Source: Lindgomyces ingoldianus
Lineage: Eukaryota; Ascomycota; Dothideomycetes; Pleosporales; Lindgomycetaceae
Direction: 5' to 3'
Length of the DNA: 64,000 nt
Assembly: GCF_010093535.1 (NCBI RefSeq)
Contig: NW_022985163.1
Span: 2,060,872-2,124,871, forward strand
Shown here: in pieces, positions 1 through 64,000 of the stretch
Layout of the letters: the number at the start of each line of letters is the position of its first letter
How positions within the stretch are numbered: position 1 is the first letter of the stretch
Program-made: the position numbers and the translations under genes
The notes under the pieces: model-generated
What the model was told of the DNA's origin: nothing
The model's database searches: none
Seen by the model: the letters and a program-made list of their open reading frames with translations, nothing else

Positions 1-62
1 AGCTTATTGCTCGTACTATGTAGCAGCTTTCGTCAAGCGTTCCTCCTGTCTTGACAGTAGGT
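1..62 (-). repeat. Copia-1 family LTR, part 1 (split by Gypsy-1)
   Basis: These bases match the end of the LTR seen complete at 33064-33514 (33441 onward) and, inverted, at 10475. The LTR resumes at 7735 after the Gypsy-1 insertion and ends with CTGACA. The other end lies beyond the window, so it cannot be told whether this is a solo LTR or part of a full element. Confidence 0.85.
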
Positions 63-678
63 TGTTACGGCCAACGAACAGACCGTAATGACTCAGCTCG
101 CTATAGCGCACAGCCCCAATCACGACGGATGGAAAACGGTTAACCCCGCTATCGGCGGACCTTATGACCGAACGGAAGAGGAATGGCTCCACCTTATGAA
201 TAAGTGCTTGGCAGAATGCGTCGTCCAATAGGGACTGGGTACATTGCAGGCACTGCAGGCGTTGCAGGTAGAAGCGGACACCGCATGCAACGCATGCAAT
301 ACATGCAAACGCATGCAAGCACGAAACCACCATGTATATAGTCTTGATCCTGACTATAGTTAGAAGGCTGTGATCAACGTTTAGTTTATTCTTTACAATA
401 GACTAAGAGGCTTAAGATCCTTTCTAAAGAGGATTAAGCTGCCTTGTATATCTTGCAACATATATACCTCTAACCCTTGTCTACCTGACTAGTAAACGCC
501 TAGCTACCTATACAGCTATAGGGACAAACTACAGCCTGCCTTCTAAACCCCGACTACCCTTCACTCTGCTCAACAGACTGTACACCTGATCCAGCTAAGT
601 TCTCCTCTCCTCCCACTAATACTCACATAGGCTGTTGTACTCCAGAATACACTATTTCCTAGAGTAAGAATTATAACA
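63..678 (+). repeat. Gypsy-1 5' LTR (616 bp)
   Basis: It starts TGTTACGGCC and ends ATTATAACA. It contains short repeats built on TGCAGG and GCATGCAA (about 244-320). Its first roughly 280 bp keep CpG and CpA, while its second half is strongly C-to-T/G-to-A mutated compared with the 3' LTR. Confidence 0.93.
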
Positions 679-879
679 TTAATTACTACCCCTCTAAAAA
701 GTATAGCACCTTACACCTCCCTTAATATTAGCATGACAGGAGCTAGTGCGGCCAGCACTAGAGAAACCCTGTCTAGGAATAAGGAGGAACATAGTTAACA
801 AATACAGTATCTCTATTAAGAAATAGAAGTACTTAGAGCCTAGCTTTAGCAACAACAACTACAAGTCTAACAACTTTAC

Positions 880-3800
880 GCCCTTTATCTAGAAGTTGCT
901 AAACTCTGCAACACTGCTAAGAAAAAGACTAGCATTAAGTTAAAAAAGTCGCTACGCCTAGCCCTACCTAAACTATTTAATAGCACAGCTAAAGACCTTA
1001 AACTGTTCTTTACTTAATGTTACTTATACATGCAGTATAACAAGGGTGCTTTCTAGACAGACAAGGAAATAATCTTATAAATAAGACTCTATTTAGAAGG
1101 ACCCCCAGCTATCTAGTTCTAACTACACGCAGACAACTAGATAAAGCATAAAGTAACTAAAGAAGTTCCCTCTATTTACACTTAAGAAATCTTTTAAAAC
1201 TTAAATGCCTTTAAACAAGCCCTTATAATAATTTACAGCTAAGCTAACTAAAAGGAAAAGGCAGTTAACAAAATAGACACCCTATAACAAGGAAAAAGCA
1301 CTGTCTAATTATATGCGGCACGCTTCCGCAAACAACTAGCCATTAGCAGATGGACTAACAAAGCAGCTGTTAGAAGGATGTTCTATAATAGACTATCTAA
1401 CGTGATAAAAGACAAATTTATGCACTACAGCAAACTAAAGAAATTTAAAGAATACATAAAAAGAGCAACTACATATAATAATTAGCATTAGGAACGTCTT
1501 CACAAGAAGCGCCCTAGCATAACACCTTAGAAACTAGAAATATTCCAGAGGAAGAAGGAGACCTAATAATTTAACAGCAAACTAATAGATCTTAGCTATG
1601 CTAAATATACACAGGGCTTAACTAAGAAAAAAAGCAAGTTTAGAAATAGCAATAGGCTGCTACTAAGTACTAAACAACAGAAATAGCTTAAGAAAAAAGC
1701 GTGCCTTAACTATAAAAAAGTAGGACATTATAGAAGAGAATGCCTAGACTCTATTAACTAAGAGAATAAAGATAAAAGACTAACTATAAAAGTAATACAT
1801 ATAGAGTAGGGCCTAACAGGATCTAAAATCCTAGACAGGCTAGACAAGAACCTCTACTAGCAATGCAGAGGCAATTATAAATCTAATAGATGCCTAATAG
1901 AATACTAGAAAGTTAAAGTTTAGAACAAAAATAACATATTTAAAGCACTAGAACAAGCAGCTATCTATAAAGGATAGCAAGGCTACACGCAAGCAACAAC
2001 GTACGTTGCAAACATAAAAGAAGGGGAGGAATTATTTCCCCTAGGACAACTAATAACTGGAATCTCCGCCTAGGAACTACAATATCAATTCAGCCACAGC
2101 GACTGCTGGAAATGCGGCGACACCTATAACCTACAAGATTGCAGAAAAACAATGTATAAAGTGCATATTAACAACAATGCAGACACCTACAGCATAATAA
2201 AGGAAATTGCTAGGACTTACTATGTAGTATTAAACAACAAAGAATAATAGAAAATGTTTTAGAAAATCCTAAATAAAAGAGAAGAACCTAATTAGCAATG
2301 CACCCCTCTAATAACTCCTAAACTCTGTAATTAAAGAGCTAATACACCTCCCCTAGCACTAGCAATTACGTAAAAAGACCTAGAGACTTAACAATAATAT
2401 AGATATTGCATCCTATGCAGAAGCTAAAGACACAACAAGTTCTAATGCGTATACTAAAGCTACTTATTACAAATAGTACAAACAAAGGAATACCTAAGAT
2501 AGACCTAAGTTTAACTAATACTAGTTTAAAATAACCTTAAGAATTGCCTGTACAACTAGTATCTATGTGTTAACAAGTATTGCCTAAAGCACTAGCTAAC
2601 TAAACATAGAGCTAGCTAGTGGCCATACAGAACCTAGGCAAGCGAACTCGCAAACAACACGCTCCCTAGAATAGCATTAACTTGCAAAATGCCTTAATGC
2701 GCTTATTATAACACTAGAACTAAGCACAAGCAAAAACTCTAGACAAAATGCAAAAACTAAATAGACTGCGCATTCTATTACTTCTAATAAAGAGCTTATT
2801 AACAAAACAACTAAATGCTGTATTACCACAAAATAAAAGACTAACACTGCACTGTAGCAGAGTGTATAATATAAGGGCATTAGAAATATAAAATACGCTC
2901 TAATTAAATTAAAAGCTATTAGGAAAAAGCTCTTACAGTAGAAAAAGATAATAAAATAGATTACTTAAAAGTTTCCTACAAACTCTGTACCCTTGTTGCT
3001 GTAGGACAAGGACTAGGCAGAAGCCTAACTACAGAAATAACTCTTACCTGCCTAGAATAAGAATAGACAGGCCTTACGCTAATAGACAGCAGCTGCACCT
3101 TTACAGTAATTAACTCTACATAGGTTAATTAGAAGCAGATACCCTTTAGAAGTAAAAAAAGACCTTTTAAAGTAACTCTAGCAGACGCCTTATTAATAGA
3201 ATATAGAGTAAGATAGATACAACTTAAAACTTATAAACTTATCACAGACACTAAAGGAACTAGCAACTAGATATTCTTTAACATCCTGCCACTAGGAGGA
3301 AAATACTAAGTAATACTTAGATATAACTAGCTTTATAAGCACAACCTAATAATTAACTAGCAAACCATAACCCTAGTAACAAAACAAGATCATAACTGCA
3401 TAACATAGTTAGCTTACTATAACAATTCCTACATCTCCTACTAACAAGCTAAAGAAGGGAGCAGATATTTCCTTAAAAAAGAAAAACTAAGAAAATTCTT
3501 TTACTAAGAGCTAAAAGCCTAGGCAGTCTACCTAATAAAAAAAGAACTTAAGAAAATGTCCTTTAAAGAACTCTAAAAAGAAAAGGATCTTAACTAGATA
3601 AAAATCTATAGGATTACCTATAAAACAGGAAACTTACTAGAGGAATACAAGGAGTACAAAGACATGTTTAAAACCCTAGAAGACCTAGGAGAACTACTGC
3701 CGCACTAGCTATAGGATCACGCCATTAATCTTAAACCAGAACCTTAACTAAAAGCTCACAAACTCTAACCCCTAACTAAAGCCCAGAAAGACGCACTACA

Positions 3801-6430
3801 AGAATACGTAGACAGGATGCTATCACGCAGACATATTAGGGAAAGTAACAGCCTAGTAGCATTAGCAGTAGTCTTTGCAAAAAAGAAAAACAGCAAAGTA
3901 AGAGTATATTAGGACTACTAAACCTTAAATAAGAACACTATATAAGACTAATACCCCCTTCTAATAATCTAAGACATTATAAACTAACTAAAAGAAACTA
4001 AGCACTTTACTAAGTTTAACATCTAAGACAGATTTAACAAAATAAGAATTAAACAAGGACATAAATAGATAACAGCTTTCTAGACCTTTAAAGGACTATA
4101 CAAGCTGCTTGTTATGCCTTTTAGACTTACTAACGCACCTGCAACCTTTTAAAGAGTTATTAACATAGCTCTAAACCTATACCTTAACATATTTATGTTA
4201 GTATACCTTAACAACATATTAATATACACTAAGGAAAGCTGTGACAACCACATATTAAAAGTAAAGCTTATACTAGAACGCCTTAGGCAATACAGCCTAC
4301 ATCTCTAACTAGAAAAATGCAAGTTTAACATATAAAAAACTAAGTACTTAGGATTTATTATAAACTAAGACTAGATAAAGATAGATCTAAAGAAAATAAC
4401 TAAAGTACTTAAATAGCCCGTACCTAAATTAGTGACTAAAACCAGAGGATTCCTCAGACTAACAGGCTACGTACGAAGGATGATTAAGGACTACTCCAAA
4501 ATAGCGCTCCTACTCACTAATGCCACAACAAAAGAAAAAGCATCGCATAAATTCTAATAGACAACAAAGATAGATTAAGCCTTTAAGAAACTAAAAAAAA
4601 TTATCACTAGCCACCTAGTCCTTAAGATGTACAACTTAACCCTTAAAACTAAAGTACACACTAACGCCTCTAAATAAGCAGAAGGCGCAGCTCTCCTATA
4701 GAGACAAGAAGACAGCTATTAGCACCTAGTAGCATACTATTTAGCAAAGTTCGCCCCTGCAGAACAAAAGTACACTATACTAGATAAAGAACTTAAAGCT
4801 ATAGTTAACACCTGCAGGAACTAGGAAGTTAAACTGTAAGGGCTTAGACAACAATTTGTTATCTATACTAACCACACTAACTTAGTAACCTTCCTAACAA
4901 CAAAGAAACTTTCCCCTATGCACATATAATAGGCAATAGAATTAGCGCAATTTAACTTTATTATTAAACACATCCCTAAAAGCAGTAACTAACAAGCAGA
5001 CATCCTTAGCAGACATTCTAATTACTTTAACAAACTAGAAGAAAACATAGAAGAGTTTACAATCTTTAAGGAAACTAACTAAGGCCTAATATATAATAGA
5101 CTAGAATTTAAAGAACTAATCTACTCTCTAACAATTACTAAACATAGATAAAAAAACCTTATTAAAAAGTATTATAAGGCCTTAATGTTTAGCTATCCTA
5201 GGATAGGGTCACTTTAAAAGAAAATAAAGAAAGCAATTCCTAAAAACATCCTGCAACTAAAGCACTTATGCATAAAAGTACTACAAGAATGTAACCTATG
5301 CAATAAGAACAATCCCTAAAGGCATAAACTATACAGACAACTCTAGCTAATTATAGCGCCTAAGCAACCCTAGACCATAATAACAATAGACTTTATAACA
5401 GGACTACCACCATCTTGCAAACCTAGCACAGAAAGGCTTTGCAACATAATTACAGTTATAGTTAACAAAACTACAAAGTTTATTTTTACATAGGCAACAA
5501 AGAAAAGCATAACTGCAAAAGAATTTATGTTTAAACTAAAAAAAAACCTCTTTGCAACCTACAAATGCCTACAAATTATAATCTTAGACAGAGACAAGCT
5601 CTTTACTAGCAAATACTAGACAGCTGTGGTCTAACATCTTAAAATAACTCACAAACTTTCCACAGCCTATCACCCTTAGACAGATAGGCAGACAGAACAA
5701 ATAAACACAGAAATAGAAAAGTATCTACAAAAATATATCTCATACAAACAAACAGACTAGCCTAAATAGTTGCTAATAGCCCAATTAGCCATCAACACCA
5801 CACAGTCTGCCTCGACCAAGATAACTCCGTACAAGGCAAATTTCAGTTACCCCTATCAGTACAAACTCTGCGGAACCTAGCCAACAGATCCACTAGAGGC
5901 TTTAAACTAGACAACACAACTTCTAGAAATTCATTAAAAAATAGGCAAAAAAGCCCAACATGCAACAGAAGCTATAGAGGCATTAGCAAACTAACACTAG
6001 CAGACAGCACTAGAAATACATCCCCATAATTATGTGTATTTAGACACTATAAATCTTAAAAACCCCTAACTAGCATAAAAGCTAGCTAAAAAATAAATAG
6101 GCCTTTATAAAGTTATTTAAACTTGCCTAGAAGCATGCAAGCTTAAGCTACTAAAAGATATAAAGATATTCCTATAGTTCTATGTTTCTAAGCTAGAACT
6201 AGCTTCTAAGAACATCCTGTTAGCAACCTAAAAATAAGACAAAAGAGAACTTAAATATAAAGTTAAGAAAATCTTAGACAAAGAAGAAAATTATTACCTA
6301 ATAAAATAAGTAGGATTTCTAACCTGTAAAAACACTTAGGAACCTGTCATAAACCTAAGGAATGCCTAGAAGGCACTACAGAAGTATTACTTACGCCTTC
6401 TAAGTTAAACTAACTAGGCAAAAGTTCCCT
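880..6430 (+). pseudogene. Gypsy-1 gag-pol relic
   Basis: Conceptual reading through RIP-type stops shows several domains in order. A CCHC-like zinc knuckle with GHYRREC is near 1700-1746. The RT start (an LPPH...WDHAINL-like block) is near 3697. The RT active-site box reads YLNN at 4204-4230, where the family has YVDD; D to N is a G-to-A change. RNase H lies near 4650-5030. The integrase HHCC region is near 5263-5310, followed by the TIDFITGLP block at 5383-5409. A chromodomain (YKV.KILD...YLIK.VGF) is at about 6250-6410. About 700 bp of lysine/glutamine-rich sequence of unknown role follows up to the 3' LTR. No frame is open for long, so this is a dead gene. Confidence 0.85.
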
Positions 6431-7113
6431 AGACCTAAAAACACTGTTATTAAACTAAACCACAGCAGCATTAGCTAGCTGTAATGTAGGAAGCCTATAA
6501 CCCTTTAATATAGGCTAAGGAGGAGGAAGGCCCGCCGCCTCTACCTTAAGCGCTTTAAGCTTATCTAGCAAAAAGAGGTCTCTTTCTAGATACTTTACTC
6601 TTTAATCCTCTAACACCTTTAGTTATTTCTAAACTTGTTTCTGTTAAAAAACAAAAGACTAAAGACACCTTAGAGACTTAGCCTACTCCTACACCTTTCT
6701 CTTCTTTTCCCTTATCTCTTTCTCTGCTGCCGCCTCCAGCTCCCTACGCAACTTCTGCTCCTCACGTTCTAAACAATCCTAGGCTGCGTCAGAAACAAAA
6801 ACATCACAGCAACTACCCTTCCGCACACATTCTACACACTTGTCTAATAACAAGGACATCACGCAAGAAGTACTATGCAAACAGTAAGGACCACAAGGAC
6901 GCATTTTTGTACAATAATAAGGATCAAGACAGGCAACAGTACAAAGGCGATAATTAACAGCAGAAAGACAAGAAACCTAACAAGGCATAGTTAAAAAAGA
7001 TAAACATACATTAGGCGTTTGCTAAAGGACACGCACTAGCTAAAAAAGAAAACCTAACACTTACAACAAGAAGAACGTAACAGCAAGGACGCTAACTAGA
7101 AGGGAAGCCTGCG

Positions 7114-7729
7114 TGTTACAGCTAACAAATAGACTGTAATAACTTAGCTTGCTATAGCGCACAGCCCTAATCACAACAGATGGAAAACAGTTAACCCTGC
7201 TATTAGCAGACCTTATAACTAAACAGAAGAGGAATAGCTCCACCTTATAAATAAGTGCTTAGCAGAATGCGTTGTCTAATAGGGACTAGGTACATTGCAG
7301 GCACTGCAGGCGTTGCAGGTAGAAGCGGACACCGCATGCAACGCATGCAATACATGCAAACGCATGCAAGCACAAAACCACTATGTATATAGTCTTAATC
7401 CTAACTATAGTTAGAAGGCTATAATTAACGTTTAGTTTATTCTTTATAATAGACTAAGAGGCTTAAGATCCTTTCTAAAAAGAATTAAGCTGCCTTATAT
7501 ATCTTACAACATATATACCTCTAACCTTTGTCTACCTAACTAGTAAACGCCTAGCTACCTATATAGCTATAGGGACAAACTACAGCCTGCCTCCTAAACC
7601 CTGACTACCCTTCACTCTGCTCGACAGACTGTACACCTGATCCAGCTAAGTTCTCCTCTCCTCCCACTAATACTCACATAGGCCGTTGTACTCCGGAATA
7701 CACCATTTCCCGGAGTAAGGATTGTAACA
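7114..7729 (+). repeat. Gypsy-1 3' LTR (616 bp)
   Basis: It has the same length as the 5' LTR. Its first half is RIP-mutated relative to the 5' LTR, but its last roughly 60 bp keep CCGG and CCCGG where the 5' LTR has CCAG and CCTAG. Confidence 0.93.
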
Positions 7730-7734
7730 TAGGT

Positions 7735-7748
7735 GCGCAAATCTGACA
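7735..7748 (-). repeat. Copia-1 family LTR, part 2 (terminus)
   Basis: GCGCAAATCTGACA is the terminal 14 bp of the LTR whose other part is 1-62. Bases 58-62 plus this piece reconstitute the intact junction seen at 33500-33514. Confidence 0.88.
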
Positions 7749-8556
7749 ATATTACCTTTAACTTAGCTTACCTCTTTTAGCGCGCACCTGTGTCTTTAGC
7801 TTCTTCCTATTACTACGCGCTCTAAACTCCTTTAGAGCAGTTAGACAAGCCCTATCCTTAACTATTAAGGTCTCTTCTGCCTAAATCTGCTTTCTTTTAT
7901 GTAATCTATGTTATATAGCAGCTTTATTTACTGCTTAAAGCTTTGTAATCTTATAGCCTACCTTATTATATTAATGCTTTAGATAACTGTTGTCTACTTT
8001 TTATTACCTTACTATATTGCCTTTAGCTGTTCTTATCTCTCTAAAGCTATAACAACTACTCTAGTTAATATCTAGCTTATTATAAAGCCTAACTTATTAA
8101 AGTTATACCTGTCTTTATCCTAGATACTGTACTTAGCTTTTATGTTAGCTACTCGGCAAAACTAGCCCTAGATAACCTCTAGATCTTTATAAAGCACTCT
8201 CTTATAATTATACTTATAATTAAACTTTATTATAAACTTAGGGCAGTGCTTAACCTACATACTAGGCTAGTTTAAGCTAACCTAGCCTAGATTACGCTTT
8301 GTAGGCAAGGAATTAGCTATATTAGCTATAGCTATAAGCCTAGGGGGAAATCTGCGCGTAATAAGCTTAAGTATGTACTTAATAACTACCTTCTTCTTAA
8401 GCTTAGTTAGATTCCTTAATTTAGGCTAGCATTCTGCTTGTAAAGGCTGTCTAGCGTGTTAATTACTTAGTGTTGTATAAAAGACATTATAGATAGCTGC
8501 AGCGCGTTATAAGAAAAGTTTTAAGTCTTATTTAAAAGCCTAAAAAGTAAGCTGTA

Positions 8557-10419
8557 ACGTACCTAACAGGTTAGCCGGCCACACAGGTTGGCTAGCTACT
8601 TTTGCTAAGCCTCCACCACACTTTACCTATCTACATAATGCCTTAATAACAACACTAGATTAAATTTTCTAAAGAATGTTAGATACAGCTTGCTCTTTAG
8701 GCTTTTAAATAAGACTTAAAACTCTTCTTACAACACGCTGCAGCTATCTATAATATCTTTTACATAACACTAAGTAATTAACGCGCTAGACAGCCTTTAA
8801 AAGCAGAATGCTAGCCTAAATTAAGGAATCTAACTAAGCTTAAAAAGGAAGTAGTTATTAAGTACATACTTAAGCTTATTACACACAGATTTCCCTCTAG
8901 GCTTGCAGCTGTAGCTAATATAGCTAATTCCTTGCGCGCAGAGCGTAATCTAGGCTAGGTTAGCTTAAACTAGCCTAGTATGTAGGTTAAGCACTGCTTT
9001 AAGTTTATAATAAAGTTTAATTGTAAGTATAATTATAAAAGAGCGCTTTATAAGAATCTAGAGGTTATCTAGGGCTAGTTTTGCCTAGTAGCTAATATAA
9101 AAGCTAAGTATAGTATCTAGAATAAAGACATGTATAACTTTAATAAGTTAGGCTTTATAATAGGCTAGATATTAACTAAAGCAGTTGTTACAGCTTTAGA
9201 GAAATAAAGACAGCTAAAGGTAATATAGTAAAGTAATAAGAAGTAGATAATAGTTATCTAGGGCATTAACATAATAAAGTAGGCTATTCTACTTTTTATT
9301 ATCTTTAAAGGCTGCTATTACCTCTCTGCCTAGTACAAGAAGAAGAATCTACCTTAGAACTAGGTTATTACAGTCTCTAAGAATAGCTAGACAATAAATA
9401 AGCTTAGGCTGCAGTAGTTAAAGCACTTTAATAAGCATATAAAAAGAAAAGTTATAAGCGCTTATTAGCTTTTTATTATTAATAGCTATAAAAGCTATAA
9501 CTTACTTAATTTCTAGTAGTACTATAAAAAAAAATATTATTACTATTTATATGCTTCTACACTTATTACACCTCTTACAGCCTCTTAATATAGGTTGTTT
9601 TGCCTTTTTAAAAAAGGTGTATAGGCGCTAAGCTAAAAATTTTATATGTAACTAAATTACCTACATTATAAAACTTAAGTTTCTACTATGCTTTATACGC
9701 GCCTATAATGCAGTAATTACTTTTAGTAATATCTAAGGAGGGTTTTAAAGCGCTAGTTTAGTCCTATTTAACCTAAAATAAGTTAAAATAGCTCTTAATA
9801 TCTAGTTGTGTACTTATTTACTACTACTACTTATTAATAATAAGCTTTAGCAGTTGTAAACTCTAAGTAATACTTTTAAATTTAGGTTATAATTAATGCT
9901 TATAAAGGCAAAGATTTAGAAGTATATAAATAGCTTACTAACGTCTATAGTAAAGGCCTTTAAAAAGGTCTTAAAAAGGGCATTAATTATTGCGCATAAG
10001 CTAGTGTTAGTGTAAAAGAAAATTATAAAGCTTTAAGCAGTAAATAAGGCTGCCACGTAACATAGATTGCATAAAAGAAAGTAGATTTAAGCAAAAAAGA
10101 CCTTAATAGTTAAGGATAGAGCTTGTCTAACTGCTCTAAAGAAGTTTAGAGCGCGTAGTAATAGGAAAAAGCTAAAAATGTAGGTGCACGCTAAAAAAGG
10201 TAAGCTAAGTTAAAGGCAATGTAGGCAGTGTAATTAGACTAAGCATAACTTACATATGAGTAAGAAAGTAGCAGAAGTAGACTCTAAATAATATCTTATG
10301 TTATATTGCTCTATACAGGGCTAAAGTAGGCAGTTTTGCGCTAGAATAGGGTGGTTTTAGTGGGGGCTTGGCAAGAGTGGCTGGCTAACCTGTGTGGCCG
10401 GCTAACCTGTTAGGTATGT
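8557..10419 (+). mobile_element. Pogo-A: Tc1/mariner superfamily, Fot1/pogo-like transposon (1863 bp)
   Basis: The terminal inverted repeats of roughly 70 bp start ACGTACCTAACAGGTTAGCC at the left; the right end read inverted starts ACATACCTAACAGGTTAGCC. The element is flanked by TA on both sides (8555-8556 and 10420-10421), as expected for Tc1/mariner. Its size is typical of Fot1-like elements. It sits head-on inside pogo B, a member of the same family. Confidence 0.92.
8650..10320 (+). pseudogene. Pogo-A DDE transposase relic
   Basis: Reading through stops gives a Psq/CENP-B-type helix-turn-helix N-terminus (about 8690-8960). This is followed by a DDE catalytic region with NFNKLGF at 9136-9156 (family NFDE.GF) and an INSYKSYN block near 9478-9503 (family LDGH.SH). 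In both catalytic blocks the acidic residue or histidine is replaced by a residue reachable by G-to-A or C-to-T change. A basic C-terminal part follows. Many in-frame TAG/TAA codons make it inactive. Confidence 0.8.
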
Positions 10420-10474
10420 TATCTAACATTCTTTAGAAGATTTAATCTAGTGTTGTTGTTAAGGCATTATGTAG

Positions 10475-10915
10475 TGTCAGATTTGCGCACCTACTGTCAA
10501 GACAGGAGGAACGCTTGACGAAAGCTGCTACATAGTACGAGCAATAAGCTCGAACAGTACGTTGCTGCAAATTGCAGCATTTTGCAGCATTTTGCAGCAT
10601 GTTGCAGCAGTTTGCAGCAAATTGCAGCAAATTGCAGCATGTTGCAGCAAATTGCAGCAAATTGCAGCAAATTGCAGCATGTTGCAGCAGTTTGCAGCAA
10701 ATTGCAGAAAATTGCAGCATTTTGCAAGCTGGTCGCGCATAGGGCAAGTGCGCGAGGGACTCGGATCGGCAAAACAAAAAGCCAAGCAACACGAGTAGAG
10801 CAGAAAAAGGATTAATAAATGAACACAATCAACACAATCAATCAATTATCCCATACATCATATCCAAACCCATCATTCATCTCAGGAAGCCCAGAAACAG
10901 TGCTTCAATCTGACA
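10475..10915 (+). repeat. Solo Copia-1 family LTR (441 bp)
   Basis: It begins TGTCAGATTTGCGCACC and ends CAATCTGACA. It is flanked by a perfect 5-bp duplication TGTAG (10470-10474 and 10916-10920) inside pogo B. No internal retroelement sequence adjoins it, so it is a solo LTR left by LTR-LTR recombination. About 10561-10730 is a tandem array of a 10-bp unit (TTGCAGCAnn). The array creates several open but meaningless frames rich in L, Q, A and C on both strands. Confidence 0.93.
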
Positions 10916-10996
10916 TGTAGATAGGTAGAGTTTAGTAGGGGCTTAGCAAAAGTGGCCGGCCAACCCGTGTAGCCGGCCAACCTGTTAGGTACGTTA

Positions 10997-13272
10997 TATG
11001 CTAATACCTTTAATAATGCATTACTAATTTATTAATAGCCTGTCCTACTAATATCTCTACTATAAGTAGAGATACTAACTGCCTAGTGTAGGCTAAGTTT
11101 ACAGATAATTCTTTTAAAAAGAATAAAAAATAGGTTATAAAGAAAGTTAAGAATAAGAATAAAAATAAAAATAAAGTTTAAGTCTAAGTCTTTTTAAATG
11201 CATTAAAAATGCATTTTTAATTAGTTATAACTATATAGAGAAATAAAAATATAGTTCTTTAGTATCTTAATAATGCATTATTAATACATTATTACTAGAC
11301 TTTTATCTATAACTTTATTCTTTTTTTCTATAAATCTAATTCTAATTGCTTATTCTATAGCCTAAGAGCCTTTACTGCTTCTTTTTTAATAATAGTTTAG
11401 TCTTTTTTTTTATTTTTTTATATTATCTTACTCTTAACTTATAGTTTACGCCTAGTTAAGATAATTTTAAAAAAACACTTATTAAAGAAGTAGAGTGCCT
11501 AATCTAAATTATTAGCAATCTATTCTTAATGTAAGAACAGAGCTCTGTACCACTACGCTAATACAACTAAAAAGGTGCGAATAATTAACCAACAGTTAAT
11601 TATTGCGTACAGAATAGTATATATACCTGTCGCACGTAAGCACCATCTTGGCCTTACACGTAAGCGCTATCCTGGCCTTACATTATCCCCCTTCTTAGCA
11701 GACGCATGTCCTAGGCGTCACATGACCTACCCGCAGCTTAGAGGCGCCTATGCGCATGTCTTAGTTACCGGCCAGAGGCTGACCACCTGCGGCCTAGAGG
11801 CGCGGGATAAATAACAACGCTTAGTGGCCCACGCCAGCTAAGCTATATACACTAGACCTTCTAGCAGCAACAATGTGGCGCTAGAAGAGGCTGCCTCACG
11901 TTTCAGTCTAAAAACTAGCTTAAAGCTAACTAAGGTGGGGGTTAAACACTAACTATACCCTACTGTTAGTTAATTATTATGTAAGGACAAAGCTTTATAC
12001 TACTACGCTAATACAACTAAAAAGGTGCAAATAATTAACTAACAGTTAATTATTGCGTACAGAATAGTATATATACCTGTCGCACGTAAGCACTATCTTA
12101 GCCTTACACATAAGCGCCATCCTAGCCTTACATTTAACCTATTAGTAATAGGTTATAGATTACTTTCTTATCTCTCTTAAATATTCTTTTTTTATAACTG
12201 TAATCTATTACTTATTACTCTAGATAAAAAGGCATTAGATAAGAAGTTAAGAAAGTTATTATTCTTATTTAAAGATAATTATTAACACTTTTAATTACAT
12301 GTTGTAAGTTCTTTTTTAAAAAGTGCTTTTAAAAAATAACATATTAGTAACGCATTAATAATAAATTAAGGTAATACTTACTCTCTTTATAATTTACTTT
12401 CTTATACTTATAGCTAAGAGTAGTAGATTTATATGTATAGCTAATTCTATACTAAGTTCTAACAGCTTTCTGTTAGTAATCTTATTAGTTAAAAATCTTA
12501 GCACTATTAAAGTTAGTAATATATTAATAATATATTAAAATTACTTACTAATAAATTACTTAAAAAAGGGATAACTGCCTGCCTATAAAGTTTAACTTAT
12601 AGTAAGTCTGCTCTGTAGCATTTATATTCTGTCTTGTTCTATCCTAGACAGCTAGATCTATGCTAGAACAGTACTTATTTACTCTACTATCTATAATAGA
12701 ATAGCGTTTATGTTTTGCCTAGTCTTAGACCTACTTAGTTACATTTAAGTCTTAATAAATTAGTAATAGATTAATAATAAATTATAAATACTTTACTATT
12801 AATAAGTAGATTATATAGAGCATAATACTTTTTAGTAGACTAGTAGTGTTAGAGGGACATTATCTAATGCTATAAAGATGTTAGCTATTAAGTTTCTTTT
12901 CTAATAATGTGTTCTATACTATGTTAGAAGTAAATTATATAGTAAATAATTAAATTCTTAGCATACTACTGCTACTCTTAGTGCTGTAGATCTATGCTTA
13001 TAAGATAGTAAGAAAATCCTAATATATTAGTAATGCATTTAAAATATAATAGGTTAGGTATACCTAGCATCTACTTTATATCTATATCTATTACTGTAAC
13101 TCTAAAACCCTCTTAGTAGATATAGAACTAGTAGATAGAAACCTAAAGAATTCTTAAAATAGTAAAAAAAAACATTAAAAACATTCTTTTATATAAAATA
13201 ACAGATTCTTAGTTAATAAATACCTAAGTAACTAAGTGTTATTACTATTTTATTAGAATTACATTCTAAACA
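10997..13272. other. AT-rich non-coding host sequence with periodic AT palindromes
   Basis: No open coding frame of note is present. Apart from the TRIM-like element at 11530-12132 it is very AT-rich with stops in all frames. A degenerate palindromic block around TTAGTAATGCATTAATAA recurs (near 11009, 11266, 11510, 12341, 12509, 12755 and 13021). The same block continues at 29335-30812 and at 32887. This sequence is the substrate into which the TRIM and pogo D inserted. Confidence 0.6.
11530..12132. mobile_element. TRIM-like miniature LTR retrotransposon (603 bp)
   Basis: Two direct repeats of exactly 153 bp (11530-11682 and 11980-12132) both start TGTAAG and end CCTTACA, giving TG...CA termini. 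The flanking 5-mers are CTTAA (11525-11529) and TTTAA (12133-12137), a duplication with one C-to-T difference. Each LTR holds a smaller internal repeat around CGTAAGC...GGCCTTACA. The 297-bp interior (11683-11979) is clearly richer in G+C than its surroundings and encodes no recognisable gag or pol. A short open frame (11575-11814) crosses the LTR boundary and looks accidental. Size and structure fit a TRIM; the orientation is not clear. Confidence 0.72.
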
Positions 13273-14610
13273 TAACGTACTTCATGGGCGAGTTGCTTAC
13301 ACACCTAAGTTGCTTACTTTTGCTAAGACTCTACTACACTACTCTTTCTACACTAATGTATTTCTAATAACACTACTTAAATATGTTAAAGAAACATTAG
13401 ATATAGCTTACACTTTAGGCTTTTAAATAAGACACAACACTTTTTAACTAACATGCTGTAGCTATCTATAGAGTTTTTTAAAAGATAATAAGCAACTAAC
13501 GCGCTAAATAACTTTTCTAAGCTAATTATATAGCTAACTTACAGAAGCTAGATAATAATAAAAAGTAAGTAATTATTTAGCACATACTTAAGCTAAATGC
13601 GTAAGGATTTCCCCCCTAGCTAGTAGCTATAGCTAATATAGCTAATTCTTTGCATGCTAAGCATAATATAGGCTATATTAGCATAAACTAGCTTAATATG
13701 TTTATTAAGTGTTACTTAAAGCTTAAAGTAAAGTTTAAGTGTAAGTATAACTATAAAAAAGCTTTTTATAAAAATCTTATAGTAATTTAAAGCTAGTTTA
13801 ACTTTATAAAGAATATTAAAGCTACGAATAGCATTTAAAATAACAATATGTACAACTTTAATAAGATAAAGTTTATAATAGGCTAGATATCTACTAGAGC
13901 AGTTATTACAAGTTTAGAGAGATAAAGACAGCTAAAAGCAGTCTAGCTAGGTAACTAGAAGTAGACAACAGCTATCTAGGGCATTAATGCTAAAAGATAG
14001 GCTATTTTACTTTTTATTATTTTTTAAGGTAGCAACTACTTTTTAAACTAGTATAAAAAGGAAAATCTACTTTAGGATTAAGTTATTGTAATCTCTAAGC
14101 ACAGCTAGACTACTAATTAGCTTAGTTTAGACTAGTTAAAGCACTTTAACGCGCATATAAAAAAGCATACTATTAGTAGCTACTATCTGCTAGTTATTAA
14201 CAGCTATAAGAGCTATAGCTTAATTTATTTTTAGTAATACTATAAGAATAATAAGATTATTACTATTTATATACCTTTTTACTTATTACACTTTTTATAG
14301 CTACTTAATGTAGGTTGTTTTACTTCTTTAAAAAAAGTGTATAAGCGCTAAGCTAAAAACTTTATATGTAACTAGATTACCTATATTATAAAAATAAAGT
14401 TCCTGCTATGCTTTAAAGCAGCTTATAATGCTATAATTACTTTTAGTAATATCTAAAAAGAGTTTTAAGGCGCTAGATTAGTTCCTTTTAACTTATAATA
14501 AGTTATAATAAGCTTTAATGTAAAGTTGCGCACTTTATTACTACTACTACTTATATATAACAAGCCCTAGCAGTTGTAAACTGTAAGTAATACTTTAAAA
14601 CTTAGGTTAT

Positions 14611-14890
14611 TGTTAAATAGGCTCTAACAGCTAGCTGCTTATGGTATAAGCACTTAAGTAGCAAGAGTAAGAGTGGTGTACAGTGTGCACAGCGTATAAG
14701 GTAAGTAAGGTAAGGGCAACATGTTTCTAGTTTTATTGCTCTTGTCTTTTCTTTGTATAGAGGAAAAAGAGGATATCTAAATGTTTACGCACAGAGGTTT
14801 ACACATAAGCATTATGTAACATAGATACATGATCCTGCTTATGCGTAATTACTTATATCTAGAACATAACACTGCTGCTGTGTATAGACA
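14611..14890 (-). repeat. Copia-2 left LTR (3' LTR on the minus strand, 280 bp)
   Basis: It is a direct repeat of 28308-28587. The outer edge (14611 onward) keeps C and G positions, while the inner part is RIP-mutated. A purine-rich tract on the minus strand precedes it near 14895-14915. Confidence 0.9.
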
Positions 14891-17800
14891 CTAGCAACTT
14901 TTCTTTTTATCTAAAAAGTTGCCTTTTGTACATGTTACCTCTCTTCTGTCTATATAAGTCTATCTAATTACATTCTACCTTTACTCTACCCCTATTTATT
15001 AGGACTTGCCTTAGTAATGCTGTATGTTAAGATAGGCTAGTTATGCTATGTAAATAGCTTTTTTTTTCTTTATCTTTTGCTTTCTAAGCCTTGCTGTACA
15101 ATCCCCTAGCTCTTTTCTCTTTTTATATAGTGCTAGCAGTAATAGATCCTTATAATAAGAAAAATAAGTGTGTATAATACAAAAAAATAAAATAAAAAAA
15201 AATAGGCCTTATATAAAGGTGTTGTTAGTTTAGTTAGTGTAAGGCATCTTTACACATAAGATCTAGCTAGTCTACAGATGCTTCTATCTAGATAGAGAGG
15301 CAGTTAGTTAGGACTAATAATTAAAAAGCCTAGTTTAGTATTTTCTTTATACATACATCTACTAAGTTGTCTTTACTATTAATTTACTTAATTTTAGTAA
15401 TTTCTTTTTTCTTATATAATTTACAGAGTAACATAATGTTAATTATAAGTTACTTTTTACTAGTAGTGCCTAGCTTAATAAAGTAATTATATAAAGACTT
15501 TAAATTTATGTAGATTACTACTAAAATTAGTAGCAGTTTAAGTGTTTATATAATTTACTATAAAGTTATACTAAAAGTAATTATATTATTAAACTTTTTA
15601 ACTATTTTATATAGTTTACTAGTAAGAACACTTCTAGTTACTCTTTTACACTTAGTAGAATTCTAGTGTATAATGTTGCCTAGTATTTTAAAGTAGTTAC
15701 TTTACTTTATATAGTTTTTATTACTTAATATAATTAAGAATTTTAGCTATAAGCTAAGGTTTTTATTATTAGTAAATAATTTATTTATAAAGATAAACAG
15801 CTTTACATAATTAAGCTGTAATAGTAAGAAAGTAAGACTGCGCTTACTATTATCTATCTACTATTAGATTTATGTGTTAAGTGTGTTAATATTATTATGT
15901 AAAAAGTTTATAGTTTATATAGTAATAAAAAGGTTAAATGCTGCCTCTAGTTAACATATAAATATAATGTATACTTTTTTTACATGTTACTTAATATATT
16001 ATTATGCAGCATCTTTGTCTTTTAAGTTAATTATATAAAAGTAGCTTACTTATTCTTTTTAAGTAAAAACTACTATATTATGTGTAAGTTTAATCCTTCT
16101 GCTGTTAAACTTAATAGGCTGCTTTTTTACTAAAATAGTTTTACCTTTTACATAAAACTTTGCTTTTTATAGTTTCTTTTTTTCTCTTTACATAAAATTC
16201 TTTATTATAATGCTTAAAGTATTATCTATTTATAAGCTAGTAATACTAAAAGTGTGCTCTTTTTTATTAGTAATTAAGAGGTAAAAGTTGTATAAAAAAA
16301 TGTACATGCGCAGCTTTTCTTTATAGTAGTTATAGTATGTCTAAAACTAATACAGTCCTAATTTAGTAGCTCTATATAAGAGTTGTACAACCTAGAGTAT
16401 TATATTTAGTAGAAAGCTCTAGCACATCTCCTTTAGTAGCTTTGCGTACAGCGTGCGCATAAGCTTATTTATTAATTAAATGTATACTTATGTAATATTA
16501 TGTAGTTTAAAATACATTTTATATATAGCTTTTAGGCTTACTTTTATAGCTAAGAGTAGTCTTTAGCTTATTCTCTAGATAGTTAGTAACTAAGTAAGAA
16601 TTTCTTTTTTTTTTTTATTTAAGTAGCTAGTAAACACTAGGCAGAATTTCTTATATAGTTAGGTTATTTTGCCTTTTACTTTTTATATAAGGTAGAGGTT
16701 AAAAATCTAACTTTTATACTTTATTAAGTTATACACTATAACCTTAAAAGTGCTATTAGTAATTAGAGTGTTTATCTCTATATAGTCTAATTTTTTAAAT
16801 AGCTTTCTAAGTATAGTAATTACACTGTCTATATAGAGCTTAATAAATAAGGCCTAATTATCCTTTTTCTTTTAGGTTAGAAATACCTAGTCTAGACTTT
16901 ATGCAGGTTTCTTTTACTTTTTACTTTTTCTAGTATCTATATCTTTCTTTTACACTAGTGCAGCATTGCTATCCTAAGGGGCTTAGTCTGTAGTAGGCTT
17001 TAGTTCTACCTTTATAACATTTTTATAAGGCTATTCTTTTTTTCTTTTTTTTAAAGAATCCCTTTATATAGAGATTAGTTTATCTAGGTTATCTATTATA
17101 AGTAGGTTGTCTTTTTTTTTTTTTTATAGTACAGTTTAACCTGTGTACATTAGAGCTTTAGTAGGCTATTTTTTCTCTTAATAATAATGTCTCTTTCTTT
17201 AATGCTTTTAATTTTATATAGGCTAGTCTAGCTTTTTTTCTCTCTTTATGCTATAATCTCTAAGCTAAGAGGGAAGTTAAAAACTTTATGTGTTATAAAG
17301 CTATTATAAGTGTTAATTATATAATTAATGTTTACTTTTACATAGTCTTTTTAAAGTATCTTTATTACCTTTTATACTGCGCTTGCTTATGTAATAATGT
17401 TTAGTAATAGTAGAAAGTCTAGGTTAATTTTTAAGTATACTCTAAAAACTAGCAGCGTAGGTACTAGACTGTGTGGGCTAGCTGTGTTGTTTAGAGCCTT
17501 AACTGCTATCTATAGAATAGCCTTATTATCTATATAGTTACTTAGCTTAGTCTTTAGGATGTTAAACACTTGTTAGAGAGGTGTGTGTGCGCACTTAACT
17601 TTTCTAACTGCCTAATGTGCTTCTATAGGCATCTACTTACATGTAGCTCTTATAATCTTTATATAAGCTTAAAAATCTTTTAAAGCAAAGTTTATACTAA
17701 GGTTATACACAATATAGTCTAAAGGTTCTTAATAAGTGTTAATCTAGCATTTGCATAGTGCATCCTAGGTATCTTGTGCAGACATAGATTTTAGAAATGT

Positions 17801-19882
17801 AGTAGCTTAAAATAATATGTCTATATTAATAACATGTAAGACATTTTTATTATTAATTTATATAACATTAATAACAACTTTATAGTTAAAGTAAGTGTTA
17901 TTTTTAATTATAAACTTAAATTTTTATAAGGCCTAGTTATATAATTAGCAGAGGTAGTAGAACTTCTTAATCTTTTCTAGCACTACAGCATTAATGTTGT
18001 AGCTAGCGCTAGTTAGCATCTTCTAGAGTTTTTTTATGTAAGGGTGTCTAAATTAGCAGTAGAGGTAGTAAAGTTTTAATTTAGTAAAAAAAAACATAGA
18101 TTCTTTCTTACTAATATTAAAAAAAAAGTGTTCTTATTTTTATATAATAAGGATAGTAGTTTTGTCTTTATATATAATAATATTTAAAATGTTGTTAAAG
18201 TATGCTCTAAGTTAGTTAGCATCTGCTAGTAATAGTAAGAATAGTGTTAAAGTCTCTAGAATGTAGTATATAACTAGACTAATTAGGTTCTAGATTTATA
18301 TAGTACTAATTAATTTTTTTAGTGTCTAGCCTTTAAAGCTAATATCTGTTTAGCTAGGTGTCTAATTAATTTCTATATATAAGTTCTCTTATATGTACGC
18401 CTTAAGTTAAGACTTGCTAACAGTAGAGATCTTTACTGCGCCTATGTCTTATAGTTTGCCTTAGTATACTATATAGTATTAGTTGTTAAGGATAAACTGC
18501 TTAGCATATTTCTTAGGTTTAATGCTATAGATGTCCTCTTCTGTTACACAGTATAGATAAGTAGTAAAGGTAAAGTAGTTAACAGCTTTTTTAGTATCTT
18601 TACTCTTTTATTTTATTTTTTTTATATTATGCAAATTATTCTCTTTCTTAAAGTAACTTTTAAAGTTTTAGATATACAAAGTAATAGCTTTACATAATAA
18701 AGTCTTATTATAGAAATCTTTATATAAGGCAACGTACTAGTTCTTTGCTTATGTATAGTTATTATAAGGGTAGTTTAATAACTAACATTTTTTTTTATAG
18801 CAGATAAAGCACTTTTTTGTCTATGTACAGTTGTCTCTAGATTGTAGCCTAAACCTAAATAGAGATCTTCTACATTGTTCTTTTCTATGTAAAGAGAGGC
18901 TTCCTTTTTATTATGTAGACTTTTGTTATGCAGAGTTGTATTAGTAGTCTATATAGTATGCATTAGGCAGTTCTTAGAGGTATTAGTTTACCCTTTAGTC
19001 TATAGTAACTTAGAGTAATGCCTGTAGGTTGCTAAATAAGGCTTTATATAAAGGCTTAATAGTAAACATAGTATGTTCTAGTTCTAGTTATCTTTAACAG
19101 GCTTGTATAATAGCAGTGTGCAGTAAAACATCTCTTTAAAATTTTATTTTTAGTGCCTTTTATGTAAGTGTAAGCTTGTTAATTATTATTTTAAAAACTT
19201 TATATAAACTTTTATTAAAGTTTTCTTATTAGCATTATGTAAAAGTTATTATTATTTAGTCTATCTAGTACTAGCTATAGTTTACATTAGTGTTAAAGTA
19301 ACTGCTTAAGGTGTTGTACAAATGCTTTTAGTTATGTCTAGGGCTAATGTTGTGCATATAGTACATATTTGCCTAACTTTTTAGAATATCTAGAAAGATG
19401 TCTATATACTAAGTTTTCTAGATATCTAGCTATTAATATAGATTAATAAAGATTCTTATTTTATTTATAAGAATGTTGTATAGTTAACTTATATAGTTAT
19501 TATTTTTTTTTTATGCTTTTTAAAATTATATAATTTTGTCTACTAAAAGTTTTTCTTTAGCAGTTTCTTTTTAAGGTAGAAGTTTGTACAGGTTGTAATG
19601 TAGTATAGATTGTGCAGGTAGTATTAGTAGTGCATACACTACTGCAGGCGGTGGTGTGTACAATTAAGGGTGTAGAGCAGGCGTTAGGTAGGGTGGCATG
19701 TATTGTTTGTACAGTAATTAGTGTAGTGCTAGCTAAGGTGTAAGAGCAGGTAATGCTAGTACATTTAGTGTTAATAGTAGTATTATGTTTAGTCTACTTC
19801 TGTGCAGAGCCTTATATAGTAATAAAAGTTATATATAAAGCTTTTTTAGTGCAATTGCCTTTTCTTGTGCTATATTATATAG
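14891..19882 (-). pseudogene. Copia-2 pol/gag relic (downstream part)
   Basis: This AT-rich relic has no open frame. Minus-strand reading through stops gives the integrase-like and RNase H-like blocks described for Copia-2. The 18-19.8 kb part presumably holds gag and the start of pol but shows no motif I can name. The G+C is a little higher at 19600-19770. Confidence 0.55.
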
Positions 19883-20469
19883 TGTTACAATCCTTACTCT
19901 GGGGAAATAGTGTTTTCCGGAGTACAACGGCCTATATTAGTATTAGTAGAAAGAGGGTGAGAACTTAGCTGGATCAGGTGTACAGTCTGTCAAGCAGAGT
20001 GAGGGGTAGTTAGGGTTTAGGAGGCAGGCTGTGGTTTGTCCCTATAGCTGTATAAGTAGCTAGGTATTACTAGTCAGGTAGACAAGGGTTAGAGGTATAT
20101 ATGTTATAAGATATACAAGGCAGCTAAATCCTCTTTAGAAAGGATTTAAGCTTCTTAGTCTATTATAAAGAATAAACTAAACATTAATCACAACCTTCTA
20201 ACTATAGTTAGGATTAAGACTATATACATAGTAGTTGCATGCTTACATGCTTGCATGCTGTTTTCCTTTATAGCCTGTAAGCGCGTAAGCCTGCAATACC
20301 TTATTAGATAGCGCATTCTGCTAAGCATTTATCTATAAGATAGCGCTATTCTTCTTCTGTTTAGTTGTAAGGTCTGCTAATTGCAGGGTTAACTGTCTTC
20401 TATCTGCTGTGCTTAGGGCTGTGTGTAATAGCAAGCTAAGTTATTATAGTCTATTTATTAGCTGTAACA
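19883..20469 (-). repeat. Gypsy-2 left LTR (587 bp)
   Basis: On the minus strand this is the 3' LTR. Its outer (left) end keeps GGGG and CCGG, whereas its inner end is mutated (TAGTCTATTTATTAGC against CAGTCTGTTTGTTAGC in the right copy). Confidence 0.93.
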
Positions 20470-23400
20470 CGCAGGCTTCTCTCTTAGTTAGCGTCCTTAC
20501 TGTTACATTCTTTCTGCTATAAGTGTTAGGTTCTCTTTTTAACTAGTGCGTGTCCTTCTGTAAATGCCTAACATATGCTTATCTTTTTTAACTATGCTTT
20601 ATTAGGTTTACTGTCTTTCTGCCTTTATTTATTATCTCTAGACTGTTGCTTAACTTAATCTACTCTATTATATAAAGATGCGTCCTTACAGCGCTTACTG
20701 CTTAAGCAGTTCCTCTTACATAATGTCCTTATTATTAGACAAGTGTGTAGAATATGTTTAAAAAGGGTGTTATTATAATGCGTTTGTGTTAAATGTGTTT
20801 TAAAATTATTTAGAAAAGAAGTAAAAAAGATTATAAGTAGAGTTGCAGAAGGCTTAATAAGATAAAATACGTAAAAAAAAGAAGTCCTTAGCGCACTTAT
20901 AATTCTCTGTAGCTTATTAAAAGAGGGCGTAGAAGCAACTTAATCTTTTAGCAGATTAAAAAGTAAAATATTTAAAAAAAGACCTCTTATCCCTAGATAA
21001 GCTTAAAGCGCTTAAGGCAGAGGCAGCAGGTCTTTCTCCTCCTTAGCCTGTTTTAAAGAGTTAGGGGCTTCCCACATTGCAGCTAGCTAATGTAGTAGTA
21101 GCTTTAGTTAATAAAAATGTTTTTTAGTTGCAGGAACTTTTGCCTAGGTAGTTTAACCTAGGAGGCGCAAGTAATACTTTTATAGCGCCTTCTAGGCGTT
21201 CTGTAAGTTTGTAACAGGTTCCTAGGTGTTTTTATAAGTTAGGTATCTTACTTATTTTATTAAGTAATAATCTTCTTTATTATCTAATATCTTTTTAACT
21301 TTGTATTTAAGTTCCTTCTTGTCTTATCCCTAGGTTACTAACAGGATGTTCTTAGGTGCTAGCTCTAGCTTAGAAACGTAGAACTACAGGAAGATTTTTA
21401 TATCTTTTAGTAGTTTAAGTTTGCATGCTCTTAGGTAGGTTTAAATAACTTTATAGAGTCTTATTTGTTTTTTTAGCTAGTTTTTATACTAGTCTAAAGT
21501 TTTTAAGATTTATAGTATCTAAATATACATAATTATAGGGATGTATTTCTAGTGCTATTTACTAGTGCTAATTTACTAATGCTTTTATAGCTTTAACTAC
21601 TATCTAAGCTTTTTTACTTAATTTTTAATGTATTTCTAATAGTTATGTTGTTTAATTTAAGGCCTTTAGCAAGTCTGTTAGCTAGGTTCTAGAAAGCTTG
21701 TATCTGTAGGGGTAGCTAAAGTTTGCCTTATATAGGGTTACCTTAGTTAAGGCAAACTGTGTAGTGTTAATAGCTAACTAAGCTATTAGCAACTATTCTA
21801 GCTAGTCTGTTTACTTATAAGAAATGTACTTTTACAAGTACTTTTCTATTTCTGCGTTTATTTATTCTGTCTGCCTATCTGTTTAGGGGTAGTAGGCTAT
21901 AAAGAGTTTATAGGTTATTTTAAAGTGTTAAATTATAGTTATCTAATACTTACTAGTAAAAAGTTTGTCTTTATCTAAAATAATAATCTATAGGCATCTG
22001 TAAGTTGCAAAGAGATTCTTTTTTATTTTAAATATAAATTCTTTTGCTGTTATGCTTTTTTCTGTTGCCTATATAAGAACAAACTTTATAGTTTTATTAA
22101 CTATTACTGCAACTATGTTGTAGAGCCTTTCTATACTAGGTTTACAGAATAGTAGTAGTCCTGTTATAAAGTCTATAGTTATTATAGTCTAAAGTTGTTT
22201 AGGTGCTGCAATTAGTTAAAGTTATCTATATAGTTTATGTCTTTAGAGGTTGTTTTTGTTGCACAGGTTGCATTCTTATAGTACTTTAGTGCATAAGTGT
22301 TTTAATTATAGGATGTCTCTAAAAATTACTTTCTTTATTTTCTTTTAGAGTAATCCTATTCTAGGGTGCCTAAACATTAGGGCCTTATAATATTCTTTAA
22401 TAAGGTTTTTTTATCTATGTTTAGTAATTATTAGAGAATAGATTAGTCCTTTTAGTTTAGGTCTATTATATACTAGACCTTAGTTAGTTTTCTTAAAGAT
22501 TGCAAATTCCTCTATGTCTTCCTCTAGTTTATTAAAATAGTTAGAACGTCTACTAAGGATGTCTACTTGCTAGTTGCTACTTCTAGGGATGTGCTTAATA
22601 ATAAAGTTAAACTATGCTAGCTCTATTACCTATTATATATGTATTAAAGAGAGTTTCTTTATTATTAAAAAGGTTACTAAGTTAGCATAGTTAGTGTAGA
22701 TAATAAATTATTATCTAAGTCTTTGCAATTTAACTTCCTAATTTTTATAAGCGTTAACTATAGCCTTAAGCTCTTTATCTAGTATAGTGTATTTCTGTTC
22801 TGCAAGGGCAAACTTTGCTAAATAGTATGCTACTAGGTGCTAGTAGCTGTTTTCTTGCTTTTGTAAAAGAGCAGCCCCTTTAGCTTGTTTTAAGACGTTA
22901 GTGTGTACTTTAGTTTTAAAAGTTAAGTTATACATCTAAAAGACTAGGTAGCTAGTAATAACTTTTTTTAATTTCTTAAAAAATTAATTTATTTTAGTTG
23001 TTTACTAGAACTTATGTAACGCTTTTTCTTTTATTATAGCATTAGTAAGTAGGAGTGCTATTTTAGAGTAGTCCTTAATTATTCTTCGCACATAGCCTAT
23101 TAGTCTAAGAAATCCTCTAATTTCTGTAACAGATTTAGGTACAGGCTATTTAAGTACTTTAGCTATTTTCTTTAAGTCTATTTTTATCTAATCTTAGTTT
23201 ATAATAAATCCTAGGTACTTAGTTTTTTATATGTTAAATTTATATTTCTCTAGCTAGAGGTGTAGACTGTACTGTCTAAGGCGTTCTAATATAAGTTTTA
23301 CCTTTAATATGTAGTTATTGCAGCTTTCCTTAGTGTATATTAATATGTTGTTAAGGTATACTAATATAAATATATTAAGGTATAGATTTAAGGCTGTATT

Positions 23401-26400
23401 AATAACTCTTTAGAAAGTTACAGGTGCGTTAGTAAGCCTAAAAGGCATAATAAGCAGTTTATATAGTCCTTCTAGAGTTTTAAAGGCTGTTATTTATTTA
23501 TGTCCTTATTTAATTCTAATTTTATTAAATCTGTCTTAGACATTAAACTTAGTAAAGTGTTTAGTTCCTTTTAATTAGTTTATAATGTTCTAAATTATTA
23601 GAAGGGGGTACTAATTTTATATAGTGTTATTATTTAGGGTTTAGTAGTCCTAACATACCTTTACCTTACTGTTTTTCTTTTTAGCAAAGACTACTGCTAA
23701 TGCTACTAGGCTGTTGCTTTCTTAGATATGTCCTTATAATAGCATCCTGTCTACATATTTCTGTAGTGCATCTTTCTGTGCTTTAGTTAGTAGTTAGAGT
23801 TTATACACTTTTAGCTAAAGTTCTAGTTTAAGATTTATAGCGTAATCCTATAGTTAGTGCAGGGGTAGTTCTTCTAGGTCTTTTAGGGTTTTAAACATGT
23901 CTTTGTATTTCTTATATTCTTCTAGCAAGTTTCCTGTTTTGTGGGCAATTTTATAAATTCCTATCTAGTTAAGGTCTTATTCTTTTTAAAATTCTTTAAA
24001 GGACATTTCCTTTAGCTTTTTTTTTATTAAGTAGACTACCTAAGCTTCTAGTTCTTAACAAGGAAATTTCTTTAGTTTTCCTTTCTTAGAGAAATATCTG
24101 CTTTCTTCTTTTACTTGTTAGTAGATAGTGCATAAATTATTATAGCAGGCTAACTATGTTATCTAGGTGTAGTCTTATTTTATTACTAGGGTTATAGTTT
24201 ACTAGTTAATTATTAAGTTATGTTTATAAAGCTAATTATATTTAAGTATTACCTAGTATTTTTTTTCTAATAGCAAGATGTTAAAGAATATCTAGTTATT
24301 AGTTTCTTTAGTGTCTATAATAAGTTTATAGGTTTTAAGTTATATTTATCCTACTTTATATTTAATTAATAAGGCATCTGCTAGAGTTACCTTAAAAAGT
24401 CTTTTTTTACTTTTAAAAAGTATTTGTTTTTAATTAACCTATGTAGAGTTAATTACTGTAAAGGTGCAACTGCTGTCTATTAGCGCTAGGCCTATCTATT
24501 CTTGTTCTAAGCAGGAAAAAGTTATTTTTATAGTTAGGCTTCTGCCTAGTCCTTATCCTACAGCAACAAGGGTACAGAGTTTGTAAGAAACTTCTAGGTA
24601 ATCTATGCTATTATTTTCCTTTACCTTAAAGGCCTTTTTTTAGTAGCTTTTAATTTAGTTAGCTTGTATTTTATATTCTTAATAACCTTATATTATGTAT
24701 TCTGCTACAGTGCAGTGTTAGTCTTCTATTTTATAGTAGTACAGCATTTAGTTATTTTGCTAATAAGCTTTCTACTAAAAATAATAAAATGCATAGCTTG
24801 TTTAGTTTTTACATTCTGTCTAAGGTTTTTACTTATGCTTAGTTCTAGTATTGCAGTAGGCGCATTGCAGCATTTTATAAGTTAATGCTATTTTAAGGAG
24901 CGTGTTGTTTGCAAGTTTGCTTGCTTAAATTCTATATAGCTACTAGCTAGCTCTGTGTTTAGTTAGCTAGTGTTTTAGGCAATATTTATTAACACATAGA
25001 TACTAGTTGTACAGGCAATCCTTAAGGTTATTCTAGACTAGTATTAGTTAAACCTGTGTCTATCTTAGGTACTTCTTTATTTATACTATCTATAAGGGGT
25101 AGCTTTAATATGTGCATTAAAACTTGTTATGTCTTTAGCTTTTACATAGAATGTAATATCTGTTTTATTAGCAAATTTCTAGGTCTTTTTATGTAATTGC
25201 TAGTGCTAGGGGAGGTGTATTAGCTCTTTAATTATAGAGTTTTAGGGTTATTAGAGAGGTGCATTACTAATTAGGGCCTTCTTCTTTATTTAAGATTTTC
25301 TAGAATATTTTCTACTGTTCCTTATTATTTAGTACAGTGTAATAAGTTCTAGCAATTTCTTTAATTATGCTATAAGTGTCTGCGTTGTTGTTAATATGTA
25401 CCTTATACATTATTTTTCTACAGTCTTATAGGTTGTAGGTGTTGCCGCACTTCTAGCAGTTACTATAGTTAAATTAGTATTATAGTTCTTAGGCAGAGAT
25501 TCTAGTTATTAGTTATCTAAAAGGAAATAATTCTTTCCTTTCTCTTATGTTTACAACGTACATTATTGCTTATATGTAGCCTTACTATTCTTTGTAGACA
25601 GCTACTTATTCTAGTGCTTTAAATATGTTGTTGTTGTTTTAAACTTTAACCTTCTAGTATTCTATTAGGCATTTATTAGATTTGTAATTACCTCTATATT
25701 ACTAGCAGAGGTTTTTATTTAGTCTGTCTAAAATTTTAGGTTCTGTTAGACTCTACTCTATATGTATTGCTTTTATAGTTAGTCTTTTATCTTTATTTTC
25801 TTAGTTACTAAAGTCTAAGCATTCTTTTTTATAATGTCTTACTTTTTTATAGTTAAGGCACGCTCTTTCCTTAAGCTATTTCTATTATTTAGTACTTAGT
25901 AGTAGCTTTTTACTATTTTAGAACTTGCTCTTTTTCTTAGTTAAGCCCTATATATATTTAGCATAGCTAAGATCTATTAGTTTACTATTAGACTGTTAAG
26001 TCTTCTTCCTTCTCTAGAATACTTCTAGTTTCTAGGGTATTATGCTAGGGCGCTTCTTATAAAGACGTTCCTAATGCTAATTATTATACATAGTTACTCT
26101 TTTTATGTATTCTTTAAATTCCTTAGGTTTACTGTAATGCATAAATTTATCTTTAATTATGTTAGATAGTCTATTATAAAACATTCTTCTAACAGCTGCT
26201 TTATTAGTCTATCTACTAATAGCTAATTATTTGCAGAAGCGTGCTGTGTAAGATTAAACAGTGCTCTTTTTTTATTATAAGGTGTCTATTTAGTTAACTG
26301 CTTTTTCTTTTTAGTTAGCTTAGCTATAAATTGTTGTAAAGGCTTACTTAAAAGCTTTTATACTTTAAAAAATTTCTTAAGTGTAAATAAAAAAAATTTC

Positions 26401-26879
26401 TCTAGTTACTTTATATTTTATCTAGTTATCTGCGTGTAGTTAAAACTAGATAGCTAGAGGTCCTTTTAGGTAGAGTTCTATCTATAAGATTATTTCCTTA
26501 TCTGTTTAGAAGGCGCCCTTATTATACTGCATATATAAGTAGCATTAAGTAAAGAATAGCTTAAGGTCCTTAGCTATGCTATTAAACAATTTAAGTAGGG
26601 CTAAGCATAATAACCTTTTTAACTTTATGCTAGTCTTTTCTTTAGCAGCGTTGCAGAGCTTAGCAACTTTTAGATAAAGGGCGTGTAGTTATTAGACATG
26701 TAGTTGTTATTAAAGCTAGGCTCTAAGTGCTTCTATTTCTTAATAAAGATATTATATTTATTAACTATATTTCTTTTTATTTCTAGACAGGGTTTTACTA
26801 GTGCTAGCTACACTAGCTCCTGTTATGCTAATATTAAGGGAGGTGTAAGGTGCTATACTTTTAGAGAGGTAGTGATTAA

Positions 26880-27466
26880 TGTTATAATCTTTACTCTAAG
26901 GAAATAGTGTTTTCTAGAGTACAACAGCCTATATTAGTATTAGTAGAAAGAGGGTAAGAACTTAGCTAGATTAGGTGTATAGTCTGTTAAGCAGAGTAAG
27001 GGGTAGTTAGGGTTTAGAAGGCAGGCTGTAGTTTGTCCCTATAGCTGTATAAGTAGCTAGGTATTACTAGTTAGGTAGATAAAGGTTAGAGGTATATATG
27101 TTGCAAGATATACAAGGCAGCTAAATCCTCTTTAGAAAGGATTTAAGCTTCTTAGTCTATTATAAAAAATAAACTAAACATTAATTATAACTTTCTAACT
27201 ATAGTTAGGATTAAGACTATATACATAGTAGTTGCATGCTTGCATGCTTGCATGCTGTTTTCCTTTATAGCCTGCAAGCGCGCAAGCCTGCAATACCTTA
27301 TTAGATAGCGCATTCTGCTAAGCATTTATCTATAAGATAGCGCCATTCTTCTTCTGTTTAGTTGTAAGGTCCGCTGATTGCGGGGTTAACCGTCTTCTAT
27401 CTGCTGTGCTTAGGGCTGTGTGCAATAGCAAGCTGAGTTATTACAGTCTGTTTGTTAGCTGTAACA
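26880..27466 (-). repeat. Gypsy-2 right LTR (587 bp)
   Basis: On the minus strand this is the 5' LTR. The inner (left) end is mutated and the outer (right) end, with GTCCGCTGATTGCGGGG, is spared. Confidence 0.93.
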
Positions 27467-27471
27467 TATAG

Positions 27472-28307
27472 CTTCTAGGCTTAGGTACCTTTAGTGCCTA
27501 GCTATAGTGTAATTCTCTTGTTCTTTAGCACTTATATAAGCTTCCTTTTAAATGCGCAGCTAAGTGCTAAGAAGTCTTATAGTGTTTATTTTTTAAAATT
27601 TTTTATATACGCACTTAGAAGAGTAGCGCTTTTTTAAGTTATTATATGTAAATTAGTAATTACATAACTTATATATAATTAAGTTTATAAGCTTATTAAA
27701 GCTTTTAACATGTTAATCTTGTTATTCTAGTACTCTAGGCTAGTCTTATTTTATAGTGTTGCCTCTAATATCTCTATGTTCTTTATAAGTTATTTATATA
27801 ATAAAAATTATTCTTTATTCTTCTTATTATTACACAAAGTTATTAGTTGCTAGTAAAATTTTATTATAATAGTATAGTTAATTACTTTTCTAGTAGATTA
27901 CGCAGGTACTGCTGTTGTCTAGCTGCTAGGTTGTGCAGCTTTAATAGCTTTAGTGTGCGCCTTACACTATCTCCTTTTTACTTTGTATAGTAGCAGAGCT
28001 TGCTGTGTAATGTAAAGGATTAATGTGCTATTATCTAGCTACTAGGTTATACAGCTTTAGTAGCTTTAGTGTGTGTCTTACACTATTTCTTTCTTACTTT
28101 GTATAGTAGTAGAGCTTGCTGTATAATGTAAAGAATTAATCTACTATTTTAAAAGATAAGTAACTAAACAAAGTACTTTATAAAGTGTAAGTGCTCTATT
28201 ATTACTTTTTTTAAAGAATAAGTAATAAAATAAAGTACTTTATAAAGTGTAGGTACTTTATTATTACTCTTGCTAATTTACAGTTAATTAAATTAACTAC
28301 TAATTAG
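27472..28307 (-). repeat. Copia-2 leader with tandem repeats
   Basis: This is the leader between the 5' LTR and gag on the minus strand. It holds two copies of a 116-bp unit (starting 27911 and 28027) with mostly transition differences. A further pair of roughly 55-bp units with a period of about 65 bp, containing AAAGTACTTTATAAAGTGTA, lies near 28150 and 28214. No gene is seen. Confidence 0.6.
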
Positions 28308-28587
28308 TGTTAAATAGGCTCTAATAGCTAGCTGCTTATAGTATAAGCACTTAAGTAGTAAAAGTAAGAGTAGTGTACAGTATGCACAGTGTATAAGGTA
28401 GGTAAAGTAAGAGCAACATGTTTCTAGTTCTATTGCTCTTGTCTTTCCTCTGTATAGAGGAAAAGAGGGATATCTAGATGTTTGCGCACAGAGGTTCGCG
28501 CACAAGCATCATGTGACATAGATACGTGATCCTGCTCGTGCGCGATCGCTCGTATCTAGGACGCGACGCTGCTGCTGCGTACGGACA
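28308..28587 (-). repeat. Copia-2 right LTR (5' LTR on the minus strand, 280 bp)
   Basis: Its outer 90 bp are CpG-rich (GTGCGCGATCGCTCG) and intact, whereas the matching stretch of the left LTR reads ATGCGTAATTACTTA. Confidence 0.92.
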
Positions 28588-29124
28588 GTTATAATTAATG
28601 CTTATAAAGATAAAAATTTAAAAGCATATAAATAGTTTACTAACTTTTATAGTTAAAGTGTTTAAAAAGGTTTTAAAAGGGGCAGTAATAATTATGTATA
28701 AGCTAGTATTAGCGTAATAAGAAATTACTAAGCTTTAAGCAGCTAATAAGGCTGCCACATAATATAAATTGCATAAAAGAAAGTAGATTAAGGCAGAAAA
28801 AACCTTAATAATTTAGAAAAGCCTACACTTAATAGCTTTAAAGGAGTTTAGAGCGCGCAGTAACAGGAAGAAGGCAAAGAAGCAGGTGCAAGCTAAAGTA
28901 GGTAAGCTATCCTAAAGGCGCTGCAGATAGTGCAATTAGACTAGGCATAACGCGCAAATGTGTAAGCAAGAAGCAGAAGTAGTATCTAAATAATATTCTA
29001 GGCTGTACTGTACTATATAGTGCCAGAGCAGGTTGTTATAGGCCATAATAGAGTTTAGTAGGGTGGGGTCTTGGCAAAAGTAAGCGACTCGGGTGTGTGA
29101 GCAACTCGCCTATGAAGTACGTTA

Positions 29125-30819
29125 TTAAGAATAGGTTTAACTTTACATACCTTTACTATGCTTTTATAAGAATGTTTTAAATATAATCTTTTTTTTATCT
29201 ATGTTACAGAGTCTTTTAAACCCTATATTACATTTATAAGATTCTAGCTGTAATAATAGCTCTATCTGCTGTTTAAAGAAATAGAAAATAAGTATATTTA
29301 CACTATTATTATAAATTTGCTAAATATACTATAATAGATTATTAACAACTTATTAATATCTTAATAATGCTTTATACTTACAGCATTTATGTTTCTAAGA
29401 TGCTAAGTATAATACCTATGCTTAACACCTATAATATCCTGCCTCTTTAAGTAGAAAAGAAGTTGTTGTTTATAAATAAAAGCTAATATCTTATTTATAT
29501 TAGTAAAACTTTAGTAAACATTAATTAATAATTTACCTTAGTGTTGTAGATAAAACTTATAAAAAGTAGGGTTCTATAGAAGTCTGTCTAATATATTAGT
29601 AATGCATTAATAATCTTTTCTTATTACTTACTTATTATTAGTGTTAGATTATTAGTTAATCTGTTTAATTATAAAAATTAATTTATTAATTAGCTTTTAT
29701 AGTGTTTATTTTACTAGCAGTAGAAAGTGTGTATATGTTTTATAAAAGGTAAGAAAAATATACTTACACTATATATAATTTTTTAGAAGAAATATATTAT
29801 ACATAACTTTATAAGTAGTGTAAAGCATTTAGCTAGCTTCTTAATAGTAGTTAACTTTTAATAAATTAGCAATGTATTTAAAACTTATTAAAAATACATT
29901 ACTATAATATGTTTTTCTTACCTAATTTTGCTTTATAATAAAATACTAGTTGCTTGTACTAGATTTTTAGTCTTTATTACTAAACTGTCTTACTAAGAAT
30001 TTAAGCTCTAACTAAAAGTTTACTAGTATAGTCTTAAAGTAGTGTTTATTTTAGCGCTAGCTTATATAATTAACATAAGCAACATATTAAATTAGTATAT
30101 TAGTAATAGTCTAGTATAATGCATTAAAAATATGTTAATAATGTATTTTACTATATTTACCTAATTTAGCAACTCTTTAAATATAAGCTTATAAGTATTA
30201 TTTTTTACTTCTTATTTACATGCCTTTTTTTTCTAGAAATACTCTTTTAAGTAAAATACTAACTATAATAGTAAGTTTAATAAATTTTAAATATATTGTT
30301 AATGCATTATAAACTTATTTATCTACACTTAAATAGTAGATAAATTATAAGTTCTCTGTTACTTTTAAATTCTTTCTTAGTCTTTAGGCTATAGAAAGGT
30401 GTATGTTATGTTACATATAAATAAACTAAGATACTTGAAATATTTAATGCTAGTGTACTATTAATTATATCTTTAGCATTAGATGTTATTAAAGAGTTAG
30501 TTTTTTAAAGGGCCTTTCTAATTAAGTTTATCGCAAAATTAAATCTAATATGTTAGCAATGCATTATAAACTTATTAAGAATAGATTACTAACATTTTTC
30601 TAAACTAGTTTGTAATACTTTTTATTTAGGCTAGAGGTTTAGATAAGATAAGTAACACTATTTTTACTTAACTTTAGGTACTCTAGAAAATCTAGAGCAT
30701 AGTAAAGCTTCTTTACTATTAAAATATGCTTACTACTTAGAGTAGATATTAGAATAACGCTATTCTTTAGCTTATAAAGCATAGATTACTAGTAATCTAT
30801 TAGTAATATAGTTTAAGTG
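29125..30819. other. AT-rich non-coding host sequence (continuation)
   Basis: Same character as 10997-13272: no gene, stops in all frames. AT-palindrome blocks lie near 29335, 29590, 29867, 30103, 30288, 30548 and 30785. It joins 13272 once pogo D is removed. Confidence 0.6.
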
Positions 30820-30821
30820 TA

Positions 30822-32669
30822 ACGTACCTAACGGGTTGGCCGGCCACTTTTGCCAAGCCCCCACTAAAACTACCCTATTCTAGCGCAAAACTGCCTACTT
30901 TAGCCCTATATAAAATAATATAACACAAAATATTATTTAGAGTCTACTTTTACTACTTTCTTACATGTATGTAAGTTATGCCTAGTCTAATTGCACTGCC
31001 TACATTACCTTTAACTTAGCTTACCTCCTTTAGCGCGCACCTATGTTTTTAGCTCCTTCCTATTACTACGCGCTTTAAACTCCTTTAGAGTAGTTAGATA
31101 AGCTCTATCCTTAACTATTAAAGTCTTTTTTGCCTAAATTTACTTTTTTTTATATAATCTATGTTACATAGCAGCCTTATTTACTACTTAAAGCTTTATA
31201 ATCTCCTTTTACACTAACACTAGCTTATGTGTAATAATTAATGCCCTTTTTAAGACCTTCTTAAAGGCCTTTACTATAGACATTAGTAAGCTATCTATAT
31301 ACTTCTAAATTTTTACTTTTACAAGCATTAATTATAACCTAAATTTAAGAGTATTACTTAGGGTTTATAACTGCTAAGGCTTATTATTAATAGGCAGTAG
31401 TAGTAATAAAGTACATAACTAGATATTAAAGGCTATTTTAACCTATTCTAAGTTAAATAAGACTAAACTAGTGCCTTAAAACTCTTTTTAGATATTACTA
31501 AAAGTAATTACTGCATTATAGGCGTGTATAAAGCATAGTAAAAACTTAAGTTTTATAATATAAGTAATCTAGTTATATATAAGATCTTTAGCTTAGCGCT
31601 TATACACTTTTTTTAAAAAGGTAAAACAACCTACATTAAAAGGCTATAAAAGGTGTAATAAGTATAAAAGTATGTAAATAGTAATAATCTTATTTTTTTT
31701 ATAGTACTACTAAAAATTAAGTAAGTTATAGCTTTTATAGCTGTTAATAATAAAAAGCTAATAAGCACTTATAACTTTTCTTTTTATATACTTATTAAAG
31801 TGCTTTAGCTACTGCAGCTTAAGCTTATTTATTATCTAGCTGTTCTTAGAGACTGTAATAACCTAGTTTTAAAGCAGATTCTTTTTTTTATACTAGGCAA
31901 AAAAGTAATAGCAGCCTTTAAAAATAATAAAAGGTAGAATAGCCTACTCTATTATGTTAATGCCCTAGATAACTATTATTTACTTTTTATTACCTTACTA
32001 TATTACCTTTAGCTGTTCTTATTTTTTTAAAGCTATAATAACTGCTTTAGTTAATATCTATCCTATTATAAAGCCTAACTTATTAAAGTTATATGTGTCT
32101 TTATTCTAGATACTGTACTTAGCTTTTATATTAGCTACTAGGCAAAACTAGCCCTAAATAACCTCTAGATTCTTATAAAGCGCTCTTTTATAATTATACT
32201 TATAATTAAACTTTATTATAAACTTAAAGCAGTGCTTAACTTACATACTAGGCTAGTTTAAGCTAACCTAGCCTAGATTACGCTCTGCGCGCAAGGAATT
32301 AGCTATATTAGCTATAGCTACAAGCCTAGAGAGAAATCTATGTGTAATAAGCTTAAGTATGTACTTAACAACTACTTTTTTTTTAAGCTTAGTTAGATTT
32401 CTTAATTTAGGCTAGCATTCTGCTTCTAAAGGCTGTCTAGCGCGTTAATTGCTTAGTGTTATGTAAAAAACATTATAAATAGCTACAGCATGTTATAAGA
32501 AGAGTTTTAAGTTTTATTTAAAAGCTTAAAAAGTAAGCTGTATTTAATATTCTTTAGAAGATTTAATCTAGTGTTATTATTAAGGCATTATGTAGATAGG
32601 TAGAGTGTGGTGGGGGCTTGGCAAAAGTGGCCAGCCAACCTGTGTGGCCGGCCAACCTGTTAGGTACGT
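30822..32669 (-). mobile_element. Pogo-C: Fot1/pogo-like transposon (1848 bp)
   Basis: The inverted ends start ACGTACCTAACGGGTTGGCC (left) and ACGTACCTAACAGGTTGGCC (right, read inverted), flanked by TA (30820-30821 and 32670-32671). The interior is the reverse complement of pogo A with an inactive transposase on the minus strand. It is the most complete reference for reconstructing pogo B. A small open frame at 32605-32877 starts in the right terminus and runs into host DNA, and is probably accidental. Confidence 0.92.
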
Positions 32670-32671
32670 TA

Positions 32672-33058
32672 TTAAAAATATAATAGCTTATATAAAAGTC
32701 TCTTTATTTTCTTTTCAATTAGCAGAATTATTTATTACTATTAATGTTAATATGTTAGGTTTACTTGCAACAGGAATGCTATACAGGAAATTAAAGTTGT
32801 TCTTCTATGTTGTAATAGAATTAACCTATAGCTGCACAACAGTAGGTGCACTAAAAAGTGCAGCTGCTAGGTTGTAGTTAGTTTAAATATATTAAGAACG
32901 CATTAAGAATATATTATAGTCTATAATATTAAAACAACACTTCTAAAAAAAATTTTGTTGCGGCAAGGCAGCATTTTAACATTTAGCTAACCTGATGCGG
33001 TTTTCAGCTAACGTGGCAAAAAAATGTGGCTTGCTAAGTCACCTTAGCCGAGGTAAGT
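32672..33058. other. Boundary between AT-rich and normal host DNA
   Basis: One more AT palindrome block lies near 32887-32920. Base composition then returns towards normal from about 32960 onward. No gene is seen. Confidence 0.5.
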
Positions 33059-33063
33059 GGCCC

Positions 33064-33514
33064 TGTCAGATTGAAGCACTGTTTCTGGGCTTCCTGAGAT
33101 GAATGATGGGTTTGGATATGATGTATGGGATGATTAATTAATTGTATTAATTGTGTTAATTTATTAATCCTTTTTCTGCTCTACTTGTGTTGCTCGGCTT
33201 TTTGTTCTGCCGATCCGAGTCCCTCGCGCACTTGCCCTATGCGCGACCAGCTTGCAACATGCTGCAATTTGCTGCAATTTGCTGCAATTTGCTGCAAACT
33301 GCTGCAACATGCTGCAATTTGCTGCAATTTGCTGCAAACTGCTGCAACATGCTGCAAAATGCTGCAATTTGCTGCAATTTGCTGCAAACTGCTGCAACAT
33401 GCTGCAAAATGCTGCAATTTGCAGCAACATACTGTTCAAGCTTATTGCTCGTACTATGTAGCAGCTTTTGTCAAGCGTTCCTCCTGTCTTGACAGTAGGT
33501 GCGCAAATCTGACA
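33064..33514 (-). repeat. Copia-1 left LTR (3' LTR, 451 bp) with 10-bp minisatellite
   Basis: It is homologous to the solo LTR at 10475-10915 but in the opposite orientation, and exactly 10 bp longer. About 33256-33426 is a tandem array of a 10-bp unit (TGCTGCAAnn on this strand), which explains the length difference as one repeat unit. The open frames inside it are repeat artefacts. Confidence 0.92.
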
Positions 33515-33519
33515 CACCC

Positions 33520-36500
33520 CCTTAGCTTAGACATGCTTCAAGCTGGTTCCCAATTGCGCAACCTTAGTATGCTTCTAGGGCTTCCATTCTTGCTTCAATC
33601 TCTTCCATATCCGCTTCCTAACTGACTATCCTCTCCCTGACGTCAACTAGCCGAATTTGCTAAAGAAAGCTTGGCCATTTGCTAGCTAGAAGCGCTTTAG
33701 TGAGTCTGTCCGCAAGCATCTTGCTAGAGGGGACATAGACAACCTTAATTGTTTGTCAAGAGACTTCCTGTTAGAGCTAGTAGTTATAGATGTTGACATG
33801 TTAGAGCTTTGTTTAAAGTTAAGATATCTCTTTGTTTACTAGTTAGATTATCTGCTTGTTGTTGCACTAGATTATAATAGTTAAATTAGGCAGCTTAACC
33901 TACAGTTTGTTAAAAAGCATTCTTATAAACATAGCTTCCTTAGTAACTTAGAATAGTGCAAGTAATTCTACTTCTGTTGTTAACATTATAACTATATCTT
34001 ATTTATTTACTTACTATGCAATTTATCTGCTAAATAGTTAAATAACATAGCTCTAAGAGCTCTTTTTATCTAGTGTATTATCTACAAATAACGCATTACT
34101 TGCTACTACAAGGTAGTCTTCTCCTCCTAATTAGAGTGCGTACGTCTGTGTTGCATGTAGGTACAGGATAACTTAATTAGCTGCATCCTAATAGTTAGAT
34201 GCGGGATTTGTGAGAAACTGTGTAAGGTGTGATGTAGCAAAGGCAATGTCTAGTCTTGTAGTAACTGCTGCAAAAAGCAGAGATCTAATCTTCTACTAAT
34301 ATTAATTTACTTTTAATAGAGTTGCAAAACTAGATTGCAGCATAAGTTTAATCCTACTTATAGGTGTAGCGTGCTGCAGGTTCTTTTTGTTAGCTAGCCT
34401 AGCTATCTTGTTAATATATAATGCCTATAACAGCTAAATTATTTGTTACTATTAATCTCTAATAATTTTAACTTCTAGGAACTATTATAAGTCCTTGCCT
34501 TCTATTAGGGTATACTTCTCTTGTAACTAGTCTACTACACGCTGTGCATCTACTTTAGAGCCTTTTCTATGCGCAATAATAAGGTTGTCTATGTAAAAAA
34601 AGACAAATACTCTAGCTTTAGTTATGTAGTAGAGTTTATATAGAACAGCTAAGAACCTAAGGCCTTTAAAAGTTGTTATAAAATAGTGTTACTAGAGTAA
34701 AAAAGAAATTTATAGGCTATATAGTGCCTTTTAAAGCTTTAGTATTATACCTAGTTTCTAATAGCCTCTTAGCATCTGCATGTAGATATTGTGGTTAATT
34801 ACTGCATGTATAAACATGTTAGTTATGTTATATTATTTAAGCTCTAGGTTAAAGTGTGCAGATATTGCTATTAGCATTTAAAATAAGCGTTCTGCTAGGG
34901 TGGCAGCGTAGGTATCTTGTGTAGTAATGTTTTTTTATTAATTACTGTAGACTACTAGTTACGCCTTGCATCTTTACAATCTATAGTGCTTATTAAGCTT
35001 ATAGGTGTACACCTACATATAATCTAGGATCTGCTGTCTAGCTGCCTTAATTAGCTTTGTCTAGACCTCTGTCTAGGATTTTATTGTCTAATAACTGTCT
35101 AGGTGTGTTCTTTCTGCTGCCTTAAACATCTTATGTAAAGGGTGCTTCTCTAGTTACTTTTAGGTTAATAGCAAAAGTAGCAGCTAGCTTTTATAAGGTG
35201 TCTTTCTTTTAAATAGTATTCTTATTAATGCTACTTTATTTAGTGTCTTACTGCTATACTTTCTTACACTTCTAGATCTTATACTAGCTATAAAGGCTGT
35301 AGCTTATAGTATAGTCTTTAACAACTCTATTTAGCTTAGCTTTAGTGCTGCTTTAGCTATTAACTGCATAAGCAATGCTGCAAGTGGCAGAGTGTTTAAA
35401 GAAGACAGATAGTTATCTCTAATCTTTCTTTCTTAATAGTAGTCTAGTAGGTCTACTTTATTAAAGTTTAATATATTATTTATAGTGTTGTTTTTATAAA
35501 ACAACTCTATCTCTAGCTAATAACTAGGTGTTAGAAGCTTAATTATTTTAATATATATAGTAATTTTTTTTACTATGTTATATATAAAGTTATTTATTAG
35601 GTCTTTAGGCTTACTGCTAAAAATTAAGTGTTTATTAAAAATAACATTATATATATAAATTACTTTTACTAGCAGTAGTATTTATATGTAGTAAATGTTT
35701 AATAATTAGTACCTAACTAAATATCTAATCTACGCCTTTAAGTCTAGCCTTTATAGCTTAGATTTATTCTAATGTGTGTTATTAGTTATTATAAATGCTT
35801 TATAGCTATAGGCTTTTAAATGTGTAAAGCTTAGCTTTTAAATTAATATAATAACTTTATTATTTAAAGCTGCTTATGTAAAGAAGATTTTATATAGTGT
35901 CTTCTAGTTATTAGCATAGTTTAGCGTCTAATTGTATAGGTATACGCTAGCTCTAGTAATATATAGCTATATGTTTTATAGTAGGTTAGCATCTAGTTAT
36001 ATAGCTTATAACTTTTTCTTATTTACACCCTTTAAGCATTTAGCTCCTCTGTTCTAGGCTTATGTATCTAGTGCTAAAGGCTTAATAGTTATTTTATGTA
36101 ATGCTAGCTAGCGTTTTACCTTTAGTTTTACTATTATAATCTTATTATTAGCTTTAATAACTTTTACACTAATATTATAATAGTTTTTTAGAAAGAAGAT
36201 AAAAATTATAAAAGCTTTAATAATTAATTTAGTAGGCCTATTATTTTTAAAGTAGAGGTCTTACTAAAGGCTAAAAAACTTGTTAGTAATTAGCATTTAA
36301 CTCTACTTTTTTATAATGCTTTATGCTTTATATGTATAGAAATTAATTAACAGTTTTTTGCTAGGTCTGCTGTTACTAATTTATAGTGTGTAGCTAATTT
36401 ATTATTATATCTTAGCTCTACTATATAAGTTATATTAGACTATTATAATTTCTTTAATTTACACCCCTTTAGCTTACTATATAAGGTGTTAAAGTGTAGC

Positions 36501-38186
36501 TAGTCTAGAGTGTCTAAGACGCTTATGCTATAGCTTTATAGATGCCTTTTATAAACTACATTTAGTTCTTATGTTAATTATGTGTGTATAATATAAGCCC
36601 TTTTATAGTAGATAGTACTCTAACACCTATTAGCTATAAATCTTTATAAGATCTCTAATTATTATTCTATCTAGGGCCTTTAAAGCAGTTAGCTCTGCTT
36701 GTGTGTCCTACTAGATTCCTTTCTATTATAGTAGGCAGAACAAGACTAGGTTGCACAGCAGGTCTAGGCACAGTGCAGCGTTATGTAGTACAAGACTGTA
36801 TGCTTAACTATGTGTTCTATGCTTACTTTTTAAGCTTAGTATAATTAATTTATAGCTTTAAATTTATACACAAGAGTTTTTAGACTAGATAAAGTCTTTT
36901 AGTGTTAGTAAATAATAGTTATAGATTTAATTAAAATTATTTATAATATAGCATGTTAAGCTTAAGTTAAAGATAAATAATTCTCTTAGTAGATATCTAT
37001 TCTAGTTTAAATTAACTATAGCTAGCAATGCAGCTGCCTTAACTCTTAATACTTTTTAGCTTTTAAGTTAGTCTTCTTATATCTCTAGCGTAGGTGTATG
37101 TAAACTCTTTAAAGTTAGTATTTTTAAATTATGTCTACGCTGCTCTTTTAGTAGGCCTTAAAAATCTAAGTTATGCTTATGCTTTAATGCTATAAGCTCT
37201 TTAACTCTCTTATTTAGCATCTACTAGTCTAGTGCTTTGTCTAGATAGACATAGAAGCAGTTCTTTAGCGCATAGATGTGTCTGCATGTAGGACATTTAG
37301 TGCCTCTTGTTTTAGCAGGTTTCTAGCTTAAAAATAACTTCCTGTTATCTTCTTAATAATGTTAATATTAAGGTCTACTCTATTTTCTTAACATTGCAAC
37401 TTCTGCACTACAGGCGTCCTTATTTATGCCCTAAGTAGTTTTTCTACTTTTAGTAAGATATAACAAGTTATTTATTATAAAAGCAGCTTTATGCTTTTTT
37501 ATATATATTAGATAATTTAATATTATATGTTTTTAAAAGCGCTTTATTATTTTTTTCTAATTTATGTCTAGTGTAAACTGTCTGCTTTCCTAAAAAGTTG
37601 TAGACTAATAAGGGGCGACTTTATTTATAGTAGTTAGAAAGTCCTTTGCTACAGCATTAAACTGCGTTGTTTCTGGAACATTTTGTGTCTCTGCTTCTGT
37701 GGCAGCGTAATTATACTCTGCTAGCTACAGGTTCTATATGCTTGCGTTTCTTAGCAGCTTTAAAGATGCATTATATTAGTTACGCGCGTGTTCTTGTTTA
37801 AATTAGTTGTTAACACCTACTGTAGCTTTAAAGTTTATAATTTACTATCTAAGTAGTTAATCTAGAGAACAGCATGTACGCTGCAGATGCAGGCTGACTG
37901 TTAACTAGATAAAGACAATAATCTGTTAGAGGCTTAATTACTCTCTTTTATAATTATGTCTGTCACTCTTATACTTGTTAGCCTTAATCTTGTAGTATTT
38001 AATAGCTTCTTTAAAGGCTCTAACACCGCTTGTTAATAGCTTGTTCAGGTGCGTAGGCGTTTTGACGTTAGAGGCTGGTGAAAACTCAGCTATTAGCGGC
38101 ATCTCTGGAGCTCTTGGTTTGGAGATTATTTGGATGGTCAACTTAGGATCCACTTGCGGCCAGATGCTGTGCGCTACACATCTCAA
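33520..38186 (-). pseudogene. Copia-1 gag-pol relic
   Basis: The minus-strand reading has stops. RNase H lies near 33.85-34.0 kb (STEVELLALF...EAMFIRML). The RT active-site box reads YIDN near 34.57-34.61 kb (family YVDD). Integrase lies somewhere in 35-37 kb, without clear motifs. A zinc-finger-like CPTCRH block is near 37.3 kb. A still-open gag N-terminus (MPLIAEFSP...) is at about 37938-38101. It is dead as a coding unit. Confidence 0.75.
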
Positions 38187-38611
38187 NNNNNNNNNNNNNN
38201 NNNNNNNNNNNNNNNNNNNNNNNNNNNNNNNNNNNNNNNNNNNNNNNNNNNNNNNNNNNNNNNNNNNNNNNNNNNNNNNNNNNNNNNNNNNNNNNNNNNN
38301 NNNNNNNNNNNNNNNNNNNNNNNNNNNNNNNNNNNNNNNNNNNNNNNNNNNNNNNNNNNNNNNNNNNNNNNNNNNNNNNNNNNNNNNNNNNNNNNNNNNN
38401 NNNNNNNNNNNNNNNNNNNNNNNNNNNNNNNNNNNNNNNNNNNNNNNNNNNNNNNNNNNNNNNNNNNNNNNNNNNNNNNNNNNNNNNNNNNNNNNNNNNN
38501 NNNNNNNNNNNNNNNNNNNNNNNNNNNNNNNNNNNNNNNNNNNNNNNNNNNNNNNNNNNNNNNNNNNNNNNNNNNNNNNNNNNNNNNNNNNNNNNNNNNN
38601 NNNNNNNNNNN
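38187..38611. other. Assembly gap (425 N)
   Basis: Runs of N. From the left LTR length the missing bases should be most of the Copia-1 right LTR (expected from about 38225) plus the primer-binding region. Open frames that cross the gap are artefacts. Confidence 0.95.
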
Positions 38612-38675
38612 GTACTATGTAGCAGCTTTCGTCAAGCGTTCCTCCTGTCTTGACAGTAGGTGCGCAAATCTGACA
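38612..38675 (-). repeat. Copia-1 right LTR, visible end
   Basis: The 64 bp match the end of the left LTR and finish with CTGACA, followed at once by the GGCCC target duplicate. Confidence 0.9.
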
Positions 38676-38680
38676 GGCCC

Positions 38681-40137
38681 AGATCAGCTGGGCTGCGCCC
38701 TGGGCACTTTTGCAGCTATTTAGTGTTGCATCCGCGGTTGCTGGAATTGAGAATGGGCTCCCCTGTTCCTTTAGGATCGATCGTTTATAATTTTTCCAGT
38801 TGATTCGTGTCAATTTCAGGTATAAAATATTACCAATAATTACTTCTATTCTTTTTCATTTTTCGCATGCTCTTTTGCAACACCATCGAGAAAGAATCAA
38901 TGCTACTTATCGGATTTTCCTACCGAGCGTCCCAATTAATTGGATTAATGACATCTCTAGGCATTGCCAATACCCTCGTTCTTCACCCGCACTCGTACTA
39001 TCTTATAAGAGTTCAAAAAATTAATACCCCATCCAATCTCCTAATTTCTGTCGCCATGCAGGGGGGGAGGCGAGCGATGGGAGAAATTATGTATTGTGAA
39101 CTTTGAATCTAAGAAGCTACATAATTTATATAGTATTGTAAATTAGACTAGCTTAAGGTGTGTCTTCCCTAGCTTTTCGTGCTAAAGATGCAACTTTTTA
39201 TGCGCTAGTATTGATCTCTGTCAGTATTCCCCGAGGTATGATTATGGTGGTGTATGTTCTCATGAGACAGTACCATTTCATGTTGAACGAAAAGCCAGAG
39301 TAGGATGACATTCCATTTATGTCCAGCATAGAATGTAGGCCAAACTATCAGTACATCATCTCGCCACAGAGCTAACGGAGTGCTTTGAGAGACCTTCCAA
39401 TATTGAAGACAAGGTCCGATTTATTTTCGGATCCTTGTCGGTCAAGAGTTGTCTCACACTGAACATGGTGCCATTTTCGTGTGTCCATCTTACTTTTCTT
39501 CAGAATATTTTCTGTTTCAGTGTAATACCCATGCAAACTGCGGGGAGACATAAGGCCAAGTTTCGTGTCGTGGTGTGGCGTGAAATAACGTGTGCTATCT
39601 GTTTACCACAAATACTCATGGTTTTTGCGAGAAGATCTTCACGACAATATTTTGAGGGAAGCCCACACCTTCCCAAAGTTAGAGACTCAACTAGTAAACC
39701 TTTTCTACTGCCACGTCACCCTCCCTCCTGACGTCGGATGTTCCAAAACGTGGGTACGTCATCGTCCGAACACCGGCGGTCCCCCGCAACACCAAAACCT
39801 TAATCCAACATCCACATCCTTTCATTTCACACCTATCCCAAGATCTGCCTATGATGTGAATCCACCCCATCTATTTCAAGGTTCAAATGCGATGGGAAAC
39901 ATATACGGGGTATATGCTTGCAGTTTCCGGATCTTGCAACGGCTGGGCAAGGTATTTGAAAACAAGCTTGAAACATACAACTCTTTAACTTCTAAAACCC
40001 CGAAAGGGGCTTTTTTAATAGATGAAACGATGACTCCGATCTCGTGATATGGTTAGCATTTCTAGAAGGTCGATGCGTCTTTCCCTTCACAACAAAATCT
40101 GTTCTTCCACGTAGGAAGTTGCAATTCCATTTACAGA
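38681..40137. other. Intergenic region upstream of the hydrolase gene
   Basis: Base composition is ordinary. Several short open frames overlap in different phases (39435-39731, 39592-40047) without recognisable domains or splice logic, so I do not call them. A small hairpin with a CCCC/GGGG stem, GAAA loop and trailing T run lies at 39994-40016. A small AT-rich patch is at 39110-39160. Confidence 0.5.
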
Positions 40138-41740
40138 ATGTTAGTGGGGCAATCCACAGCAGAGTACATCCTCATCAAAACTATCATCTACTTTTTCTCT
40201 TACCTTGGTCTACTATGTATTCTCTATTTCTACCTCGCCCTCTCCATCGGCGGTGTGCGAGTAATTGCACACCCCGTCTCCATATTCATCGAGAGCATTG
40301 GCGCAATTGAGATACTCTGGTATCTTGTCTGGTTTCTTCCCTACCGACGCTATCTTCATAAACAGCGTGCCGCGTTCCCTCCGCGCCTTTCGAGGTATGA
40401 GAGGCAGCGGTTATTTCGGAAATCCCTGGAGACAACCGCAGATATTGAATTATTTACCCGGAAATGGATGGGCGGCGCACATTTGGATGATATTAGGCGA
40501 GAAAATATCAAAGAATGGATGCTGTGGGCTCTTTTCAATCGCGAGGGCTCGCCTGCCGAGGACGATGAAGAGTTGGAGGCGTATTTGTTTGAGATTGAGG
40601 AGAAGTTGGGTTGGGCTGTTAAACCCGGCTGGGGACCGGCGAAGAGCTTGAGGCTGAATTTCGATCGGTTTGAGGTTACGCATCGGAGTTTGATATACTA
40701 TTTGGTTGGTTCTTATGACTCATAGATCGCGGAATTTTAGGGAGTTAACCACGCAGCAGTTCGTCGGATGCGTCGATTTCGCAACTACCATCATCCTAAT
40801 GATATCAGGATTCCGTTTCTACCGCCAACCACGCTCCGCATTCTTAAAATCGTTTCCGCTCCGTCCAATGACCCTACTGGCTCCCAAGCAGTCCGTCACT
40901 CCGAGCATCAGCTACTTCTTCCGCCAGCACAAGTCTACCAAACATCGCCCGGTCGTACTCGCGCATGGAGTTGGAATTGGTCTCGCGCCATATGTTCCCC
41001 TCCTCCTACAAATACCCAAGGATATTGGCGTTCTCGCAATTGAAATTATCCCGATATCATCCCGGATTACAACAGCCCTACCTCATGCAGCAGACCTGAT
41101 GCGCGAAATAGGCGACATCATCAGTCATCATAAACTGGACGACTTTGTTTTCGTAGGACATTCGTACGGCACTTTTTTGACAAGTCTGTTTCTCAAATCT
41201 TCATTGCTGGAGAGCAGAATGCACTCGATTATTTTGTTGGACCCCGTCGCAGTACTCCTCCATCTCCCAGACATGGCGTACAACTTCACGCGACGTAAGC
41301 CTGTTGAGGCGAATGAGCTCCAGCTGTGGTGGGCAGCACAGACAGAACCAGACATTGCTTTTACACTTGGACGGCGGTTTTGTTGGCGTGAACATATCGT
41401 ATGGCGAGAAGACCTGCTGTCGAGAACCACGACAGTCATCATGGGTGGGAGAGATACGTTGGTCAACGCGGACGCCATCGCCAGTTACATCACAAGAGGG
41501 GACTTGGCTTGGACATGGGAAGATCGAGAGGATTGGAGGAGGAGCCGGTATTCGTGGACCGGCCAAGGCTTGGAACTTGTGTGGTTGGAGGGATATGATC
41601 ATGGACAGAGCTTTTTAAGCCGTGTGTTCTTGCCTATGATCGTGAAGACGATAGAAAAACATGCTGTGTTGGAATCTCGGTTGGAGTCACCACTTCCACC
41701 GTTGCCGGAGCCAGACGCGAAGCTGGACACGACTGAATAA
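40138..41740 (+). CDS. Membrane-anchored alpha/beta hydrolase
   Basis: There are two exons: 40138-40704 and 40757-41740, with a 52-bp intron (GTTGGT...ACGCAG, TTAAC branch-like site). The product is about 516 aa. The N-terminal ~70 residues hold two hydrophobic segments, followed by a charged region. The C-terminal half is an alpha/beta hydrolase core. The oxyanion-side HGVG is at residue 259, the nucleophile elbow GHSYG has Ser about 325, the acid in GGRDT is Asp about 422, and the base in GYDHG is His about 471. These suggest an esterase- or lipase-like enzyme acting at a membrane; the substrate is unknown. The start was chosen as the first ATG of the open frame. The acceptor is a CAGCAG doublet, so a one-glutamine variant is possible. 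Confidence 0.85.
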
Positions 41741-42582
41741 AGAGCAGGTCGCAAGCCTTGCCGCGTCCTAATCCCAAAGCCAACCTTGGAGCGACCAGTA
41801 ATTCCCTGGATAGAGCCTAGAGTTCCTCAATATCCTTGGTAGTCGCTTTCCTTTGCGGCCAAATGCGATCGCCACCACTAAGCGACACCAGACGTTGAAC
41901 TTATGATATTTATATCACGCGGCCAGAGCACTTCTCGAGATGCTTGAATACCACAGTTAGCCGGCGAATGACGACCTTCGGTGAGGTTTTGTTCTTACTC
42001 CCTCCATCCAGAATTAAAACGGCCGGAAGCGCTAAAATGGGGGACAAGCAAGAACAGACGAAACCTTGGCTGTATACATAGAGAGATGTAAGAAGTAATG
42101 GGGGTTTCAAGGTAAGCCAAGACTAGGAGTAGGGACGTTAGTGGGTGGGGTTAATGGTTGTTCCAAAGCGAGAGATGAGTTTGCAAAAATGGAAGATGGC
42201 TACCCTGAGGCTCTGGAGTTGCAGGGTGAAAATTAAAGCCGAAATAACCGAGTATAGTGTAATGGGCTATGGGACGAGGGCCGCCGCCTTCAAGATTCGG
42301 CAAGAAGAGAAAGCAGAGAGGTCCGAGACCGCAGGTATCACCAGAGCGATCCTCTCCCACCCTGAAATACGTCCCCAAAGAGTGACAATCTCCTGAGGCT
42401 GGCTGCGCCGCATTTGCCGTAGAGACTGTATCTCTATTTAGGCAAGACCAGGTATCCATCCGCAAAATGTATAATTTCTGCCGTGACCCAAGAACTTGAG
42501 TGGATCGGACCTGGATTTACATCGAACATTGCGAATCGAGAATGTAAATTGAAACGATAAAAGGGCAGAAATTTGCTCAAAA
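41741..42582. other. Convergent intergenic region
   Basis: This lies between two genes that converge, so it should hold both 3' UTRs. Short open frames at 42145-42396 and 42151-42465 overlap antisense and show no domain. Nothing else is seen. Confidence 0.45.
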
Positions 42583-43476
42583 TTACCCCTTGCTAAAGCC
42601 TATTCCTAGCTTACAGCAATAGCACACTCCATTCCGATCTCTCCGCCCCGATCTAGCCTCAGAGGACCCACTCTTCCGCAACCTATTCGAGCCAAACTCT
42701 TTTTCTGGCCTCTTTCTAGGCTTTTCATCCAAGCTGTTCTTACCATCCTTCCACCCCAGCTTGCTCTCAATGTGCTTCCGGTACCATGTCACCTCCGGTG
42801 GCACGATCCAACAATGGAAGATCGAACCCTTTGAATGCGTGAGGCGGCACTTCAACTGCATTCGCTCAGTCGAAGCGTTGCACAACCGCCTCCACTCGTA
42901 CATATCAGCGGAATTAGTTGTCATCAACATTAGGGTTGGCGAGGTAGCGTCGCAATATACATCCAAGTAGCAGTTCCCAATCTCAAAGGCAGGACCGCAG
43001 AGAACGGGGATCGAGATCCGGATACCGTGCCCCGAAACCTGGAGCGTGAATTCCAGAGGCTTTCGAGAGAAGATTATGCCTCTCATACACGCGCGGACCT
43101 TGTGGAAATCGGACATCGCGTTGTAAGTCTCTGGTTCGAATAGTACTCGGACAGACGATGGTGTGGGCTCCACGTCCAGCGGGATGGTTCGGACTTCGTC
43201 CTGGGGAGCAAAGTGCACTTGGCGACGAGGAGTTGGAACTTGAGAAGGCAGGGGAGCTTGTTGCTGGCCACGCCGCGATGCCCTGCAGTTGTGTGGAAGT
43301 TTTGTTTTCTTATTTGCTGGCTCTTCCATTTCTCCCCGTTGCTCTTTCTCCTCTTTCTCTTCATCTCCCTTCTTTTCTCGTCGATTCTCAACCCCATTTT
43401 CGTAAGCAGGAAATCCTTTGCTGAAGGTGATAAAGCTATAGGAAGCGTGGCGAATTTCTGGTTGACTGGCATCCAT
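42583..43476 (-). CDS. Hypothetical protein with basic tail
   Basis: A single uninterrupted frame of 297 aa starts at the first ATG. I do not recognise the family. The N-terminal third is charged and low in complexity (EKKGDEEKEEKEQRG, then KKTK), probably disordered. Residues of about 100-220 look folded, with alternating hydrophobic positions and several Cys and Trp. The C-terminal ~60 residues are strongly basic with nuclear-localisation-like RKRPEK and GRRDR stretches, ending in a CYCCK motif. A nuclear location is inferred from composition only. It converges with the hydrolase gene. A further unpredicted intron near the C-terminus cannot be excluded. Confidence 0.65.
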   Translation of the reverse strand: MDASQPEIRHASYSFITFSKGFPAYENGVENRREKKGDEEKEEKEQRGEMEEPANKKTKLPHNCRASRRGQQQAPLPSQVPTPRRQVHFAPQDEVRTIPLDVEPTPSSVRVLFEPETYNAMSDFHKVRACMRGIIFSRKPLEFTLQVSGHGIRISIPVLCGPAFEIGNCYLDVYCDATSPTLMLMTTNSADMYEWRRLCNASTERMQLKCRLTHSKGSIFHCWIVPPEVTWYRKHIESKLGWKDGKNSLDEKPRKRPEKEFGSNRLRKSGSSEARSGRRDRNGVCYCCKLGIGFSKG

Positions 43477-44068
43477 TTCGTCTATGTTGAACGCCGGACG
43501 GGTTTGATATTAAGCCAGACAGGACTTAGGGGAGAGTTTATATATCTTTAGGGGGACCTTGAAACCAAACACCCTACGTGGATGCATACTAATAACCTGC
43601 ATCGCCACGCTGGGAGATAAATTGAACTCTCCTGAAATATATCACTGCTTTGATACGCCGGATGAGTGGGACAGTCACATCTTCCTGAAGAAGAGGCTTT
43701 CTGTGAAGATGGAAATGGCCATCGGCCAAATATAGGGGCTCTTGAAGCGGATGTAGTTGAGACCACAGTCTACGACGTTCATATATCACTTGGTGACAGA
43801 TTTCGGGGGTTTGACTTTGATGTGCTGCTCCGCCACCGTCGGTGACTTCCCCAACTTACAGGTTTGTTGGCCCAACTAATCACTGTAGATTAGTTCATTC
43901 ATCGTAAATACTTGCGAGAGGTGTCAGACAGGGTGACGAGTTGGTATATATCTCTACTAGGTGCCATTGCTAAAACTCGCGTGCGCCTTTCTACCACCAA
44001 ACCAGTATATTTACATACAAACCCCAGACGTTAACCAATAATTTTGAAGCCTCTAGCTGATACCCACT
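43477..44068. other. Intergenic region
   Basis: This is the promoter side of the basic protein gene and the 3' side of the membrane protein gene. Short overlapping frames on the minus strand (43548-43789) have no support. Confidence 0.4.
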
Positions 44069-44874
44069 TCATCCGTTCCCAACCGGTATCAACGCAGCAA
44101 CAAAGTAGAAGACGAAACTTGCAATGACCTCCATATCCCGACCACTAGGCACACCATCAAGATTATTAGCAGCGACCGCAAGGATCCAATCACAGGCCAT
44201 TCCACTCATCATAGTAATCCCCATCAGCAAACCGACCGTCCATTCCCCAAACTCCTCGGAAAGTTTTCCAGGGTTCTCTCGACCGATGAAGAAACGCATG
44301 CCGATTGTAAGAGTAGTAAATGTTACGATCGAGAGTGCGCAGACTATGAACGGGGTGAGAAGCGAAGTGTCTTAGCGGAGAGAATGGAAAGTGAGCCTGG
44401 CCTACCGATCTTCATTCTATAGTCTTCCCATCCTTCTCTGGCGATAGCTCCAAGACCCACGAGGCCTATGATGATGGTAGTTGGGTACATTAAGAGCGCA
44501 AACACGGCATTTGCATTGTCCTCGCCTTTACTCAATGCCCAATTCGCGAGCATACTGGCTCCATTAGTTGCGATCACAAACCCTGCTTTCCAGACGCTGA
44601 TCAGAATGAGAGGCCACGAGTCGCGACATCGAATGGCGTTGTAGATGGAAATACCGAGGCCGCCGAGGAGCCCCATGGAACCCATCGAGAAGTTCATCAA
44701 AGGATATTTAATCGTGTCACCTCTCCAAATCGATTCATCACAGATGAGGTAGAAGAGCATCCAATTGGCTAGAAGGTGCATGACGAAGCCGATAACGCCA
44801 AAGGGAAGTGCAAAACATTGCATTTGCTCATGCAGAGCCCCGAGAGGGCTGTGAGCGACTGCAGTAGTGTTCAT
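44069..44874 (-). CDS. Multi-pass membrane protein, unknown function
   Basis: Exons are 44406-44874 and 44069-44343, joined by a 62-bp intron (GTAGGC...TTCATAG) that removes a stop and keeps frame (codon ATC, then GTC split across the junction). The product is 247 aa. Six or so hydrophobic stretches are visible: FALPFGVIGFVMHLLANWML, an NFSMGSMGLLGGLGISIY segment, a PLILISVWKAGFVIA segment, a VFALLMYPTTIIIGLVGLG segment, and two or three more in exon 2. There is no signal peptide or catalytic motif. It resembles conserved fungal integral membrane proteins of unknown role. The gene is well separated from its neighbours and shows no RIP or frameshift damage. Confidence 0.78.
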
Positions 44875-46875
44875 AGTGGATCAGAAAGGCATCGCCCAAG
44901 TATCACTTGAAGCGGCGCGATTTTCGCAACCTTTGAAAAATCTATCACTAATTAGAGTTAGCAGGACTATGGTCTGGACTATGACACTTACAAATACCGC
45001 GATATCCACGACTCGGATCGCAGTCGCTTTTCAATGCCTTGAGGTGTGTCGGAATCTTGTGGTGGGCGCCCCTAGATTTATGTACAGGACCAAGCAAGTT
45101 TGAGTCAAACTCTGGGCGTGGAGAGTACAAGATTGCGCAATTGCATATGCCGAAGCCAAACTCAATGGTCCAACAATAAACAAGAACTCAAGGAATAGTG
45201 CCCACGCGAAGGCAGTAACGTCGCACAGAGCGAATGAAGAGGTGAAGGTAGAAGTGAAGGAACTCGGCGCTCAGCCTCAGTCACCCGCCAAGATGGCAAG
45301 GCAGCCGTGCTTCAGCCCGCGCAAATGCGCAGTCATTGGTCTATCAAAAGCTTGAGAAACTGACAGCAGGCACGCTGTAAATAAATATAGACACACGAAT
45401 AGTGGTTAAGAGGGTGGCAGGTAAAAGGCTCTGCGATAGTTTCAAGGTCTGAGGTAACAGCTAGCCCATTCTAGTTAGTGCCTATCACGTGAATTAGAGC
45501 TACCCACCGAGCGACGTCAACCCTGAAAGAACTCTATATTTTAGAAATGAAAAGAGAGAGCATAGTGTTCGGAATTAAGTTTTTCTGATGTCATTTTATT
45601 CAGAATGTAGCATCTGACCTCATGCAGAAAATTCGCTATTAACTCAAGTGTTCATACCAGCCAGCCCGGACCATCACTAACACTATTTCTTAGACCCCGA
45701 CGTATATGTAAAATACTTCTATGCACCCTTCGTACTTCAAACCTCTCATTTAATACTATGCACCACATCTCAGGCAAACAAAGTGAACCACAGCCAAAAA
45801 AAATTCTGCTCACATCTTCAAGCCAAATCAAACCCGATAAATATCGCCCTTCCCCAACTCCTCAAACTAAAACTCCATCTTCACAGACTCCCACCAACTA
45901 TCTACGTACGTTAAACAACTCTGCATCCCGTCTCATGCCCTTTACAACCCTTATCCTCAGCACATAATATCTACGGCATAGCAAACCACTTACTGTGACA
46001 ACGCCACGTGTAATTCCCAAATTCTTACCGCTCCAGCTGCAGTCGCCGGCGTGTCAAAGAGGTATAACCATAACAACTTCGGTGTCCTATTCTAAGAGAG
46101 TTAGTTAGTTGGACGGTTGGTTGTGCCTTTGGAGGCGGTTCTATACTCCGCTGCTTGATGAATTAGAAAGGAGGAGAACGAGAGAAACATACTCAAATCT
46201 CCCTCTAATAGCACCCATCCGCAATAATGCCAGCCAGGAGTAAAAGCCGTAGGTGCTGTTGCCAGAGAGCCAATGAAACAATGAAGGTAAATTAATAGTG
46301 CCGAAAAAAAAACCGAGGAAACAAAGAATAGCAGAGCAGATATATCTCGGCCCTGGTCAGACTCTTGAGGCAAGATAAGTTCTAGAGAAGAACAGAGCTC
46401 AAGCCACATGAATGCATGCCCCCCGTCCATGCACCTGGCTAACGGGCCCCGAGTCCTTCCACTCGCATCCCAAAAAGTTGCTAAGCGCCAGTATCTCAAT
46501 GAGACGGTATAGCGCTGCATGGCTGGTGTGGTCACCTTCTATTATGCAGTCTACTTGGTAGAATTTTGTCCTTTAAGTCTAAATCATTCTACCTCGAGGA
46601 GGGCACAAGCTCATCTATGTTATTCCCACTTTAGAAGTGGATATGCCCGTCAGGAGGGGATTGCGCACATTTAAGGCAGCAATTTCATGAATCCAAATTG
46701 AGACGAGCAGGTTGGTGGGGTATGTTGCAAATAGAGAGGTTGTGTGAGCATGCAGCTATGTAAGAAGCTGATGAAGTGAAGTGTATTGTGTAGTGTTGTA
46801 AGTGTCTAAGTGCTCTGTTGCAGAGTATTTATTTACATCTATAACGGCAGGGGCAGTGAGGGCCATGGCAATAGC
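44875..46875. other. Long intergenic region, no supported gene
   Basis: This is the upstream region of the membrane protein gene and beyond. Open frames at 44867-45103, 45758-45967 and 46101-46535 lack domains, splice support or composition typical of genes. Nothing else is seen. Confidence 0.4.
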
Positions 46876-46959
46876 TGGGGGGCCATAGTGAAGGTAGTAG
46901 GAGCTATTGTAAACGCAGTAGGTGCCTTAGTAACAGCAGTAGGGGCTGTTGTGGCACAG
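46876..46959. repeat. 21-bp minisatellite, four units
   Basis: Four imperfect 21-bp units beginning GTAGGnGC (the first begins TGGGGGGC). Both strands stay open across the array: plus gives VGAIVNA-like heptads and minus gives APTAFTI-like heptads. No surrounding gene is supported. Confidence 0.75.
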
Positions 46960-47746
46960 GGGAGGAAGGTTTCCGTATCAGGAATGCGATAGTGTACGAG
47001 AGGCTTGATAATTGTATTGAATGAATGGAAAGTAGAATTAGCGCTAAGAACAGCTAAGGTTGTAAGATGGCGAGAGCTTGACGGGTAAGTGAAGAGGCTG
47101 CGATAAAATTGGGGTGGCTTGGGGACGATTTGCTGCACCAGCTACTCTGAGAGGCGTAAGAGAGTGTACGGGGATAGCAGGTAGTGATATTCTTGCTTCG
47201 AAATCTAACAAGCTCTCTGCTTATCGGGAAACAGCATGGAGGAATGAGGTCCAACAATTCAAAGGTCACGACATCGGAAAGTTCGTCGCGCGAGAATCGC
47301 GTATGAACCAATCAATCCAGTGCTTGCATACCGTACTGTTAAGCATGGACTCCGAGGTACATTGTAGTAAATTTTTTTTTTTTTTAGTACTGATGACTCT
47401 GCAAGATCAAACCAAATCCCGTTACCCATACCCATTTCCTACACCGGCACATCTTTCAGTTCCACCCAGTTCGGTGGCATCCCGCCCCCAAATATGCAAA
47501 CCCAATGACAACCCTCGGGGTCCATTGAAATCCTGCGGAACAATGGGGAGAGCGACTTTCGTGATGAGAGCTGAAGTTTTATCTGCAGCTCACATTCACG
47601 CATCGGCCGCGGGCTGATCTGCAAAAACTCTGCAGTGTGCCACAATGCCGCAGCTTCCATTGTCAATCTTAGGTATTATACACGATTCCACTATCAGCCC
47701 TCCAGGCGCCCAAACCCCCAGCCTTCCCCCAGTCTCAACCACCCGT
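46960..47746. other. Region 3' of the annexin gene
   Basis: It contains a run of 13 T near 47372 and a minus-strand open frame (47439-47666). That frame follows a good splice acceptor (TTTTTGCAG) and could be an alternative last exon of the annexin. Plus-strand frames here have no support. Confidence 0.4.
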
Positions 47747-50210
47747 TCACCGACCCGTCTGACATACCTGTATACAAAACTCCCTAAAATCGCCTTTTGT
47801 CGCCTCTTCGATATCCTCCTCGACAACTCTCCCATACTTTTCCTCATACTCTGCTTTCACTCTAATCAAATGCAGTCGATCCCAATGCAATCTCACCAAC
47901 CTAGAAATCAAGAGCTCGTATCGTTGCTGGCGTTCGTGCTTGGATGATGAGGATTCTTTCGATGAGAGTTTGCTCGAGGAGGATTTGGGGCCGTCGGTGG
48001 TAGGGTCGATGAGATCCATTAGCGCGTGGTGCAGAAGCATGGAGTCGCGGGAGGGGCGGTTGATGACGCCGTTGAGAATGTGGGCTATTACTTCGCCCTG
48101 GGTGAGGTTAGTCGGTGTGGGCAGTATATGGCGAGAAGTCGGGTATACGTACCACAAGATTATTGCTCCTCCTGAGGGCATCCCTCGCAAAATTCCCTTG
48201 ATATTTCCTCTCATAGGTCCGCAGAACCTCTCTCAAATGCGCATCGGATCTCATGACCACAATACTCAACATTGCGCTCTCGCCACCTTCTCTTGCCTTC
48301 AATGCCTTGTACAACTGATCCACATCCCTATTTCGGTACTCCATCGGCCAGACATCGCTCTCCTCTTGTCGCTCACCCTCCAACGCCATCAAAATAGCTT
48401 TGCGGAACTTGTCGGCTTTGAGTTCCTTGTCCATGCACCGGGTCAGTGAGTCGCCGTACCGCTTATCCTTGAAAGCATCCTTGATCTCGCGAATTTCGTA
48501 GTTTTGCCGACCCATGAGCGCTTCGATGAGGAGTTCTCGTCTAGCGGAATTCGACTGGTACCAATAGTTCGCCCAATAGCCCTCGCTTTCGTATCGTCCC
48601 AGGGCCGTTACGTAACAGATCTTGCCGAAATTGCCCGATGTCTTGAGTTTGATGTGTTTCGCGATGTTGATTCCCCGACCCTGCACTTTGCAGTGCCGTT
48701 TGTACTCGGAGCGGAGTTCGAGCAGCTGGTCGTGAGACAGCGCGGTGAGGATGTCGATCAATGTGTCTACATCTGGCGTTCGTTGAGCCATTGCATCCAC
48801 TAGGGCAAGTGCATCGTCGGTTGCGTCATAGATCTTCACCCTCTTTTCCTTTTCTCTTTCCCGCTCTCGCTCTCGACCTCCGGCACCTCCGCCGCCATAC
48901 GCCTCCATGGCAAGCTTGTCCTTGTGCTTTGACTTCCGCGGCGGACTTGGGGAGTGCCTCGACGAAGAGCGATGTCGGCCGCCATGTATTGATGAGCTAG
49001 AAGCCCTCGGGGAAAAATTGTCCAAGGGAGGCAGGTGATCCAGGTCGTCGTCTGGGAGCATCATAGCGGAAGGCATGGGAGATATTGACTGGTAGACCCC
49101 ATGATAGGCTTCCAATAAAGGGCTGGGTGGTGGCATCCCCCCTGACATGCCGCCGGGCACAATAGTCTGAATATCAGGTCTGTTACCACTGACGGACAAC
49201 CTATCCATGCGATTCGTCAGGCCTTCGGGGCGGGCCCCACTGACAGACAGACTATGTGGACGCAGGCTTGGGGAAGGGGGTGCGTTGAGCCTCCCTCCGC
49301 CTCCTGGGACCATCTCGACCACATTCGCACCGCCGTATGTGCCTATTGCATGTCCTCCTGAATGCGAGGCGGACCTTTGATGGCTAGGTTGGGCATGGCT
49401 CGGCTGGGGTGAGTGCTGTCCCATCGGCGGAGGCGGATACGCTTGCTGTGTGGGCGGTGCAGGAGCTTGCGGCATGGCGGCAGCAGCGTAATATGGCTGT
49501 TGCTGGGGCTGCTGCTGGGGCTGTTGTTGCGGGTGTTGTTGCTGTGGTTGCTGTGGTTGCTGTGGCTGTTGCTGGTACGTGTGTCTGACAGGCGGCTGCT
49601 GCGTGGTAGCTACCACGGGCTTCGCAGTGAAGGTGATCTTCTGGGGGGTTTGCGCATACTGGAAACCGCCCGTGGCCGCCGTGGCCAGGTTCCGCGTGGG
49701 AGCGGCCTGGTTTGCCGGCGCCGTGGTGTAGTTGTACTGGGGGGTCTGCGCATACTGGATGTTTGCTTGCGCGTATGCGACTCCAGTGGGCGATGATTGA
49801 GAGGCGGGCCCGCGGTCGGTCGTGGAATACTGGTAGTTCGCCGCTGCTTGGGCTTGCTGCATGTAGCCGGGGCGCTCGTGAGGGGGCAGATCGGCGTAGT
49901 TGCCCATGGTTATGGCATCGCTTCCCTGGGGTCTGGCCGCCATGTCTCAGCTTGTGTTCTCGCAGCAAACCTTTTTTGAAGAGATGATTCAGAGGAAGGG
50001 ATGGCGTGCGCTCAAGTCCTAAGAGGCATGTACTCACGTCGCAAATGACTGCGCCGGCTGCCTAACCTCATGTTGCGGGGTCGCAGCAGCTGAGGCGTAA
50101 TATTGAGGCCCCGGCGAAGGTGCCCGTACATTACTGCGTGATCGGTCACGCTCTCGTCCTGGCGATTTGGAACGCGAGCGGCTCTTCCTGTCATCTACGC
50201 GCAACGACAT
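47747..50210 (-). CDS. Annexin with long P/Q-rich N-terminal region (ANXC4-like)
   Basis: Three exons: 50038-50210, 48153-49932 and 47747-48097. The introns are 105 bp (GTGAGT...GGCCAG) and 55 bp (GTACGT...ACCCAG); both keep frame, giving 767 aa. Exon 1 (MSLRVDDRKSRSRSKSPG) is SR-rich. Residues of about 60-420 are rich in P, Q, G and S with a Q/P run near residues 170-190, predicted disordered. The annexin core (about 423-767) shows four repeat-like units (VDTLIDILTALSHDQLLELR..., RELLIEALMGR..., VDQLYKALKA..., the last GEVIAHILNGVINRPSRDSMLL...). Annexins bind acidic membranes with calcium, but classical GxGT calcium loops are poorly kept here, so calcium dependence is doubtful. The start comes from the conserved N-terminus. 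Confidence 0.9.
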
Positions 50211-51256
50211 GGCAAATAATAATGGCTGGTGGAGGGGGTGAAGGGCAGTGATTCGCTTCCAGCCCAAGGCAATTGTAATGGCACAGGGGGCAACAAAGGA
50301 CTCAGCAGTGAACGAACGACTTTGATTCAGGTGCAAGAGAAAGACAGTCGACAGAGGTTTTAGGGAAGCAAACGGCGAGGCTTGCAGCTCACTCAAGCTT
50401 GAGAAAATGCAATGGCGGGGCGCGACGTCGCCAGCATGCGCCAGAGGTTCCGCCGCACTGACCTAGACCCTCTCTAATTGGCTCTCCAGGCGCTCGTCCT
50501 TTGGGGGCCGAAAGAGCCATTGGAACCCATTGCCCTAACACGTCTCTGCGCTTCTTGGTTAATAAATACATGGTGACTTTCTGCTTTTGAAACTGTATGT
50601 TCAAATGCAGTTAATGACGCTGACAGCACCTGATATCTTACTCACTGTACGGATCCGTAATCATGCATCAGCAGCCCTGTGCTCACCCCTCGCCATATCC
50701 CTGCAGGCCCATCAAGAGCCGATAACAGCCTCGCCAACCCCCAGCTGAGGTATGCTCTCGGTATGCTCTCGGTATGCTCTCGGTATGCTCTCTCTCTCCA
50801 ACCACTTAGACCTCGTTGACATGCTCAGCCCATGTCCACAAATCGTCGGAGAATCTTGCAGAACTAGGAGCGGGCCTCCTCGGCCTTCACCACCTGCGCT
50901 TGAACAACCTCACCAAAAATTTACACTCGTCCAAATTATTTCGTTCTCACTTATATATCTCTCATATTACTTGCGACAAATAACGTTATGTCGGAGTTTC
51001 TTTTTATTCTCTTTCCCACGCTCCTGCTCCTCCCATTGCGGCACTTTGTTGCGAAAGCTGAGCCAGCATGGCAAGCCACGCAGAGGACCAGAACCCCTGA
51101 GACCCAACCAGAAGTGGCACAACGACGATAGCTGAAAAAGTATGGGTGTGTGTGTGTGAGTCGTTTTCAAAGCTGTGCGGCCAGAGGCCTCGAGTATATC
51201 TCGCAGCTTCTGTACCTCCCGTCCGTTCTGCAAAATCTCTATTTGTTCTGCCCAAT
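50211..51256. promoter_or_regulatory. Divergent promoter region (annexin / F-box-like gene)
   Basis: The annexin runs left and the next gene runs right from this 1046-bp region, so both promoters must lie here. It contains a four-unit tandem repeat of an 11-bp motif (50749-50792) followed by a CT-rich run, and pyrimidine-rich stretches near 51000-51040. Short open frames are not supported. Confidence 0.5.
50749..50792. repeat. 11-bp tandem repeat, four units
   Basis: The unit GGTATGCTCTC is repeated four times without mismatch, followed by TCTCTC. Confidence 0.9.
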
Positions 51257-52201
51257 ATGGCTTCCGTTACCGTTGCTCCTCCTGAAAATCTCCAGCTCCA
51301 ATCCCCTCTAGTCCGTCTGCCGGGAGAGATCAAGAACATCATCTACTACTACTGCTTCAGCACCGATGCCGCTATCATTGATCCAGTCGTAGCTACTTGC
51401 AGGCCCAAGAATGAATGGATCCCAGACCTTAGTACATCGCTCCTCCAGACATGCCGCAGGGTTTACCATGAAGCCGACCGCCGCTACCTGTTCGCTGAAA
51501 ATACTTTCCGCTTCACCTGTGTCGACCGTGTGCGATGCTTCTTCAAGCTGATTGGTGACAAGTATAGCCCCATGGTCCAGGATATCGAAATCGACGCTCG
51601 AAGGGTACACTCCGACCACCCTGGCATCAGCCGCGAATGGCTTCACTACCTCGCATGGGGCGGTGGCACCTGGGCGAACATCCTCGGCTCCCTCCGCGAG
51701 GATGCGCCGGGGCTCAAGTGTTTGCGACTGAATTTCGAAGCCTGGCCCGCAATTCCCGTGTTCAGAGCTGAACTGTGGAATTTGTTGCGAAGCTTGCTCT
51801 TGAATATCGAGGGACTGGAACGGATCGTTGTTATTGGAGCAAGCAAGGGCAGGGCTATGGCAAGACGGGAACCCTGGTCCCCGGTACACTTTGTAGGGGG
51901 AGATGATGTTGGATCGGACGATTTGGTCCAGCGGATGTGGAAGGTGGTTGGGGAGACTGACGATCAGAAGAAAGTTATCAGATGGGAAAGAAGGGGAGGA
52001 AGGGTTTATCTCGAGGTGGTATCCAAAGCTTACCTAATCAAGAACATTGACAAAAGTTGGGTTGAACCGACCTTGAGAAAAAAGCACACGGACCCATGGC
52101 CGGAGACCGGTTCTTGCAATTGGTATGCATACCAAAACCGCCACTCGGACGTCGCAGTAGAGTCTATTACGAAGGCCATCAATCCCAGCGCCGCCGGATG
52201 A
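51257..52201 (+). CDS. F-box-like protein of unknown function
   Basis: A single exon of 314 aa. The open frame extends upstream of the chosen ATG, but that leader lacks similarity, and the ATG in CAATATGG precedes the conserved domain. Residues of about 18-80 carry the fungal F-box-like pattern: LPGEIKNIIYYYC, then a spacer, LLQTCRRVYHEA and LFAENTFRF. The pattern is found in a large family of ascomycete proteins with an F-box-like or DUF7730-like N-terminus. The rest is alpha/beta without named motifs. It may be an adaptor for protein turnover, an inference from the fold only. Its last 23 bp overlap the last 23 bp of GPI2 on the other strand. Confidence 0.75.
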   Translation: MASVTVAPPENLQLQSPLVRLPGEIKNIIYYYCFSTDAAIIDPVVATCRPKNEWIPDLSTSLLQTCRRVYHEADRRYLFAENTFRFTCVDRVRCFFKLIGDKYSPMVQDIEIDARRVHSDHPGISREWLHYLAWGGGTWANILGSLREDAPGLKCLRLNFEAWPAIPVFRAELWNLLRSLLLNIEGLERIVVIGASKGRAMARREPWSPVHFVGGDDVGSDDLVQRMWKVVGETDDQKKVIRWERRGGRVYLEVVSKAYLIKNIDKSWVEPTLRKKHTDPWPETGSCNWYAYQNRHSDVAVESITKAINPSAAG

Positions 52202-53667
52202 CTGGCCTTGCTGGATCCCACGGGCCATGGATCTCATTTTTGTACTTCTGTAAGCCGATCAACCACCAGCTACAGATACCCATGGCGAAAAACGTGAGAA
52301 TGCCCCCGAGAATCACTCCCGCAATGCATGCAGCTCGGCCGCCACCTGTCAAAGTTACAAAAACACCGCCGCATGCACTGATGACGAGTACGATGGTGAG
52401 AGCAAGATGGCCGTGCCAGGAAATTGATCGGAGCTGTCGACGAAATATGGGGAAGAGGCCAAACACCTCGATGGAGAAGAGTGTCAGCGAGAAGACATGC
52501 GTGGTGGAGGGTAACCGAGACGCGAGCACGGTTGATGCCATCAAGGCCGAGTTTGTAGATATTGACGCTGGTAAGCTGCGGCAGCCATCAGTATGTGACC
52601 GGAATGGATAGACAAGGAATAAGCGTACTGAGCACCAGTCCCTCCTCCATAATCGAAGAATGCGACATTCATACAGAGAAGCCAGGTGCTGATTGCCCAA
52701 ATGGAGTCGGGTGTTGTAGACCTCGTAAGGGACTTGAGAATGGGACTAAGCCCGAGCACTGCAGCATAGATTAGAAGGCCAGACTTGGCGGTAGCGAGCC
52801 GTTGCTGATTTCGAGGTGAAAGTGACGACGTCGAGTCCACGTATGGAGGGTTGTAACCGGAGGGTGGGAAACCTGGCGGTGAGCTTGTCTGTCCGGCCTT
52901 GGAGGTAGTGGAGCTATTGGAGACAACCGAGGTCGCACTCGCGCTGTAGGAGTGGCCCGGCTTATATCGATTGCTGTTGCCAACCGGGGTAAGGATAAGG
53001 CCAAGGCCGTGGGCCTCTTTCGAAGAACCAGTCGAGCTCGCGCTAGACACCTCCTCTGCTGCGTCGTTCACTTCCGAGAGCGCTACTGCTTTGGCAGCCT
53101 CGGCCTCCTCTTGTCCCATCCAATAATCCCATAATGCCCATCCAAGCACGGTACAAAGGCTTGCCCAGCTCACCACAGACACAGGGGGCACTCGATCCTG
53201 GGCAATAGCGACAAAGCAGCAACAGAAGATAGCCACAGAGGCTATATGTTGGACAATGACGGTTGAGTCGGCCATGAGTGACCAGAACTCGTACGGCTGG
53301 AGGCGAGGGTTGCGCTGCAGGTGATCGAGGAAAGTTTCTTCGTCGGTGTAGTTGTCAGGAACTATAGTTGTCAGCCTGAGGCCACGCGCCGAGCGGAGGA
53401 TAGTTTACACGGCTGCTTAAACCAAAGCAACTTCTTGTAGTTCGCTTTCCGCCTCCCATTTGTGCTGCGACCCCTTTCTTTCTCTCTTCTTTTACGTGCG
53501 CTCAGAGCGATACCATCTCCGGGAGCCAGTCCCAGGGGACTTCGCTGTCGCGGTCTCCTCGGCGGAGACTTGTAGTATGCATCTTCGGGGGCAAGTCGGT
53601 CAGGGTCCGGGATAGAAGCGGAAGCTAAATTTTGAGCGGCCGTCAATGTAGACAAGGTGGAGGACAT
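52179..53667 (-). CDS. GPI2: GPI2 / PIG-C, subunit of GPI-GlcNAc transferase
   Basis: Exons are 53409-53667, 52629-53361 and 52179-52575. The introns are 47 bp (GTAAAC...TATAG, with CTGAC branch) and 53 bp (GTACGC...GCCGCAG). The product is 462 aa. Splicing recreates the family motifs LLWFKQPFPDNY at the exon 1/2 junction, then ILKSLTRS...FFDYG, SALMASTVLASRLP and the C-terminal QKYKNEIHGPWDPA. GPI2/PIG-C belongs to the ER-membrane complex that transfers GlcNAc to phosphatidylinositol, the first step of GPI-anchor synthesis, essential for fungal wall proteins. The protein is longer than the human one because of a basic N-terminal extension (about 80 aa) and a Ser/Thr-rich insert (about residues 150-220). 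About seven hydrophobic segments are visible. Confidence 0.93.
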
Positions 53668-54327
53668 TGAGGGGAAACCATCGAAAGGTGTCGAGACGTG
53701 GACCTTGTAAATACGGCCTCGGGGAAGAACGCCACGCCAAGCCATTAATTCCGAGACGAAGCTTAATTCCGAGCCATGCACGTCTCAGCGCGCTAAACAT
53801 CACACCTTCTCCCTCAACTTTCGTCACAATGAATACTCCTCTTTCATTGTGTCGGTCAAGGGTAACTATTAAGCATTAGACCAAGCATTGAATCTCGCGT
53901 CGCTTTTTATTTAGAACCGTTGCGAGCAGTCCCTTCACCGACAATGGGGTAGGCATTCGTCTATCCATCTGCTTCAAACTGCATTACACCATTACCACCA
54001 GCGCTCTTATAAAATAAAACCTACTCTAAATCCAAGAGATTTAGGCAAGGGAGGAATCTTCACATGCGCATCCCCCATCATGTTGTCCAATCTGTCCAAT
54101 CTGTCGCAATTTCCTCTTCAGTCCATTCCCAACACACAGACATGTCAACAAACAAGTCTAGTTCATTATCACAGAGAAGCGCTAATACATTAAACCTATA
54201 CAGGAAGGTAACTAACACAAGTAAGTAATCAATCAAGTCAAGTTGGACCTTGAAAACGCCACAGGTTTGCTTGTTGACAAGTCTGGCAACACAATCCCAT
54301 TTCCTCCCGTCTCTACTCGTATACCTC
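53668..54327. other. Intergenic region between GPI2 and the opsin gene
   Basis: This is the GPI2 promoter and the opsin 3' region. A minus-strand open frame at 54078-54362 overlaps the opsin end out of frame and has no support. Confidence 0.45.
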
Positions 54328-55381
54328 TTAAACCGTAGCAGCGTTATCCTGCGGCATATCATTCGCTACCCCATCCCCATTTCCAGCTGTCGCCCCATTC
54401 CTCGTCCTCGACTTCTCTCCTGCGTGAGCCACCGGCGTAACTGCAGGATCATCTTCATAATCTCGAATCTGCAAACCCAGTCTAGCAGGATCAATACTAC
54501 GATGCCCCCAAAGCAACAACGCACCAAACACCGGCTTGGCCAGGAAATCCAGAACGCCATAGAACACCGCCTCTGAGTCTGGTGCAATTACGTTTCCGCC
54601 TTCGCATACACCCCATGCGATGGGATACAGCACCCATAGGATGCAGGTCAGGGAGCCGCAAAGGAAGAAGACGCGCGTCACGTCTTTACCCAGGGGGTTG
54701 GTGTGGAGTCGGGCTTCCCACGCGAGTTGGTAGATTATGTAGCAGAGAGCGAGGCATCCTTCCCTTTATCAGTTTAATAATTCAGGAAAGGGAGGTTCAG
54801 ATGGCGTTAGGTCTTACCGAAAGCAAAATATCCCCATTTGTAGGTGGATCGGACTAACGCACCCACAAGCCCACAAACAATCATAATCTCATCCACCAAA
54901 ATAACCCACAGAATTGTCGGCCATGGCATCCCAGCCGTCAACAAAAGATCCATCAACAACAGGGGTGTCGTAATAAACCAATCGATATATCTCACATAAA
55001 AAATCTCACGGAATACCCCATGAACTTTAGGGTCGCTGCGCTGGTTTTCAACCACAATTGGAGTGAACCCCAAATTCGAGCCCATAGAGAAATAAGAGAT
55101 TGCGGCGACGAATACAACACCTGCAGTGATATAATGGAAGATACGGTCGCGGCGATGTTTCTGGAGGGCGAGGCCGACGAATGTGAATGCTGCTACGGCC
55201 ATTGCAGCGCAGATGGCGAAGTAGAAGTCGGAGCCGCGAGGAGTGATGGCAATGTCGGCGGTAATGCCATTTACGGTGTTACCTACAGATTGGTAGCTAT
55301 TTCTTTGAGAAAGTGTGTGTCTTGGGGCGGATTCTCACCGTTGATGCGCAAGGCATCGTTCCTTCTCTCAAAGTTTTTCAT
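54328..55381 (-). CDS. carO: Microbial-type rhodopsin (CarO-like opsin)
   Basis: Exons are 55339-55381, 54818-55282 and 54328-54758, with introns of 56 and 59 bp (GTGAGA...CTGTAG and GTAAGA...GGAAG). The product is 312 aa with seven hydrophobic helices. Helix C reads RYIDWFITTPLLLMD, placing Asp about 115 and Asp about 126 at the positions of the proton acceptor and donor of bacteriorhodopsin. Helix G reads LDFLAKP, with Asp about 240 and the retinal Schiff-base Lys about 244. All key residues of a light-driven proton pump are present. The sequence matches the CarO group (GSNLGFTPI, REIFYVRYIDWF). The C-terminal tail is polar. It needs retinal, normally made by the carotenoid oxygenase encoded next door, which is disrupted here. 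Confidence 0.93.
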
Positions 55382-56224
55382 GTTTGCAGTGTTCGGTGTG
55401 ACGGCTGTTGGTTCAACACTCCTAGTCACGATCGAAAGCCCAGATGCGAATATATTTAAACTCGATCACCAGAAATGACCATCTGATATATGACACAAGG
55501 CAATGGTGCTAATATGCCAAATGCTGTCATCCACCCTCCGTTCTTGCTATTTCCTAACGTCACTACTGCAAAACCCATCACGTTGGCACACCGCTAAGCT
55601 TCCTCCTCGAAGCTCCGCAAACCCACCCTACCCCCATCCATCTCATACCTCTCAATTCCGCCCTAACCCCATCGAGCTGTTCTTTGTATTCGATCCTCAA
55701 ACACTTCTCCTCGAGGGGGATTCAGATCGAGAGGTTTTGATTGGCGTGCGAAGGCCGAACGAGGAGTAACTTGGACGAGGTTGAGATCTATGATGTTATG
55801 ATTACCGCAATAACATATGGGTAGGCACGTTCCTAGCGTAGGCTTATCCGCCGCTCCCACTTTAGTAGCTACAGACTCACTTGCTAGCAACCATTAGTGA
55901 CATTCAAGCTTTTAGCGTGCTGACACGAGAGCCCACTCCAACACCATGGGTACAAATAATTGGTCTTAATATCAAGCCATTAGTCGAAAGGATTCATTTT
56001 CATGTTCATGGTTTATATCTGACAAGGAGCACTGAAAACCCAGGCTCAAACATCAGCGCAACTCCAGGAGTTAGCAGGCGAGACATCAAGCGACACCCTG
56101 TCAAAAGAATGCAAAAGGCCTTGCAATTTCATCCCACACGTATCCACTTCTCGGAGACCTCCTATCCACCCAGACATGTCGGCATCCGCTGACTTACCAG
56201 CGCTAATCGTCTGCCGCGAGAAAC
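55382..56224. promoter_or_regulatory. Opsin upstream region
   Basis: The opsin promoter must lie here. Base composition is normal; short open frames (55503-55769, 55881-56192) have no domains. I see no motif I could name with confidence. Confidence 0.4.
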
Positions 56225-56253
56225 CAGCGTTTCCAACAGGAAGTAGTACAATT
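56225..56253 (+). repeat. Inverted repeat, left arm (outside the hAT remnant)
   Basis: CAGCGTTTCCAACAGGAAGT and the following bases are matched, inverted, at 56955-56983 with few mismatches. The arms enclose the hAT remnant and about 100 bp of normal DNA on the two sides together. Confidence 0.75.
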
Positions 56254-56275
56254 GATACTTTTGCTCCACCTACAA

Positions 56276-56297
56276 TCACGTGAGGCAAACAAACGTA
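56276..56297 (+). repeat. 22-bp direct repeat, left copy
   Basis: TCACGTGAGGCAAACAAACG plus two bases matches 56892-56913 with three mismatches. It is too long for a hAT target duplication. Confidence 0.7.
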
Positions 56298-56888
56298 ACT
56301 ACATTTTTAACTATTACAATTTAATTAATAAGGCTTAAAAGTAAGCAGTATATAATTAAGGTAGACTTTTTTAAGGTTGCAGTCTCTAATGTGTGTAAGG
56401 GCTAGGGGAGCGTGTTTGTGCCACTATTTACGTGTTAGTGTAGCCTTAGAGCTTGCCCTGTACTATAACAACCTTTTAGACAACCTTATTATAGCAAAAG
56501 ATAACAGTCCCTTGTATAGGGAACCTCTAGATTAGTGGCTCTAGGTTAGTTAGCGCGACTATCCTGTACTCTTTAAGATAGCACTTAATTTCCTATGTAT
56601 ACCCTCCACAAGCTGCGACTGCAAGAGAGCCTTTAGCAGGGGGAAAAAGACAGTTACTTGTAACTGTAATTATTTCTTAGGCTTTATAATTAAAGCTTTA
56701 CAACTCTAGAAAAACTAGCTACATTATAAAGTTATTTTTAGTAAATTAAATAACCTTATGTGCTATATTAAAAGTAAGGGGGACCCTGCTACTCTAAAAG
56801 CTTTAACAGTTACGTTGTAACTTTTAGTAAAAAGTTAAGAAGTATAAGCAGCTTTAATTAAACTGTAACTTAATTGTATTAACCCCTG
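56298..56888 (+). mobile_element. hAT transposon remnant, 3' end (truncated)
   Basis: This is an AT-rich, RIP-type island of about 590 bp in normal DNA. Plus-strand reading from about 56500 to 56720 gives a hAT C-terminal dimerisation domain with stops (YPVLFKIALNFL, then IPSTSCDCKRAFSRG, then IIKALQL). The right end reads TAACCCCTG, a typical inverted hAT terminus (CAGGGGTTA). The subterminal sequences near 56310-56330 and 56850-56872 are partly inverted copies. The 5' part and left terminus are missing, so it is a deletion derivative. It is not the same family as the hAT at 58264. Confidence 0.75.
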
Positions 56889-56891
56889 CTG

Positions 56892-56913
56892 TCAGGTGAA
56901 GCAAACAAAAGTA
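56892..56913 (+). repeat. 22-bp direct repeat, right copy
   Basis: Partner of 56276-56297, directly after the hAT remnant terminus. Confidence 0.7.
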
Positions 56914-56954
56914 TATGATAAGTGAGACGTAGCTTGTCTAGAAAGCCTGAGTCG

Positions 56955-56983
56955 AATCGTACTACTTCCTGATGGAAACGCTG
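56955..56983 (-). repeat. Inverted repeat, right arm
   Basis: Partner of 56225-56253. Confidence 0.75.
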
Positions 56984-57806
56984 CGAGAAACCTACCTAGC
57001 AACTCGCAGCACCCCTCATTGCCAGATACCAATACCCTGGTTCCGAGGTAGATCCTCCAACACCATCTCCTCCGGCGATCGCGAAACGAGCGGCACATCT
57101 CCGATTCGTTTTGGATTCCCGCCAAATAGACCGCATTTACAGGGGAGAAATTCGCCACATGACAGCGTTAAAGTGATCTTCGTGCAGTTCAGTGATTTTC
57201 GAGAGTTGGTAGGGCTATGTTTGCATATTTCCAACGATTATCGTGACCTTCGTGGTAGGAAAGCGCAGGGGCCGTGTAGCATGAAAGTGTTTTCCCATGA
57301 AGATGCTCGCGCTGACCTCGGTGTGATATAAGACTAGTGATCTTCGTCATTTGTGAGGGGGGTAGGCGGGGTGGTGATCTGATGATTGGCAGGGCTATGC
57401 TTGTACGTATTGAACGGTTAGCGCAACATTGGGTGAATTTGAGAATGGGGAGGTGGGAGGTTAGAGTGGCTATCAAGGAGTGCGGTGTCATTCTATCTAG
57501 GTAGCAGTGGTGTGATTACTTCTTGTCGGAGGTGTGTTTTCTCACGGTGGAGGTATGAAAGGGCGAGGTGAGGGACCAGCCTCACACCATGTGAAGGTAG
57601 ATCATTTGAGAGAAGAATAAGAAAAGGCTTGGGTTAGGTACTAGATGATAGTATTACTTGTCATATGACAATCTCCTCAATGCGAACTTTGGGTATGTTC
57701 AACCTCGTAACCTCTCTAGTTTACTACCTATCGTCACTCAAAAACCGGCATTTCCGCTAATCACGTCGCTTCTCAACCCCTATAAGTTCTCATGATGACA
57801 ACCTAA
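56984..57806. other. Intergenic, 3' of the carotenoid oxygenase
   Basis: Base composition is normal; overlapping short frames have no support and no gene is seen. Confidence 0.4.
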
Positions 57807-58263
57807 TTACCCAACCCAACCAATCATCTTCCGCTTGACCTTCAACCAAGCCGTATCCTGCACTTTCACTGGCAAACTCCTCACCTTCTCCACGCTCCTC
57901 TGCTCTTGTATCTGCTTCCCCGAAAACCAATTACCATGCAATCCATACGGAACACGCTGCGGCAGTCTCACTCTCGCAAGGACATCTCTCATATTCCTTG
58001 CATCTAATATCCACAGCTCTGATACTGCGTCCGATACACACTCCCCAAAGACATCGAGTTGGGATTCATCGAATGCATAGAAGAGTAGATATCCGTCATC
58101 TTCAGATACAGGATTTTGGCGAGACACAAAGCGAGCTTCTTGCGCATACCAATTTCCCGACATCTTAAACGCTTGGATGGAATCGTTAGCATTGGAGCTG
58201 TTTAGGATGTCGGTGATGCTGCGTGTATCTATGCACCCTGTGATACTTTTCGGTGGACACAGC
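57807..58263 (-). pseudogene. carX: Carotenoid oxygenase, 3' fragment (CarX-like)
   Basis: This is the C-terminal ~150 residues of the split gene, open from the transposon border to a stop at 57807. It carries LFYAFDESQLDVFGE and the family C-terminal block LPQRVPYGLHGNWF. The His of that block is the fourth iron ligand of carotenoid oxygenases and would be about residue 635 of the uninterrupted protein. Bases 58256-58263 are one copy of the 8-bp target duplication. The fragment by itself has no promoter and lacks the other three iron ligands. The sequence shows no RIP or frameshift, so the break looks recent relative to gene decay. Confidence 0.92.
58256..58263. repeat. hAT target-site duplication, left
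   Basis: GACACAGC, identical to 61343-61350. Confidence 0.95.
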
Positions 58264-61200
58264 CAGCGTGCCCAACAGTCCGTACTACTGTACGATTAGG
58301 AGATTTTGAGGCCTGTACGGACGAGATTGCCTGTACGTACGTACGGTCGTGAGGAGGAGAGGCAGCTGTACGGACAGTAACCACACTGTTTAAAATAAGC
58401 TGTACAGGTAGTACTGTATAATTAATGTACATTGTAACTATTAATACGCTATACTATAGAAGAGGCAGAGTTAAAGGCCTAATAGCTTCTTATAAGGCTA
58501 TTTTCCCTAGTAATGTAAGCAGCTAAAGCTAGGAGCTTGCTTCTTACTATTTAGTGTTTAATCTAGTGCTTCTGCAGCTGTATAGCCTTAATTGTTGCAC
58601 CTAATAGGTTGTTACAATTGTTAGTTACAGTACAGCTAGCAGCACTAAAACACCTCTCGCACTTACAGCTTGTAGCTAGGATAGTAAGGAAATTAAGGGT
58701 AATTTTATAAAAAATAGGATAGCTTAATTTGCCTCTAGTAAGCTACTACTATAGAGGATCTCTATGTAGTAATAAGTAATTCTTGTAGAGATTAGAGCGT
58801 ATAGTGTTGTAGTAAAATTACAGCTTATTTAATAGCCTCTTACACTTATATAAGCGCTTGTTTATTATAAGAGAGAGGTTAATAGCAAAGCAGTTTTTAT
58901 AATTAATGTTATAATAGTTGCTACTAAGTAGTTTATAACGCCTTAAAGATAAGGCCTTAGCTTTATCTTTATCTCTATTTTTATCTTTATCCTTAGCATC
59001 TATATACTATGTAAAGATTAACTTTATTAACTAAGTTACTTTATTAATCTAGGCCTTATAATAGCGCTAGTAGGTTTAAAACTACAGTAATTGCAGCTAA
59101 GAATAAAGTATAGTTGCTACTGCGTAATATAAGGCTAGAGGCTTAAAGATTAGCTTACCCTAGTAGGTTATAAGCTTCTAATAGCTAAACTAGATAGCAC
59201 TTTTAAAGTAAAAAAAGCTAGGCTTGTTAGTAAAGGCGTTGCCTATCTAATTAAAGTAGATTTAAAGGCACTATAGCTTTATAATTATTTGCTAAAGTAA
59301 GCTAGATAAGCTGTTGCCTTTAAGTCTTTTTATTATTTAATAAAACTTTTTTAAAAAGCCTATAAAGCGCTTAATCTTATCCTAATTATCCTTAGTTATA
59401 AGATCTAATAAGGTGTTAAATCTAGCACAGTAAGCCTTATTCTTAGCATTAAAAGAGCCTTTTTATTGCCTTTAGAAGCAGCTAATTACCTCTTTAAGCT
59501 TAAAGCAGCGTAGGAGCATAAGATATACTAAGTGCTAGTGTACTCTGCTGTTATGTACAAGATTAAGTGTACTAAACTCCTAAATAAAGTCCTCTTTAGC
59601 TAAGTCTCTCTATATAGTGTTAAAAAGCCTTATGCGCTTATGTAAGGCTAGGACGCTGTTTACAAGGTTATAGAAACACCTAACAACACTGCGCTTTTTA
59701 TATAGCTTAAATTAATTATAAGGAGCAGCTCTAGCAAGCTCCTACTTAAATTTAGTAACACTTTTGCTGTATATAATAGCTTTTACAACTACCTAGATAG
59801 TGTGGCCAGCGCAGCAGATTTAGTGCTGCCTGTTAAGCTTATATAGCAGATTTAGGTAATTGTTAAGGCTCTAGATAAGCTTATTATTATTATTTAATAT
59901 ATTATCTCTAACAAAGCAACTAAATTTTAATATAATATTATATTTAATAATAGTAGCAGCTACTTTAAAAGCTTACATACTTTTAGTATAGTTGCTGTAA
60001 AGGTTTTTAAATTTAATAAGAAGATCTTATTATTTATGCAAAGCATCTAGTAGAGTTAGTGTTGTAGAAAAGTAGTAATAGTAGCCTGTGTACACTTACT
60101 AACAAAATAAGCTACTACTGTAAGAAATAAAAGGTAATTTCTACTACTTTACACATCTATGCTTAACGCAATTTTTAATAATGCTAAATTTAGTACTATT
60201 AAAATCTCCTACTTCTGCTGCATAAATGCATCCTAAATATTAGTAAAAAGTGTAGTATATAATTATAAAAAAGTAGTAAGAAGATCTATGTAATTCTAGC
60301 TAATAAGGCCTTAGGTTTTTATAAAAATAGTGTTTCTAAATAATTAATTCTGCACTATAACCTAATCTACTAGGGCACTGCGCAGAGGGCCTTCCTGCTA
60401 AGGTGTATAAGATAGCCTATGTAATAAGCCTGCTACTCTTACTCTAGCTACCTTCTATAGGTGCTAAGAAGCCTAAGGGCTATTAAGTAAAAGCTTTTTA
60501 TTAATGTTAACTTTATACTCTCTTTATAAATGCTTTACTATATAGTTATAACTATTAACTACTTTTGCAGCGCTTTTATAATGTTGCTTATAGCACTAAT
60601 AGCAGAGCTAAAGGTGTATAACCTTGCTCTGCTTCTTACACAGCATTAAATCTGCTTTATAGAGCTACACCTTTAAAACCTTATAGTTGCCTCTTATTAT
60701 TCTTTTATTTTTTACCTAGTAACTTAATTACGCAGCTAGCAGAGCCTCTTTTAAATCTAATAGCTATATATTACCCTAGTTAATCTTAAACTTAGTGCTA
60801 GCATTATAATTACACTTCTTTAGGTACTCCTTTAATTACTTATTACTAGCAAGTAGTGTAGCCTTATAGAATAGGCTAGTAAAGGTGTTATAAATTGCCT
60901 TTAATTTTTTAAGCTTTTAAGACTTTATAGGGTGTATAATAGTAACACTAGATTAACTTAATAAGGCCTGTAAGGCTGTAAGGCGCGTAGATAAGCAATT
61001 CTGTAATAAAAAGTAGTTAGTAATAAGCATTATTTTAATTTTAATAAGCTATACTATCTAAATAGGCAGGTAAAGTCTTCTTTAAGCAGCTAAATTAGCG
61101 TTGCACATAAGATTTTCTACTAATTAGCCCCCTAGGGCAGCTTCTCTAGTAAGGGCTCTTTAAAACACTAAATTAAGCTTTATAAGCTATCCTAAAATGC

Positions 61201-61342
61201 TAACTGTACACTGTACTACAGACAGTACTTAGGGCAACAGCTATTATACGCACTGACAGAAGATTGCTGTACGTTCGTACGGTCTAAATCAACCGTACAC
61301 CGTACTCAGTACTGTCAGTAGTACGGCCTATTGGGCACGCTG
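58264..61342 (-). mobile_element. hAT transposon (3079 bp) inserted in the carotenoid oxygenase gene
   Basis: The terminal inverted repeats start CAGCGTGCCCAACAGTCCG (left) and CAGCGTGCCCAATAGGCCG (right, read inverted), matching at 25 of the first 27 positions. The 8-bp duplication GACACAGC flanks both ends, as in hAT elements. Subterminal CCGTAC/GTACGG motifs are clustered at both ends (58275-58385 and 61205-61325), as in hAT transposase-binding regions. Minus-strand reading near 58560-58700 gives a dimerisation domain with ILATSCKCERCFSAA. The interior is AT-rich with stops in every frame, so the element is RIP-inactivated and cannot excise by its own enzyme. Confidence 0.95.
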
Positions 61343-61350
61343 GACACAGC
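61343..61350. repeat. hAT target-site duplication, right
   Basis: GACACAGC, identical to 58256-58263. It lies within the coding frame. Confidence 0.95.
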
Positions 61351-62987
61351 TCTCCTCTCCGTAGTAACGTCTGCACATCCATCTTCACTAAAACATCGAT
61401 CTTGGTTGCTTTCCCCAATGCCGCGCCGAAGGATTCACTGCTGGTACTGCAACCGTAGATGTACCGTGCCGATGACATTTCGTACGCTGGATTCAGCGTT
61501 GGGAATTCGAACGGGATGTGCGAGAGCGCGTATTGGTGTGATACGGTGGGAGTTGAGGCAGTAAGCGAAAAGCGATGGTAATAAAGTCGACATTGCTCTT
61601 CATCATCATCTACAATTGCTGGGTAGGCAGGAGATAGAAGAGGCGTTGTCTCTTGAGCTGGATCTTTCTCCAAGTCTGCGGCTTCGTCGTCGTATTTTGC
61701 GAAGAAAGACATTAGTCGGGATTTTTCGAGCGCATCTTGCTTTGACTGAGGCGGTAGGGGGAGGTTTCCTGCGCTAAATACTAACGACGAAGAGGTCAGG
61801 CGACATGTGAGAAGGTTGACGGCAGTGGTAACTCCACCGGCGTCATATTCATCCCACGTGTTTGCGGTATGAAAGATGCAACATCCACTCGTTTCGAACC
61901 AGCGAACCCGAGAGGGATCATGTCGAGGGAAGACACCAAAGCGAGAAGGTTTATCGGGCTTATATGATATAACCGGCTCGTTTTTGAAGAGGTTGAAGGG
62001 TGTCAAGGAGAGCGGGAGATCGAGAATGACGGTATGAGAGAGAGAAACTCCGAAGTCGTGCATCATCTTTCCACCAGAACATCCAGGCACGGGAGTATTG
62101 AGTTGCTTCGAGCGTTGCGATAGTGACCTCGTATAGCAGGGCGGTATAACAGAGTAGTGGACGTATGGAGGGAGAAAAGTGCAATGGAATAGTATCATCT
62201 CTCCAGTCCACGGATCGACTTTAGGATGTCCAGTCGTCCACTCTTTCATGAAACTAAACAGTCCAGAGCCACCAAAGACTTCTTCCTTCGGCTGAGATCT
62301 TTCTCGGCACTCGGGCTCTCCTTCTGTTCGATTCCCGTGGTACCAGCCCACCGTTTCTAGCCCAGGGAGTTGAATGCGGATCGGAGGCCCGCTCTCACAT
62401 GTTGCTAGAGCACGACGATCGTGAAATAGGACTCCGGTGTTTGCGACGCTGATTCTGTTGATGACTTGCTGCGAGCGGGGTAGATGAGAAAGTAGAACAA
62501 GAAATACACTCCGGAAGATGCAGAAAATGGTGACGATTAAACTCGATAGCGGATTGACTAAGGTTGCAATACTTGGAAGGATGGGCGTTCTTAATGAAGG
62601 ACTCTCTAAACTCGAAAGACAGATATCGGTCAAGATGTACTGGTTTACGAAATGAGGGATTGGTTTCTCGGGATCTGAATGAGAAGGTTTGAAGAATACA
62701 CCTGCAAGCATGCCGTCGCCATCAAACCAGTGGGCATCGCGCCCAAGATCTGAGTTCGAGACTGGGTTACCTCCATTGCGAACATACTCTCCCCCAAGAA
62801 GTTCTAGCGGGACTGTTCCAGTGTATGAACATGGAACTGGGGAGTGAGTTATCGTTACCGGAGCAAAGTTTCCGGTGAGATAGCTGTATAGAGTCAGTGG
62901 ACAAGCTTAAGCACGTGACGATGGCTGTCGAGATTGAACATACGGGTGCGCTGAGCCTCGCTTCTTCGCTCGTCCATTTCTATTCAT
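61343..62987 (-). pseudogene. carX: Carotenoid oxygenase, 5' fragment (CarX-like)
   Basis: Exon 1 is 62944-62987 (MNRNGRAKKRGSAHP) and exon 2 starts at 62883, after a 60-bp intron (GTATGT...ATACAG, CTGAC branch). The junction recreates HPYLTGNFAPV, a family signature. Next come GEYVRNGGNP and DAHWFDGDGML. The first three iron-binding histidines are in TTGHPKVDP (about 234), MMHDFGVS (about 290) and IFHTANTWDE (about 353). Near residue 529 the frame enters the transposon and stops 18 codons later (61284). The family cleaves carotenoids; CarX-type enzymes yield retinal. A product made from this part alone would lack the fourth His and the last ~150 residues, so it should be inactive. Confidence 0.92.
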
Positions 62988-63854
62988 GGTGAATCGTTCA
63001 GCGCCTGACTCTCATTCACAAAATCCGATACAAAGAGGCAGTCCGTCTGTGGCTACAGACTTCGTTCTTTGCTCAGGTCGTATTTGCGAGCTGATTGAAG
63101 AAAGAATGCTCCCTTGAGTTGCCTCCTGAGTAGACCTCATCGTCAAGCAGTCTTCTTCACTATAGAAACTAGAACTAGTCGGATGAGGGGGAAGGTCGCG
63201 CCTCTGGGCCAAGCTAGCGCCATGACGATGGAAAATCCCAAGGAATCGCATGTTTTGCACATGATTTTGTGATGATCGCGGAGGGGGAATCATGACGTCG
63301 AGAGGGGCTCTAAACGGAATCTTGATGATGACGCTAGGCTTGTTTGGGCGCTAGACATGGTTCGACCTTCCATCTTTAGCGCGTCATGGTGTGCTAGGGA
63401 GCTCTACATCATGACGGCAACCCACTGCATCATGGCGGCTGTCTCTGCTCTTTGTCAGCTGCACCGCTCTAGCACTCTCCTGTGCGTTCGGTCCCTTGAA
63501 TTGACAGGAATTAGAGGTGCGAGCTCTGGGTCGTGGAGAGATTTACGACGACATGGGATTCGAATATGCGCTGGTGTATGCAGCATCTGAATGTCCAGTG
63601 GGCCGAATACTGACGACTGGTGATCAGACATGTCAAGTATACCATTCCACCAGCTATACTACTCACTCTTCTTTACCGACCTTTATTTGCGAGGCTTGAT
63701 GCCTACAAGATCGGATTTCTTATTACGGTATTCAAGACGACGGTCTAATAGCCTCCACTAATAGCAGTAGATTGCTGTCATTTCCACTATACCATGGGAC
63801 TCGTACCTTATTCGCAACCGCATATGGAGCTACCCAGCTCATGTCATCATCGGG
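62988..63854. promoter_or_regulatory. Carotenoid oxygenase upstream region
   Basis: The oxygenase promoter should lie here. Open frames on both strands (63012-63293, 63357-63590) lack domains. Nothing else is recognised. Confidence 0.35.
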
Positions 63855-64000
63855 CTAAAGCTTTTTGACATTCCCGTAGAAGAGATCTTCTTCTTTGTCA
63901 TCCAGACCTATAACACATCGCTCCTGTATCTCATATGCAGTAGACCTACCTTTCAGCCTGTCTACCTCCGCTTCGAGCGATCTGCTGCCCACCCGCTTGG
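63855..64000 (-). CDS. Possible partial gene entering from the right edge
   Basis: The minus-strand frame is open from the window edge to a TAG at 63855-63857 (47 codons). It reads [17 protein letters not shown] and ends [10 protein letters not shown]. The LEAEVDRLK stretch could be a short coiled coil. The frame stays open for another ~39 codons after this TAG, which would be CAG with one C-to-T change. There is too little sequence to name a family, and it could be chance. Confidence 0.3.

Follow-up and report, generated by a model that had tools for sequence, protein, structure and literature searches.

A hAT transposon splits the CarX-type carotenoid oxygenase gene in the car cluster of Lindgomyces ingoldianus

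The window, which is the whole stretch of DNA analysed here (64,000 nt), contains part of the car gene cluster of the freshwater fungus L. ingoldianus. The gene order was opsin, carX, divergent carRA and carB, as in Fusarium, and carRA and carB were recognised as open pieces bearing their domains. The features are listed below with the basis of each assignment.

54328..55334, minus strand: CarO-type opsin, open in two pieces and uninterrupted, with the retinal-binding Lys and the proton-pump residues (sequence analysis)
57807..62987, minus strand: whole carX locus, split by a hAT element
57807..58263, minus strand: downstream half of carX, with RPE65 positions 390-469, the fourth iron-ligand His (PYGLHGNWF) and the stop codon at 57807-57809 (profile match, alignment)
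58256..58263, no strand: target-site duplication, left copy (sequence, copy comparison)
58264..61342, no strand: hAT DNA transposon of 3,079 bp, RIP-mutated, whose minus-strand transposase frame contains 86 stops (copies, profile, tblastn)
58264..58290, no strand: left terminal inverted repeat (inverted-repeat comparison)
58572..58727, minus strand: trace of the hAT C-terminal dimerisation domain (PF05699; 25.4 bits, cut-off 21.4)
61316..61342, no strand: right terminal inverted repeat (inverted-repeat comparison)
61343..61350, no strand: target-site duplication, right copy (sequence, copy comparison)
61351..62883, minus strand: exon 2 of carX, upstream half, with RPE65 positions 1-392 and three of the four iron-ligand His (profile match, alignment)
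62884..62943, minus strand: carX intron of 60 nt, GTATGT...ACAG (sequence reading; same splice in the public model P0002)
62944..62987, minus strand: exon 1 of carX, start codon at 62985-62987 (sequence reading; matches P0002)
63553..64000, plus strand: beginning of carRA (lycopene cyclase/phytoene synthase), which is divergent from carX and continues beyond the window (first-exon start inferred)

The carX start codon was consistent with P0002 and with the end coordinate given in the first-pass annotation, in which the 60-nt intron was not mentioned. Cutting out 58264-61350 (3,087 nt, 3 × 1,029) left uninterrupted codons without a stop, as that annotation had claimed, and the two halves gave 525 and 151 aa plus one split codon, 677 aa in total. 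Such a length had been called usual, and 106 of the 119 relatives among the matches listed were 640–740 aa long. The insertion point was crossed without a gap in the alignment with 114 relatives. An HMM search, proposed earlier as a check, matched the two halves to Pfam RPE65 (PF03055) with 263.7 bits (1-392) and 86.3 bits (390-469) against a cut-off of 27; the full profile was covered by the halves jointly, while neither open frame alone was sufficient. The reported division of the iron-ligand His, three before the insertion and the fourth after it, was also found, all four being invariant in the alignment and the fourth aligning with a His of a solved 9,10-dioxygenase. Judged by these residues and profiles, the gene is a member of the carotenoid cleavage oxygenases and its present product is not, since the four iron-binding His all lie in the locus but no longer in one polypeptide. 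The public model P0002 (547 aa) terminates within the transposon, and the upstream product of about this size, with transposon-encoded residues at its end, would be unable to bind iron and be inactive. The public annotation labels the broken gene 'uncharacterized protein' (547 aa), and so hides the insertion.

The first-pass annotation had also named the gene retinal-forming, and this is backed by its position in the car cluster and by the two remaining oxygenases having been assigned to different subfamilies. The gene lies with carRA, carB and an opsin and is divergent from carRA, and the Fusarium car cluster has identical members with divergent carX and carRA (PMC5715946). In 8 of 11 species, carO counterparts are reported to lie in clusters with car genes (PMC5796164). 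By manual reading, a CarX-type gene and an opsin lay on equal-sized contigs in 21 named relatives and not in 4. PF03055 gave five matches in the assembly, representing three genes: the broken carX, a torulene type and a CAO-1/lignostilbene (stilbene) type, where the torulene- and stilbene-cleaving types were assigned by the names of relatives and by solved relatives and not by a tree. When the Clohesyomyces protein was used as query, only the broken carX was found, and no second CarX-type gene was found in the assembly. Against the CarX identity, no Fusarium-named protein occurred among the 120 matches listed, and the relative P0003, the intact orthologue from Clohesyomyces, reached none of the NCBIfam equivalog cut-offs. 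Synteny and paralogue assignment support that the gene is of the CarX type.

The element within carX was bounded by a perfect 8-bp duplication, GACACAGC, at 58256-58263 and 61343-61350, and by inverted ends, CAGCGTGCCCAA...TTGGGCACGCTG, with 28-nt arms of 93% complementarity; a duplication and inverted ends had been described before. Because each arm contains one flanking base, the terminal repeat is 27 nt. Eight further full-length copies with the same end points were found in the assembly, each with its own distinct 8-bp duplication (perfect in seven; one mismatch in the copy L051, whose final element base is A and not G), which excludes a chance origin of the element ends. The earlier assignment to hAT was sustained by the short inverted repeats, by 8-bp duplications in all nine full copies (perfect in eight, with a single mismatch in the ninth), by a Dimer_Tnp_hAT trace and by a tblastn match to an open hAT frame at another place in the genome, with 36.6% identity over 257 aa and E 3e-36. 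The dimerisation domain was scored in a transposase frame that is not open, with X placed at stops.

Two rival explanations were weighed at this point. In the first, the transcript loses the element by splicing, as it would a long intron, and a working enzyme is still made. Splicing of transposons out of transcripts is known in plants, and one branch-point-like motif with a YAG was present 36 nt from the exit end, but usual ascomycete introns are far shorter than 3 kb, P0002 ends inside the element, and the donor patterns sought, GTRAGT and GTANGT, were absent from the first 300 nt at the entry side; we rejected splicing on the missing donors and consider it very improbable. In the second, a repeat copy was misjoined into carX during assembly, which is conceivable for an element present in at least nine full-length copies. 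The perfect duplication at carX, the copy's own conversion pattern (163 of 577 sites, 5 private) and the location of both flanks on a single 2.76-Mb contig speak against an artefact, and we give it hardly any credence.

The nine full copies differed almost exclusively in the manner of RIP. C/T or G/A accounted for 577 of the 588 variable columns, and conversion was highest in CpA (0.43), followed by CpG (0.29), CpT (0.20) and CpC (0.16). The carX halves flanking the window copy were free of RIP; among the eight other copies, two (L051 and L052) had surroundings that were RIP-like as well. Four-gamete failures in the nine copies amounted to 0.619, where independent hits would give 0.617-0.634, and shared converted sites in the 36 copy pairs deviated from independence by z of only -1.7 to 0.9. 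Transposition of already mutated copies was rejected on these z values as the source of the observed differences. Since the changes are nearly all C/T or G/A and are independent between copies, RIP probably struck the element in place after insertion, which would imply one or more sexual cycles since then. RIP takes place in the sexual cycle and requires a RID-type methyltransferase.

The load of RIP and the private changes of non-RIP type provide two relative clocks. The window copy was the least mutated of the nine and lacked private changes other than those of RIP type, which makes the insertion young. The earlier word 'recently' is thus upheld by the private substitutions, with the refinement that the element has already been RIPped in place. 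These data make the carX insertion the most recent, or one of the most recent, among the nine full copies and indicate that it has passed meiosis.

Whether the element was still capable of transposition when it landed is a separate matter. It may have been mutated beyond use already, moved by a transposase from elsewhere and further mutated in place; all nine copies shared 77 of the window copy's 86 in-frame stops, with 19 stop positions varying, and between codons 130 and 930, 65 stops were common to nine copies and 6 to eight. A beta-binomial fit to the k = 0-8 spectrum, on the other hand, predicted that about 453 sites were converted in all copies alike; these would bring the starting G+C to 0.52, and saturation of hot sites may then suffice for the shared stops. 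The search for an active source, which sampled 15 of the 147 hAT-domain matches in the genome, 11 of them having frames of 150 aa or more, yielded no matching one: the open frames were distant, with 5 matches among the 11 at 29–41% identity. We see an even chance that the element arrived dead. As it now stands, its own transposase would no longer be able to undo the break.

The claim that neither half has decayed agreed with the absence of any stop or frameshift in 676 codons. The gene could nevertheless have been non-functional or under relaxed selection before the element landed, so that the insertion changed nothing. carX departed at 4 columns with a conservation of 98% or more among relatives, which put it 5th equal of 115; the opsin departed at 1 conserved column and the torulene-type paralogue at 2 (rank 19 of 116). 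The carX departures could reflect a slight relaxation. However, its four ligand His and 7 of 8 conserved Glu columns were retained within the undisrupted 676 codons. Two of the four departures recurred in one relative each, one of them being the closest relative P0003, with two wholly private, and the close relatives P0003 and P0004 showed 2 departures each. We regard a carX already non-functional or relaxed before the insertion as improbable.

Loss of carX would remove CarX cleavage of beta-carotene to retinal and leave the opsins without home-made chromophore unless another source exists. The CarO-type opsin retained the retinal Lys and the pump residues and departed at 1 conserved column (rank 18 of 119). 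A second opsin is present in L. ingoldianus, with its Lys motif in an adjacent frame. The rhodopsin may still be functional on retinal made by another enzyme or taken up from outside, a possibility that we consider real but rather doubtful. The torulene-type paralogue, P0122, is itself named 'beta carotene dioxygenase', and the names among its relatives are mixed, with 'torulene dioxygenase' in many JGI rows besides beta,beta-carotene 9',10'- or 15,15'- names. Because of these names, some referring to beta-carotene cleavage, and because a 15,15'-monooxygenase is among its relatives of solved structure, this paralogue might make some retinal. A bacterium lacking known retinal genes has been found to contain retinal (PMC7734400), and Neurospora crassa is a fungal precedent discussed below. 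Against such a source, no second retinal-former was demonstrated among the oxygenases of the assembly, and the opsin may be intact merely because the break is young. The Blh profile (PF15461) gave zero matches in the assembly, as it did in the control genomes, and this result carries no weight either way.

In conclusion, it is very probable that a hAT insertion in the last quarter of L. ingoldianus carX, a gene retinal-forming by cluster position, has abolished CarX-made retinal. The transposon entered the last quarter of the gene and duplicated an 8-bp target, and the upstream open frame lost one of four iron ligands; its product of about 547 aa would be inactive; RIP would then have mutated the element in place, its own transposase being unable to reverse the break; and with beta-carotene cleavage by CarX lost, the opsins would lack home-made chromophore, barring another source. 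More tentatively, L. ingoldianus may be a natural and very young carX knock-out which has kept both opsins and either obtains retinal by some non-CarX route or holds opsins that are starting to lose function. These results rest on one genome of the species. By the titles and abstract starts of the papers listed, a literature search found no report of the insertion and no L. ingoldianus genome paper. Gene disruption by a transposon is ordinary, and the value of this case lies in the place of insertion and in the record kept by the element: the apparent last step of chromophore synthesis is taken out within a conserved light-pump cluster while the opsin is whole.

The element resembles fungal hAT transposons with RIP in its 8-bp duplications, short inverted ends, C-terminal dimerisation domain and RIP-type degradation, and differs from them in that none of the nine full copies has an open transposase. 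With Fusarium fujikuroi CarX and its cluster (PMC5715946; PMC5133782), the locus shares an oxygenase adjoining divergent carRA in one cluster with carB and a pump opsin, and the iron-ligand His of the family; here, in contrast, a transposon interrupts the gene and the host belongs to the Pleosporales, and the likeness is one of cluster and not of direct alignment. Targeted carX mutants of F. fujikuroi exist (PMC5715946) and likewise have an inactive carX with the remaining cluster present, whereas the break in L. ingoldianus is natural, arose by transposition and was followed by RIP of the element in place. Neurospora crassa, with its opsin NOP-1, is similarly a fungus that has an opsin but no CarX recognised as working; no carX orthologue has been identified there (PMC5133782), while L. 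ingoldianus retains both halves of a gene lost only lately. L. ingoldianus therefore offers a natural test of whether fungal rhodopsin functions without CarX, a question also raised by N. crassa, and a non-CarX retinal route, if it exists in L. ingoldianus, would be the one that could account for Neurospora as well.

The gene carX, which the first-pass annotation had described as a carotenoid oxygenase gene split by a hAT transposon, was confirmed to be so interrupted, and the interpretation was supported by the 8-bp duplications, the inverted ends and the complementary in-frame halves. The window occupies G000:C2:2060872-2124871 in the assembly (68.4 Mb, 99 contigs) of the Pleosporales ascomycete Lindgomyces ingoldianus and contains the following features.

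62944-62987, minus strand: carX exon 1 (sequence reading and public model P0002)
Directly after exon 1, minus strand: carX intron of 60 nt (sequence reading and P0002)
Ending at 61351, minus strand: carX exon 2 (sequence reading)
58264-61342: hAT element of 3,079 bp, its ends formed by 27-nt inverted repeats
58263, minus strand: position at which the carX frame resumes (sequence reading)
57807-57809, minus strand: carX stop codon (sequence reading)
54328-55334: CarO-type opsin, made up of two open pieces; DWFITTPLLLMD and DFLAKP are both retained

Against Pfam RPE65 (cut-off 27 bits), the upstream half matched profile positions 1-392 with 263.7 bits and the downstream half 390-469 with 86.3 bits. 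The halves (525 and 151 aa plus a split codon) joined without a gap in the alignment to 114 of the 119 relatives among the matches listed, namely those of 620-760 aa; their identity to P0003 of Clohesyomyces aquaticus was 73.7% and 70.2%, respectively. Of the His columns, six were conserved in at least 97% of the 115 rows, the four iron ligands among them. As had been proposed, three ligands precede the insertion (TTGHPKVD, KMMHDFG and CIFHTAN) and the fourth follows it (PYGLHGNWF); in alignment they fall on the matching His of 9luz, a solved 9,10-dioxygenase, and of 3npe, a comparison made using P0003 and, for 9luz, the halves themselves too. Since the fourth ligand is missing from it, the upstream product should be inactive, judging from the family. 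The public protein BDR25DRAFT_371206 (P0002, 547 aa) is identical to the upstream half and leaves the downstream half outside. The disruption is masked under the label 'uncharacterized protein', because the C-terminal residues of this model were translated from the transposon.

Neither half contained a stop or frameshift, and despite four departures at columns at least 98% conserved we read them as being without clear decay, as first suggested. This count placed carX 5th equal among 115 proteins (four proteins had more, three others the same), with 2 departures in P0003, 2, 0, 0 and 1 in the further relatives P0004, P0006, P0007 and P0008, respectively. Two of the carX departures recur elsewhere (Y to H in P0003, E to K in a single further relative); the other two, P to S and E to G, occur in carX alone. 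Counted in this way, the opsin departed once (rank 18 of 119, using 118 of the 119 listed relatives) and the torulene-type paralogue twice (rank 19 of 116, using 115 of 119). The carX departures could hint at slight relaxation.

A whole-element search of the assembly returned at least eight full-length copies besides the window copy at 90-93% identity; it also listed fragments, as well as a second family with about 71-77% identity. All nine full copies compared carried 8-bp duplications, each of different sequence and eight of them perfect; L051 had one mismatch and ended in A instead of G. The minus-strand frame, with X at stops, scored 25.4 bits against the hAT dimerisation domain (cut-off 21.4); an open hAT frame of the same genome, used as tblastn query, aligned to the element at 36.6% identity over 257 aa (E 3e-36). 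An open transposase was absent from all nine copies, whose longest stop-free runs on the transposase strand were 62-70 codons; therefore the carX insertion is no longer able to excise by its own means and would need a transposase from elsewhere. A close active transposase was not found among 11 frames from 15 of the 147 hAT-domain matches in the genome. Two hAT-domain frames of about 650 aa, at C2:9964-10197 and C48:477779-478012, have remained open although the GC content there is only about 20%, which is unusual here, since the AT-rich repeats of this genome are often full of stops. Separately, many copies of another family (L019, L021-L030 and others) match the element at one end alone, positions 18-118, with 82-83% identity and tied scores, which suggests that a related element expanded recently.

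Among 3,078 ungapped columns of the nine-copy alignment, 588 varied, 577 of them as C/T or G/A, the pattern of repeat-induced point mutation (RIP). Conversion rates were 0.43 at CpA, 0.29 at CpG, 0.20 at CpT and 0.16 at CpC; in the window copy alone CpA (50/239) and CpG (27/126) were alike. TpA/ApT was 2.0 within this copy versus 0.57-0.68 in the gene halves, thus RIP halted at the element ends here; the surroundings of L051 and L052 are themselves RIP-like. Jumping of already mutated copies was rejected as the source of the variable conversions: the four-gamete test failed in 61.9% of 71,253 informative-site pairs (61.8% on a sample of 20,000 pairs, against 61.7-63.4% in ten load-weighted shuffles), and sharing between any two copies reached at most z = 0.9 above expectation. 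The variable conversions therefore postdate separation of the copies and most simply arose in place. For the fixed changes, the chances are about even that the lineage carried mutations before its spread and relied on a transposase from another source: 77 of the 86 in-frame stops of the window copy are common to all nine copies, as against 19 variable stop positions, but under a beta-binomial fit about 453 sites are expected to be converted in all copies, and this could explain the shared stops.

The RIP load of the window copy was the lowest of the nine (163/577), so the carX insertion is taken as the youngest copy. Nine of the 11 non-RIP columns were private; L056, L057 and L058, which carry the heaviest mutation, had three apiece, and the window copy and L051-L055 had none, which also places the insertion among the young copies. 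If neutral rates are assumed to be 1e-9 to 1e-8 per site and year, with one third transversions, zero changes in 3,079 bp give an upper bound of about 0.3 to 3 million years, as an order of magnitude only. RIP is a process known from sexual cycles, and the disrupted allele should therefore have passed at least one meiosis. The earlier description of the event as recent thus stands by load and private changes, with the qualification that the element is already RIPped.

Beside carX, carRA (CarR domain TIGR03462 and SQS_PSY) and carB (TIGR02734 46-221 and 220-494, two pieces each under the whole-protein cut-off) were found as open pieces on the opposite strand, largely beyond the window end. By hand reading among the matches listed, a carX-type gene and an opsin lie on contigs of identical size in 21 named relatives, and not in Dothidotthia symphoricarpi, Stemphylium lycopersici, Phyllosticta citriasiana and Cryomyces antarcticus. 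In three species the locus tags of the two genes follow each other directly or differ by two, and in Venturia effusa they differ by 25. P0252, recorded as an Escherichia coli bacteriorhodopsin, is 72% identical to the L. ingoldianus opsin and is probably contamination or mislabelled. Between opsin and carX, 56250-57000 is another AT-rich, RIP-like remnant, of 35-37% GC and TpA/ApT 2.1-2.6; positions 56518-56670 in it hold a hAT-domain trace with 3 TAG stops. Window positions 1-38000, mostly 23-35% GC with TpA/ApT mostly 1.5-2.3, resemble RIPped repeats; this block ends about 16 kb short of the opsin, and the car cluster is situated fairly near its border.

The PF03055 search of the assembly gave five matches in three genes, one being the broken carX. 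The second, itself named beta carotene dioxygenase, has relatives often named torulene dioxygenase, also beta-carotene 9',10'- or 15,15'-dioxygenase, and the third is close to lignostilbene dioxygenase and CAO-1. A second CarX-type gene was not found when the assembly was searched with P0003, which returned the broken gene only. A second opsin (C3:1544000-1550000) has the pump-like motif DWSLTTPLLLLD and one stop inside its Pfam match, probably an intron, because the Lys-bearing end (DVLAKP) is open in the adjacent frame.

Transposon disruption is a well-known kind of event, and the interest here lies in the gene struck and the dating. The opsin, carX, carRA and carB are the members of the Fusarium cluster, in which, according to PMC5715946, carX is divergent from carRA and CarX makes retinal, presumably for CarO; PMC5796164 reports that in 8 of 11 species the carO counterparts cluster with car genes. 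N. crassa has an opsin with no carX orthologue identified, its only candidate cleaving resveratrol (PMC5133782), and retinal is present in a bacterium that lacks known genes for making it (PMC7734400). With CarX predicted to be inactive, these cases lead us to infer that L. ingoldianus is either losing rhodopsin function or drawing retinal from another source, perhaps the torulene-type paralogue.
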